Part shown: in pieces, positions 1 through 64,000 of the stretch | Position numbering within the stretch: position 1 is the stretch's first letter | Layout of the letters: every line of letters starts with the position of its first letter | From: Artocarpus heterophyllus | Lineage: Eukaryota > Streptophyta > Magnoliopsida > Rosales > Moraceae | NCBI GenBank assembly: GCA_025403435.1 | Contig: CM046327.1 | Span: 16,678,440 to 16,742,439, forward strand | Direction: 5' to 3' | DNA: 64,000 bases | Notes under the pieces: generated by a model | Databases searched by the model: none | Told to the model about the DNA's origin: nothing | What the model saw: the letters and a program-made list of their open reading frames with translations, nothing else | Program-made: the position numbers and the translations under genes

Positions 1-335
1 GATAGATCTCTACCATCGCAAGCAAGAGAGAGAGAGAGACGAGAGAGGGGGAAGAGAAACGACAATAGAAATGAACTAGTGATGACGATTTTAAATCTAC
101 TTCGTGAGACAACACAGGCGACAAAGCAGTGACAATGATCTTCGGTCTGCACCACTATGACTAGAACGACGATGAAAGAAAGAGGGAAAAGAAAGAGAGA
201 ATATGTGACATCGTGAATTTCTAGTGCATTAAATATGCAATAATTAAAGGATTATATTGAGTAAATTATGTATAAATTTTGTAAGTTTAAAGTTTATGCT
301 CGAAAATTTGTTAAGTATTTTAAAAGCAATTTTAG
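1..335. other. no gene seen; GA-rich then AT-rich flank
   Basis: A purine-rich GA run near 25-60 is followed by AT-rich DNA. There is no convincing coding potential and no recognised RNA gene. The stretch abuts the LTR-like inverted-repeat complex that starts near 336. Confidence 0.5.
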
Positions 336-2984
336 TGTCACAATAATTATTGTTTAAATCTAATTTCTATAATAAATTTAATAAGAATAAATATTAGATT
401 TTTAAGATTAAAAATAATGCCATAGTCCTAAACAAAGAAAGAATTATATGAAAATAAGCTAGAAAGCTTAATTGTTGCAGAATGTATTGCAACAAATTTA
501 AGATAGAAAGACAATAAAAGAAAAATATTGTATAGAAATATAAAAAACTCTACAGTATAAGAATTAAGCATAATTGAAATTATACAGTATTAGAACAATG
601 CAATGTGAGGATTATATGACGTAAAGTTAAGCAGCATAAAAATTAGATTGCATAAAGTTAAGCAGTTTAGGATCTATACTGTATGAAGGATGTGGATCAC
701 TATGAAAGGTTGTGAGACCTCATAAACTGTATAGGAAAGCATACTGGTAGTATGGGAAATATACCAACAGTATAAAAAAATACTGTTAGTGTAAATTTAA
801 ACTGTGTAAAGGTATGTGGGACCAACCATGGGACACTCCAAAGATGTGAAATTGTCCACATCTCTCTCATAATAGCTAATTTTAATATGTCGATAGGAGC
901 AAAGCTTTTAATTGCAATTTAGTCCTAAACTAGATTATTTTGCTAATAAGGACCTAAGTAATAAATACTAACTTGTCTCCATCTTTTGTTTTTTCATATA
1001 AACACGAAAAAAAAAACACACACCAATTCAGCTCCCAAGAAACCAGCCATAAGCCCCCATGTCCCTCTCTATATTTTTTAAAAATTCAACCTCTAATCAA
1101 GTTTAAAATCAAGTTCAAGTGCTCTAGTTCAAGAATAGTCACTTTGTATGTAAAAGATCTTAACCTCTTCTAGTGAGTTTTGGGTGTTTTTCTTGAGTTT
1201 TTGATGGGTTTCAATGGTGATTTTGTCATGGTTTTTGTGGAAAAGGAATAGCAAGGTTTTGAGCTTCATAGAGGAGGATTAAAAATCTAAGGAAACCCTT
1301 GGTAAAAACCCTAACTTTTGTTTTATAGTATTTTAGGGTTTTTTTTATTAAGTTTTGAAATTATTTTTATGAGAAGTGCTACAGATTATTGTCAAGGGTT
1401 TTGAGAAGCCTCCGAGTGCTAAAAGAGAGGACTTAAATTTTGGAATTGATTAGGTAAAGTTCTAGTCCTTAGAAACTAAGTTAAAGTTCACTTTTTTGTT
1501 TAATGCACACAGAGTGTTTGTTGTGTAATTTACGATATGCATGAACTAAGGCATGTAAAGTAGATCTTATAGTATGATTGGTTATGTTTTATGTTGTTAA
1601 TGATAATGATGATGGAAGGCTAGAAATTAGGGTTTTTTTGCTAAAAAGGAAAAGATTGTTATTGTCAAAATACAAAGTTTAACTAGTTTTCAAAGGAATA
1701 GGTTTTTGAGGGCATTATAGTTCAAATTATTTTCTGAGTTCAACGTGAGATTTATTAAAAACATCGAGTCGGACAATTTTCATGAAGAAATCCTGCTCAA
1801 ATTCTAATTGAATCAAGTTAAAAAACCCTAAATTTGGCTCTACTTGTTCCAAACTTCTATGAAGATGACTGATTTTGGAAAAATTTAAAAACAAGAAAGT
1901 TGTAGATCTCATCGAAACAGTTAAGAATTGTAGGTGGTTGGCAAAAATCTTTTACCAATATTAAGATATGAACTTAATGAGATTTTAATCATAAAATTTC
2001 AAAAAAGAAAATGTTTTGAAATAAAATGATTTTGATTAAGGAGCTTTTGTAAGTTTTAATCATTATGAAAAATGTACATTTTGGCATAAGAAAGATATTT
2101 TTGGTCCTAGGGGCAAAAACGTTGGGATTTTTTGTTTGGGACAAAAACCATAAAACCGTGTAGAACTGTATTTTTCAATATGCAAAGTTTGTTTCCTATA
2201 GAGCTAGGGCAACAAGTAATCTTATGTATGAAAGCCTAAAAGAATTTAGGAAATTTTTGAGAAAAACACGCAAAGGACGAATGGTTAAAAATCGTAAAGT
2301 TTGCTAAAAGAGATTATTTCGTGAAAAGAAAACTGATATTTTGTTTTTTCCACAATGTTTTAAGCATGAATGGTAAAGAAATGTAAGCTTTGATTTAAAT
2401 GGGATACTAAAGTTTTTTAAGACCCGTCAAGGGCAAAATGATCATTTTTTATAAAAAGGCCAAAACAGATCTTGAAACTCCGGATTTACAAAAACACCAT
2501 TTAGCGGGAATTTTTTCATAACCCTTAAGTATCAGGATGGTAAAGTAAAATGAGAAGTTTAGTAAAGTTATAAGATTTACGAAAACCCGTTAAGAGTAAA
2601 ATTGTTATTCTTAAAGAAACCGCTAAAACGGAGCCCGATCACTTTGAATTAGTGAGACACCCTTAGATAGAAAAAGTTTGTAATACGTTAAGTAATGAAA
2701 CCATTCAGTGAGATAGGAAATTTGACTAAGGAACAAGCATGTTAAGAAATAAAAGAGATGGATCGATAAGAAATGCGGCTAGGTAAAAAAAAAAAAATAG
2801 ATGTTCAATGTTTAAGTTTCATTATCAATTGAGTAGATTGATAATGAGAAAAGTTAGCTCCTTTGAAACATAACACCAAGCCGACTAATAAAAGGGAATG
2901 GATAGAGTTGTAACACTAGAGTATTATCTAGGTAAGTTTTAAATCTCACCTATGGCATGAAGAAAATAATTTTTCAATGCTATA

Positions 2985-3425
2985 TATATAGTTTTAATTT
3001 AATCTAAGCATGGAATAAAATTAAAATCTGTGTTTGGAGATGTGATGAAAATAGTTTTTGATTTATCAACAAATCTAATAAAATTTTAATGTTAATGATA
3101 CTAAAAAATATGCAATATGGATCTTAATTTCTTCCTCTTTTCACTAGGAATATGATGAAAAAAGAATAATCTCAATTGGATAACAAATAAAGAAGTTATG
3201 ATTTTTTCCTCAAATATAAAAGAAAGAATTTTAGCTTTTATTGTAGCAGAGATATCCGAGCATTAAAAGTTTAGAGAGAATCAAATTATGAAAACTTGGA
3301 TTTTTGATACTCAAAAGATTTAGATTTTGGGAGAAACAAACATGTATCCAAAGGATTCTTAATACTCAAATCCAAATTTGAGTCTAAAAAGTCCAAAAAG
3401 TTCTCGAAACAAATGGACTCATATA
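2985..3425 (+). repeat. MITE-like repeat, family B copy 1
   Basis: This block interrupts the left inverted-repeat arm. It matches 61912-62457 in the same orientation and 8255-8805 in reverse, sharing 'ggaataaaattaaaat' and 'aaaaaatatgcaatatgga'. It is non-coding. The better-preserved copies end in gggcc/tttggt-type termini, which suggests a hAT-derived MITE. Confidence 0.6.
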
Positions 3426-4230
3426 TATATGTGAAAAGTGTTCGTATTTGATATGCATGTTGTTTTAAAGAACAAACATGATTTAAAATGTGATTGTATT
3501 CGTTATGTATAATGTTTTAAAGTTTAAGTTATGATTTGCAATGTTTTTGTAATTATTATATTTATTATTTTAGACATAAGGTTATATCATTCAACATGTT
3601 CACTAAGCTTGCAAGATTGGTAATCTAAACTCTCAAGTTAAAGTAAATGTTGTACCAGCTATAATGTCTTGCCTTTTCGAGCCGTTACTTAACTCATTGC
3701 AAACATCCATGTAATCAATTTCTCGATCTTTAAAACTTATTGCATAACAAATGTAAACATAAAACTTATAACTTAAAATTTAAAACATTATACATTAACA
3801 AAATGCAAACATTTCTTAAACTTAACTTTTACAAACATATTGCAAAACTTGACTTGATCTTTAAAACATTAGACATATCATATGCAAATACACCTTTAAA
3901 ACAACTTACATAACAATTGTAAACACATTTGTCAACATATTATAAAGCATTTGAAAATCAATTTCTTCATGCTATAGATGAGGTTAGAAATTTACCTAGA
4001 TAACGCTCCAGCATTCCCATTTCATTTATTTTCCTTTCTTTAGTCAGCTTCTGTGTCTTGATCAAACAACACCTGACTTATTAGCTAACTTTTCTTATTA
4101 TCAATCTACTCAATTGATAACATAACTTAAACATTAACTGTTCATTCCTTTTTACTTAACTTCGTATCCTTTCGGTTTACTTTTCTTTTACTTTGTATCC
4201 CATTGATTTACCTTTCCTTTACTTAACTTT

Positions 4231-4355
4231 GTAAACTATAAGTTTACTTTTGAATTGTAAACCATCGGTTTACCTTTCTTTTGTAAACCATCGGTTTACT
4301 TTCTTTAACTTTGTAAACCAACGGTTTACCTTTCCTTTGTAAACCATTGGTTTAC
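4231..4355. repeat. tandem array of 17-bp near-palindromes
   Basis: Five copies of GTAAACCxxxGGTTTAC-type near-palindromes start at 4231, 4257, 4282, 4312 and 4339. They are separated by T-rich spacers of about 8-13 bp. No comparable array is visible in the matching part of the other inverted-repeat arm, so it was probably amplified locally. Confidence 0.7.
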
Positions 4356-7300
4356 CTTTCTTTTACTTAACTTTAACATACCATACTTAAATTTCCTATC
4401 TTACTTGACAGTTTTGTTATTTAAAATATTATAGAACACTTTTTGTCTAAGGCATTTTGCTAATTCAGAGTGTTTGGCTCCGTTTTAGCTGTTTTTCTTA
4501 AAAATGATGATTTTAACTTTAACGGGTTTTTCGTCAACTTTGTAACGTTACTTAACTTCTCATTTAACTTTACCATCTCATAACTTACATTTTACGAAAA
4601 AATTTCCCACTAAGGGGCGTTTCGATATCGGGCGTTTTGGATCCGTTTTGGCCGTTTTACAGATTTTGTTCTTGACAGGTCTTAGAAAACTTCGGAACAG
4701 TTTTAAAACAAGTCTGATGTTCTATTACTTTTCATAACATTATGAAAAACAAAACAACAGTTTTCCTTTCACTGAAACTTATTTTGTCAAAACTTTAAAG
4801 TTAAAATTCTTGACAATTATGCCCTTAATGTTCTTTTCTTTTCTTTCTTAGTAAAACTTTAAATCCTTTTAAAACTTAACATCTATGATTGCTTGCTGCC
4901 TATAACAGTGTAGTAAACCAATATTTTTTAGTGAAAATCCAGTTTTACACAGTTTTACGGTTTTGGCTTGAAACATAAAATTTTGACATTTTTGCCCCCA
5001 AAACCAAAACCACTGTTTAATAGCTATACGTTTAGTTTTTCGCAAGGAATAAAACTTTCAAAAGTTCCTTGGTCAAATTCAAGACATTTCATAATATTTT
5101 TCATTTTATAAAATTTTATACTTAAAATCTTATAAAATTCATAACTTATAAATTGAGCAAAATTTTGATAAACTGTCTATGCTACCTTAAAAGTTTCGAT
5201 GAGTTCTACCATTTTTGTGTTTTAAGTTTTCTAAAATTTCAATGTTAAAGTAGACTTTTTATCTAATTTTTGAATTTGTTGAACTTTTGTAAAACTTTTC
5301 AATTTAGTCCTTTTGAAATTTTACAAAACTTTGTTTACAAAAGTTGTTTCTCTCACTGTTTTGGCTGATTCTATGCCTTGTTTGGAAAATAAATTGGCCT
5401 CTAGGGCTCTCAAAATCAACATTCCTTAAAAACTAGTTAAACTTTGTATTTAGCAAAATTTAACAATCTTTCCCTTTTTTACACAAAACCCTAATTTCTT
5501 AACTTTTCATTATCATCATCATCAATATAACTCATATTAAAATCATGCTATAAAGTCTCTTTATACATGACATAGTCTAAAAAATACAAACCATAATCTT
5601 GACTTATGAAAACTATTTTTTTCCAAGACTGGGTTTAAGATTCTTACAAAAAATTCCTCCAAAATTTTAACCCTCTACTTATATGCTTAAACTTTATTAG
5701 CTTCCTTTGTTGTAAACTATGACAAAATTTCATTAAAAACCCATCTAAAACTTTGAAAAAAATCACTAAAACCCTTAAGAAAAAGGTTGGAATTTTACCT
5801 CCAAAACTGCAAAACTTTGCACTAATACTTGAGCTCACTTTTAAGCTTGATTGGGGGTTTGTGTTCATCAAAAGTGAGAGAAAATTTGCCCAAAGGGCTG
5901 GCAGTTCTATGAAGAGAAAATGGTCTCTCTCTTTCTCTCTCTCTCTTTTTCCTTTCCTTTCTTTTTCATGCCTTTTGCATGAAAATGATGGAGACCAACT
6001 TTTAGTCTCCTTTGTGAACACACCACCAGTGCACTTTTAGAAAGGGTGAGGTGTCCACTTGTCCACGTTAAAGGTGCAATCAAGTGGGCCCCACAAATCT
6101 TTCTTTAATAGTCCAAATTTATATTAGTAGTATTTTTCATATACTGCTTGTATATATCTCATACTTCTAGCATTCTTTTCTATACTATATTCTATAATCC
6201 ATAAGCTTCCACATCATCCACACAGTGTATTTTCTATACTGCTTAGCTTAACACAGTCTAATTTTTATACAGCATTACTTTATGTAGTATAATTTTCAAA
6301 CTGCTTAAGTTTATGCAATATTATTTCTATACTGCTTAATTTTATCAGTATAATTTTTATACTACATAACTTTGTCAGTGTAATCTTTATACTGTATTTT
6401 TCTTATACATCATAATTTCCATACTATGTATTTCTTATAACGTATTTTCTGTCTTAAAATTTGGTACAATATATTTTGTAACAATTAAGCTTTTCATCTT
6501 ATTTTCATTTCATTCTTTGCTTATTTAGGACTGTGGCATGATTTTAAAATCTTAAATATCTCATTTTCATCTTTATAGAATTTTTCCTTAAATAACCTCA
6601 ACAGTCGTCTGATTGGTAGGCCGCCTGAGACCATCGACAAGGCGATCACATGAGTTCGGCAAGCCATTCGAGGCAAAAATTAAACTCTACCTTAAAGGCA
6701 TTTCATCGGCAAGCCAAAGCAGGGCTTCTAACAAGCCGGTCGATAAAGCATTTCCGTCAGGCCGATCCTCTGAGTTCGACAGGATGAAAGTGCTCGAGTG
6801 TTACACTAGCATCCTTAATGCGAAGTTTACGAGTTATGTTAAAGTTATGACCACGTTGTTTGATGGTCTTGCATAAGAGAAGCATTATGCTCTCATACTT
6901 TATGATATTGGTACGAACACTTAAGTTCACAGGACAAAGAAAAGACAAGAATGATGATAAAAAATTCAAGTGGGTAAGAATGATAATAAGAAGTCCATAA
7001 TTAAAAGTTCGTAATTAAGTATAAATGTAATCATGCATTATGATATTGCTTACATTCCTTTTAAGTAATGCTTTTATAAGGAATGATTTGTGAAAATATT
7101 TTATGAGAAATGTTTAACAAGAAATATTTATGAAAAATATTTTATGCAAAATGTTTACAAGAAATGTTACAAGTAAGATGTTTTACGAGAAAAGTTTTTA
7201 AGAAGAAAGTTTCATAAAGAAAGATTTAATGTTTTGTGAGATTATGTTTGGACTTACTCAGCAAAAGCTTATTACAAGTTCCTTCATGCTGTAAGTACTA

Positions 7301-7889
7301 CTACATAAGACCAGTAATGCTAGTGGAAGAGCTCGATGTTGCAGTGACAGATGCGAAGGTTGGGTATGGGGACCATTACAATATTTTTCCGCTACTTAAA
7401 GAAAATGTTTTCCACTACTTAAAATTTAAGAGATTTTTAATAAGTATATGGTTCTTAATCAGTTTCAGAAAACATTTTGATAATTTTAAAGTCAAGTATT
7501 GAACTATGTCTCAATTTCAGTTGCAACGAAAGTTGCAACAGTTTCAAGAATGTTTGAAAAAAAGTTTTATGAAAAAAATTTACCAAGTATTTTTTTCTTA
7601 TTAGTAAGTGAGATTAAAGTTAAGAAAATGATATTTAAGCAAGCTAAGAAAAGGCTGGTCGTTATAGAAAACATAAACAAGGAGAGAGAGTGAGAGAAGA
7701 GAGAGAAAAATATGGGAAAAATATGAGAAAGATGATGACTAAATTTTTTTCTTTTCTTTTTGAAAGAGATTAAAATCTATGGCATATATTTTCTAAGTTT
7801 AATAATTTGTAGCATAAGAAATTAGATTGGTTAAAAAGGTGGGATATTGTGTCGTTTTCTCTTTCCAGAGGACCATTTCTATTGGGTTA

Positions 7890-8050
7890 ACTACTAGGGT
7901 GTTTGACATAGTAGTGGGAACCATTGGTTAGAACTGTTTTTGTTATACATGTGATAGCTTTACACTGTAGCAACTTTTTTTCTTTTTACTGTAGCATGTG
8001 AGAGTTTTACACTGTTCATAACTAAGTTAGTGGTGTAAACCACCCTTAGT
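7890..8050. repeat. MITE-like repeat, family A
   Basis: This short element is internally symmetric. It contains 'gatagctttacactgtagc' and 'actgtagcatgtgagag', which recur at many other places in this window. Edges such as 'gggtgtttgaca' and 'gtaaaccaccctta' suggest short terminal inverted repeats. It is non-coding. Confidence 0.55.
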
Positions 8051-8254
8051 TAAACACACGGTACAAGTAAAACCAAATGTATCCAATCAAAAGTCAACTG
8101 GGTTAGGTCAACCCAGCGTCTTAGTTAGGTTTGATGTAATAGACCTGACGGGTCAAGATTTGATGGTTTTGAGTGGGTTGACTTGTTTTTTGTCTAGCTT
8201 TGGCTGTCATGGTTGTGCTTCCCATCCAAGAAAGCTACGCAGGAGATACGAACC

Positions 8255-8805
8255 TGGGGTGAATTATGGTTTGTTTGTTTCAAGTATTATTTGGACTCAA
8301 TGGACTCAAATTGGATTCGGGTATCAAGAATCTTTTGGATACATGTTTGTTTCCCTCAAAATCTGAATTCTTTAAGTATCAAAAATCTAAGTTTTTAAAG
8401 TTCTTATCCCTCTAAACTTTTGATACTCAAATATCTCAACTACAGTAAAAACTAAAATTCTCACCCCTATATTTGAAGAAAACAATCATAACTTCTTCAT
8501 TTGATATCTAATTGAGATGATTCTTTTTTTATTGTGTTCTTAGTGAAGAAATTAAGATCCATATTATATTTTTTAAAATTATTAACATTAAGATTTTATT
8601 AGATTTGTTAATAAATCAAAATCTATTTTTACTACATCTCCAAACACAAATTTCAATTTATTCTATACTTAGATTAAAACTTAAATGCACATCTAAACAC
8701 CAATTCGGATAATAATTCAAATTATTAACTCAAATCCTAATTTAAATCATACTAACTCAAATCAAATCACTAATTTAAATCAATTACCAAACAAACCCTT
8801 AGAAA
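8255..8805 (-). repeat. MITE-like repeat, family B copy 2 (reverse)
   Basis: This is the reverse complement of the repeat at 2985-3425 and 61912-62457. It opens with tttgtttgtttc and closes with ccaaacaaaccctta, the kind of ends seen in hAT-type MITEs. Short ORFs in it (8160-8398) come from the repeat and are not genes. Confidence 0.6.
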
Positions 8806-9189
8806 AATGCCACTTTCTACGGAGTTGGGGTTCAAACATAAAACTTTAAGCATAATCCGCCAAAAAAAAAGAGTTGTACCGTTGAATAACTCTATTTCAA
8901 AAAGTGCTGCTGCTATGGAGAATCATTTAGGTGGCAAAACTTATAGTAGGATATGTATTTTTGTTCTATTGGTAGGTTCTGTTAAATTAGTCGTTGGATT
9001 AAATTTTTAAAAGTATGATCCATGACTAAAAATAATTATATGTCGTGTGGTCTAAATTTTTAACATGAACACCAACATAAAAATAATTAAAATAGTATTA
9101 TAGACTGACAGGCTTAAAATGCAAATCCTCGGCCTAAGAACTCGACGCGATGGATGAGAACTGGACTTTCTGACTGAGCCCATAAAATA

Positions 9190-9582
9190 TGGGCCGCAAA
9201 GATGGAGCCCACAAACCCTTCACTAGAAAGCGGCGTTCTTAAGTACGTGGGGGCTGGGTTCACGAATCACGTGAGGGTGAGGGTGGGCACTGTGGCGTGG
9301 TTCTCACGCGAGAATAATTCCTCTCAAAAGGAAAATATAAAATTAAGAAAAAAGGAAATAATAAAAAAGTCTGCAAACTCATTGACTTTTTATTTACTTA
9401 TTTATTTATTTTTCTGAATTCCAATTTTATAATCCGAAAAAAAAGAAAACACAAAAGCGACAATTACGGGCTTTCTCCCTCTTCACCGCTTTGTCTCTCC
9501 GCCCAAAAGGTTTCAGACCAGGGGCATAATCGGAATTCGGAAGAGAAATTGAGGACAACGTTTCGTTCGCTCTCCTATAAAT
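9190..9582 (+). promoter_or_regulatory. putative promoter of the SUMO E2 gene
   Basis: A TATAAAT box lies at 9576-9582, about 90 bp before the ATG at 9672. The leader between them is rich in GA (gagagagaaa). A TGGGCC (site II-like) element occurs at 9190-9195, which is common upstream of constitutively expressed plant genes. The assignment rests on position and motif only. Confidence 0.5.
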
Positions 9583-9671
9583 CAAAGTCGCCAAAGACGT
9601 AGAGAGAGAAACATTGAGAGAACGGAGTTTTTTGAAGAGAGAGAAAGAGTTCTAGAGAGAGAAAACGAACC

Positions 9672-11848
9672 ATGTCGGGTGGTATTGCTCGTGGCCGTCT
9701 CGCTGAGGAGCGCAAGTCCTGGCGGAAGAACCATCCTCATGTCTGTAAAATTGTCTCTTTTGCTCTTCAGCTTCTTTTGCTTACGCTTTTGATTCTCCTC
9801 TGTTTTGCTCGCGAAGCTGCAATTTTTATTTTGAAATAATTTTTTTGGTTGATTTTTGAATTTTGATTTTTTGTAGGGTTTCGTTGCGAAGCCGGAGACC
9901 CTGCCCGATGGTACGGTCAATTTGATGGTGTGGCATTGCACTATCCCTGGAAAGGCTGGGGTGAGAATTCCTATACATATAATTGCTATATCTATTCATT
10001 TTACGAAATCCCTAATTCTCAATTTTTTTAATTTTAGTCATTATGTTTTTTTGGTTTGTTTCTCCATAAATGTTTAATAATATGTTGCTATGATGGTTAT
10101 TTTGTTTTTTGATAGTTTTTTTTTTCCTTGGTGTGTTCTTTGTGATACATTTTGTATATTGCCAAGATGTTTGTGCTTGATTTATGGGCTTCTTCAGAGC
10201 TTAACTTGGTCTTAAAATGGAAAGATGATTATAGCATGGCTTGTATCAATTTTGGGATTAGAAGTCATTCTGGATGCTAATCTTCTTGAAATTATTCTAT
10301 AACATTGGTTGCAAGTTGAATTGTGCCTCACCTTATTGATGCCCATGTCTTTAAATTGACAACCCAATGTGTTAATATGATATGACAATAGTGACATCTA
10401 GAGCAGAAATTTTCTTAATTTAGTAGCTTGACACTGCAAAGTTACTTCAGTACTGAACTAAGAACAATGGGAAATAAAGGAAATAGGGTTTTCATACCGT
10501 CAAATCATGACTTCTTACTCATGGTCACATTTGTGTCCTTTTGACCTTCTGTTACCACTACTCTTTGCAGGCTGTGAGGCCTCTTTAGGTGTTCTCCAGA
10601 TGGGACCTCAGTATGTGGTACACATAGTCATAAGTGTTGTTTTATCTGATTCTTAATAACCACTTGGAATGCATGTTAGCCTTGAAAATAACAGTTAGAT
10701 GTTATTTTAGGATAGATGAGCATTTTCTTTCTTTGTGTAATATATTTAGGCTCCTAATGTTTTGCGTTGTAATAAAAGTAAGGTTGTGTTAGTTTTTGGA
10801 GGCAATTTCACTTGAGCTGGAGAAGTGCTATGAGAAGTTCTTTTTCTGGATTGAATATTCATGGGGTCTTTATCTCTATTTCTATGTTTTTCCTCTGTTA
10901 TTTTTGAAAATATCTTTGAATTATGCAGATTATTTTTTTTTTTCCCGATTTGGTTAAGTAGTCTTATAATCAAATTTTTGGGATATATTCTTGTCACACG
11001 TGATGTTGCAGACGGATTGGGAGGGTGGTTTCTTCCCACTTACTCTTCACTTCAGTGAGGACTACCCAAGCAAGCCTCCAAAGTGTAAGTTTCCTCAAGG
11101 TTTCTTCCACCCAAATGTGTACCCATCTGGAACAGTTTGCCTATCAATTCTTAACGAGGACAGCGTAAGTACTTTTTGCTTGCTTTTCTGGTTAAGATTA
11201 ATTGGATATTTAGTGTGGTTTATCAGAATGCTTGTCCTGTGTGCAGGGTTGGAGACCGGCCATAACAGTTAAGCAAATACTTGTGGGCATCCAGGACCTG
11301 CTGGATCAGCCAAACCCTGCTGATCCAGCACAAACGGAAGGTTATCATCTCTTCATCCAGGTAGTTTTTCTCTTAATAAACTCCTGTTTCTTTTGCTTTG
11401 TAAATCTTCTAATAGCTTAGTTGAATAAAGCCTTTTGGTTTCCAGTGGAATGTTTACTTTTTCCTGCTGAAAGATGGCAAACCCATATTCTCTAATGATA
11501 TGCGGTTTGATGGTTGGTTCAGTAAACAGACAGTTCAGTTTAGTTCTTTAAGAAATTTCCAAACTTTGTAAAGTATGTCATTAGAATCTGCACATTTCTA
11601 ATCGTGGTTTTCGATTTTGATGCATTATTATGCTATAAAATATGGTCGTCTCTAGATGTGGAAGGATAGGGCTTTTTCGCTTGATGTGCGATGATAATTT
11701 TAAGTGTTTATCTACCTTTGCTTGTGTCTTATAAGATATATTTTCTTTTGATCTCTTTCATACCTTTTACAACTTGGTTGGGCAGGATGCTGTAGAGTAT
11801 AAGAAGAGGGTCCGTCAGCAGGCCAAGCAATACCCACCTCTGGTCTAA
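9672..11848 (+). CDS. SCE1: SUMO-conjugating enzyme E2 (UBC9/SCE1)
   Basis: This enzyme accepts SUMO as a thioester from the SAE1/SAE2 E1 and passes it to lysines on target proteins, mainly in the nucleus. Coding exons are 9672-9740, 9877-9960, 11012-11164, 11247-11360 and 11786-11848. All introns are GT-AG and phase 0, giving 160 aa, the usual UBC9 length. The N-terminus [19 protein letters not shown] is the basic SUMO- and E1-contacting helix. The HPN motif precedes the catalytic Cys94 in [12 protein letters not shown], followed by [12 protein letters not shown] and the C-terminal helix ending QYPPLV. No frameshift or missing residue is visible. The first intron (136 bp) is short and the second exceeds 1 kb. 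The neighbours are repeats and give no functional hint. The start is fixed by matching the family N-terminus and by the TATA box 90 bp upstream. Confidence 0.97.
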
Positions 11849-14600
11849 TGCAAAGCAAACTTTTCCCAGATATTTGGTACTTTGGTTGTTCTTCTGCCCC
11901 CTTTTATTTATTGCTAAGAACACTTCTACAAGATTGTTGTTGTTCGCAATTGCTGATTGCCGCCAAGTGTAGACTGCATGATGATCTACTTTAACTGCAG
12001 TATTGGATTAACTCATGTTGATATCGGTAAACTAGCTCTTTAATGGTCTCGTTGGTCTTCATGTTAATGAGGAACATTCTCTTAAATATAGAATTACATA
12101 AGTCGTGTGAATATTTACTCTGGTTTGATATTAATGTGTGTGTGTGTCCGACAATTGGTGTGCATAACTGCAATATTAGTTTCGTGCCTTATGTTTCTTC
12201 TGCTGCATTGAGGGTATCACTGATAATCTTGTGTTCAAACTGTTCAGGGCTTCATGTCCTATAGTTTTGCTGTGAAACTTGATTCATTTGTGATGTAACA
12301 TTCAATGCGGTGGCAGGCTATATCAAGGTCATTCTTGTGATCTTAATTGACGTATATAAAGGAAAGATAATTACGGTCTATGTCAGGAATTAAATAGGTA
12401 GTTTAATTTCATATCTAACCGCACTATTATGCTTTTGACCCTGATTAGCTTTCACGTGGTGATTTCAATCAAATTTGCTTGGTTGATTTCATGTCGTAGG
12501 ACAAGGATGATTTTCTACATATTGGGACCACAGGCGCTTGAAAGTTTTGTGGACGGAATGTCATCGTTTTTACCTTATTCGATTTGTACGAGTGAAGAAT
12601 GTCATTGGCTATGCCAGTTGGCTCCGAATGTTGACCTTTATTACCATTCGTCTTTTATTACCCATACGTTATCACATAAGGCATTTGGCTTTTCCGTCAT
12701 TCTTTCTTCAAATGAGCTCCTTTCGTTTCATCTTTCTCCTCGACCGCTCGATCCAAGGGATGATCCCAAACCTCAAAACTATGAGCCAGTTCCATGAGTT
12801 GGGTTCCGCTCCCAAGACCAACATGCAAAACCAAGTTTCGCTCTTTTGAACTCGACCATTTGTGAACTAAAATGTTTTTCCTCCGCCTCCATAAAACTCG
12901 TGCCTCTCTTCTGTCAGAGTTATCTCTGTTCAACCAAAAGAATTATATTCCAATGCTCCGTGCCTTTTATCTTTCGCTTCGTTCGCAAAGTAGCCGCCAA
13001 TAACTTGTTTCCTCTTTGATCAACAGCTCAATCTTTTCAGGCAATCCGTGTAGGGAAACGAATTTGGTCGACTTGTGAGGCGCGTGGTGTTAATTTTATG
13101 AATTCTATAGTCATATCTCTGCCATAATCTTTTATTGGTTTAATTTGTTTTTTAGCCACAATCTTTTATTGGTTTAATATATATATTTTTTAATTTGCTT
13201 TCATGCCAGGTCAGTGCCAGTAATTAACCGGGAAATTACTGATTAGGCACCACTAGTTGCATACTTGCACTATACCTAATCAATAGGCAGATTCACTTTC
13301 AAATTATCAGTTTACCTTTTAGCCATGTTTAGGGCAACAGTAATTGATACCCAACTTCATCATAAGGTGTGAGATCGGATCTCTCCACCCAAGTTCAAAA
13401 TACATAAATAATGACGACTAATACTTTTAACATTTTGAACAAACAAATAAAGATAATGTAGCATGACAGTTAGTCTCTCCTGTGACACTGTGTTTATTTA
13501 TATGATGCAAATATGTGTATATGCTTAATCAATCTCAAGCAATCTTTCTAGTTTAATTTCTTCGCTTTGCTGAAATAAACTACCATAATCCATTTAACCA
13601 ACATACACAAGCTAAGAGACTTCTTCCTTCCCTTGAGCGCAATGGTAAGAAAGTTGATAAAGGAAAAAATATTCAAGTTAAAAATCTTAATTTGAGAATT
13701 AATATTAAGCTAGTAATAATAGGGGAAACTATTATTAGCTTGATAAAAAGGGGAAGATTTTTCTTTTTCTAGTCGAGCACTTCCTCTAAAAAATATTTAA
13801 CCCAATAAGCTAGTTCTACGATAGATATACACCATTAGAGGCCGTGGTGAGGCAAGGACTTTTTCTCCGTGGGGCAACGTAGAAATTAGAAATAGTAAGT
13901 TACATATTTCATTAATTGAGGGGCATAAATTTTTCTTCTTAATTAGAGGTAAAACAACAAATTTCAATTATTTCTTAGGGGTATAACAACAAATTTTAAT
14001 TATTTCATGGGAGCATAATACTATATTTCAATTATTGGTAGGGCACCATTGTAATTTTTTTCAAAATTAAGACATAACTAAAATTCTAAGTTCCAAAAAA
14101 GCAATAAAAAACTAAAATTTAAAAAATGAGTGAGGGCACGTAACCTCACTCAACGATAGTTTGCTCTGCCAATGATCCGAGGAAAATGCTTCTAAGATTT
14201 CGTGCCCCTGCTCACTACAAATTTGTTCTGCCAGTGATCAGAGGAAAATGCTTCCAAGATTTCATATCATAACTGTAACAAGTGACACGAAAATGCTTTC
14301 AAGTTCCAATAACAGGCTTACAATATTTTTAGGAATGTCTAGGGTGATGTATTTGCGACAGCAACATTAATAATTCGTGTCCTGGATTTTTGAATAAACG
14401 ATAATGTGATGAAGCATGGTGGAAACTAAGCAGGCTTTGTACCTCATCTTTCAATGCCTGGTAGCTGTTACTAAGGCTTTGTCTCACAAAACTATTCCAA
14501 CCTATTAGTTTCAACTGTTTACAGTGTAAATCTTTTACATGGTACAGTACAATACAAAAATATGCTACAATCAAAACTCTCGCGTGATACGGTATTCTGG
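11849..14600. other. 3' UTR and intergenic DNA; no gene recognised
   Basis: The first few hundred bases are presumably the SCE1 3' UTR. ORFs at 12429-12849 (103-122 aa, overlapping frames) have no recognisable domain, signal or splice context. A TG run lies near 12137-12150. The interval 13640-14320 is AT-rich and contains two partly repeated blocks near 14160 and 14225 ('gatccgaggaaaatgcttc' type). I see nothing supportable as a gene. Confidence 0.45.
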
Positions 14601-15180
14601 TTTAACTCTTTTCCCTGACACCCATTAAACAACAATACTTGTAACATGAACAAAACATGAAACCAATTGTAGTTCTTGAAGACCAAAAACAATTCAAGAT
14701 TGAACTCAGAGAAGAATAGAAAATCAATACGAAAACATGTGAGATTTACTTGGTTTGGGTTTCAATTACTTGAAACCCTACATTCAAGGCGGGGTTGAAC
14801 CCTAGTTGAATCCACTGTCAATCAAGAACAAAATACACCCTCAAGATCTCACAGTACAACAGAGAGTTTCTACACACAAGCTTTTAATTCCCAAGCTAAA
14901 CCCATATTCTCACAGCTTTCTGTTTTCTCTCACCACAGGAACTAGAACTCAGTCTCTCTCTCTCTCTATTGAACGCCAGAAAACATAATACAATGAGAAT
15001 TAATTATTGTTCTATATGACATATGCCTATTTATAAGACACCTAAATAGACCAAATGACCAATCATAGTCAGGACACGTCATTTGTTAATAATCCCGGTC
15101 ACAACAAGACAAGATGCAGTCTTATCTTAATTAAATAAATTAACTTATCTTTGATATTATGACTCAAAATAGAGTCAAAA
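14600..15180 (-). repeat. possible solo LTR or TRIM-like fragment
   Basis: Read on the minus strand, this has features of plant copia-type LTRs: a 'cctatttata' stretch near 15030 and a CT/GA run near 14955-14970. The plus-strand text 'gagatttacttggtttggg' near 14741 is also typical of such elements. No terminal TG/CA pair or target duplication could be confirmed. Confidence 0.25.
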
Positions 15181-15192
15181 CCTCAACACCAA

Positions 15193-15260
15193 ATAAATAA
15201 ATAAATAAATAAAATACATACATACATACATACATACATACACTTTCCTACGTACGTACG
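15193..15260. repeat. compound microsatellite (AAAT)n (CATA)n (CGTA)n
   Basis: Tandem aaat units are followed by at least seven cata units and then a short tacgtacgtacg palindromic tail. Confidence 0.85.
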
Positions 15261-18200
15261 AGATTTCATTACCAACAATAAGAAAGAAACAAGAGAAATC
15301 ACTTCAGAGCAAAAAAAAAAAAAAAAGAGAGAGAAATCACTCACATAAGATCACTTAATAGAAAATTATTCTGCATCGAAAATAAAGAACAAGTAACACT
15401 CCCATTTGGTATTGTTTCGAGAGTTTTTAGAAATATTTTTGCATGGTTTTTGAGGCAAAAATTTTAAAAATACTCTTAATATAATTCTCCAAAAATTCTC
15501 ATTTTTCAAAACAAATTATTTTCCATCTGTCTTTGCCCATTTTGCAATGTTTTGAGCTAGTTCATCTAACCCTAGAGGAATCTAAAAGAAACTGCAAGAG
15601 ACCTGCATCCACTAGTGTAATACCTTCTGCAATAGAACAAACATCTTAATGGGGTATAATAAAACCATTTTGGACATTTATCACCGATTAATCATCTTAT
15701 TAAACAATAATCTTTTTTCATACTTTGTACAAAAAAAAAAAAAAAAAAATTACGGGTGGGATCAAATCTACAATCTCCTCATGCTATTAAACACAGAAGA
15801 AGAGTAGACAAGTATCCCTGATAAATTTTTTTCTTAATTTGTTTATGAAATTTTATGAAACTTGTGTTTTGCCCCTCCTGAAATTGTGTTTCGTCCTTCT
15901 CCTTTCTTAATTTGCATTTTCCCCTCCCCCTCTAAAATTCATCTTTATATTTGTCTCACCATATTGGTTCAATCACCCCTGACTAATTTTTATGACTCCG
16001 CCCTGATTGGATCGGTGGGTGTTAAGCACCCTTACATCTAGCTTATGTATTATCGTGGAACATAATACTCGATTCTTGCCCTTTTCCCTATATATTTCTT
16101 ATTTTTTTCCTTTTTTTTTTTTTTTCCAAATGTGCTTCTTATTAACTCTTTCCCCTAATTACCCTGCTGAAAAATTTTCTTTTCATAAATGTTCTTAGAC
16201 TTTTATTTGAAACTCGCTCAGACACATTTTTTTTAAAAAAAAATATGTAGCATACTAAATGCGCACATGTTGAGGCTGTGTTTTAAGTAGTTTTTGTAAA
16301 TGAGTAAACAACCAATGGCAGAAAACGAGTTTTTTTGGTTTATGCGACATATCTAGCATACTAATTATTATAATATTGTTTTAAGTAGTTTTACTTCATG
16401 TCCTCTTAAATGTGTAACATACTAAATGCGCACAGTTTTTTTATAATAAATTTAGTAGAGTTTAATTCACTTTAATTCTTTTAATAGAGTTTAATTCACT
16501 TAATTTTTTAAAGTCTAAGGTTTACAAAATTATAAATTCATATACTATTGTGGTTGATATAATCAAAATTTAAAAGTTAAAATTGTTAATGCAGTTGCAA
16601 TTCTTCATTGTTAATGCTGAGATCCTCAACTAGCTTAAAAACCATATTTAGTGATATAATCGAAGCTCTTTACGCAAAACTCGAGCTACATTAGCAATAC
16701 AACTCAAACTCCCTAATGGGCTAATTCAACATGTATGGACAAGTAAGGTATCACCCACAACAAGAATAGTAAAAATATTAAATATAATATGTCCTCATCG
16801 GCATATATATATATATATATATATTTTTGCTCTATGCCCGTAATTCTTCCTCCATCCTCTCTTTGGAACAAGGGGTGTTTCTGGTTCTGTTGGCATTTGA
16901 AACAATTTTTTCTTTTCCATATTACTATATCCTTAGAGTCAAAAATTCTATGTGAGGAACTACCGAACTCAATTACTTGTTGTTGTTACATTTTAGTTTT
17001 CTATTACTCTTTGGTTTCATGTCGAGGTTTATCCTATGGAGGTACTTAAACTGGATCATAAATCTATATCTAGGTTTTGTTGTGAACTTAATTGGTTATT
17101 TCTAATTACGCAAATCAATAGTTCAACCTGCACACACATATAGGGCATTTCCGTTATTGAATTTTTGTTAGCAGACAAAACTATCAACATGGCTCACTTC
17201 AAAAAAAAAAAAAAAAAAAAGCCATTGCCACCAATGGTAATTTTATTAAGCATCAAAAATAAAGTTTCAATAATCAAAGTTGAAAGTGATTAATGCCCAC
17301 GGATATCTGAAAATGTAAGACTCAAACCCACTTCTACTTAGCGTCTTAAAACTTCAAATTTCATTGCACAAAATTCTTTAGCAAAAATATAAAACTCAAC
17401 AAAAGATAACAATCTAAGTCCACGCAAAATCGCAACTCCAAAGCTTAAATCCAACTCCATAAATAAGAAAATCAGATATTTTAGAATGTGATACTCATAT
17501 CCTAGATAGCCCTGGGTAGACAGAGAGACTAAAAAAAATTCCAACACTTAAAAAATTAAACACTCAAAGGAATTATTGACATCAATTACATGACTAAAAG
17601 CACATAACTTGAATTATTTACAACAATTGCATCAATAAGACAATTAAAACATATGTAATCATCTTCTGGCTGCAGACCGATGCATGAATATGAGGACAAT
17701 GTTAAATCCACTCTGTCTTGGGAAGTGAGAACTATTAACAAACGCTTCAGCCTTCCACAAATAACATTATGCAATATAATGTTTTTAATTTATACTGTAT
17801 CTTTAACATAGACTAACACTTCAAGGTCTAAATAAAAAAAGAAACTAGAACATTACACAAAAAGAAAATACAAACTACATCTTCTAAAACAGATCAAGAT
17901 ATAAAATTTAAAGGAAGCTCTGAATCCCTTCAATGGAGTGGTTGAGAAAAGAAATTCTAGCTCGTTTTCAATGTCAGAATATTGAAGGTTAGGTTTTTTT
18001 ATTATTTTAATTTTGACAAGCATAAATTAACATAAATATCTTCATAACTCGAATAAGACTTAACATTAACGTGTATAACAAGATGTGTTGTAACCATGTT
18101 TATGTTAATGGTTTGAGACCCTAGCCTTACAAATTCCCTCATTTTTCTTTCCAGAAAAAATAAAGGCTATTAGTTCAATTTAGGTTCCAAACTTAGCACT

Positions 18201-19020
18201 AAAATGCTAAATTGAGAATTAAACCACCCTTCATCAGGCAATTCGATTAACTAACCATTAATCGACTTGTTTTGAGGATGACTTGGCAAACTCGTTCGAT
18301 CTTTTTAGTTTTCTTGAACATCCCTATCGATTCATCATCTTCTCCTAATCCTCCTAATCCTCCTAATCCTAATAAGAAAGATTGTTGGTTTTTGAGTCAA
18401 CTACTCTTCTCTCTCTTTTTTTTGAAGTGACTTGTCTTAATCTATAGTGGTGAGAGAAAAAAGAAAAAAGAAAAAAAAATCTCGAGTAGCATACATATAT
18501 CCATTTTCAAGCATTTGAGGCGTTTGCATATCTGCAACATATGTTCTATCCATTTTGCCGCCCTAGGTGTACGAAAAACATGCCTTTTTGTTTTAGGCTT
18601 ATCAAACTGGTGGAATAAAAGAAAGAGGTGGAGAAAGAGATCATATATGTGTCCATAAAAAAATAATAAAACAAAAATAATTTATTGAACACATCAGAAC
18701 AAATCATCTATATTATAGATGTCACATTCACTGTCAATAGCAAAAAATAACAAATTATAATTCTAACATTAACCCAGAGTGTGCACAAATGACAAATATC
18801 GGTTCTTATGGGCAAGTCATACGTCCAATGTCAATGTCAAAGTGTCATGCAATTACATAATTAGTTCCAACCATAACTTTCTTGGGCCTTGGTTAGTTCA
18901 ATTATGGTCAACTTCCTAATCAAACAGCCGAAGGGAGTTCAACTAATTAAAATTTTCCCACAATTCTTGCAACCACAACCCATCAAACTATTGTAGATGT
19001 TGCCAAAAGCCTAAGACTAA
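15261..19020. other. intergenic AT-rich DNA; no gene recognised
   Basis: This stretch holds poly-A/T runs (15311, 15731, 16110, 17201), an AT dinucleotide run at 16803-16824, and a short (TCCTAA)n block at 18345-18372. ORFs in it are short and show no domains. The last 200 bp form the promoter region of the proline-rich protein gene. Confidence 0.5.
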
Positions 19021-19026
19021 TCTTTC

Positions 19027-19034
19027 TATAAATA
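19027..19034 (+). promoter_or_regulatory. TATA box of the proline-rich protein gene
   Basis: TATAAATA lies 92 bp before the ATG at 19126. The aligned position upstream of the pseudogene copy (near 32640-32660) reads ctatgcataacc and has lost the box. This supports the assignment. Confidence 0.7.
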
Positions 19035-19125
19035 ACCCAACTAAGACATCCTGTCCTCCACACAAAAGACTTAATCTTGAGGATTTTTTTCTCATATACA
19101 ACACATAATCTCGTCATATCAAACC

Positions 19126-19635
19126 ATGGCTTTTCCCAAGTGTTGCTTCATTCTATCAATGATCATAGCCTTCTCATCACTCTCAAGCAATGGAATCTTA
19201 GCGGCTCGCCATCTTTTAGACACACCGGCAGCTCCGCCACCGGCATTGGCGTTGCCGAAAATTCCATCTCTATCTATTCCTCCATTGCCCTCAGTTCCAG
19301 CATTGCCTAAACCCAATCCTTTGCCTCCCTTGCCTTCTACTCAATTGCCTACTCTTCCAACTTCCCCAACTTTGCCAAATCCCACAATTTCTCCATTGCC
19401 ATCTAACCCTTTGCCTACACTTCCCACAAACCCAAGTCTCCCAAAGCCCAACTTGTCACCTTTGCCAAGCTCTCAAATCCCAACTCTTCCAAACCCAGCC
19501 AACACTCCCTCAACTCCAAAGGCAACACTTCCTCCATTGCCAGCCACTCCTCTTCCCACTATCCCAACAACAATGCCTTCAATTCCCACCAATATTCCAA
19601 GTATTCCTTTCCTCTCTCCTCCACCATCTAATTAG
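19126..19635 (+). CDS. secreted LPxLP-repeat proline-rich protein (PELPK-like)
   Basis: A 169-aa intronless protein. Residues 1 to about 26 form a signal peptide (a hydrophobic stretch ending GILA), so the product is likely exported to the cell wall. The mature part starts ARHLLD. After an Ala/Pro segment it is almost entirely Pro/Leu/Thr/Ser/Asn repeats of the LPxLP and PxLPS type, with few charged residues and no Tyr-rich extensin SPPPP blocks. This composition is like the short PELPK/PRP cell-wall proteins of dicots; the exact role is unknown. A TATA box 92 bp upstream and a clean stop support an active gene. A duplicated, broken copy lies about 13.6 kb downstream in the same orientation. 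The 9-kb LTR element starts 340 bp after the stop codon, in antisense. Confidence 0.8.
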   Translation: MAFPKCCFILSMIIAFSSLSSNGILAARHLLDTPAAPPPALALPKIPSLSIPPLPSVPALPKPNPLPPLPSTQLPTLPTSPTLPNPTISPLPSNPLPTLPTNPSLPKPNLSPLPSSQIPTLPNPANTPSTPKATLPPLPATPLPTIPTTMPSIPTNIPSIPFLSPPPSN

Positions 19636-19975
19636 TTAAACCCCTTTTGAGATACCATTTGTTTATCTGGCTTACTACCAACCATTTATGAGTTCTTGAA
19701 TACACGTTTACACAGTTATTGGCTTGTGTCCTATCATCATTGTTTGAGGGAGTTTTCTTATATATTTTACATGTATTGTTTGATTTTACGTTTTCTTTTT
19801 ACATTTTGGGTTGGATGTGTATTTCTTTTTTATATGATTATTGTTGTATTTTGTTATCGTAGTAGTGAATAAAATATGTTGATTTGTCGTGGAGATATAT
19901 GTCATCTAATGTCTATATTGGATTGAATTTGTTATGAAGGATGAAAATACCGGTAAAAATTGACAAATAACTTTA

Positions 19976-22351
19976 TGTAACGCCCCTATATGGGGGTTAA
20001 CAGTTTTTAATGAGATAAAATAAAAATAAATAATAAAAGTAAAACCTTAAAAATAAAATTTGCCCGGGACTTAAATGAAAACTCTCAACTCAAAAATAAA
20101 AATATAAACGACAATTAAACCACAGTTTAATGTAGCACCTTAAATTTAATAATATAAACTGTTGTCATCATCATTTTAACCCTCAACACATTGTAATACA
20201 GTCACAGAAAGTAACAATTGATGCTTACATTATCATGAAGAACATTCTCAACGATTGAAGCAGTCCCAATGTAATATAGCTACCTCACTTCCTCAACTAT
20301 ATTTCTCGTAGCCACCTCACACTTAGTGAGTCCTGAAAAGATATAAACATAAGGGTATGAGCAACACTATGCTCAGTAGAGAAAGCCATTACTCACCTCT
20401 ATCATTACCACATTAAAATCTGCATGGTTAGTAAGTCACATCATATTTCAGATTATGAGGTTTATTATGATCACATCTTATGGATACCGTAGTTAATCAT
20501 TACCAAGTGTCATAATTACACATTTATACAAATATTACCAATCATCATTGTTCCTAGGTATCCATGTTAAATTGAGTATCACTCAACTCATCGAAACCCA
20601 AATGGGCGCACTTGATCACCCTATAAACATTCCAAGGGTGTTCCGGTGAGGGGACATCAAGCCCCGAGTCCTCACCAAATCGATTCCTGTACAGTGTGTT
20701 CTGGGACTTTCAACCCAAGGAAGCGTCATCGCCTTCCCCCTATTTTACCTTTTAGGGTATTCATGCCCAAGGACGTAACCGTCGCCCTCTTCATGTCTTA
20801 CAATTTCTCTATATTGAATCATTATCAATAGAGTTAGTTTTCCTAACCATGCTTCTCAATTTATAACATGTGTCAATTCATTATGTTCCTCGCCGTACAA
20901 TACAAGACGAGTCCATGTCATAGTTTCATATGTGATAATCATATAATATCAGTTCAACATAGATATATATATATTGCGGCAAAACAATCAATTTTAATTC
21001 TATAAAAACCTCACAAAAGATGAGTAATAGAATCCCTACCTTTCAAGCTTATCAACAATCTTTTAATCCTGGAATCAGTTAACGTTAGCTCCATACTCCC
21101 TTGATCTTGAACTCCAAGCAAAGCAGATCCAGTTGTATCTCGCTGTATCTACGAAGCATCCTCTGTAGTGCTCCTCGAGCGACTATGAATGGCTAGGAAT
21201 GCTTCCTGGAGATCATACATTCTTGAAAACGTCATTCTGGACTCCGATACTGCTGTTTGAATCGCCTCGATTCGCGTGCAGTCGGTACCGGATGATTTTC
21301 ATCGGAGAGGAATTTGCTCAAACGGAGGTCACCATTGCATCCAGAGCATCGAAACGAGTCAGGAGGCGGTCTCGGATCTTCGATCGGAGGTCCGGATCAC
21401 AAAATCCCATTTTGGCCTTTGACCGGCCGTTGACCGGCGTTGACCACCGTTGACCGGCGTTGACCGACTTTGACCGTCATTGACCGGCGTCAATCGGGGT
21501 CCGTTGGCAGCTGGGCTCGGGCCTACCCCCCCTAAATCGACCCTTCTGAGTCCAATGGCGGGGTCAATTTCACCCAATTCTGCCTCTAACATAGCGGGTC
21601 GTGAAGTACAACGTCGGTAGAAATGGATGAGCTCCGATCTTGATTCTCCGACGATGGAAACCTGAAATTGGCTGAGGGCTTTTGCTACCCATCCTCCTAT
21701 GAGCATTTCCCCTCACCCAATTTGAAGAAATGTGGCTGGGAAGGGCCAAAACGGAGGCTCCCGAGGCGGTTGACGGCGGCGTTGGCCGTTCTCCGGCGAA
21801 ACCGGCTCCTTCCGTGCAATTGATCGAGGGGTTTTACTCCCCTTGATCCTCTGAACTCATTGGGAGGGGTGGTGTCAGTCACCTCCTCCGGCAAGGCGGA
21901 GTTCCACCATGGGGGCGGCGGTGCACGGCGGCAATAGGCGGGCGGAGCAATCCGGCGGTTGTTGAGCTGCCACCAAGGGTGGGTTTTGTTCCTCTCATCA
22001 CGGTGGTCGTGTAGGAACAAGAATCATGTCGATCGGACGTCGGACGGCGAAGATATCTCGTCGGAAAGAAATGGGTTTTGCCGCCACTTTGGGCGGCGCG
22101 TGTGGTCTCCTCCGGCGGCGTTTTGGGCGGCGCGGCACCTCGTTGGACTCAGCTCGTCGAGAGCTTTCCATTGGTGCGGGAGGTGTCGAAAACGGATGCC
22201 GAAATCTCAGACGATCTTTGAGGAGAGAGAGAGAATTTTTTTAGAGAGAGAGAGAGTTTCGAATTATGAGAGATTTTCTGATTTTTTTATATATATACTA
22301 GGTAATTAATCTAATTATCTTAATACCCTTAGGAGAATAACGAGTGTCACA
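19976..22351 (-). repeat. 3' LTR of the 9.0-kb element
   Basis: 2376 bp, starting TGTAACGCCC and ending GTGTCACA on the plus strand. It is almost identical to 26607-28981. It contains a GC-rich core at about 21190-22210 that stands out from the AT-rich surroundings, with the W-box cluster inside it. ORFs of 61-116 aa on both strands here (for example 21359-21706, 21697-22020, 21959-22309) are repeated in the other LTR and have no known domain, so I do not call them genes. Confidence 0.95.
21419..21485. promoter_or_regulatory. W-box (TTGACC) cluster in the left LTR
   Basis: Seven TTGACC hexamers lie within 67 bp, mostly spaced about 10-11 bp apart (one helical turn), in a GC-rich context. TTGAC[C/T] is the core binding site of WRKY factors. 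This could make the LTR responsive to stress or defence, which is inference. Confidence 0.7.
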
Positions 22352-22367
22352 GCTCTACCCCCCTTAA
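22352..22367 (-). other. polypurine tract of the 9.0-kb element
   Basis: Read on the minus strand this is a purine-rich run containing AAGGGGGG followed by TAGAGC. It directly abuts the LTR start TGTGACAC. It is the expected primer for plus-strand synthesis and fixes the element's orientation. Confidence 0.8.
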
Positions 22368-23299
22368 AGAAATTTCGTCCTCGAAATTTCAATTCTAGTA
22401 ATACTAGTAAAAATTATGATTCCAATTCCGAGTCTAAACCGTTAATGTTGTTTATCTTCCAAATTTAAGTTATCGTATCTCCACTCATTTACTTGCATAA
22501 TAAATCTTACTCTAAATTCTAAATCCCTCAATGAGAGTATTTCTGACAAGTTTCAACTTATAACACCGTATAATAGTCTAAGAATCTGATCAGGCATACA
22601 TATTGACCATACCATGATTCCAGTCCTTCATTGTCCATGGACTGTGATTTACAATCACATTTAAGGAGATTGCTAGAGAAATTTTATATACTTCATCTTT
22701 AGCTTCCTTTTCCTTTTTGAGTAAGGAAAAGTCAAATATATTTGATTTCATACCTCAACTAATAAACTAAAACATAATCATAAAACATATATCACAAACA
22801 CTTTTATTCAAAACTATACATTAAACTTATTCATAGAGATATTAAACGGAATCTCTGGTTGCAAACATACCCGACATATTTTTCATTAAACAGCTATCCT
22901 CATGACACAAACATTCAACCCAAATAATATACTCATATTTCATATGGAATATCCCCATAACTGACTCTGGTACTTCCACATAATATTAACAGAATATTAC
23001 ACATTACAAACATAATACGGATACGTTTCGAGAGTACAAGGCACTCCGTACCCAGCTATCCATATCATGCATGCTTAGAGGATACAAAAACATCGATAAA
23101 CAAAAGATCGGACCTTAAGAAGAATGCGTTTCGAGAGCATCAAGTACTCCGTATCCAGCCATCCCGGCATTAGGCTCAATGAATCTAAAAGATTTAACAA
23201 CGACGTACCACAAGAAACACATAATACAAGGCAAACGGTTATTCGTAACACACGAAATACGGACACACATGCCTACATGCCAAAGATAAAACAAAAAGA
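22368..23299. other. element interior, non-coding, 3' of the LOG-like ORF
   Basis: This AT-rich stretch between the LOG-like ORF and the PPT has no ORF with domain content. It is where gag-pol remnants might be expected; none were recognised. Two related ~45-bp segments, near 23025-23070 and 23123-23165, share 'gtttcgagag' and 'actccgta' and form a short direct repeat. Confidence 0.5.
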
Positions 23300-23989
23300 T
23301 TACAGATGGAGATTCAAATCAATTGGCCGCTCCCGGCTTTCCCTTTCCCATTCAAGCTTGGATGTTGCAGTGTCGGATTCTGGATGTATGATTTGCATTT
23401 TATCTATCAATTCCTCAGCTGTTGAAGCAGTGACAAAGATTTGTCTCTCCGATTCTGTAGTGATGTTTTCTTCCACAGCGTAATCTAGAAATTTCAAAAG
23501 ACCGTCATAAAAACCCTTTACGTTCAGCAGACCCAAAGGTTTGGAATAAAAGCCCAACAATTGCCCACAAGCAACTATAAATATTTCCTCAAGAGTACCT
23601 AGACCACCAGGTAATGCTATAAAAGCATCAGAATTATAGATTATGTCTTTAAAATTTTTAGGGATACTCCTGACTCCTTCTCCCTTACCTATGGCTTCCT
23701 TACAAAGGTTTCCTTCAACTGGAATATGAGGCCAAATTCTTACATCAGTAGCGTCACTAGACCTAGCTGCTAGTGCCATATTTACCATCATTTTTATACT
23801 ACCACCCCCATAGATTATGTTAATCTTCTTGCGTGCTAGGACTTGCCCTAAGTGATTTGCAGCTTCTAAATAAGCTTTATCTTTTCCAAGGCTGGAACCA
23901 CAAAAGACACAGACATTCTTTATTTTCTTCGTGGACTGGGAGGTAGACATATTTGGTTTATAGAAGTGGTTGCTTAATGTCTGCTCCAC
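23300..23989 (-). CDS. LOG-like protein carried by the LTR element
   Basis: A 229-aa intact ORF. LOG enzymes release free cytokinin bases from cytokinin riboside 5'-monophosphates in the cytosol. Family features seen: VCVFCGSS (26-33), YGGGS (60-64), DAFIALPGGLGTLEE (121-135), KPLGLLNVKGFYDGLL (150-165), SKLEWE near 210-215. Changes: the usual GGGxxGLM reads GGGSIKMM, and the region of the RKAEM active-site motif reads IPKNFKDII (109-117), losing the Arg. The Glu of GTLEE remains. Activity is therefore uncertain. The last residues IDLNLHL match an EAR (LxLxL) repression motif, which is not a usual LOG feature. Plant LOG genes normally have several introns; this copy has none, consistent with capture of a processed transcript. 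Met14 is an alternative start. The ORF is in sense with the element and downstream of the Cys-rich ORF. The fold is sure; function is inference. Confidence 0.88.
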   Translation of the reverse strand: MEQTLSNHFYKPNMSTSQSTKKIKNVCVFCGSSLGKDKAYLEAANHLGQVLARKKINIIYGGGSIKMMVNMALAARSSDATDVRIWPHIPVEGNLCKEAIGKGEGVRSIPKNFKDIIYNSDAFIALPGGLGTLEEIFIVACGQLLGFYSKPLGLLNVKGFYDGLLKFLDYAVEENITTESERQIFVTASTAEELIDKMQIIHPESDTATSKLEWERESRERPIDLNLHL

Positions 23990-24592
23990 TTAGACTTCGG
24001 GTTCTACATGAGATTTTAAAGATGAGAAATATACAAAAAGGGCTAAAGAGATAGACGAGTAGGTAATGAAAAGGTAATCCAAAGATTTAAACAAAATCTT
24101 GTGCGGATAAGAAAGTAAGATAAGGTGATTGATAGTTTACAGAAAATCTGATTCACTTTTTGAAAAAGATTAGACTCTAATTGTATAACTTTTGACAATT
24201 GAGAACAATTTGACAGAAGACCCTCATGACACAACTGTAGACTTTTTGACAAATATACACCAAGTCTAGAAATTTAATATAAACGACAAATACTGTAGAA
24301 CTTTTGAAATTTGAGACACAAATCTTGAAATATCTGGATAAGCTTTTCAAAATTCAAACATATTACTGTACCGTATGTAATGTGTCTGATAAGATAATAT
24401 ATTTTATTATATATATATTTAAGAAATCATAAATTAAATAAGATATTAACACTTACTGTATCAATCTAATAGTCACAATTATTTCAAACACAAAAGCAAA
24501 TATTCAGAGTAAAAGAAAAACACAAACTGTTGAACATCAGCTAAAACTGCTTCAAATAAGTAAAGACTAAATAACCTTTATAGAGCGATGAC
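23990..24592. other. spacer between the two cargo ORFs
   Basis: A 603-bp AT-rich spacer. A 69-codon minus-strand ORF (24043-24252) has no recognisable domain. No obvious splice pair joins the two flanking ORFs, so how the downstream ORF would be translated is unclear (separate promoter, splicing or leaky initiation). Confidence 0.5.
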
Positions 24593-25114
24593 TTATTTCC
24601 CATCCAGTTTTCTTATGGCTTGGCAAACAGGATCTAGAAATACCATATTCCTGAGGCGTTGTCTTTCTGTATAAAATTTAGGCCAGAGTTTAAAAATAGC
24701 TCCTTGAACATATCCACTAGGGTGACCATGGAGAGGAGGATGGATGCTATCCAAGTTCTCCTTTGAAAGTCCATTCCTACAAAACCTTATTTTATCCTCT
24801 CTATTCGTAGACATATAACCAGGTGAAGTACATTTACCGTTACAATTTTGTCTTCCACATTTGTTACAAGTGACCACGATGGCACGAGCTCTTCTTTTCA
24901 TTGCACTACGACTGGTACCCGTTCCTGGTAAACCGACATCTTGACTAAAGTCACTCGGACGGATTTTCCCCTCTATTAACATTCTCACATCACAAGGGAT
25001 ACCAAAACGCATAAGAATCCACAACCGAGTAATTCTAGCCTTGTATTTCTTTCTGAGAATCTTTTGGGAGAGTGATGGGAAATACTTTCTCATGTGTTGG
25101 TACTTTGGGTCCAT
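24593..25114 (-). CDS. basic Cys-rich protein, possibly carlavirus NABP-like
   Basis: A 173-aa intact ORF upstream of the LOG-like ORF, in sense with the element. The N-terminal part is basic and partly hydrophobic (about 20-50). Then come a Gly/Ser linker, a basic cluster MKRRARAI (72-79), a Cys cluster with C83, C86, C91 and C95, the segment SPGYMSTN (97-104), and C112. The order of basic RRAR patch, CxxC, second Cys pair and PG-x-x-S-x-N resembles the small Cys-rich nucleic-acid-binding protein of carlaviruses (Pfam Carla_C4 type). This is a by-eye family resemblance, not a search result. The Cys spacing does not fit a retroviral CCHC zinc knuckle, so a leftover gag is less likely. The C-terminal 60 residues are unlike anything I recognise. 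A nucleic-acid-binding, possibly nuclear, role is inferred. Confidence 0.7.
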   Translation of the reverse strand: MDPKYQHMRKYFPSLSQKILRKKYKARITRLWILMRFGIPCDVRMLIEGKIRPSDFSQDVGLPGTGTSRSAMKRRARAIVVTCNKCGRQNCNGKCTSPGYMSTNREDKIRFCRNGLSKENLDSIHPPLHGHPSGYVQGAIFKLWPKFYTERQRLRNMVFLDPVCQAIRKLDGK

Positions 25115-26587
25115 GATGAGATGAAAGAAGAGTAAATAGAAAGGAAAAATTAAGATAGTAAATTGCAGAATCCTAGAATTCCTTCTTCTTTTAGAGGAAA
25201 AGAAGAATTTTTAATGAAAAAGAAGAGGATTTGCGATTTAAAGAGAAAATAACAAATTAAGAGAGAAAAAGTGAACTCGGAGAAATAAGCTCCTATGCAC
25301 AGTAAACGTATATGTAAACAATGATTAAACCACTGTATATGACACGTATAGAGACCACGTGGGAGAGACAGTGTGAATCAAACTGATTTAAGATTTGAAC
25401 TAGGCCCAAATGTTCTTAGTTGAAAATGGTCAGGTTGTTTCGGGCCTTAACACATTTAGAACGAGTTAAATAACAAACATAAAATTGAAAACCAATTCGT
25501 ATGAATCTTAAACCCAATTCAAAGCCCACTATAGATAAAGTTGACTATAAACAACAAATCTAATTTAACGACAACAAGGATCTTCCTGAATGATATTTAA
25601 AATCATTTCATAACAACATAATCTTCTAGCAACTCAAATAATTTTGTTTTAATCAAAACCTTATTGAACAATGCATACACCCATATGTTATTGATAATAC
25701 TCAACATCTATCAATGGATTCATCATCATTACTACCAAGGGTTTAGAATGCGACTAACCTTGAAATCAATACGATTTACGTCTTTCAACGTAGACCATAT
25801 CAATGAACAAAGACACTTGATGTTACTACTTAAGAACATCTACAATCCCCACAATTCTACTCATACAATATATAATTTCCTCATATAACAAAACCTTAGG
25901 TAACCAAAAGATTCACTGATACACTTAAATACAATGTACGTAACAAAATATTCCAATTTTGAGATTCATGCATTCTAGACTTTACACAGTCTCAATAGAC
26001 CAAAAGTCTAACATTTATCTCTCTCAAGATTCAATACCATGATTCCCAACTTATATCATATTCCTCAAAAATATAGAACTTTTAAGAAAAGACATTGACA
26101 CTTATGTGCTCCATCGAATCCACACATAATCATTACTTAGGTTTGAATCAATTACGAAAAATTTGGCATATCTATGTCAAACTTTAAAATCAATAAATCA
26201 AGCCTTATATTTCTCATTGTTTTTCACGAGACAAAAGGCTTTTAAATCCTCTTATCTATACGAATTTCTCATCGTTTATACGAATTAGATATGCTTATAG
26301 ATCCAAATATTATACGAATCTCTCATAAGCAATCTACTTATAAACTCATTCCATATAATTATCATTCCCTCATAACTATTAATACTTTCCTTCTATATAA
26401 TTATTGTACTCATATAACTATTAATATTTTCATTCTATGGCCTTTCCATGTTACATCCTTCTAGACTGTATAAATCAATGTGAAGGTTCATTTTGATGAT
26501 GACAATGAAAATTCAGCTTCAAAACCATCTCAAAAATATATATTTTTTTTAAAGTGGTGCTACACTCCCTAGGTTAACCGAACCTAG
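25115..26587. other. element 5' leader, no ORF recognised
   Basis: About 1.5 kb lies between the PBS and the first cargo ORF in element orientation. It is AT-rich without coding potential; the plus-strand ORF at 25664-25888 is antisense and lacks domains. It may contain packaging or dimerisation signals, but none can be identified by eye. Confidence 0.5.
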
Positions 26588-26599
26588 GCTCTGATACCA
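26588..26599 (-). other. primer-binding site, tRNA-iMet type
   Basis: The minus strand reads TGGTATCAGAGC, the standard complement of the 3' end of initiator tRNA-Met used by many plant LTR elements. It lies 7 nt inside the LTR boundary at 26607. This shows that the right LTR is the 5' LTR. Confidence 0.92.
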
Positions 26600-26606
26600 A
26601 AAATTC

Positions 26607-28981
26607 TGTAACGCCCCTATATGGGGGTTAACAGTTTTTAATGAGATAAAATAAAAATAAATAATAAAAGTAAAACCTTAAAATAAAATTTGCCCGGGAC
26701 TTAAATGAAAACTCTCAACTCAAAAATAAAAATATAAACGACAATTAAACCACAGTTTAATGTAGCACCTTAAATTTAATAATATAAACTGTTGTCATCA
26801 TCATTTTAACCCTCAACACATTGTAATACAGTCACAGAAAGTAACAATTGATGCTTACATTATCATGAAGAACATTCTCAACGATTGAAGCAGTCCCAAT
26901 GTAATATAGCTACCTCACTTCCTCAACTATATTTCTCGTAGCCACCTCACACTTAGTGAGTCCTGAAAAGATATAAACATAAGGGTATGAGCAACACTAT
27001 GCTCAGTAGAGAAAGCCATTACTCACCTCTATCATTACCACATTAAAATCTGCATGGTTAGTAAGTCACATCATATTTCAGATTATGAGGTTTATTATGA
27101 TCACATCTTATGGATACCGTAGTTAATCATTACCAAGTGTCATAATTACACATTTATACAAATATTACCAATCATCATTGTTCCTAGGTATCCATGTTAA
27201 ATTGAGTATCACTCAACTCATCGAAACCCAAATGGGCGCACTTGATCACCCTATAAACATTCCAAGGGTGTTCCGGTGAGGGGACATCAAGCCCCGAGTC
27301 CTCACCAAATCGATTCCTGTACAGTGTGTTCTGGGACTTTCAACCCAAGGAAGCGTCATCGCCTTCCCCCTATTTTACCTTTTAGGGTATTCATGCCCAA
27401 GGACGTAACCGTCGCCCTCTTCATGTCTTACAATTTCTCTATATTGAATCATTATCAATAGAGTTAGTTTTCCTAACCATGCTTCTCAATTTATAACATG
27501 TGTCAATTCATTATGTTCCTCGCCGTACAATACAAGACGAGTCCATGTCATAGTTTCATATGTGATAATCATATAATATCAGTTCAACATAGATATATAT
27601 ATATTGCGGCAAAACAATCAATTTTAATTCTATAAAAACCTCACAAAAGATGAGTAATAGAATCCCTACCTTTCAAGCTTATCAACAATCTTTTAATCCT
27701 GGAATCAGTTAACGTTAGCTCCATACTCCCTTGATCTTGAACTCCAAGCAAAGCAGATCCAGTTGTATCTCGCTGTATCTACGAAGCATCCTCTGTAGTG
27801 CTCCTCGAGCGACTATGAATGGCTAGGAATGCTTCCTGGAGATCATACATTCTTGAAAACGTCATTCTGGACTCCGATACTGCTGTTTGAATCGCCTCGA
27901 TTCGCGTGCAGTCGGTACCGGATGATTTTCATCGGAGAGGAATTTGCTCAAACGGAGGTCACCATTGCATCCAGAGCATCGAAACGAGTCAGGAGGCGGT
28001 CTCGGATCTTCGATCGGAGGTCCAGATCACAAAATCCCATTTTAGCCTTTGACCGGCCGTTGACCGGCGTTGACCACCGTTGACCGGCGTTGACCGACTT
28101 TGACCGTCATTGACCGGCGTCAATCGGGGTCCGTTGGCAGCTGGGCTCGGGCCTACCCCCCCTAAATCGACCCTTCTGAGTCCAATGGCGGGGTCAATTT
28201 CACCCAATTCTGCCTCTAACATAGCGGGTCGTGAAGTACAACGTCGGTAGAAATGGATGAGCTCCGATCTTGATTCTCCGACGATGGAAACCTGAAATTG
28301 GCTGAGGGCTTTTGCTACCCATCCTCCTATGAGCATTTCCCCTCATCCAATTTGAAGAAATGTGGCTGGGAAGAGCCAAAACGGAGACTCCCGCGGCGGT
28401 TGACGGCGGCGTTGGCCGTTCTCCGGCGAAACCGGCTCCTTCCGTGCAATTGATCGAGGGGTTTTACTCCCCTTGATCCTCTGAACTCATTGGGAGGGGT
28501 GGTGTCAGTCACCTCCTCCGGCAAGGCGGAGTTCCACCATGGGGGCGGCGGTGCACGGCGGCAATAGGCGGGCGGAGCAATCCGGCGGTTGTTGAGCTGC
28601 CACCAAGGGTGGGTTTTGTTCCTCTCATCACGGTGGTCGTGTAGGAACAAGAATCACGTCGATCGGACGTCGGACGGCGAAGATATCTCGTCGGAAAGAA
28701 ATGGGTTTTGCCGCCACTTTGGGCGGCGCGTGTGGTCTCCTCCGGCGGCGTTTTGGGCGGCGCGGCACCTCGTTGGACTCAGCTCGTCGAGAGCTTTCCA
28801 TTGGTGCGGGAGGTGTCGAAAACGGATGCCGAAATCTCAGACGATCTTTGAGGAGAGAGAGAGAATTTTTTAGAGAGAGAGAGAGTTTCGAATTATGAGA
28901 GATTTTCTGATTTTTTTTATATATATACTAGGTAATTAATCTAATTACCTTAATACCCTTAGGAGAATAACGGGTGTCACA
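26607..28981 (-). repeat. 5' LTR of the 9.0-kb element
   Basis: 2375 bp, nearly identical to the left LTR, with about nine substitutions and three single-base length differences counted by eye. Most lie in the GC-rich core and near the CT/GA and T runs. The promoter should lie here, but I cannot place a TATA box or start site with confidence. Confidence 0.95.
28049..28115. promoter_or_regulatory. W-box cluster in the 5' LTR
   Basis: The same seven TTGACC hexamers as in the other LTR, all intact in this promoter-bearing copy. Confidence 0.7.
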
Positions 28982-29161
28982 CTTTAGAAACAAAGAGAAA
29001 TTAATCTTTAAAAAAAAAAAAGGAAACGGCTATAATTTATTGATCACAATGATGAATTGTTAATTACAATATGGAAAATATAATCTGATATTTTGTCTAG
29101 CCAATAATTCTAGTCTTATGAGTGAAAGCATAACAAGTTAACGAGTAGACCGTTTTATTTA

Positions 29162-29440
29162 TTAAACGTGAAATATAGCATAAAAGAGCTGTGTTAATAA
29201 AAGTAAAATGTCCTCAATAATGGGACTAACAAGAGCTAAGCTATCAAATTTGTTTACATTCTTAACAACTAATAACGCATCACTCTCGATCATCTGTAGA
29301 GGAAGGCCACTTTTCAAGACAAATTGTAGTCCTTCTCTAATTGCGACACATTTTGCCATTAATGGCGTGAGGATGCCAGCAAACTGTTTGGACATAGCTC
29401 CCATAACAAAACCAGTAGTGTCACACAAGCATTTTGACAA
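29162..29440 (-). pseudogene. RNase H domain fragment of a LINE-type retroelement
   Basis: A 92-codon stretch reads like the C-terminal RNase H-like domain (RVT_3 type) of plant non-LTR elements: DTTGFVMGAMSKQF, then MAKCVAIREGLQFVLKSGL with the helix Glu, then IESDALLVV with the catalytic-type Asp. There is no RT domain nearby. Upstream sequence is cut by a MITE near 29425. It lies just outside the right end of the 9.0-kb element and is probably unrelated to it. It is a fragment, not a working gene. Confidence 0.6.
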
Positions 29441-29590
29441 CTATGGTTATAATTATAAAAATGATTACTAAATTGTATAAAGCTCTCACATACTATAATA
29501 AAAAAAAGTTACTATAGTGCAAAACTCTCACATGCTACAGTATTTTAAACCATAAAAATAGTTCTAATCATACTTGTCAAACACTTTATG
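29425..29590 (-). repeat. MITE-like repeat, family A
   Basis: It contains 'ctctcacatgctacagt' and a near-mirror copy 'ctctcacatactataat', the family A core in reverse, ending 'cttgtcaaacactttatg'. It interrupts the 5' side of the RNase H fragment. Confidence 0.55.
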
Positions 29591-30034
29591 AGTTTTAACT
29601 TGCCCATCGAAGGAGTCCATTTTGTTGACTGAGCTTTGAGCCACCTCTTATCTAAAAACATGGAAATTTTTTTAATGATGTAAGAAACATGGAATTTTTT
29701 TAATCTTAAAACATGGATTTTTTTAATGATTTAAGAAACTCAACAATATCAAGTAATACACCAGGGGTAATTATATAAAGTCATATATTACTCAAAACAC
29801 TTGATCTATGATAAATTGACATAACAGGAAGTGATTATTGTACAATAACAAGAAGCGTACACTTCTACTTTTGAGTAGGATAACTAAAAATACCTTCTAT
29901 TACTGAATTTAGTCTAATACAAGTACCTTACGAAATGAGAAATATAAATACCAGAATGTTGCTTGTCGGAGCTACAAAGGAATTACCTTCTCAATTTAAA
30001 CAATACTGTCGTATCAAGATATAAAAGATGTGTT

Positions 30035-30560
30035 TAGGAGGGCTTATTAAAAGTTGTTTTTGGTTTCTTAGATCCAAAAGCTGCTTTCGAAAGTGTTTAT
30101 ATGATATGTCAGAAGTGTTTAACTCTCTAGAAATATTTCCAGTCAAAGTTATAAAATGTAGTTTCTAAAAAAAACACTTCTGAAATAGACTTTGAGGGCT
30201 TGTTTGGAAGGGCTTTCTAGAAGTTGCTTTTGGCTTCCAAAAGTTGCTTCTGGAAGTGTTTGGATAAACTATCAGAAGTGATTTTACTCTCTAAAATCAA
30301 AGCCACAAAATATAGCTTCTTGAAAAAGCACTTCTTAAATAAACTTTGAAACTTATATCAGAGTGTCGATAATACATTTTAAGTTTTAAACATCACATTT
30401 TGTAACTTAAAAAAATTGAAACCATTTTGATCCATTAAAGCTTTTTTAAAAATATGGTTCTAAATACTTATTGAAAAGCAGCAGCTTTTATTTCTTTTCT
30501 TCTATTGACTAAAAGCACAAATAAAAGCTGTGTCAAATGGCCCTGAACTTGTATTAGAGT
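30035..30560. repeat. MITE-like repeat, family C, two adjacent partial copies
   Basis: Two related blocks begin near 30035 and 30193. They share 'aggagggctt/ggaagggctt', 'agaagtgttt/agaagtgatt' and 'ctctctaaaat' text. A related block lies at about 45005-45375. Ends of the 'gggcttgtttgg' type resemble hAT MITEs. They are non-coding. Confidence 0.5.
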
Positions 30561-30709
30561 TTGAAAAAGAGTGTAAATTCTATCATAATATTTTTATTAC
30601 TTAATAAAAAATTTTGAAACCCTTTTGTGTCATTAAGCTCTATTAAAAACATAGTTTCAAACACTTACTAAAAGCTATATCTTTTGCTTTGTTTTAACTA
30701 ACTAAGCTT

Positions 30710-30880
30710 TTGTTTGGTAAATTAGTTGGAACATACGTTTTAAGTTTAAGAATTATAGCATGTGAAGGCTTTAAACTATAACAACTTTTGTTTTTTTACT
30801 ATAGCTACTGAAAAATTTATACTGCTTACAATTATAACTGATGGTTGTAACGGATGTTTCAAACACTTGTAAAAGCACAA
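30710..30880 (+). repeat. MITE-like repeat, family A
   Basis: It contains 'attatagcatgtgaaggctt' and 'tactatagctactg', a diverged family A core, with a 'tttgtttggtaaatt' edge. Confidence 0.5.
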
Positions 30881-31189
30881 ACAAAAGCCTTGCAATTGGT
30901 AGTTATTATTTACGTATCTATATGTACAATTTTGGACATGGCACGAATATTTCTTTCTTACTCCTGGGAGCTAACGTGATTTTTCCGATAAAGAAGATAA
31001 AAACCCTCTAGTTACCCTTGTGACATGTCGTATTGTCTCAATGGGCCAGAAACCGTTTAGGTTGGGCCAATTTTCATTTTTCCAGAACTGGTCACTGGAT
31101 TTCAATCACACGCAAAAAAAAACAACAGCCATAATCGAGGAACAAGCCCACTAGACATCGGCTTTTGAAATAAAAATTCGTTCGAGAAA

Positions 31190-31515
31190 CACGTTAAAAA
31201 TAATAAGTTCTAATAGAAATAATGTAAATTTTTTATATAGTATCATGAAAAAACAAAAATTTGCTATAGTGTAAAATTTTTATATGCAATAATATTTAAA
31301 TTACAACTTTAAATTCCAACGTGTTTCTTAAGAATTTTTAAACATTCTCAGATTGACATCTAAAGGAACCTTTTCAGATAAGGACGTAATTTAGGTTGCG
31401 TACCACTTTCAAAAGTTTCACCCATATAGGTGTAATTGGTTGCTACAGTGCAAATATTTCACATGCAATAGTGATCAAGAAAAGTGAGGTACTGTGTAAA
31501 GCTCTCACATGTTAC
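31190..31515. repeat. two degenerate family A MITE-like copies
   Basis: About 31200-31330 (ctatagtgtaaaattttta) and about 31435-31515 (gctacagtgcaaatatttca, gctctcacatgttacaag) are further diverged members of the same short family. Confidence 0.45.
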
Positions 31516-31600
31516 AAGATGTTAGATGACTTTTTTGCAATAACATATTAATGACGTGGCAATTACACATGGCTCAAAGCACATCCAAATGTTAGTAGGC

Positions 31601-31800
31601 CAGGCGTCTGAGCATTCCAGGCGTCTTAGCATTCCCGGCGTCTGAACACTCTGAGTGTCCGAGCATTCCAAGTATCTGAGCATTCCAAGTGTCGGAGCAC
31701 TTTGAGCATCCAAGCATTTCAAGCTTCAAAGCATTCCGAATGTCAAAGCACTCCAAAACATCCGAGTATTCTAGGGGTCCAAGCATTCTAAGACAAGCAT
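31601..31800. repeat. minisatellite, 17-bp unit, about 11 copies
   Basis: The repeated unit is close to gagcattccaggcgtct, with an almost constant 17-bp period and growing divergence towards the right end. Two overlapping minus-strand ORFs (31522-31786) merely translate the repeat (LECSDTQS-like units) and are not called as genes. Confidence 0.9.
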
Positions 31801-32430
31801 TAAAAGTTGAAGCTTGAAAGTCATATGGTAATTCAAAAGTTTAAGTTTTAACTATACTTTTCAAACAGCCTAACAAGCTCCAAGGCTTTACATTAAAGGG
31901 CCTTTTATATTTTATTTTTATTTGTTGTTACAGTGACTAAACTGAAATCTAAAAGAAAAAAAAAACAGGTGCTAGTGACAAATAATATTACATCTAAGGA
32001 AGAGTTTTCAATAGTTTTTTTTTTTACCAATCAAATTATGAAAATAAATGTACATCTTAATTTCAAATAATGGCATGATCTTTATATATTTTAATTACCA
32101 AATTCATTACAACAATCTCCATGTTACACAGCGAAAACAATGATACCTTTCAATTTGCATAAATATTAGTGTACCCATTTTGTGTGCGAGAAAATTTATC
32201 AAACGAAAAACCAACACAAGAAACATGATCACCAAAATAAAATCAAATTAGAAAAAAGGAGAAAATTTAAATGTATCCCCTAAGTTTTAGCTCAATTTTT
32301 TGTTTGTCCTTTTTTTTTATAGTATAGTTAGGCTTTCAGGTAATATATATATATATATTTATAATTATGTATCATATATCTTGAGTCAATAATTAAGTCT
32401 ATGACAAATTAACACTTAGGTCCAACGATA
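31801..32430. other. no gene seen
   Basis: AT-rich intergenic DNA with an AT run at 32345-32359 and no ORF of note. It leads into the duplicated promoter region of the proline-rich pseudogene. Confidence 0.5.
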
Positions 32431-32745
32431 TTTTTCAGAGGTCTTGGTTAGTTTAATAACCCATTGGCATACATTATGACATCTAAGTCATATGTGGTCT
32501 TCTTTAAAAGCTGGTTAGAATTGAGGCTTACAATCGGTCAAGGAAGCTAATCAATTCTTCCCCGATAATTCTTGCAACCACAAACCATCAAACTCATGTA
32601 GATGTCGTTTGAAGCCCAAAAATCCTTCTCCAGGTTTTTTCTATGCATAACCATACTAATTTATAACATTCTGTCCTCCACACAAAAGACTTTAACTTTA
32701 GGAATATTTTCCCTCATACAACCTAAAATCTTGTCATATCAAACT

Positions 32746-33238
32746 ATGGCTTTTCCCAAGTGTTTCTTCATTCTATCAAAGATCATAGCCTTCTCATCAC
32801 TTTCAAAAATGGAGTCTTAGCAGTTCACCGCCTTTTGGACATACCGGAGACTCCGCCACTACCTTGACCGGCATTGCCCAAAATTCCATGTCTACCTAGT
32901 CCCCTACTGCCTACATTGCCGTCCGTTCCCCCTTGCCTAGACCCAATACTTTGCCTCCTTTGCCTTCTACCTCCCCATTGCGAAAGCCCACAAGTCCTCC
33001 ATTGTCCGCCAATCTTCCGCCTGTAATTCTGCCCAAAAACCCAAGTCTGCTAAGGCCCAACTTGAGACCATTGACAAGCTCTCAAATCCTAAAACTACCA
33101 GGCCCAAGCGCAGTCAATATTTCCTCAATTCCAAAGGCAACGCCAACTCCCCCTCTTCGCACTATCCCACCAACAATGTCTTCAAGTCCCACCAATATTC
33201 TAAGCATTCCTTTCCCTTCTCCTCCACCGCCTGATTAA
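32746..33238 (+). pseudogene. frameshifted copy of the proline-rich protein gene
   Basis: Similarity to the gene at 19126-19635 covers the promoter (from about 32430), the coding region and the 3' flank (to about 33480). The start ATG is kept. A 1-base loss near 32805-32812 (tcaaaaatgg versus tcaagcaatgg) shifts the frame and gives a stop at 32818-32820, inside the signal peptide. The proline-rich part stays open in another frame (32933-33238, 101 codons, ending FPSPPPPD) but lacks a signal sequence. The TATA box is also degraded. This is a dead tandem duplicate, now separated from its parent by the 9.0-kb element and MITEs. Confidence 0.85.
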
Positions 33239-33479
33239 TTCATGAATGACCCTTTTGAGATACACACCGTTGCTTTAGATTAGCTGGCTTCCTACCAACA
33301 TTCTATGGATGCATTGGAGCCTTTAAATACATCTGTACATAGCAATTTTGTTGTGTTTTATAATCATTGTTTTAGCCTTTGAGGGCGTCGTTTGATTTTC
33401 TGTTTTCTTTTCACATTTTGGGTTTGGATGTGTATAACTTTTATATGAACATATTTGATACATTGTACAATTTATTGAT

Positions 33480-35395
33480 TCATATATATATATACACGTA
33501 CACATATAGGCGTTTCCTATGGTACACTTAAATGTTTTGAAACATCACTTACGTGTCATTATGAGGTCACTTGCCTACTATAGTATTGACAATAACAGTA
33601 ATTAGATTTTATAAGATTTCCTATCAAATTAACATAAATTTATGAAACCTACGGAAATTTATCCTAAAGCATGGAATATTTAAATAAAACTTTAAGAAAC
33701 TCTAAAATAAGCAATAATCTATAAATTAAACAAAACAATATAACATTCAAAATACTTAGCACATGATGATATCATGATAAGAAATGATTATAATATAATA
33801 AATTACAAACATGCTTTCATAAAGTCAAGTAGAATAATAAAAAAATATTCTGTATTATCGAAATTTTATCTATTAGAAGATGAGAAAATATTCATACTAA
33901 AATATATTGATACGTACATTTAGTTGAAGAGTGAATTTATGCATTTATTCTTACTAAATAAAATGACGCATGCCAAAATACACATAATTTCTTAAGCCCT
34001 ATTTAGTAAAAACAGTTTCAATCAAATCATTTTTATTATAATGTTTTCTTTTACAAAATTTGTACTTAAAAACGATTTAAACTATAATTGTATAGAGTTG
34101 ATAATTGTATAATGTATATGTCGTGGACATGTTATTTTATAATCATAGAGCTTGCCTGTATATGTCTGTCTAGTCTCCTTTGCTAGCACACATAACTTCT
34201 CGTAACGATATGAAGTGTTGTTACTACATATTGATAACTTATGTTAATTCTTAGATTGGCTTAAATTCGGTTGTTTGGAATAAATAATTCATGATTAGTT
34301 TATTGGTTGAATAAATTTTGTGAATTAATTTAAAGTAAACATGTTGAATTATTTGAATATATTTTATTTGATATGTGATAATTTGTATATTACAGTTTTA
34401 ATCAAATTACTTCTTTATTAGATTATTTAAATTAAAACTAAGGCTCTATTTAATATTCTTGTGAAGAATGAAATATAGAACTTCCAGAACTGGGCAAGAT
34501 GGTGACCAAGTCTAGCCGACTAGTGGATCGTAACCTAAGTTCCGTAAACTAGGCAGACTTACAGGCCAATGGTTTTGACCGACAGGCCAGTTAGCCTGAT
34601 TACAATAACCATTTTTCACATGTTTTGACGCGAATTTTAACCTAGTTATGAATTTAAAAGTCCTATCTAAATAGAATTAACTTCCTACCAGCTACTATAA
34701 ATAGTGTATTTATTCCTGTTATTATTTAGATCATAAGAAAAATTTAAAGAGAGTTTGCTAGAGAGAAAAACTCTACAACTCCCATAGGGCTATTCTTTAA
34801 CATCATGAATTATAGCTCTTGATTTTTCTTTTATCGTTGGAAGGAGACGTTGCTAAGAGAAGAATCAAATGATGTATACATACGTGCATTCAAGTCATGA
34901 AAAAGGAAATACCAAAAAAGATTAGTTGGTTGAGGCTCTTTTGAACGTCATTCTTATGTAGCAGTTTTATCGATTATTTTGTTGTCAGTAGCACGATTGT
35001 CGATTCACTAAGGTACGAATATCTTTTATTAATTTATGATACATAGCATACCTAACTCATTTTATAGGAAAAGCTTTTATTAATTTTTTAAAAATTTTAA
35101 TGCGTACTCGTTTTTAATAATATTTTAATTTAACAAACATAGCTAGGTTATTTATCTTATTAACCTAATAAAAAGGGCATCAACTACTGGGAAATTTTCA
35201 TAAATGGCATATTTTAAAATTTACTTTTTATAAATGCTACAAATGTTCATTTTAGGTACAATTTAACATGTAATGTAAATGAGAGTATCATAAACTTTTC
35301 TAAATGTGATATTAATGAATACGCTTTAAAAGTATGGCATAACATGGAAATGTTCTCTAAACCTGTTTTACTCAAGAAACAAAAGCCCAATAGAG
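33480..35395. other. AT-rich intergenic DNA, no gene
   Basis: There is a short AT run near 33482-33493 and long AT-rich sequence. A small patch near 34490-34620 with 'gccgactagtgg' and 'gaccgacaggccag' text resembles the 36730-36860 part of the solo LTR, so it may be a retroelement scrap. Nothing is coding. Confidence 0.4.
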
Positions 35396-35399
35396 AACC

Positions 35400-38300
35400 T
35401 CCTTAAAGCCCAAAATGCGAGCATGTGGTCTATTGCAAACATAAATTTTGGGCAGCAAAGGGTGGCATATGACAAACAGATACATATATAGCTAGGTTAT
35501 ATATCAATAACTAATACATATATAATTAACTTTTTTTTTCGTTAGGTGTCACACTTCAAAATCTAGGAGGTGACATGGCGGATTAATTAGATTAAATGAA
35601 TTGAATTTTGTAGAGACTGCTATGTTAAAAGATGTTAAAAATCAATTTTAAGAATGTGGAATTGTTAAAAATTTCTTGCAGTATTTGTTAAACGTATGGA
35701 AGCGAGCCAATGTAAGAAAGTATTAAATAAATAAACCCTATTGGGTCCTACCGAATCCACTTTAGTGTATACACACTTAGTACCAGCAATATTAAATACA
35801 TAACCACAGTCCAAAGAAAAGTAAATAGATTAGAACATTACATGTCTTGCTTATAAATACCCTAAAGGATAATATCTTGGCCCTGCAGTTCTTCCCAGTT
35901 CTTCAGTCTTCCCTAAGCTGAACTCCACCTAGAGGGGGAGAAAGTTTTAAAACAAGAAAATGTGAGCGAAAGGCTCAATAGAACTAAGTCTCAAAAACAT
36001 TTAGTTTAAACATATATATTTCATATTTAGACAAAAGCTATAACACAGAGCCAATAAATAAAACAGATAATAAATTAGAACTTATTAAATTTATTCACAC
36101 CGAATTAATCCTTTACGCATCCATAGACAGTCTCATTACTAAGTTATAGGCAAAGCCATATGAATCACCACCAAAGTGGCCCAGTTGGGTTTCGGGACCT
36201 GCCCTCAAGGTTGCACTTTCCACGACCCGATCCCTGTACATGGCATCATGCTCTATTTTATCATTCCGGACGGTACCAACCGACACGTCCAGTGTCACAT
36301 CATTATCATGTTTTTTTTTTTTTACCGAATGTTCTCATTACATTCATTATTATCATCTATTATTTAACCAAAAATGAAAATAAGTGATAAACTTCATTTC
36401 TTGGAAACATTTAAGGAGGAAAATGCTTTGTGGACAAATTCTTTTAAAAACATGGCTACCAAGGAGAATGGATAGAAGTCCTACCTCGAAATCCGTATCA
36501 AAGTCTAACACCACAGTCCCGATCCGCTATGCGTTAGCTCTACGAAACCACGACCAACCTTAGATAGAAACAAAGTTTATCAATTCCTAGCTTAAGGTAT
36601 TCTACATCTCTAAGCTATCTCATGGTGTCTTAGTATGCTTTTAGTGTTCACAAGATCATTTTATAAGGTCAAAATCTTGATCTAGGTTTTAACAGTGAAA
36701 ACAGGCGAAAAAAGTCATTTTTCATAAAGCTCAGTCGGCCTGTCGGAACCCTTGGTCTGGCTTGCCAAACTCCACAGTTCGGCCTGCAGGCCAACCAAGA
36801 CCGGCCTGCTGAACTAGCCCAAGTTTAGCCTGGCGACCAGATGAATCCGGTCTGCCAAACCTATGAATCCAGCTTGCCGAACTGGGAAAATGTGGGAGGT
36901 CCGAGGCTTCAATTCTCGGCCTTCTCAAGCCTAAAATCAAATTAAAACCTGTTTTTCTAAGTCTCAGAGCATATATAATGATCATAGATGATAAACAAAC
37001 ATAGTATGATACATTTAAACACATTTAAACAAGATTTACATGGAAATTTTCAAGGAAATTTGAAAATGGAGAAAAAGGGAAAAACTTGATTTAATCTAAA
37101 TCTCATGAAATCAAGCCTAGATTTCAAAGGATTTAAGTCCTACCAACTTAGATTAGAGGTTTCCTAAGCTCAAGGAACTCCGAGTACAACAGTTTAGAGA
37201 AATTGAATATTTCAAAAAAAAATTTAAAATTTAAAAAACAATAAAATTAACCTTAAATCGAAGCTTTAAATCTGTTTGTGGAAGCCAAAATTGTGTTCCT
37301 CACCTCCTAATCAAGCTGAGAATCAAGCCCAAACTCAAAGATTCGAAATCAAAATGAAGAAAGGAAGAGAAAGAGAGAGGGAAAGTAGAGAGAGAGAGGC
37401 TGAGAGAATGAGTGAGAGGGAGAGTGAAAGAGGGAAATAAATAAAAAGTGAGGGAAGCAAAACCATGTTCCCAGCACAAGGTTTTGAAATTGGGACATAC
37501 TGGGCATTTGACAAATTGTTTTGTTTAAAAATTCAAAATGACATTAAAAAATAATTAAAAATAGGAAAAATTTAAAATACCATAAAATACTTAAATTAAG
37601 CTCAGATTTTCATTAAAGCATACTAATCCACCACCCAAACACCAATTACACCTAATTAAATTTTTTGGGTGTTACATTAGGTGCACATGCTTTTACTGGT
37701 CTAAGGGTAAGTCGTTAGATTGACACTGCTTCATATATAGGTGGCTAAGAATCCAAGAAACTTACTCCTCCTTTCCTTCCATAATCTTGGAGCCTCTTCC
37801 AATTGCAGCCTTGACAACACTGGAGATAAAAGACTCTAAGGGGTCTAGCTACTCAATCGACACCATCTCTCACCACATCGGTCAAAGGTACAACCTTCCA
37901 AACTTTCATTCTCACCCAAAAACCACCCCTTCACTTGCGATGTCAGCCTTTCATCGACTTCCTCATCATGCAAGAACCATTAATCTCTCTAGGGTCGAGT
38001 CTCTAATGCCAACCAAATGATGGTGTTAGAGGTCGACCTTTTTATTTTGTTACGCAACATAATTGGTGGCTGCTAATTCATTTTAGTTTTACATAAGTTC
38101 CAATTCTTCTACTCTTGATGAAGGCTTTTTTATTGGATGGAAGTGAAATGTGTAATTTTATAAGAAAAAAAACTATAATAAATAATAAAAGGGTTGTTAA
38201 TACCAATGACTTTTAAATTTTGTGGTTCCTTTTATTTTACCCTAAACTTTAAAAATCACCACTTTGCTACCTCCAACTTTCATATTTTCTCATTTTACCT

Positions 38301-39100
38301 CCCTTGTACTCTAATTTTTCATCAAAAGTAATGGTAATAAACCCACATGAAGAAGGGCATATGAAAAACTAATACATATATAGTTGGGTGACATATCAAG
38401 AATTAATACATATATAATTGGGTTCTGTTTTTTCAATAGGGACATCTACCCTTACTGGTCCAAGGGCGAATCATTAAATTGACACTGATTCCCATATAGA
38501 CGACCAAGAATCCAAGAAATCCCTCCCATGATCTTGGAGCCTCTTCCACTTGCAGCCTCGCCAAGACGGGAGATAAGAGGCACTTAGGGGTCCAACTACC
38601 CCATCAACACCATCTCTCACCACGTCGGTCAAAGGTATAACCATCCAAACTCTTTTTCTCACCCAACCATAGCTTCACTTGTGATGCCAACCCTTCCATC
38701 GGCTTCCTCATCACATAAGAACCATTTTTCTCTCTTTAGGGCTGAGTCTCGAATACCAACCAAAATGATGGTGTTAGAGACTGACCTTTTTTGTCTTGTT
38801 ATGCAACATAATTGGTGGTTGTTAGTGTATTTAGTTCTACATATGTTCCAATGCTTCTGCTCTTAATGAAGGTTGTTTTTTTTAGATAGAAGTGAAATCA
38901 GTATTCAATAAAATATAATAAATAATAAAGGGTTATTAATTAACACTAATGACCCTTAAACTTTAGGGTTTCTTATTTTGCTCCCTAAACCTTGAAAATC
39001 ACAGCTTTACTACCTCAAACTTTCATATTTTCTCACTTTAGCCCTCATGTAAGGAGATATAAAAGTTTATATAGTAAAGTGACAATTGTTAAAGTTCAAG
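35400..39100. repeat. tandem duplication (about 0.76 kb), left copy split by a solo LTR
   Basis: Left copy: about 35440-35546 plus 37677-38340. Right copy: about 38345-39100. Matching landmarks are 'actaatacatatata' (35510 and 38370), 'attgacactg' (37718 and 38477), 'atgatggtgttagag' (38017 and 38764) and 'gcaacataattggtgg' (38055 and 38802). The offset is about 750-760 bp. ORFs inside (37787-38020 and 38681-38866) have no recognised domain. Confidence 0.75.
35542..37681 (-). mobile_element. solo LTR (35547-37676) with TSD TTAGG
   Basis: A 2130-bp block starts TGTCACAC and ends GTGTTACA. It is flanked by perfect TTAGG repeats at 35542-35546 and 37677-37681. There is no internal domain and no second LTR, so it is a recombination product. 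On the minus strand it starts TGTAACACCC, like the LTRs of the 9.0-kb element (TGTGACACCC). A similar GC-richer patch occurs inside, suggesting the same broad lineage. Confidence 0.9.
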
Positions 39101-40190
39101 AGACAAAGTAAGAGAAACTTTAAAGTTTACAATCCATAGTAAAATTACACAAAAATCCTCTTTAAATTATAATCTTTGCAATACTTTATCTCGAACTTCA
39201 AAACATACTATCCATTCCCCTTAAAATATGAACCATCAATAAAGATGGTTATTCTGTTAAACTTTTAATAGAAAATTGACAAATGATTATAAAATTTTTG
39301 TAATTCTAGTTATAAATGTAACCATAAAAATTAAAACAATAATAAAAATAGTCTTTATTGATGATTCAAAACCAAAAAAAAAAAAAATCAATTAAAACCA
39401 TTATGCTATTGGGAAAAAACTATATATATATATATCAAAATTTTCAAAGAAAAACAAACTCTGATAGCATTGATAAAATTTCTTTCATATTTTTAAAGTT
39501 TTTGTTTGTATTTATATCTTTTAAAATTTGAAAATACTTTTTGAGTACGAAGAACATTTAATAAAATTTTAAAGAAAATTTCTTTCATATTTTTGAATCT
39601 TTCATATTTTTGAAGTTTTCATTGGTACTTATACCTTTTAAAATTTGAAGATACTTTTTAGATAAAAAAAAGTATCATTTGAATAATATATGCTTTATAT
39701 TTTTTTTTTGTTTTTAGTCATCAATAAATACTATTTTTATTATAGTTTTAATTTTTTTAATTATTTTTATAACTAAGATTACTAAAATACTTTTAATTTT
39801 AAAATTGTTTATCAATTGCCCGTTAAAATTCTAACAGGAAGATAATTTTTGTTAATAGTTCATATTTTAGGGAAACACATGTTATGTTTTGAAGTTCAGA
39901 AAATAAAGTCTTATAAAGGCTATAGTTCAAACGAGATTTTTGCAATTAATCTTTAAAATTTTTTAAAAATAAGATAGTAGCATGTGCTAATTATTTTTAT
40001 GTTTTTTTATCATTGATAATTATTTTTATGTTGTTAATCATAAAATTAAATAATAATTATTAAAATAATATTAAACTTTGACTATTCGTAAATTGTAAAA
40101 TATTTTTCATTGCTACGTCACATGTCTAAATTTCCTAGGCAATGGCCACAGGTCCCTCTTGTGTGGAACAAAGCATTGAAGCAAAACCCA
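39100..40190. other. AT-rich intergenic and promoter region
   Basis: Strongly AT-rich, with two similar blocks near 39480-39550 and 39590-39660 ('ctttcatatttttgaa..tttgtatttat' type), an AT run at 39421-39434, and no ORF. The right end is the upstream region of the RNA-binding protein gene. Confidence 0.5.
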
Positions 40191-40193
40191 GAT

Positions 40194-40195
<2 letters not shown>

Positions 40196-40244
<49 letters not shown>

Positions 40245-40245
40245 A
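40196..40245 (+). repeat. (GA)n microsatellite in the 5' leader
   Basis: An almost perfect GA run of about 50 bp ends about 43 bp before the ATG at 40288, so it likely lies in the 5' UTR or core promoter. GA repeats in plant leaders can bind BPC/GAGA factors. A role here is inference. Confidence 0.85.
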
Positions 40246-40287
40246 ACTCTACTCTAGGGGTCTGATTTCTTCCCCAATTCGTCTCCG

Positions 40288-43200
40288 ATGGATGACATGG
40301 CCGCGTACTACCCACCTCCTCCTCCGCCGTCGGCGGTGCCTTCCTACCCTTACTACCAACAGCCGCCTCCACCCTCTGCGGCGGCGCTGCCACCTGCACC
40401 TCACCACTTGCCCCAGCCGTACGTCCCTCACCAACAGCAACCCCCTTACGGGATCTACACGCCGCCGCTCCTCACCCCGGGCTCCCACGACGAGGTCCGA
40501 ACGCTCTTCGTCGCCGGGCTTCCCGAGGACGTGAAGCCCCGCGAAATCTTTAATCTCTTCCGCGAGTTCCCCGGCTACGAGTCCTCGCATCTTCGGAGCC
40601 CTACCCAAACATCTCAGGTATGAACTTCTCTAATCATTATTAATTATGTATATCCTCTCAACAATTGAAGTCTTTTATCTTGTATATTTTTGAAAAGATT
40701 GGAACTTTCTTTTCCCCATTAATTGTTGGCTTGAATTTCTCATGTAATGTCATTGATAATCATGTGCTGAATCCGATACGGTGTTCTTCTTTGTGGCAGC
40801 CATTCGCTTTCGCTGTGTTTTTGGATCAGCAATATGCAATCGCTGCAATGCACGCTCTGAATGTAAGACAAACTTTTCCATTGTTGGGTATTCTATATGC
40901 AATGTGAGGAGCTAATATGTGGGTATTTTTTGTTTTATTACCATTCAACTGCATAAGCACATTTAATATGTGGGATTTAACTAGTATCAGGCTTTGATGA
41001 TATATTGACTAATTATTCATTATATCTGTTTTCATCTTTTTCTTTCCCCCTTTGTGAAGCTAATTAGCATACCTTCGATAAAATTCCTGTTTCAGAAATG
41101 CCAATAACGTCTTATGGTTCTAGCCAACTTGTGCAAAAATCTTTGTGTTTCTTGTTTTTCCCCCCTTTTTATTACTAGACATAAAGGCTTGATGATTGAG
41201 TCTGACATAAGTTAATACTGGACACTGCACCGCTCAAGTGTGTGTGTGTGTGTATTTCTCTTGTTAAGCTCCCATTTAGCTGGTTTAGTATATCAGGTTC
41301 ATTTATGGGTGGTTTAGTATATGTGTATATATGGCTTGAATATATGATTGTACGCTGTACTCCTTGTCGATGGGGTTGACAGATTTGTTAATGCAGTAGT
41401 CTATTGATAAATTACTGGCATTATAGAGCAGTAAGGCTTACAATCACGAGGACCTTGATTAGAACTGGCATTGGGATTAAACTGGCATTATAGAGCAGTA
41501 AAGCTTACAATCACGATGACCTTGATTAGAACTGGCATTGGGATTATTTTCTACTTTATCATTCAGTTCCTGCATTGGGATTACTTTCTACTTTATCATT
41601 CAGTTGATGCGGTTGAAAAATTTGTTCGCATTGTCTGCTTGATTCTCAATGTTCTCTGCAGGGGATGGTGTTTGATCTTGAGAAAGGGTCCACATTGTAC
41701 ATTGATCTAGCGAAAGCAAACTCTAGATCAAAGCGCCAAAGAACAGGTCTTTTACTTGTTAGATTCTGTGGCTATTAATTGATTTGTAAGTAAGTGTTGT
41801 AGTTTTTACTTGTTTGGAGCTGACTATGAGCCTTTGCCTGATCATTTTATTTAGATGATGGAAGATTTGGATCAGATAAGAGATCTAAACGGTCTCTGTT
41901 TTCAAGGGGGGCTAATGATTCTGGTAATGGCGGAGTAGGAGCTCTGTAGTTGCAACTTTTTTTTTTTGTCTTCCGTTTACTGTCCTGGTGTTGTAGGAAG
42001 GTTTTTGATTTCCTCATCTCTCTTCCAACTATCTTTCTCTCAATTGATATGATATGCTCAACATGATTATGTGGTGCCTGATTTTTGCTTGGAGTTAAAC
42101 TCTGTTAGTCACTCGAAGGACACATTCTTCTTAAAGCTCACATTGCACATGTTTTGCACGCATGGACACTAGCAGGTGTTGGCAGCACGCACACGCCTGG
42201 AATGGGTAATTCTGCTTACAACATTGGTTATCCATCTGCACCAAGGTCATCTGCACTGCTTAAGCACACTTGTACTATGTGAAAGTTATACTTTTTAGCT
42301 CAATAATCTGCACATATGCTATTACTTCTAGCAGAAAGGTCCCGGGCCTAATAAAGTTACTATATGCCCTGTTCCCTGAAGTTGGAGTTTATTATACTGG
42401 TCTTGTTAAGTTACATACTCTATATGTCTTGGAGTAACATCTATTAATTCTTTCCCTTTCTTCCCTTTTGTTTTGCTAAAACATTCAGTCAGGGGAATTT
42501 GGAGACTAAAGCAGTAAATGAGACCACGGCTTCACATTTGGTAGATCTTTTATCCCTTGTTTCTTCCCTTCTTTCCCTGCGGTCCTTGTGGAAAAAATTT
42601 GTGGACTATTACATTAAAACTAATGTTCTTTGTAAAATATTAATCTTTGTTTTTGATTTTCATGTAAAATTCCACTCTAATGTTTGGCACATAATTAACA
42701 ATTTTTTTAAGTTTTTATTTGTACTTGACGTCTTTGATGCTATATTTATAGCGTCTTAATCTAGAATAGCTTTTCTCAGTGGCATTTTTTGCTCTAATTC
42801 AAAACACTTGTCACATAATATGCTTATGACTAGGTCTGTGTTTAGCAATTAATAACTGTCTTCTTCTGCATGGACAGCATAATTCTTTGGTGCCGCATGT
42901 TCCACAAAATAATACCCCGTGCCCAACTCTTTTCGTGGCTAATTTAGGGCCTACTTGCACGGAGCAGGAGCTAGTTCAAGTATTTTCAAGGTTAGTACCT
43001 TCTCTGTTTTTTATGTCATATTCTTAATCTGAACTCTGAAAAAGTTATGATATTGTTTTTCACTGTTCCTATTAGATGCCCTGGGTTCATAAAATTGAAG
43101 ATGCAAGGAACATACGGGTCTCCAGTTGCATTTGTTGATTTTCAGGTGCTCCATCTGTTTTTATGGTTCTCTAAACATCTTGAAGCAAAATCCAAATTGC

Positions 43201-43840
43201 ACTTGATGTTCGCCTTTTTTTTCCCTGATATTATGATCCCACTTTATGCATGTATGAACTGCCAAATCCATGCAGGATACTGCCTGTTCAACTGGAGCCC
43301 TAAATCACCTACAAGGCACAATTCTGTTCTCATCCACGGGCGAAGGCATGCGAATAGAGTATCCTTTAGCAACTAAACTAGTTTTTGTTTTTTTTTTTTA
43401 GTTTTCATTTTATACTCCACGCTTTGAGATATTTTAAGATCTTACCTTATATTTTGGACTATGACATAGCATCACATTTCAAGTTCACGTCAAATCGTTA
43501 GACTTTTAGTCGGAGTTTAACCATAGAAAGACTTAAATGTCCTTCATATCTTGGAATTTTTTTTTCCCATTTTCCTATTCTTATTCTTTCTTTTCTAAAG
43601 GACTTTTAGGTCTTTTTCATAGTCAAAATAAGTTAGCCGAAGAAAGGTAAGATCGTAGCATAAGTTCGAAATCTAGGTTATAACTTTGATACAGTCCAAA
43701 ATACAAAGTATGGTTTTCTAATTCCTTGTGTTTTTTATCATTTTAATTCTTTGCGTTGGTTATGCTTTATAAATGTTTTGCTTAACAATAACCTAAGGTT
43801 TGCAAAATCGAGGATGGGAATGCGTAAGAAGTCGAAGTAA
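40288..43840 (+). CDS. RNA-binding protein with two RRM domains
   Basis: Coding exons are 40288-40617, 40800-40862, 41662-41746, 41855-41923, 42176-42245, 42489-42540, 42878-42990, 43076-43145, 43276-43358 and 43798-43840. These total 978 nt, 325 aa, and the frame is kept throughout. Residues 1 to about 68 are Pro/Tyr/Gln-rich and low-complexity. RRM1 starts [10 protein letters not shown] and continues [17 protein letters not shown] basic linker follows ([15 protein letters not shown]). RRM2 starts [10 protein letters not shown] and continues [11 protein letters not shown]. The tail is [14 protein letters not shown]. The layout matches the plant relatives of RBPMS/couch potato and yeast Whi3-type proteins, which bind mRNA; targets are unknown. 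Exon 6 boundaries are the least certain. The last intron carries U12-type signals. The third intron before 41662 contains tandem duplications. Confidence 0.92.
41400..41606 (+). repeat. tandem duplications inside an intron
   Basis: A unit of about 72 bp (actggcattatagagcagta .. gaactggcattgggatta) occurs twice in a row at about 41414-41550. A shorter unit (gcattgggattactttctac type) is then duplicated at about 41536-41606. A short plus-strand ORF (41471-41710) spans this and the next exon and is not a separate gene. Confidence 0.85.
43359..43797 (+). other. U12-type (minor spliceosome) intron
   Basis: The donor is GTATCCTTTA, the U12 consensus. The branch-site-like TTGCTTAAC ends 13 nt before the acceptor AAG, and no long polypyrimidine tract precedes it. 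Splicing here restores the frame into [13 protein letters not shown]. Reading through gives an unrelated tail and a stop after about a dozen codons. The intron splits RRM2 near its last strand. Confidence 0.85.
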
Positions 43841-45377
43841 ATTCAAAGGGAACAGGGAGAACAGCCGTGTTGAAGGGTTGTTCTCCTCTAGAAACCTCCC
43901 TAATTATGGTTTTGATGAGTGTTATCATATTTTGTAGTACTATGTACCAATGGTGTTTAGTGAATATTAGTGGTTGTTGTCATTATAATTATAATTTGCC
44001 TCATAAATTAGAAAGAGCCGGTTACCATTTATAGTTATTGATAGCCTTCAAAATGGAAGATTTCCTTTTCATCATCATCTATTTCCTAGTTTTCTTTTCG
44101 TTTCTTTTTTCCCCCCATTTTTTTTTAAATGAAGGTTTATTCTTGTTAAATTGAAATAAATATTACAATAGTTAATATATTACTTCTATTTAGGGACATA
44201 TATTAGGTAATGTTTGACTTTTTTATTACCACTATTGTGTTTTGACTTTCTTTTTTTTTTTTCCTTCCAATCCATACCATTTTTCTTAACTAAAGGGGCA
44301 AAATAGCTCTAGATAACGTATATTTGTCCTCTCTCTTTCTTCTGTAAGTTCTCTTTTAGGAATTTTTTTAAAACTTATGTGCAAGTGGTATGTTTCAAAC
44401 TATTTTAAAGAAGTGTTAAAATTGAAAAATTATACAAAGAAGTGGTTGTTCTCAAATACACGTTACTTTTGGTAAGTAGGAAAAGGTAAGTAAGGAGGCG
44501 TTTGTTTGGAGGGTTTAAAAAGCTTGAAACCAATTTTGGACCTAAGTTGGTGTTTGGCTTAAAAATCGTAGACTCAATTTCAAACTCGTGACAAGATGTT
44601 TGAGATTAAAAACCACCTAGTTTCAGAATTTAACCCCCTCTAAAATCGAACTCAGCATTCTCCCATGTGGCATTTGAGTCTTTTTTTTTTTTTTTACATC
44701 TAAACACAATTTTATATTTTAGATTTTATTTTTAATTTTAATTTTAAACCATAATTTTCAAACTTTTTATCTCAAACACAAAAAATTTAAAGCATCATGA
44801 TTCGAACTCTTGAAATAAACAGAACCAAATTGCGGCTTTTAAGTATGCATTTAGAATCATATTTTTAAAAAAGTTTAAATGGGTCATTATGATTTTTAAA
44901 CTCTTCAATAAGTAAAAATATATTATAGTGAAGTTTATAATATCTTATTAAAGTTTGATACAATTTCTAAAGTACTTTTTTTTGTTAAGAAGCTACATTA
45001 TATATGAGTCCGTTTGGCAGAACTATCTAAAAATCGTTTTCATGAGTCCAAAATCTATTTAATGGAAGTGTTTGGATAATCTATTAGAAAAACTTTGGCT
45101 CTCTTTAAAAAGCTTCTAGTCAAAGTTGCAAATATGGCTTTTAAAAAAAAAAAAAAAAAAACTTATAAAAGGGTGTTTAGAATTTGTATTAGAGTTTTAA
45201 TAAAATATTATAAACTTTATTATAAACTTATATTTTTATTACTTATTAAAAAATTTATAACCATTTTTAGCCACTTAATTTTTTTTTTAAATATGATCCC
45301 AACACTTTTTAAAAAGCTATAACTTTTATCTCTATTCTTTTATTGACTAAAAGCATAAGTAAAAGTTCTATTAGGCC
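43841..45377. other. 3' flank plus MITE-like repeats, no gene
   Basis: After the stop there is AT-rich sequence with T runs. A block from about 44497 ('ggcgtttgtttggagg') to 44860 and another from about 45005 ('gtccgtttggcagaac') to 45375 look like hAT-type MITEs; the second resembles family C at 30035-30560. The ORF 45095-45322 is a lysine-rich translation of A/T runs. Confidence 0.45.
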
Positions 45378-48300
45378 ATATGTGTAATGACCGGAAAAAA
45401 TCAAGAATTAATAAGTATGATTAATTAAAGATTTTTTTCATAATTACTCAGCTAAATACTTGAGAAAGTATAAGTTTAGAATTTATTAAAACATAAATTT
45501 GAAGGTCTTAATAGCTGTAAGACCTAAGAAACAAATAATATTGTGAATGCACAAATTTATGTGCTTTATTTATGAAACATGTAACACATGTAATGTTATA
45601 ATAGTAAACATGCTAAATTAAAAGTTTATGATGTCATGAATAATCCATGTGGTATGGATAAAGTTATGGAAATAATTTCATGATAGTATGAAAATCTTTA
45701 TAAAGCAATGATACAGCACGAGGATAGTTATGTATATGGGAATATTAAGTTTACGAATCAAAATTTGATCAAACCAACCACGACATAGTATAGGCATCAA
45801 AGACTAGTAATGATGCCTATATATACTTCAAAATGCAGAAGGAAAAGGAAATGCAAAAAAAAAAAAAAAAATCAAAATTCTCACTCTCTCTACACTCTTT
45901 CTCTCTCCTCCAACTCCGGTCAAGATTTCGGCATCTGTTTTTGACACCTTCCACACCAACGGAAAGCTCTCGACGAGCTGAGTCCAACGGTGTGTCGTGC
46001 CGCTCACAACGCCATCGGAGGAAGCCGCACGTGCTGCCCAAAGTGGCAGTGAAACCCAAAACTTTCTAGCTAGATATATTTGTCGTCCGACGTCCGATCA
46101 ATGTGATTCTTGTTCCTACATGACCACCATGACGAGAGGACAAAATCCACACAGGCTTGCACCTCAACCATCGCTAAAGAGCTCTGTCCATCTACTACCG
46201 TTGTGCGCCACCGCGGAGCTCGTCGACTTTGCACTTCTGGCCACCATTGAGGTCAATTGACCTTACCGATCAAGGGGAGTGAATTTCCTCAATCAATTTC
46301 ACCGAAGGACGCTGCCTCGTCGGACTTCCATGAACGCCGCCGGCCACCACCATGGATGGTTGCATTTTCTTCAAATCTGACGGCTTCAACTCAAATTGAT
46401 GAGGGGGAAACACTCAAAGGAGGATGGATAGCAAAAGCCCTCGGCCAATTTTAGGCCAAAATAGCCGGAGCACAGCTGCCTAAGCCACCATTTTTAGCCA
46501 AGATTGTGGAGTCTGACCTGCTATGTTAGAGGTGAAATTGACACCGTCATTGGACTCAAAAGGGTCAAATTAGGGGGTAGGCCCGAGCTCAGTTGCCAAC
46601 GAAGTCCGGTCAAAGCCGGTTAATTGTGACTTTGGGATTTTGTGATCTGGACCTCCGATCGACGATCTGAGACCGCCTCCTGACTCATTTTGACACTCTA
46701 AATACGATGGTGACCTCCGTTCGAGCTAATTTTACTTCGATAAAAATCATCTGGTATCGATTGCACGCAGATCGAGACAATTCAAACTACAATAACGGAG
46801 TCCAGGATGACGTTTTCAGCAATGTATGATCTCTAAGAAGCATTCCTAGCCATTTGTGGTTGCTCGAGGAGCACTACAAAGGATGCTTCACAAACTATAG
46901 ATACAACGAGATACAACGAGATACAACTAGACCCATTTAGCTCGGAGCCAGGTAAGTAGGAATCTCGCCTAGAGTGTGAATAGTTTTTAAATAAAATGTT
47001 TTAAATGTGTTCATAAAAAGTTATGAAAATGCATGAATGGTGAATTGTTGCACTGTGTATGTTATGATGTACTGTTATGTTATGATAATTTGAATTATTA
47101 TGTTATGATGTGCCTTGTCATGTGTTGGTATGATCATGTAAAGTGATGAACGCAGTATGGATTTGCAATAATTATGTTTAAAGTATGTTTGCATTTTATT
47201 AATGCATAATGTTTTACGGCTTAAGTTATAAATTTAAAATTGCATTTATTATGCAATAAGTTTTAGAGTACAAGTTATAATTTGCAATTGAGTTTGCATA
47301 TAATGTGATAGCATTTAATATGCTCACTAAAACTAAAAAAAAGGTAAAACAAAGATAAAAAGGAAGTGTCGTGCCAGCCTCCTTGTTGTGAGATACTCAA
47401 AGCAAAGTTAAAGTTATGACCTCAGTGTTCGATGGTCTTAAGTCTTCCACAAGAGAAGCATTATGTTTATGATCTCATGATTAATGATGTTGGTATGAAT
47501 ACAAAAGTTTATAAGATGAGGAAAGTTATGGAACAAAGATAAGAGTTAAAATAAAGAATAAATGATTATAGGATGTTCATAATTAAGCATAAAACAAGTT
47601 AATAAGACAACATAAAATGTTCATGCATACTATTTTTATTAAAATAATTTTTTTTTTAAAATTATATTTTGCGAGATTGATTTCCGACTTGCTGAGCACA
47701 AGATCATTTAAGTATGTTCATATTATAGGTAAGAAAACCTGTCAGTGACATTAATGGGCAGTGGTGAGCGGTGGACGAATGGTGGAGATGGGTATGGATA
47801 TCACTACGCAGTTTATAATGTTTCCGCATCATGAGTTTACGAATTTATGTATGTTTCTGTTTACATTAAATGTTATGAAAAACATTTTTATGTTTTCAAG
47901 GAAAGTTTTATGAAGGACATTTCATGAAAAACGTATTAAAAATGTTTAATGAGAAACATTTACGAAAAACGTTTTAAAAGAAAGAACTTTATGAATATGT
48001 TTTATGAATTTATTAATATGAAAGTTTACATAGTTATGCTTTGAGAAATTATTATGATGGTTTTAAGAAAGTTTTAAAAAGCATTTATAATGATTTTATT
48101 CCATCATTTGATTTAAAATTCTTTTGAAATAGTTTTATTTACATAAAGAAATGTTTTAAAGAAAGAGGTTTCTAAAATAATTATTCTTATGTTCAAAGGA
48201 AATGTTTTCTACTATTTGATATAGTGTTTTCAAAGTTTTAAGAAAAATCAAAGTTTTAAGAAATGTTTTTAAAGTTTTAAGTTATATTTTACAAAATGTT

Positions 48301-48579
48301 TTATATAATTATAAAGCTAAGTTTCTAAGCTATGATTCAATTAATGTTTCTTATCAAGTTTTAAAAAATGATTTGAAATGGTTTTAAAGTCAAGTGTTGA
48401 AAGATGCCTAAACTTAAATTGCGACTAGCTTTTAAGAAAGTTTTAAAGCATGTTAAAAGAAAAAAAAATTAAGAAAAAAATTTACAGTAATTTCTTACTA
48501 AGTAAGTAAGATTAATGTGTAAGTAATGATGTTTAAAAAAATTAAGTAATTATCTGAAAAGATGAGTTGTTATAATATG
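45378..48579 (+). mobile_element. solo LTR (45383-48574) with TSD ATATG
   Basis: A 3192-bp block starts TGTAATGACC and ends GTTGTTATA. ATATG repeats lie on both sides (45378-45382 and 48575-48579). The end has TATA where TACA would be expected, a single change. Its part at about 45880-46900 aligns in reverse with the GC-rich core of the 9.0-kb element's LTRs: the minus-strand reading of 45860-46059 and the plus-strand reading of 22071-22244 share LDSARRELS. It is thus an older relative. There is no internal domain. ORFs in it are not genes. Confidence 0.88.
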
Positions 48580-50949
48580 ACTGAGTGACAGCTCTTAGAA
48601 GAGCTAAACTCTATTGACAATTCGTCTAAACATTTCCAGAAATAAGTTTTGGATCTTATAAGCCAAAAAGGAGTTTTTAGGGAACTTTACCAAAAGATGA
48701 CATCTTTTTGTATCTTCAAAAATCAAAATGTAAATATAGGACGTTGCAATTACCAGTAATTGTTACCCTCAAAAAAGGAATACAAGTGATTGCTTAATCA
48801 GTGTCCTCAAATGAATACAACTCCCTTTATCCAATGATTTCTCAAATGAGGGAAACTCAACTGCTCCCTGGACTCCTTTAGAAACCCATTGACTTCATAT
48901 AGAGAAAAACCCCTTCCATAAGCTTATAGGTTTTATTGCATTTGGATGTTATGTTAGCCTTGATAATGCTCAAACTTAATTACATAACAAGACAAAAGCA
49001 GTTATTAGAGTGTATGGTAAATTCAAGCTCTTGACTTTCTCATAATAGCTCCACCTAAAATTTTGGACTTTGAGTTCACTAAATAATTGGACGGTAGAAT
49101 TACCCATTTCTCACTCACTCACTCTCAAAATGTAGCATTTCTAAAACGATTTCATGACATCTACTAGATGAGAGAGAGAGAGAGAGAGATTTCCTTATTT
49201 TCCACGCATATGCCTTGTTTCATGTCCCCCGCATAATTACAATCCAAAATCAATTGTTGATGTGCCCTCACCACCGTCATGTTCGTCATTGATAATTTTC
49301 CAATTTTTTCCGTTCTTTGGGAATTCGGAATTGTACACAAGAAAAGAAAAGAAAGGAAAAAATAAAAAAGTCAACGTGCCCTGAATGTCCTACAAATAGG
49401 GGGTGTAGCCCACTATTTTACCACCTCAGATTTTGTCACGTTCGTTTGTCGTCTCATGTTACGTCATGGCATGGGGTAAGGACTTTCCTGAGAAGCTTCA
49501 TTCATTGGTCGATCTTTTGTCTGCTTTTGGCTACGAGACAAGCTAGGGTCACAGCTCATGTAACATTGTTTTTCTGCCGTCCAGTTCACACTTTCACTTA
49601 CATTGACAACTGAAAAGAAAAGAAAAGAGAACGAGAGAAAACAAGGAAAAAGAAAAGGAAAAGAAAAGAAAAAAAGCAATTGACATTAATTTGAAAGCGA
49701 GAAAAAGAAAGGAACTAAAAGGTCTTCCCATGGAGAACGGAAAGTTAACAACGTGAATTGTGGAGGTACGTCAAGTAAAAAACACATGGTCAAGAGTCTT
49801 AAGAGCACGAGGGAAAAATCAATTCTTGATGTAAGAAGATATATTAGTTGAGTCTTTGTAATAATAAGCTTAGCCACAAATCGTATTTTACAAATTTTTT
49901 ATGCATTACATGTCAACATGCCTCCTAATTTTGAAACGTTTTAAATTCGTTCATAAATTTTGAAATTATTGTTTTTTGGGTTGAAAATGCTGAGTTTTTG
50001 TTTGATTTGAGATTAGATATAATACTGAGGTTTTAATATGAACGTCCATCTTTGTTTGCTCCAAATAAATAACTGGAAGTCAAATTCTTATATATTTTAT
50101 CCTTGAAGTAGTTGATCATAAGCAAGAAGAGAAGAAGGAAAATAAGAGAACAAACCCTAATACAATTGTTTTAAGGTTCAAAGAAACTGATAATTTTTCC
50201 TTTTTAATACGCATAACAAGTGTTATTCTCCGAAAACAATAAGTCGATCAAAAGTTCAGGGATATATATGATAAAATATTATAGTTTAAGAGACAAAAAT
50301 ATGTTTTAAAATTTAAGAGTATGTTAACACACCTTACATAATTCATAAAGAAGCCTGAAAATTTTGTCTATCATAACATTGTGGCGTTATGTGTATATAT
50401 TGTGGTGTGGTTAGGCACACACACCACTCTCTCTGTGGGGACTAAGAAGTCAAGATTGGCTACTTGTGCTGGCCTGGCGGACCCCATTTTAAAGGAGCTT
50501 TGATGCTTTTTTTCTTCTCACAACTTGCTTTTGGTTCATACATGCACGCACATAACCTGCACGAACGATTGATCTCTCTGCTTCACTTGGAATTCATTGA
50601 CCTATAAAGCCATGCGCTGTTTCAATATTTTTCGTTTCCCTTTACATGCACAAACGTACTAACATGAAACCCACATAATTTTTTTAAAGTACTCTTTTGA
50701 ATATTGCATGTTTCTGAACCGTGTTTAAACACCTATGAATTAACCAACCAGAAACTTCAATATATATCTTTCAAAAGTCTCTCTATGACCACCAGCCGCA
50801 TGCTTGGTTTGCATCCTCTATGTGGCAACTTTTTTTTCCCATTACTTTTTACTTTTATGGTTTTGAAATGTGAATTCTCACTTTCACAATTTTATATACA
50901 TTCATATATACATGTACACAAACATATATAGATGCATACATATATATAG

Positions 50950-51110
50950 AGGGCGTTTTGGAACGTAATTAGAACTATGAATTAGAATCATAAATACTAT
51001 AGCATGCGAGAGTTTTACACTATAAGATATTTTGTTTTACACTATAGCATGTGAGAGAGCTTTTACAGTATTTAGAGTTAGAACTATGAGTTTCAACTGA
51101 GTTGTTAATT
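50950..51110 (+). repeat. MITE-like repeat, family A
   Basis: It contains 'actatagcatgcgagagttt' and 'cactatagcatgtgagag', two arms of the family A core, starting near 'gagggcgttttggaacg'. Confidence 0.6.
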
Positions 51111-51147
51111 TCCGTTATACAGATATACATACATCTACACGTGTCTC

Positions 51148-51189
<42 letters not shown>

Positions 51190-52469
51190 GTGTACGTTTG
51201 TATATATGTATGCATGTAATGCTTGCTTTATATCAAGTTCACGAGTTAGACAGCCTACATAATTGAAACTTCCACAAGAGAACAAGAAACTAAAAGGGAT
51301 GATATAATTGGCAAGGCCACGGCCCTTTTGCTCGGCAAAGAAAAGTGGAGCCATTTGTAAGGATAAGCTTTCAATGATTAATTTGATTTATATCGAATAT
51401 ATTTTCAATCAAATGGACAAAAAACTAGAACAAAAATCATGATCAATATTTTTATTTACGACGTCGGCTCCTCTAACAAATAAATAAATAGTTGCAAAAG
51501 GCTCAATCATGCAGTCCTCCTGTCTGCTTATAATTGTGTGCGCTATGCGAGAGGACGTGCAATAAGTTGGAACCACACCACATAGATGAGGTACGTTCAC
51601 CGCTACGTATACATATACATATATATATATATATGTATATTATATGTATACATAAAATTTTTGAATGCTTTATTGGTTTTTTCTGTAGGGTTTGCAGTTT
51701 CTACTACAACAAGACTCATTTAATCCTAGTGCAATACGTAGAGAATTGTGGAGCCACAAATAATTTAATATATATATATATATATATATTTTAACTTTGG
51801 ATCATGTGTGTATAATGTATATCAGTATATGTATGCGTGCTTTTTTTCTAAATTTCTCCAAAAGTTTCTTTCTTTTTTGTTTTGTGAATGATATAAGGGG
51901 ATAAGTTAAGTTTATAAATGAAATCTTGAACTCATTACTTGCTAATAATGTGGCATATTAATTAAATAATATTTATAAACCATCATTTGCACTCTTTAAC
52001 CAACAACACGGGACAAATATTTGAAATTGACTACACATATTTAATAGGGGAAAAAATGGAGGATGGCTTTATGTGTAAACTTTGAAGTGTAAAGCAAGTA
52101 TCCTAAAATTAGGAGTTCAAAAATAAAGTACCCTAAATTAAGAGTGGGGATTGCATGGATGACATTCATAAATAGAATTAAAAAAAGAAGAAGAAGAAAG
52201 ACATTTGTTCATTTTCACCCTACTCTATTTTTTACCTAAAAACATACAAAGATTCTTCAAATTTTCAATTCCCAATCTCTCAACAAAATTCACGTTTTGT
52301 CCTACTATATTGACATGACTTTTACGGTTTCTTAATTTTATTCGACCACCCACAGAATCAATCTTTATGCCTTTCCCAAATCACACAGCGACGGTGAAAC
52401 TCATGAACCAAAAAGAAGGGGGGAAAAAAAGGGATGAAAAGGTAAAAGTAGAGCTTTTATAGTAGGATA

Positions 52470-52640
52470 TGTATTTTATAAGGTGATTAAGAAGTGTGAT
52501 TAGGACTGAAAACTGTAGCATGTAAGAACTTTATATTATAGCTTATTTTTCTAATCACTATAGGATATGAAAGCTTTATATGCGCAACTAAAAGTTTTAG
52601 TTATAACTGATTTTGTCAAACATCTTTTGGTCTTATTGAT
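52470..52640 (+). repeat. MITE-like repeat, family A
   Basis: It contains 'actgtagcatgtaagaactt' and 'actataggatatgaaagctt', followed by 'aactgattttgtcaaacatc', the typical family A end. Confidence 0.55.
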
Positions 52641-52981
52641 AGACCCTGTTATTTTAATCGTTGAATTAAATTTTTAACGATTTAACTTATGATTGTACAA
52701 GTTGAAAATTTACAAAACACAATATAAAACTCTGTTCTTTAATTATTATATTATTAAAAAATTAATTTAATGGTTAAAATGATAAAATCTACCAATAAGA
52801 TCAAAATGTCTTGCTTATCATAAATTTTTCAAGGTAAAAACAAAGAAATAAAAAAGAGGAAAAAACAGATTAATTAATTAAAGGATGCTTATGTTGATGT
52901 TGATACATTAATTATTTTTAAGCCGGCCCTGAAATAATAAACAAATTGAAGCAACTTTCACCATATTTTATTTAGTGCCTG

Positions 52982-53214
52982 TAGGGGTGTTCAAAAAAAC
53001 CAAAATATCAAAACTGATTAAAGAAAATCGACAAAATTAGTTGTATATCAAAAATTGATTTGGTTGGCTGGTTGATCGAACCGCTTATTACTTGGGTGGT
53101 TCGGTTTCGGTTCAGGTGGTTGGAAGGTTGGGGTTGGATCTTCAAAAACCGACGAAGTTGTTTGTTAACTGAACCAGCAAAAACCGACGGTTATGAACCT
53201 ATGTATGCCCCTAG
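52982..53214. repeat. MITE-like repeat with TAGGGG/CCCCTA ends
   Basis: It starts taggggtgttca and ends atgtatgcccctagt. The interior is rich in ggtttcggttc and aaaaaccgac motifs. Similar short GGTTCGGTTT-rich elements are widespread in dicots. It is non-coding. Confidence 0.5.
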
Positions 53215-53640
53215 TTAGTGGGCCACCCCAAATGCAAAATGCCCATATTATCCCATTAATTGGCCGCAACAAAACTCTTCACCGCAAGGACAAAAATGCC
53301 CATCCACTCAAATCGTTATTGCGTAGAGGGAAAGTCAATTCCTAACGGTATCTATCAACCGACCACCGACCTACCCTCTGCCACCCCTTAGAAATTAAAA
53401 ACCAAAAAAAAAACCTCCAAAAAAAATAAATAGATAAATTAAAAACAATTAAAAAAAAAAACTAATATTTTGCTTACCGTGAAAATTGACATTTCATTTT
53501 TTCTCAACCTTTGAATTCCACCTCACCTGCCCGCATAAGACACCACCCATCCCAGCCAGCACCCCACCACCACCACTCAATAATTTATTTTATTATTATC
53601 ATTCCCACAAATAAAAAATAAAATAATAATATTTATTTGG

Positions 53641-54171
53641 ATTTATATAAACAGAGACCCTCATAATTTGCAAACATAAAAAAAATAAAAAATAAATAAG
53701 AGCCTCTAATGTTTTACAACTTGTGTTCCTCGGACTGGCTCTTCAATAATAACCATTGCCAAGAATGACAGGAAAAGGGGCCAAAAAAGAAAAGAAAGGA
53801 AACGGAAAGAAAAGAAAAGAAATAGAAAAAGAAAAAGAAAATCGGTGAGATATATTTCGTGTCGGTGAATTTGGATTTTCTGATTATTATTTATTTATGG
53901 GTATTTTAAGTAGTGAAGAAATTAATCAACGTGGACGCTTACCAAGATGACAAGCATAGTGGCAAAGTACAAGAGCATGGGAGGCCTTCTCTTCTCTCCT
54001 CTCTTACCCTCCTCTGTTTTTCCCTGAAGAGAATAACAAAATCTTTGAAAATGTTCAAACTCCCATGAAAATTCATTCCTTACCCACGATTTCTTAGCCC
54101 CAAAAACCATCTGGGTTGGTCTCAGAATTTCCAAAAACCAAATAAAAAAGGAAAAAAATTCATCGAGAGAT
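53641..54171 (+). promoter_or_regulatory. putative promoter and leader of the ERF gene
   Basis: A TATATAA stretch at 53644-53650 is the best TATA candidate and would give a leader of about 490 nt. A GA-rich run lies at 53785-53850. The start site cannot be fixed by eye. Confidence 0.3.
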
Positions 54172-54735
54172 ATGGCAGAAGAAGGAGCGGCGAGAGAGAC
54201 GGCGACGAGGAAAAGAGGCGGCGGAGGAGGAGGAGAGAGCGAGAAGCAGTACAAGGGGATAAGGATGAGGAAGTGGGGGAAATGGGTAGCCGAGATTCGG
54301 GAGCCGAACAAGCGCTCGAGAATATGGCTCGGCTCGTACTGGACTCCTGTAGCGGCGGCGAGAGCTTACGACACCGCCGTTTTCTACCTGAGGGGCCCGT
54401 CGGCGCGGCTCAATTTCCCGGAGCTGTTGGCTGGCGAGAACGGCGGCTGCGGATGGGGCGGCGGCGGCGATATGTCGGCTGCTTCGATAAGGAAGAAGGC
54501 GACCGAGGTAGGTGCGAGAGTGGACGCGCTCGAGAAGGCTCCGCGCCGCCACCACCACCACCACCACCATCACCATCACCATCACCACCGCCATCATCGG
54601 CTCGGCGGCGGCGGTGACGGCGGAGAAGCCGAGATGAAGCCGCGCGGGGGGTTTGTCAACCGGGTCGACTTGAATAAGCTGCCCGACCCGGAGAATTCAG
54701 ACGGCGAGTGCGACTGGGATAGGAATTCGGATTAA
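54172..54735 (+). CDS. AP2/ERF transcription factor, group II (DREB A-5) type
   Basis: A 187-aa intronless protein. Residues 1-25 are acidic, then basic and Gly-rich. The single AP2/ERF DNA-binding domain is about 27-85: [20 protein letters not shown], then [20 protein letters not shown], then [13 protein letters not shown]. The WVAEIR and WLGSY elements and the AAARAYD helix are intact. A Gly-rich linker leads to a run of 13 His interrupted by Arg (about 126-141). The C-terminus [18 protein letters not shown] contains DLNKLP, an exact DLNxxP EAR repression motif, so the protein probably represses DRE/GCC-box genes in the nucleus. This pairing of domain and EAR motif is typical of the DREB A-5 / group II members. 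Which Arabidopsis member it matches cannot be decided here. No intron or break is seen. Confidence 0.92.
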
Positions 54736-55295
54736 GGCCCAGACGACGGCGTTTTGGTTTGGGTCGGGTTGGGTTTTCTACCCTGCGCCGCCGCAGAGGA
54801 GGAGGAGACGGTTTGTGTTTTGACGGCTGAAGTACAATGATGACGCCTTTCTTTTCTTTACTTTTCCCTTCTCCACTACACTTTCTTCATTAATTGAACT
54901 TTTTTAGTTTTTTCTTTTTCCTTTTTTTCCCCCTGCATCTTTTGCTTTAGCTTTTGTTTTCTTGTCTCTTTCGTCCTTTTTCTTTTTTAGTTTTAAATTT
55001 CGACCAAGAAATTTTGGCCTTTGTAAAAAGTGATAAATGTATATTAGTTGGCACATAGTGTACTTATTTATCCTATTATGTAATCATAATCTCTTTTCAT
55101 AAATCCCAGTGTTGATGGATGGGTAAATGGTATCTTTGTCTGTGTCAGTCTTTGGGTCTCTTGTTGAAGAGAGATTTGATAAAACAGGGCTTGAGAAGAA
55201 GCATGACATGGAATTGGGTTTTGGGAGCCAATAATAAGCCATTGAAAATGGACTCCTGAGAGCATATAGAAAGCTGGGGACTTGTTACCTCTAGG

Positions 55296-55332
<37 letters not shown>

Positions 55333-56376
55333 TAAAGAGAGAGGGGGGAGAGAACAGAAGAACAGAGGGCCTAGAAGACAGCATTTGGGTGCACAGCGCC
55401 AGGCTAACAACTAAAGTTATAACTACTAAAGAGGTAAGATTTTGAGAAGTTAGGTATTTTCTGGTTCTCAACACTGTTTGCTGATTGTGAATTTTGTGCT
55501 GTGGTGGGGGCTAATGAGCTAAGGGCAGGATTGCAGGGGTGGTGCACCATCATATTGATGGTTACAACTTGATTGGCTTTTGTCTCTCCATTGGGGTTGG
55601 ATTCAATTCATTTTTTTTTTCTTGCAAGGTCAAAATGACAAATCCAACCCCCAAGTCTTCTTTCTAGTCTCTCTCTCTCTATCTTTCTCTCTCCACAACG
55701 AGGACAATTTTTGTGTTAGCTGCTTATTTAGTTTCAAAGCCTCAAAATCACAGACTTTGATTCTGCCTGGAGCTGTAATCCATGTATTTAGTTAACAACT
55801 CCCAAACCACTTTTCCACTTAGGGACAAGGATTTGTCCTCAATTACCGGACGATTTCATGCATTTCTATGTTACTTTCAGTTTTTATATTTGGGAACAGC
55901 TTCTCAAATCTCAATGATGTAGATGTTCTAGGACAAGGAATATATATATATATATGTTTATATATCTCTCTAACAATTTTCTTCTTCCTAGTTCATGACT
56001 AAGCCTAGTCTAGAGTTGTCCCCGTTGTGTCTATTCCCCTCTAGTACGACAGACAATGAAAAGAAAAACACAATACCGTGCCTGCCCCCATAGCACTTTT
56101 TCTAGTTGTAACTTCACATGCTAACCTCAAGTAAAATGCATAATCAAAGCTCAATTTCTCTCTCCAGGTCTCAATTGGACAATCATTTTATTTCCACACA
56201 CCAGAGCACATTTATGAAGGCTATTGTTTAATAATATAAGCATCATTGCCATTCATGTTCACGTAATCAACTTGGCTCCACTATTTCAGCCATTTTGTCA
56301 ACTGTATTGTTCAACAACCTGTACTACTCTTGTTGGCAAATTCCAATGGCTTCTTCAGTCCAACCACCAACTGTAC
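54736..56376. other. ERF 3' flank and intergenic DNA; no gene recognised
   Basis: It contains T/C-rich sequence, a (GA)n run at 55302-55329, a CT-rich patch near 55668-55692 and an AT run at 55938-55956. The purine-rich block followed by possible donor 'gaggtaagat' at 55431-55440 could be the 5' UTR exon of an unseen transcript, but no coding exon follows. ORFs 55145-55474 and 55580-55795 have no domains. Confidence 0.45.
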
Positions 56377-56647
56377 TGTTGAAATATTCAGGTATTAAAG
56401 AATGATTTAGTCAACCATTCTATATTAAAAAGACTGATTTATTTTTTAATCTTTAGTTGATTTCTATCATAATATCTTAATTTCTAACAATTGACAGATC
56501 ATGGCCTGCATGCTTAATATTTAGGATTGATTTCTAGGATTGATTAGTTTTTCTTTCTATGCAAAAAAAAAAAAAAAACTGTATATATATGTTGTGTTGT
56601 TCTGAAAAGATTATGAAGAATTCTTAATCATTTTTCTCTCAAAGTCA
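56377..56647 (+). repeat. 5' LTR of the copia element
   Basis: It starts TGTTGAAATATTCA and contains a poly-A run near 56563-56578 and the stretch actgtatatatatgttgt. It pairs with 61121-61393. The end at 56647 is chosen at the last CA before the PBS. Confidence 0.85.
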
Positions 56648-56669
56648 ATTTTTTGGTATCAGAGCTAGG

Positions 56670-59600
56670 TTGCTCAAAAATACCTCTTCATTATCGTTTT
56701 CTTTTCCTCTTTACGTTGCTGTCCTTTACATAACAGTGAGTTCTGAGACTAATTTAGGTAAAGATGCATCTTCATCTACTACCTCCAGTCTAATCAGCTC
56801 GTCTGTGGTCGCGCAGCCCTTTGGAGAAGGATCGTCACTGCAGATCACAAGTCACAGGTTGGATGGTAAGAATTTCCTCCAATGGTCCTAATCTGTCTTG
56901 TTGGTAATTAGAGGAAGAGGAAAACTTCGTTACATCACCGGCGAGATTCAACGTCCAAACACAAAGGACCCAACTTACGCAAATTGCGAACTTAATAACA
57001 CGCTTGTTATGGCATGGCTGATTAACTCAATGGAGCCACATATTAGCCGTACCTATTTGTTTCTTGAAACTGCTAAAGCAATATGGGATGCTGTCAGAGA
57101 GAATTATTCAGACCTCGAAAATGCCTCACAAGTTTTCAAGTTAAAGAATAAACTCAAGGATATTCAACAAGGTAATTTGGATATCATTGAATACTACAAC
57201 ACATTACAAACACTTTGACAGGAGTTGGATATGCACTATGAGGCAGATTGGAGTGATTTGGAAGACAACATGAAGTTTAAGAAACATCTAGAGAAGGAAT
57301 GCTTGTATGAGTTCATTGCTGGTCTCAACAAGGAGCTTGACGAGGTTCGTGGACGAATTCTAGGCTTAAGACCTCTACCATCTATTGGTGAAGCCTTTGT
57401 AGAAGTAAGGCGTGAAGCAAGTAGGCGCCGAGTCATGCTTGGGGATAAAAAGGACTCACACAAAATCTCAGGGAGCGAAAGACCTATAGACAACACTGCA
57501 CTTGTCACAAAAAATAGTGCCAACCGACCCATTGGAGACCAGAAATCCAATCAATGTCTGTTGTGCTCTCATTGCAATAGACTCGGTCATACTCGAGAAA
57601 AATGCTGGGACCTTCATAGGAGACCTGCAGATGCAAAACCATGAAGACAGAGTCAATCCAAGTTTTTTTCAAACAGCTTTAGAGGAGAAGTTTGATGAAC
57701 CAAACAACACTGGAGTGTTTCTGAACAAGGATTAGTTCGAGCAGTTATGCAAACTGCTGAATTAGCAAAGTGTGACCAAGTTCAACACTTCTACGAGTAA
57801 TTTTGCTCATCAAGGTACTGCCCTTCATGTGCAAAAACAAACTCCTTGGATATTTGATTCTGGTACATCAGATCATATGACAGGTAATCCATCTCTTTTT
57901 TACACCTATACACCATTTCATGAGACCTCAAGAGTAAAAATAGCATATGGAACGTTCTCTTCTGTTGCTGGAAAGGGTTCTATTCATTTTTCAGAATCTC
58001 TTTTTCTACATTATGTACTTCATGTTCCCAAATTAGCATGCAACCTTGTATCTATTAGCAAACTAACTCAAGATCTTGACTGCACTGCTAATTTCTCTAC
58101 CACTTCGTGTCAAATACAGGAGTAGGGATCGGAGAGGATGATTGGCATTGCTAAGGAGGGTGGTGGACTTTACTATTTCGAAAATGGTGATCGTGTGGAG
58201 AGGCAGGCTGCTATGGCTGAGAATAGTCTTTCTTCTGTTTCTAATAAGGATGTAATAATGTGGCATCGTAGGCTAGGCCACCCTAATTTTCATTATCTTA
58301 AACGTTTGTTTCTAGATTTGTTTATCAATAAAAGTCTCAATTCTTTTACTTGTGAGATTTGTCAATTAGCCAAACATACACGAACATCATTTCTAGCCAA
58401 ACCATACAAAGAGTCTCATCCATTTTCCCTTATTCACAGTGACATTTGGGGGCCTTCTTGAGTAAAAAATATCTCAGGTACTAGATGGTTCATTACATTT
58501 ATCGATGACCACACTAGAGTATGTTGGGTTTGGCTCTTCAAAGAAAAATCAGAGGATGCAAAAAATTTTCAAAATTTTCACTCCGTGGTAAAAAATCAGT
58601 TCCAAACTTCAATCAAAGTCTTAAGAACTAACAATGGAAAAGAATATTTCAAATCCATCTTAAGTGAGTATCTAGCAACCGATGGCATCATTCGTCAGAG
58701 TTCTTGTACAGACACACCACAACAAAATGGTGTAGTTGAGAGAAAAAATCGTCATCTACTTAAAGTTGCTAGAGCACTTATGTTCACTATGCATGTTCCT
58801 AAATATCTCTGGGGTGAAGCTATTCTGACAGCCTCGCATCTTATAAACCGCATGCCTTCAAAAGTACTCAAGTTCAAGACCCCTATGTCTGTCCTTCTTT
58901 AAATCTATCCATTATTCTGGTCTTTCTCTTTTGTTCCTCTTAAAACCTTTGGTTGTATAGCGTTTGTTCATGTCCATTCCCAAAACCATTCAAAACTTGA
59001 CCCAAAATCAACTAAGTGTGTTTTTATTGGGTACTCATCCATACAACGGGGTTACAAGTGTTACTCACGTTCCCTTCATCGAGTATTTGTGTTAATGGAT
59101 GTCACATTTCATGAATCTGAACCATTTTTCCCAAAGTCCTATGTTCATGGGGAGATTCTAGAGAAAGATGAGTCTTGGGATGAGCCTACTCCTAAAGCGT
59201 TAAACTTGTCACCTCCTTCCCTACCCAATATAGTCGAGCCTATAATGCCACAATTAGAACAAGGAAAAATGTTGGAAACAGGAGGAGATAATCCTCAAGT
59301 CCCACAGTTGCTTGTTTATGCACGCAGGAATCGTTCTCAAAATAATAACAAACCTGATATCCAGCAAGGTCAAGCATCTGACCCAGTTCAAGTTCCTCTT
59401 CCGAGTTCTGAGCCCTCTGGTAGTAAAGTGAACGAGGACTTGAATTTTAATTTGGACATACCTATCGCTCACAGGAAAGGTACAAGGTCGTGTACACAAC
59501 ATCCCATTTCAAAATTTATTTCATATGAGAAGTTATCTCCAAAGTTTTCAGCCTTGACCACTACTCTGACCAAGATTGAGATACCAAGAGATATCAAGGA

Positions 59601-61110
59601 GGCTCTTACAAACCCAAAGTGGAGATTGTCTATTCAGGAAGAAATGGGAGCATTAGAGAAGAATGGTACATGGAAGATTGTGGAATTGCCCAATGGAAAG
59701 AAAACAGTGGGATGCAAGTGGGTATTCATAGTCAAGTTCAATACTGATGGTAGTATTAACCGATACAAGGCGAGGCTTGTTGCTAAAGGCTTCACTCAAA
59801 CATATGGGTTAGACTACAAAGAAACATTTTCCCCCGTAGCAAAACTCAACTCAGTTAGAGTTCTCTTATCTCTAGCGGCAAAACTTGATTGGCCTCTTCA
59901 GCAGTTAGATGTAAAAAAGGCCTTTTGAAATGGAGATTTACATGAAGAAGTGTATATGGATCCTTCTCTGGGGTTTGAAAAGGGGGGTAATCTGGTGTGT
60001 AAATTGAGGAAATCATTATATGGCTTGAAGCAATCTCCAAGGGAGTGGTTTGAGAGATTTACACGAGCTGTAAAAGGTCGAGGATTTGAACAAGCACAGT
60101 CGGATCATACTCTTTTCTACAAACATTCTAAGAATGGAAAAAGAGCCATTCTTATAGTGTATGTAGATGATATAATTATTACTGGTGATGATCACACAGA
60201 GTTGGAGTCATTAAAAAGGTATCTAGCTGGTGAATTTGAGTTAAAAGATGTAGGTGCTCTCAAATAATTTCTAGGCATGGAAGTTGCTAGAAGTGGTGTA
60301 CGAATTGTTGTTTCTTAGAAAAAGTACATACTTGATCTTCTAAAGGAAACATGTATGATAGGGTGTAAACCAGCTGAGACACCTATGGAACCGAATGTTA
60401 AACTCAGGCTTAAGGCTGGTAAGGAGGTTAATCAAGAGCAGTACCAAAGACTTGTAAGTAAACTTATCTACCTATCACACACTCGTCTAGACATAGCCTT
60501 TGCAGTAAGTGTTGTTAGCCAATTCATGCACATGCCTAAGGAAAGACACTTCGAGGCAGTCTACAGAATTCTAAGGTATCTAAAAGGTACTCCTGGAAGA
60601 GGTTTGTTTTTCAAGAAGGGAGGTCACAGGATGGTGGAAGTCTATACTGATGCTGATAGGGTAGGTTCCTCTGTGGACAGGAGATCAACTTCAAGATATT
60701 GCACGTATGTCTGGGGTAACTTAGTGACTTGGAGAAGTAAAAAGCAATCGGTAGTGGCTCGAAGCAGTGCAGAGGCAGAATTTTGAGCACTTGCACACGG
60801 GATTTGTGAGGGGATATGGCTCAGGAGATTATTAGAAGAATTGAAGATCTCTAATGAATTTCCTATGAAGCTCTACTGTGATAACAAGGCAGCTGTTAGC
60901 ATCGCACATAATCCAGTTCATCATGATCGAACGAAGCATGTAGAAGTTGACCGTCACTTCATCAAAGAAAAAATTGATAAAGGGATTGTTTGCATGGTAT
61001 ACATTCCAACTAAGGAATAGACTGCCGATGTCTTAACAAAGAGCCTTCATAAGCCAAATTTTGAAGACATGGTGAACAAGCTAGGAATGACAAACGTTTA
61101 CATTCCAGCT
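56670..61110 (+). pseudogene. copia gag-pol polyprotein, broken by many stops
   Basis: Domains in order: gag (SHRLDGKNFLQW to about 57450), CCHC knuckle CSHCNRLGHTREKC (about 57570-57606), protease with WIFDSGTSDHM (57847-57879), pre-integrase HHCC (WHRRLGHPN, CEICQLAKH), and integrase core with HSDIWGP, RTNNGKEY and NGVVERKNRH. The second catalytic Asp of integrase is Asn. Then RT ([12 protein letters not shown].. to YVDDIIITGDD near 60160-60190) and RNase H (VYTDADRVG, SSAEAEF, HDRTKHVEVDRHF). In-frame stops or shifts occur near 56889, 57216, 57642, 57733, 58123, 58459, 58900, 59926, 60265, 60316, 60784 and 61018. It cannot make a full polyprotein. Confidence 0.93.
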
Positions 61111-61120
61111 TGAGAGGGAG

Positions 61121-61393
61121 TGTTGGAATATTCAAGCATTAAAGAATGATTTAGTCAATCATTCTATATTAAGAAGACTGATTTATTTCCTATCTTTAGT
61201 TGATTTCTATCCTAATATCATAATTTCTAGCAATTGACAGATTATGGCCTGCATGCCTAATCTTTAGGACTGATTTCTAGGATTGATTAGTTTTCCTTTC
61301 TATGCAAAAAAAAAAAAAAAAAACTGTATATATATGTTGTATTATTCTGAAAAAGATTATGAAGAATTCTTAATCATCTTTCTCTCAAAGTCA
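61121..61393 (+). repeat. 3' LTR of the copia element
   Basis: It starts TGTTGGAATATTCAAG directly after the PPT and ends CTCAAAGTCA. It matches the 5' LTR with about 93% identity by eye. Confidence 0.85.
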
Positions 61394-61444
61394 GTTTTTT
61401 ATACTAGCGATACTACCATGTCTCTTTGCATTATAGCATCTTAC

Positions 61445-61600
61445 ATAATGTGTTCGGCATAATAGTTAAAACCATTTATTAGAATGTAAATACTGTAGCA
61501 TGTGATAGCTTTACAATGTAGTAATTTTTTTAGTTTTACTATAGTATATGAGAGCTTTAAACTGTTTGATTAAAACCAACTAATACCAAACAAGCTTGTA
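61445..61600 (+). repeat. MITE-like repeat, family A
   Basis: It contains 'tactgtagcatgtgatagct' and 'actatagtatatgagagctt', with 'gtgttcggcata' and 'taccaaacaag' edges. Confidence 0.6.
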
Positions 61601-61789
61601 AGATTGTCATCTATGTTTTCTTGTACTCTTTCAATAAACTCACCAAAAGTTTTGAACGAGAAAAAATAATACTTAGAATATCACTAGTATTAAATATTAC
61701 AGCTAATAGAACGTAGATTTTTCATGTTGATCCCACATTGTGAACTCACCTTCTATTAGTAGTACATAAATTGTGTTTGTAAAGTGTAT

Positions 61790-62490
61790 TCAAAAGTGAA
61801 ACCTTTAAACTAAAAACTGTGACATATGAGAGCTTTATAGTGTAGCTCACTTTTTCTAAATTATTGTAACATATGAGAGCTTTACACTGTAGCAACCAAA
61901 AGTTTTAAGGTCCGTTTGGTAAATGGATTTGAATTAGTGATTTAATTTGAATTAGGATTTGAGTTAATAATTTGAATTGTTATCTAAATTGATGTTTGGA
62001 TATACATTTAAGTTTTAATCTAAGTATGGAATAAAATTAAAATTTGTGTTTAGAGATGAAGTAAAAATAGTTTTTGATTTGCCAACAAATCTAATAAAAT
62101 CTTAACGTTAATGATCTTAAAAAATATGCAATATGGATATTAATTTATTCATCTTTTCACTAAGAACACAATAAAAAAAATCATCTCAATTGAATAACAA
62201 ATGAAGAAGTTATGATTTTTTTCCCACAAATATAAGAGAAAGAATTTTAGTTTTTACTATAACAGAGATTGGAGTATTAAAAGGTTAAAGGGAGTCAAAA
62301 CTCTAAAAACTTAGATTCTTGATACTCAAAGAATTCGGATTTAACTTGAATTCTTGATACTCAAAGGATTCAAACGTGTCCAAAAAATTCTTAATACTCA
62401 AATCTAAATTTAAATCTAAAAAATTTAAAAAGTCCTCAAAACAAAAAGGCCCTTAGTTAAAACTGATTTTATCAAAATACCCTATTATTG
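61790..62490 (+). repeat. family A MITE-like repeat split by a family B copy
   Basis: The family A core (gagagctttacactgtagca, about 61873) runs up to agttttaa. A family B element follows (about 61912-62457, ggtccgtttggtaaatgg .. aaaaaggccctt). The family A end then resumes (agttaaaactgattttatca). The flanking octamers agttttaa and agttaaaa look like a decayed 8-bp duplication, as made by hAT-type transposases. Confidence 0.65.
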
Positions 62491-63079
62491 TTCAACACCA
62501 CTAGTGCTCTATAGCATTTTCATCTCGGTTGGTTGCTAATAAGATTGAAATGTTTAGATGTCACCAAGTTTGGCAGCCAACTATGATTCCTATTGAGTCT
62601 CGATTTCAAAACACATGATAACTCTTTAATTCTGCAATAAATTCATTTGAGTCGCACGTGTATAAACAATTCACCTTCACACACAACAGTGGCAAGTGGT
62701 TGTGAGCAAATCTAACATAGCGTTACTGGTTAGCTAGGAAAGTAGCGTGGACAATATAATAAGAAAATAATTGCAGCAGCTCCATGGTACAATTTCAATT
62801 TCTTGATTCCTTTTTTCTTTTTTTTTTTACTTTTATCGAGTGGCGGGGGTGTGGGTGATTGACAAAAGCAAGGGTCCATCACACTTTCAGTCCTGCAAAA
62901 ATAGTCGTATAATTGATGATGAGAAAAACGTTGACGACATTTTACACAAACATAGGCCAAAATTGTGCATATACCAAAAGAAGGCAACCGCTGCTTCAAT
63001 GCAACTAGCTTATGGAAGTGAAAAGATCTGTACGAGCCAAATTGAAGTGGCATCCTATAAATTTGGCAATCTCCATGTC
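62490..63079. other. no gene seen; 3' flank of the CBS gene
   Basis: A/T-rich sequence containing a T-run near 62808-62829. The overlapping ORFs 62730-63053 (-) and 62840-63160 (+) show no domain; the latter runs antisense into the last CBS exon. The region next to 63080 presumably includes the 3' UTR of the minus-strand CBS gene. Confidence 0.5.
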
Positions 63080-64000
63080 CTATGTTGTCTTTTCATTTGC
63101 ATGTTTTATTTGAAGGGCAGCCCTTACAACGTTTCCTCTTGTGATAATCCCAACCTTTAGCAAAAGGAAACAAATCTTATCAGAGACCACCCCCAAAAAT
63201 TGAAAACTAAAAAGAAAAAAAAGGACACTATCTTACCAGCTTTCCCTCAGCATCTACAACCGGAAGTCGGCGATATTTTGTCTCGAGTAATAATCTGATG
63301 TTGGATGTGAAAGAAAAAGCAGTTATTTCCTGGCGCATTGATAAATAGAAAAAAAAAAAAAAAATGAAAGAGGGAGGGTATGAAGAGAACAAAACCTAGC
63401 AGCATCCTCAAGATTAGTGGTCTCACGAACAACAACTGGAGCTGGTGTCATCAAATCACCGACCACCTTGCCATTGGTTTTACTTAGCAAATTCTGTACC
63501 TCGTTAAAAGTCTGCAGTAATTTTTGCCATAAAGCAATGTATGAGCCAATGCTTATTTAACCAGTTGGTAATTCAATACGTCATACAACAAAAATTCAGC
63601 GCCTCTCTGTCAGATATATTACAAAAAGTACACTTTTGCAGAAATATAACTAAATACACTCCAATATCCACGCGATTGAAATTTAAACTGAAAAGCCACA
63701 AAAACTTTTGAACACGAATTGACCAGGGACAATCATGTTAAATTATTCAACTTTAAGAAAGAATGTTTCTCACATACTTTCCATGTGCTGTCTACTTCAG
63801 GAAACATGCTAGTGTCAGGCGGTCCGCCACCTACTTGCAAAATTGGAAACTTGTGTAAGAGAACTTTGGAGCCTTAATGGGTTTTGAGTTGCACAACACT
63901 CCAAACCCAAAAACAAATTTAGCTAGCGACAAGAATTCTAGCTCAGCTAGAGCAAGCTAAGTTATGGCTTTGTGAACTTAATTACCGAAGATGGAGTCCA
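63080..64000 (-). CDS. CBS-domain protein (CBSX1/CBSX2 type), 3' part
   Basis: Read right to left, coding exons are >64000-63986 (partial, ..DSIFG), 63830-63778, 63511-63396, 63294-63237 and 63154-63080 (stop). All introns are GT-AG and the frame is kept. Visible sequence runs GGGPPDTSMFPEVDSTWK, TFNEVQNLLSKTNGKVV, GDLMTPAPVVVRETTNLED, LLLETKYRRLPVVDAEGKL, then VGIITRGNVVRAALQIK and HANEKTT. This is the second CBS motif of a two-CBS protein. The plant family members are plastid or mitochondrial and regulate thioredoxin-linked redox state, sensing adenosine nucleotides. The first CBS motif and any transit peptide lie beyond the window, so plastid targeting cannot be checked. No break is seen. 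Confidence 0.93.

Follow-up and report, generated by a model that had tools for sequence, protein, structure and literature searches.

RNA silencing keeps plant LTR elements in check. Large retrotransposon derivatives (LARDs) are non-autonomous members of this class, and plant Ty3/gypsy elements with extra ORFs were reportedly described by Steinbauerova et al. in 2011. The presence of a LOG (YgdH) domain in Ty3/gypsy elements is already published: one study places YgdH/LOG domains in consensus sequences of Citrus Ty3/gypsy elements and, under a looser filter, also in Populus (PMC9289625). The same study describes orchid Ty3/gypsy elements carrying an AlkB RNA demethylase, likewise an accessory gene that acts on RNA and has flexivirus counterparts. 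On the viral side, cysteine-rich proteins (CRPs) are known to suppress RNA silencing, one of them being a transcription factor, and NABP/CRP-type proteins are carried by viruses of two families (PMC12172455).

The window, a 64,000-nucleotide stretch of Artocarpus heterophyllus DNA, contains an LTR element with the following features:

19976-28981, minus strand: complete non-autonomous LTR element, recognised by paired LTRs, target site duplication (TSD), primer binding site (PBS) and polypurine tract (PPT)
19971-19975, no strand: left copy of the TSD, CTTTA, read from the sequence
28982-28986, no strand: right copy of the TSD, CTTTA, read from the sequence
19976-22351, minus strand: 3' LTR when read along the element, 2376 bp, 99.5% identical to 26607-28981
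26607-28981, minus strand: 5' LTR when read along the element, 2375 bp, from alignment of the LTR pair
22353-22365, minus strand: PPT, AAGGGGGGTAGAG (one T), adjoining the 3' LTR, read from the sequence
26587-26599, minus strand: PBS, TGGTATCAGAGCC, read from the sequence
23300-23989, minus strand: LOG-like ORF (ORF B), from PF03641 and PDB 2a33 matches
24593-25114, minus strand: NABP-like ORF (ORF A), 173 aa, from membership of a family of 855 proteins
25115-26586, minus strand: long non-coding leader from the PBS to the NABP-like ORF, with 38 ATGs over 25115-26606

The preliminary description of a young, LARD-like element without gag-pol, bearing a TSD, near-identical LTRs, a PBS, a PPT and two sense ORFs, one LOG-like and one of a Cys-rich nucleic-acid-binding type, is borne out at each of these points. 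CTTTA stands on both sides, and the LTRs differ by 9 mismatches (8 transitions and 1 transversion) and 3 gap positions, giving a K2P distance of 0.0038. In a scan for retroelement enzymes, 10 of the 24 other internal open stretches of 45 codons or more gave no Pfam match at E<=0.1. Intact LTRs, PBS, PPT, TSD and a 4.3 kb interior (22352-26606) in which no gag-pol was found are all shared with LARD-type elements, from which the window element differs in having two open, family-conserved ORFs on its own strand. First-order Markov simulation of the internal region, repeated 1000 times, gave a longest open stretch of 93 codons on average and 191 at most, and a second longest of no more than 124; measured from stop to stop, the two stretches in the element span 229 and 205 codons. 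A partial relative of the LTR lies elsewhere in the window, at 45869-46917.

The region around the PPT presumably resembles the end of a chromovirus (Tekay) pol. The PBS, a putative match to tRNA-iMet, agrees with a chromovirus (Ty3/gypsy) derivative. This is not decisive, because tRNA-Met sites, which among plant Ty3/gypsy elements belong to most chromoviruses and not to non-chromoviruses, also occur in Ty1/copia (PMC6317226).

By sequence comparison, the NABP-like ORF is a member of a large plant family related to the cysteine-rich/nucleic-acid-binding proteins of flexiviruses. It retains a basic patch (K73 R74 R75) followed by C83, C86, C91 and C95 in the spacing C-x2-C-x4-C-x3-C, and these zinc-type cysteines are conserved in 116-125 of 126-127 aligned family rows. 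Relatives number 855 at E<=0.01, and among the 120 of them listed at least eight named plants occur: Hibiscus, Xanthoceras, Populus x canadensis, P. alba, Acer, Rhamnella, Orobanche minor and O. hederae. Viral_NABP was matched by 43 of 59 sampled members and Carla_C4 by 40 of 59, both at E<=1e-3. For the window copy the Viral_NABP match is at E 0.01 only, and its scores lie below both curated cut-offs (16.2 bits against 23 for PF05515; 12.9 against 20.9 for PF01623). With the NABPs of carlaviruses, allexiviruses and mandariviruses the family shares the order of basic patch and Cys cluster and PF05515/PF01623 matches across its members; it differs from them in its length of about 180 aa, its conserved C-terminal half, its C-x2-C-x4-C-x3-C spacing and its encoding in plant DNA elements. 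Structural comparison adds no fold evidence, the model being too poor (pLDDT 66, pTM 0.38). A BFVD fold search with it gave 13 matches, none at E<=0.001; four of these are plant-virus proteins under the names silencing suppressor, NABP or 15-kDa protein, the viruses presumably being betaflexiviruses. Solved structures yielded for the family two chance-level matches alone (E 0.33 and 0.36), and a scan of viral contigs with the NABP alignment matched 54 stretches, none confirmed as a relative.

One relative is placed next to retroelement genes. It lies on a single contig, L001, from a bacterium-labelled MAG record; the contig is apparently plant DNA and may be mis-binned or chimeric. Its ORF at 194-1594 matches rve (E 2.3e-16) and Integrase_H2C2 (E 1.2e-12), shows no chromodomain match in the profile scan, and encodes a Ty3/gypsy-type integrase presumably akin to Athila/Tat. 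The NABP ORF (ATG at 1787 or 1799, end at 2347; Viral_NABP E 3.3e-8) begins 192 nt past the integrase stop, in the env position, and a purine tract follows about 250 nt behind it. Its product scores 34.2 bits for PF05515, which passes the cut-off, and 19.8 against 20.9 for PF01623; P0139, a protein identical to it, is recorded on a contig of 10,263 bp. Between the window and L001 copies, identities at codon positions 1, 2 and 3 are 99, 119 and 76 of 172 (Fisher p 4.7e-5), with dN 0.47 and dS 2.81 by NG86 and 0.44 and 1.41 by LWL85. The NABP reading frame shows purifying selection between the two copies, a long-term constraint. A literature search found no published report of an NABP-type gene in a Ty3/gypsy element.

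The LOG-like ORF runs to 229 codons counted from a GTG; from its first ATG, at 23950, it encodes a protein of 216 aa, as long as the database form P0016. It matches PF03641 (E 1e-21) and PDB 2a33 (E 2.3e-43 by sequence, 3.1e-17 by fold), and the window copy has the LOG fold and the PGGxGTxxE motif. Its C-terminus, IDLNLHL, is EAR-like, LxLxL being the EAR motif of proteins that bind a TOPLESS-type corepressor, and this tail recurs in 88 of 112 near relatives (from the best 120 of 7762 LOG matches, with 8 rows without the anchor motif left out and the window's own form, P0016, included). In LOG proteins, the arginine before the motif and the GLMG loop have a catalytic role. Among the same best 120 matches, the window copy has N112 where 111 of 119 have R, K66 where 115 of 119 have G, and V69 where 100 of 116 have G, so that residues kept by 86-97% of LOG-like relatives are lost. 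For this reason ORF B is probably a pseudo-enzyme, and the earlier suggestion that the element brings its own cytokinin modulator is disfavoured. Within residues 59-118, 30-residue windows are only 13-30% identical to the consensus, against family means of 71-83%, and in a tree of 43 of 121 rows the copy has a long branch of 1.45 changes per column, whose placement is poor. A double frameshift behind this stretch is ruled out: relatives align gap-free in the frame of the ORF, and over 66 codons the two remaining forward frames contain 8 and 12 stops. A scan of viral contigs with the LOG alignment matched 35 stretches and confirmed no relative. Compared with the Ty3/gypsy elements of Citrus and Populus that carry the LOG-family domain (PMC9289625), the window element stands apart in its lost active-site residues, its adjoining NABP-like ORF and the absence of any gag-pol found. 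The orchid AlkB elements of the same study carry another gene, still have Gag and Pol and are about 25 kb long. The NABP-like and LOG-like ORFs were seen side by side in one element, that of the window.

On balance, this is probably a recent LARD-type plant LTR element with a chromovirus-like PBS, in which gag-pol has been replaced by two accessory genes circulating among plant Ty3/gypsy elements. It would be transcribed from its own LTR, and its RNA would be packaged and reverse-transcribed by the enzymes of an autonomous relative. As a homologue of the viral proteins, the NABP-like protein is most likely an anti-silencing or regulatory factor; more specifically, and quite tentatively, it might enter the nucleus or bind RNA and thereby weaken the silencing that the host directs at the element or its helper. 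For the LOG-like protein, two rather doubtful possibilities carry equal weight: with fold and LxLxL tail kept, it could be a non-catalytic regulator binding a host corepressor, or it could be decaying. A broader proposal is somewhat unlikely as a whole. It holds that a flexivirus-type silencing-suppressor/zinc-finger gene in the env position has long been established in plant Ty3/gypsy elements, chromovirus-type and non-chromovirus alike, across eudicots, as their own counter-silencing factor. Here, a cassette of this gene and an EAR-tailed LOG pseudo-enzyme would have outlived the loss of gag-pol, the element giving counter-defence and a helper giving enzymes, and the viral and retroelement versions would form one gene pool.

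The finding bears on how far plant LTR elements carry counter-measures against silencing. A gene family common to RNA-virus silencing suppressors and plant retrotransposons would be a direct, testable counter-silencing candidate, and would connect Ty3/gypsy elements and plant RNA viruses through gene exchange. A non-autonomous element that lacks gag-pol yet keeps such genes would, moreover, suggest a division of labour between elements.

One alternative, itself unlikely, is a one-off transduction, in which a LARD-type element acquired the processed transcript of a host LOG gene together with a fragment of an endogenous virus as neutral passengers, both ORFs being open only because the insertion is young. 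The LTR divergence of 0.4% fits this, as do the missing active-site residues, the divergent stretch and the long branch of the LOG-like copy. At that divergence few mutations are expected, so openness through recent mobilisation, which had been taken to point to a cargo-bearing family, tells little; the evidence for selection on the ORFs is deep conservation. Against the main reading, neutral substitution-only simulations still left the NABP-like ORF open in 103 and 23 of 1000 and the LOG-like ORF in 40 and 3 of 1000. Against transduction, both ORFs stay in frame at about 37-62% identity to aligned relatives, apart from the near-identical P0001 and P0016. Also against transduction are the gap-free alignment of the divergent LOG stretch, set against the stops in the other forward frames, and the codon-position constraint shared with an NABP copy behind an integrase. 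One-off junk capture appears less likely because both families occur in several plants and an NABP relative lies in a Ty3/gypsy-type contig. The cargo reading of the preliminary description is supported in part, through its intact ORFs of families present in several plants; cytokinin supply is disfavoured, and the argument from openness carries little weight.

Alternatively, though improbably, both genes could belong to ordinary host families that were captured, the NABP family being an old domesticated virus gene and L001 a chance neighbour. Both families do appear among annotated plant proteins, for example the LOG-like Populus 'LOGL10'. Against this stand the spacing of NABP ORF, integrase and purine tract on L001, and the LOG domains of Citrus and (looser filter) Populus Ty3/gypsy elements in PMC9289625. 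Among the 120 LOG-like proteins listed, moreover, 12 come from Reevesia pubescens alone; their chromosome-like locus labels are of 10 different kinds, in keeping with a mobile element.

A reversed direction, with the NABP gene native to plant retroelements and acquired from them by flexiviruses, is very doubtful. The presence of NABP in viruses of two families (PMC12172455) counts against it. In its favour, the plant family is large and diverse, and a tree of 32 of 127 aligned plant-family rows separates the window copy's clade (4 rows) from the other 28 with full support.

The element at 19976-28981 lies on the minus strand and is a complete LTR element of the non-autonomous LARD type, with the paired LTRs, 5-bp flanking repeats, primer-binding site (PBS) and purine tract that the preliminary description had claimed. 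Its two open reading frames (ORFs), one resembling the flexivirus cysteine-rich/nucleic-acid-binding protein (NABP, or CRP) and one LONELY-GUY (LOG)-like, were correctly called sense, since the following order holds when the element is read on the minus strand:

both flanks: direct repeats CTTTA, 5 bases
26607-28981 and 19976-22351, minus strand: LTR pair, whose copies differ by 9 mismatches and 3 gap positions
26599-26587, minus strand: PBS, TGGTATCAGAGCC
25115-26586, minus strand: ATG-rich leader between PBS and NABP-like ORF (38 ATGs over 25115-26606)
24593-25114, minus strand: NABP-like ORF, 173 aa
23300-23989, minus strand: LOG-like ORF, 216 aa from the ATG at 23950
22365-22353, minus strand: purine tract, adjoining the 3' LTR

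The K2P distance between the LTRs is 0.0038, which at substitution rates of 1.3e-8 and 7e-9 gives an insertion age of about 0.15-0.27 My. Transitions account for 8 of the 9 LTR-LTR differences, a pattern that fits mutation of methylated cytosines if the element is silenced.

In 1000 simulations the longest and second-longest internal open stretches never passed 191 and 124 codons, against 229 and 205 in the element. Elsewhere between the LTRs no coding sequence was recognised: a Pfam scan of 10 of the 24 other open stretches of at least 45 codons returned no match. In indel-free neutral runs at half and all of the window-branch divergence, the NABP-like ORF was still open in 103/1000 and 23/1000 cases and the LOG-like ORF in 40/1000 and 3/1000; frame retention by itself is only moderate evidence.

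A single-sequence search with the NABP-like ORF returned 15 proteins, and the profile built from them detected 855 relatives at E<=0.01. Named carriers among the matches listed (the best 120 of 855) are Hibiscus, Xanthoceras, Populus x canadensis, P. alba, Acer, Rhamnella and two Orobanche species. At E<=1e-3, 43 of 59 sampled members match Viral_NABP (PF05515) and 40 of 59 match Carla_C4 (PF01623). The window copy reaches 16.2 bits against Viral_NABP, where the cut-off is 23, with the basic patch and the four Cys preserved. In a tree built on 32 of the 127 rows, it forms a fully supported clade with the database proteins P0001, P0002 and P0003, separate from the other 28 rows.

The purine-tract context of the element is one we take to be chromovirus-like, and its PBS one that would match tRNA-iMet. 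Primers of the tRNA-Met type are described, in the relevant part of Neumann et al. (PMC6317226), for most chromoviruses and for Ty1/copia lineages, and not for plant non-chromoviruses. On these two grounds the element is likely, though not proven, to be a chromovirus derivative.

A genome-contig scan for NABP relatives found one locus, L001, a 3330-bp contig titled as a Nomurabacteria MAG, which we infer to be plant DNA mis-binned with a bacterium. Its features are:

ending at 1594: integrase ORF, Ty3/gypsy type
1787-2347: NABP ORF
near 2600: purine tract, after the NABP ORF

The L001 NABP protein, 186 aa long, is also listed as P0139 on a 10,263-bp contig. Between the integrase stop and the NABP start, a long pyrimidine-rich tract ending in CAG (1628-1661) resembles a 3' splice acceptor; a candidate site of this kind is what expression of the NABP gene through a spliced env-type RNA would predict. 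When the NABP genes of the window and L001 are compared, identities at codon positions 1, 2 and 3 are 99, 119 and 76 of 172 (p 4.7e-5), third positions being the most divergent; the dN/dS ratio comes to about 0.17 by NG86 or 0.31 by LWL85, with dS near saturation. Together, the third-position divergence and dN/dS indicate that the NABP reading frame has been under protein-level selection. The L001 integrase presumably belongs to a Ty3/gypsy clade different from the chromovirus type. If this placing and the PBS rule hold, the selection apparently spans two Ty3/gypsy clades.

As to function, the pertinent passages of PMC12172455 describe carlavirus CRPs as commonly silencing suppressors, the CRP of one mandarivirus likewise, and Chrysanthemum virus B p12 as a hyperplasia-inducing transcription factor with weak suppressor activity; a nuclear localisation signal and zinc finger are common to mandarivirus and allexivirus CRPs. 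By homology and analogy with these proteins, the NABP-like protein may shield the element from silencing or change host transcription.

The LOG-like ORF matches PF03641, the LOG domain (E 1e-21), and its closest solved structure, by sequence and by fold (model pLDDT 73.5), is Arabidopsis At2g37210 (2a33). Relatives number 7762 among 8000 scored candidates. Among the best 120 of these (P0016-P0135), 88 of the 112 rows with the anchor motif end in LxLxL, an EAR-like repression motif; 5/5 Solanaceae LOG rows lack this end. The window copy retains PGGxGTLEE and carries N where 111/119 relatives have R, K where 115/119 have G, V where 100/116 have G, and G where 114/119 have W. Across residues 59-118 its identity to the consensus falls to 13-30% in 30-residue windows (family means 71-83%); a frameshift as the source of this divergence was ruled out, none being found. 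Its branch measures 1.45 changes per column in a tree where its placement is weak. The replaced residues, divergent stretch and long branch make cytokinin activation by this copy unlikely, and the proposal that the ORF supplies a cytokinin modulator is disfavoured, the family's conserved R and G residues being replaced in it. The copy may have a non-catalytic role or be under relaxed constraint. For P0016, the form of the protein found in the window, the database gives 8 member sequences on 12 contigs, which hints that there is more than one copy.

LOG (YgdH) domains in Ty3/gypsy elements are already published, in consensuses from two Citrus species (PMC9289625, citing Steinbauerova et al. 2011) and, with a looser filter, from Populus trichocarpa (PMC9289625). 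Nine of the 15 unusual domains in that study are named in its section 12; "carla" is absent from its text, and an NABP-type domain may be among the others. An extra-ORF review (PMC7264820), in the portion consulted, makes no mention of YgdH, lysine decarboxylase or nucleic acid binding. The excerpted survey of plant genomes for sequences from RNA viruses (PMC3136472) names one plus-strand case, betaflexivirus replicase-like, in cucumber. Judged by titles and abstract openings, no paper returned by the literature search reports that retrotransposons or plant genomes carry an NABP-type gene, most subscription literature lying outside the search.

Near the element, an open frame at 19081-19632, ending about 340 bp before it, would encode a proline-rich repetitive protein with no Pfam match at E<=0.01. 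Oppositely oriented at 45869-46917 is a partial, degraded and older relative of the element's LTR, 71-82% identical to LTR positions 1157-2290. At 56377-61400 there is a decayed Ty1/copia-type element with LTR-like repeats (56377-56654 and 61121-61400, 91.8% identity) and broken coding frames, one of which matches RVT_2 and retroviral SH3-like domains.
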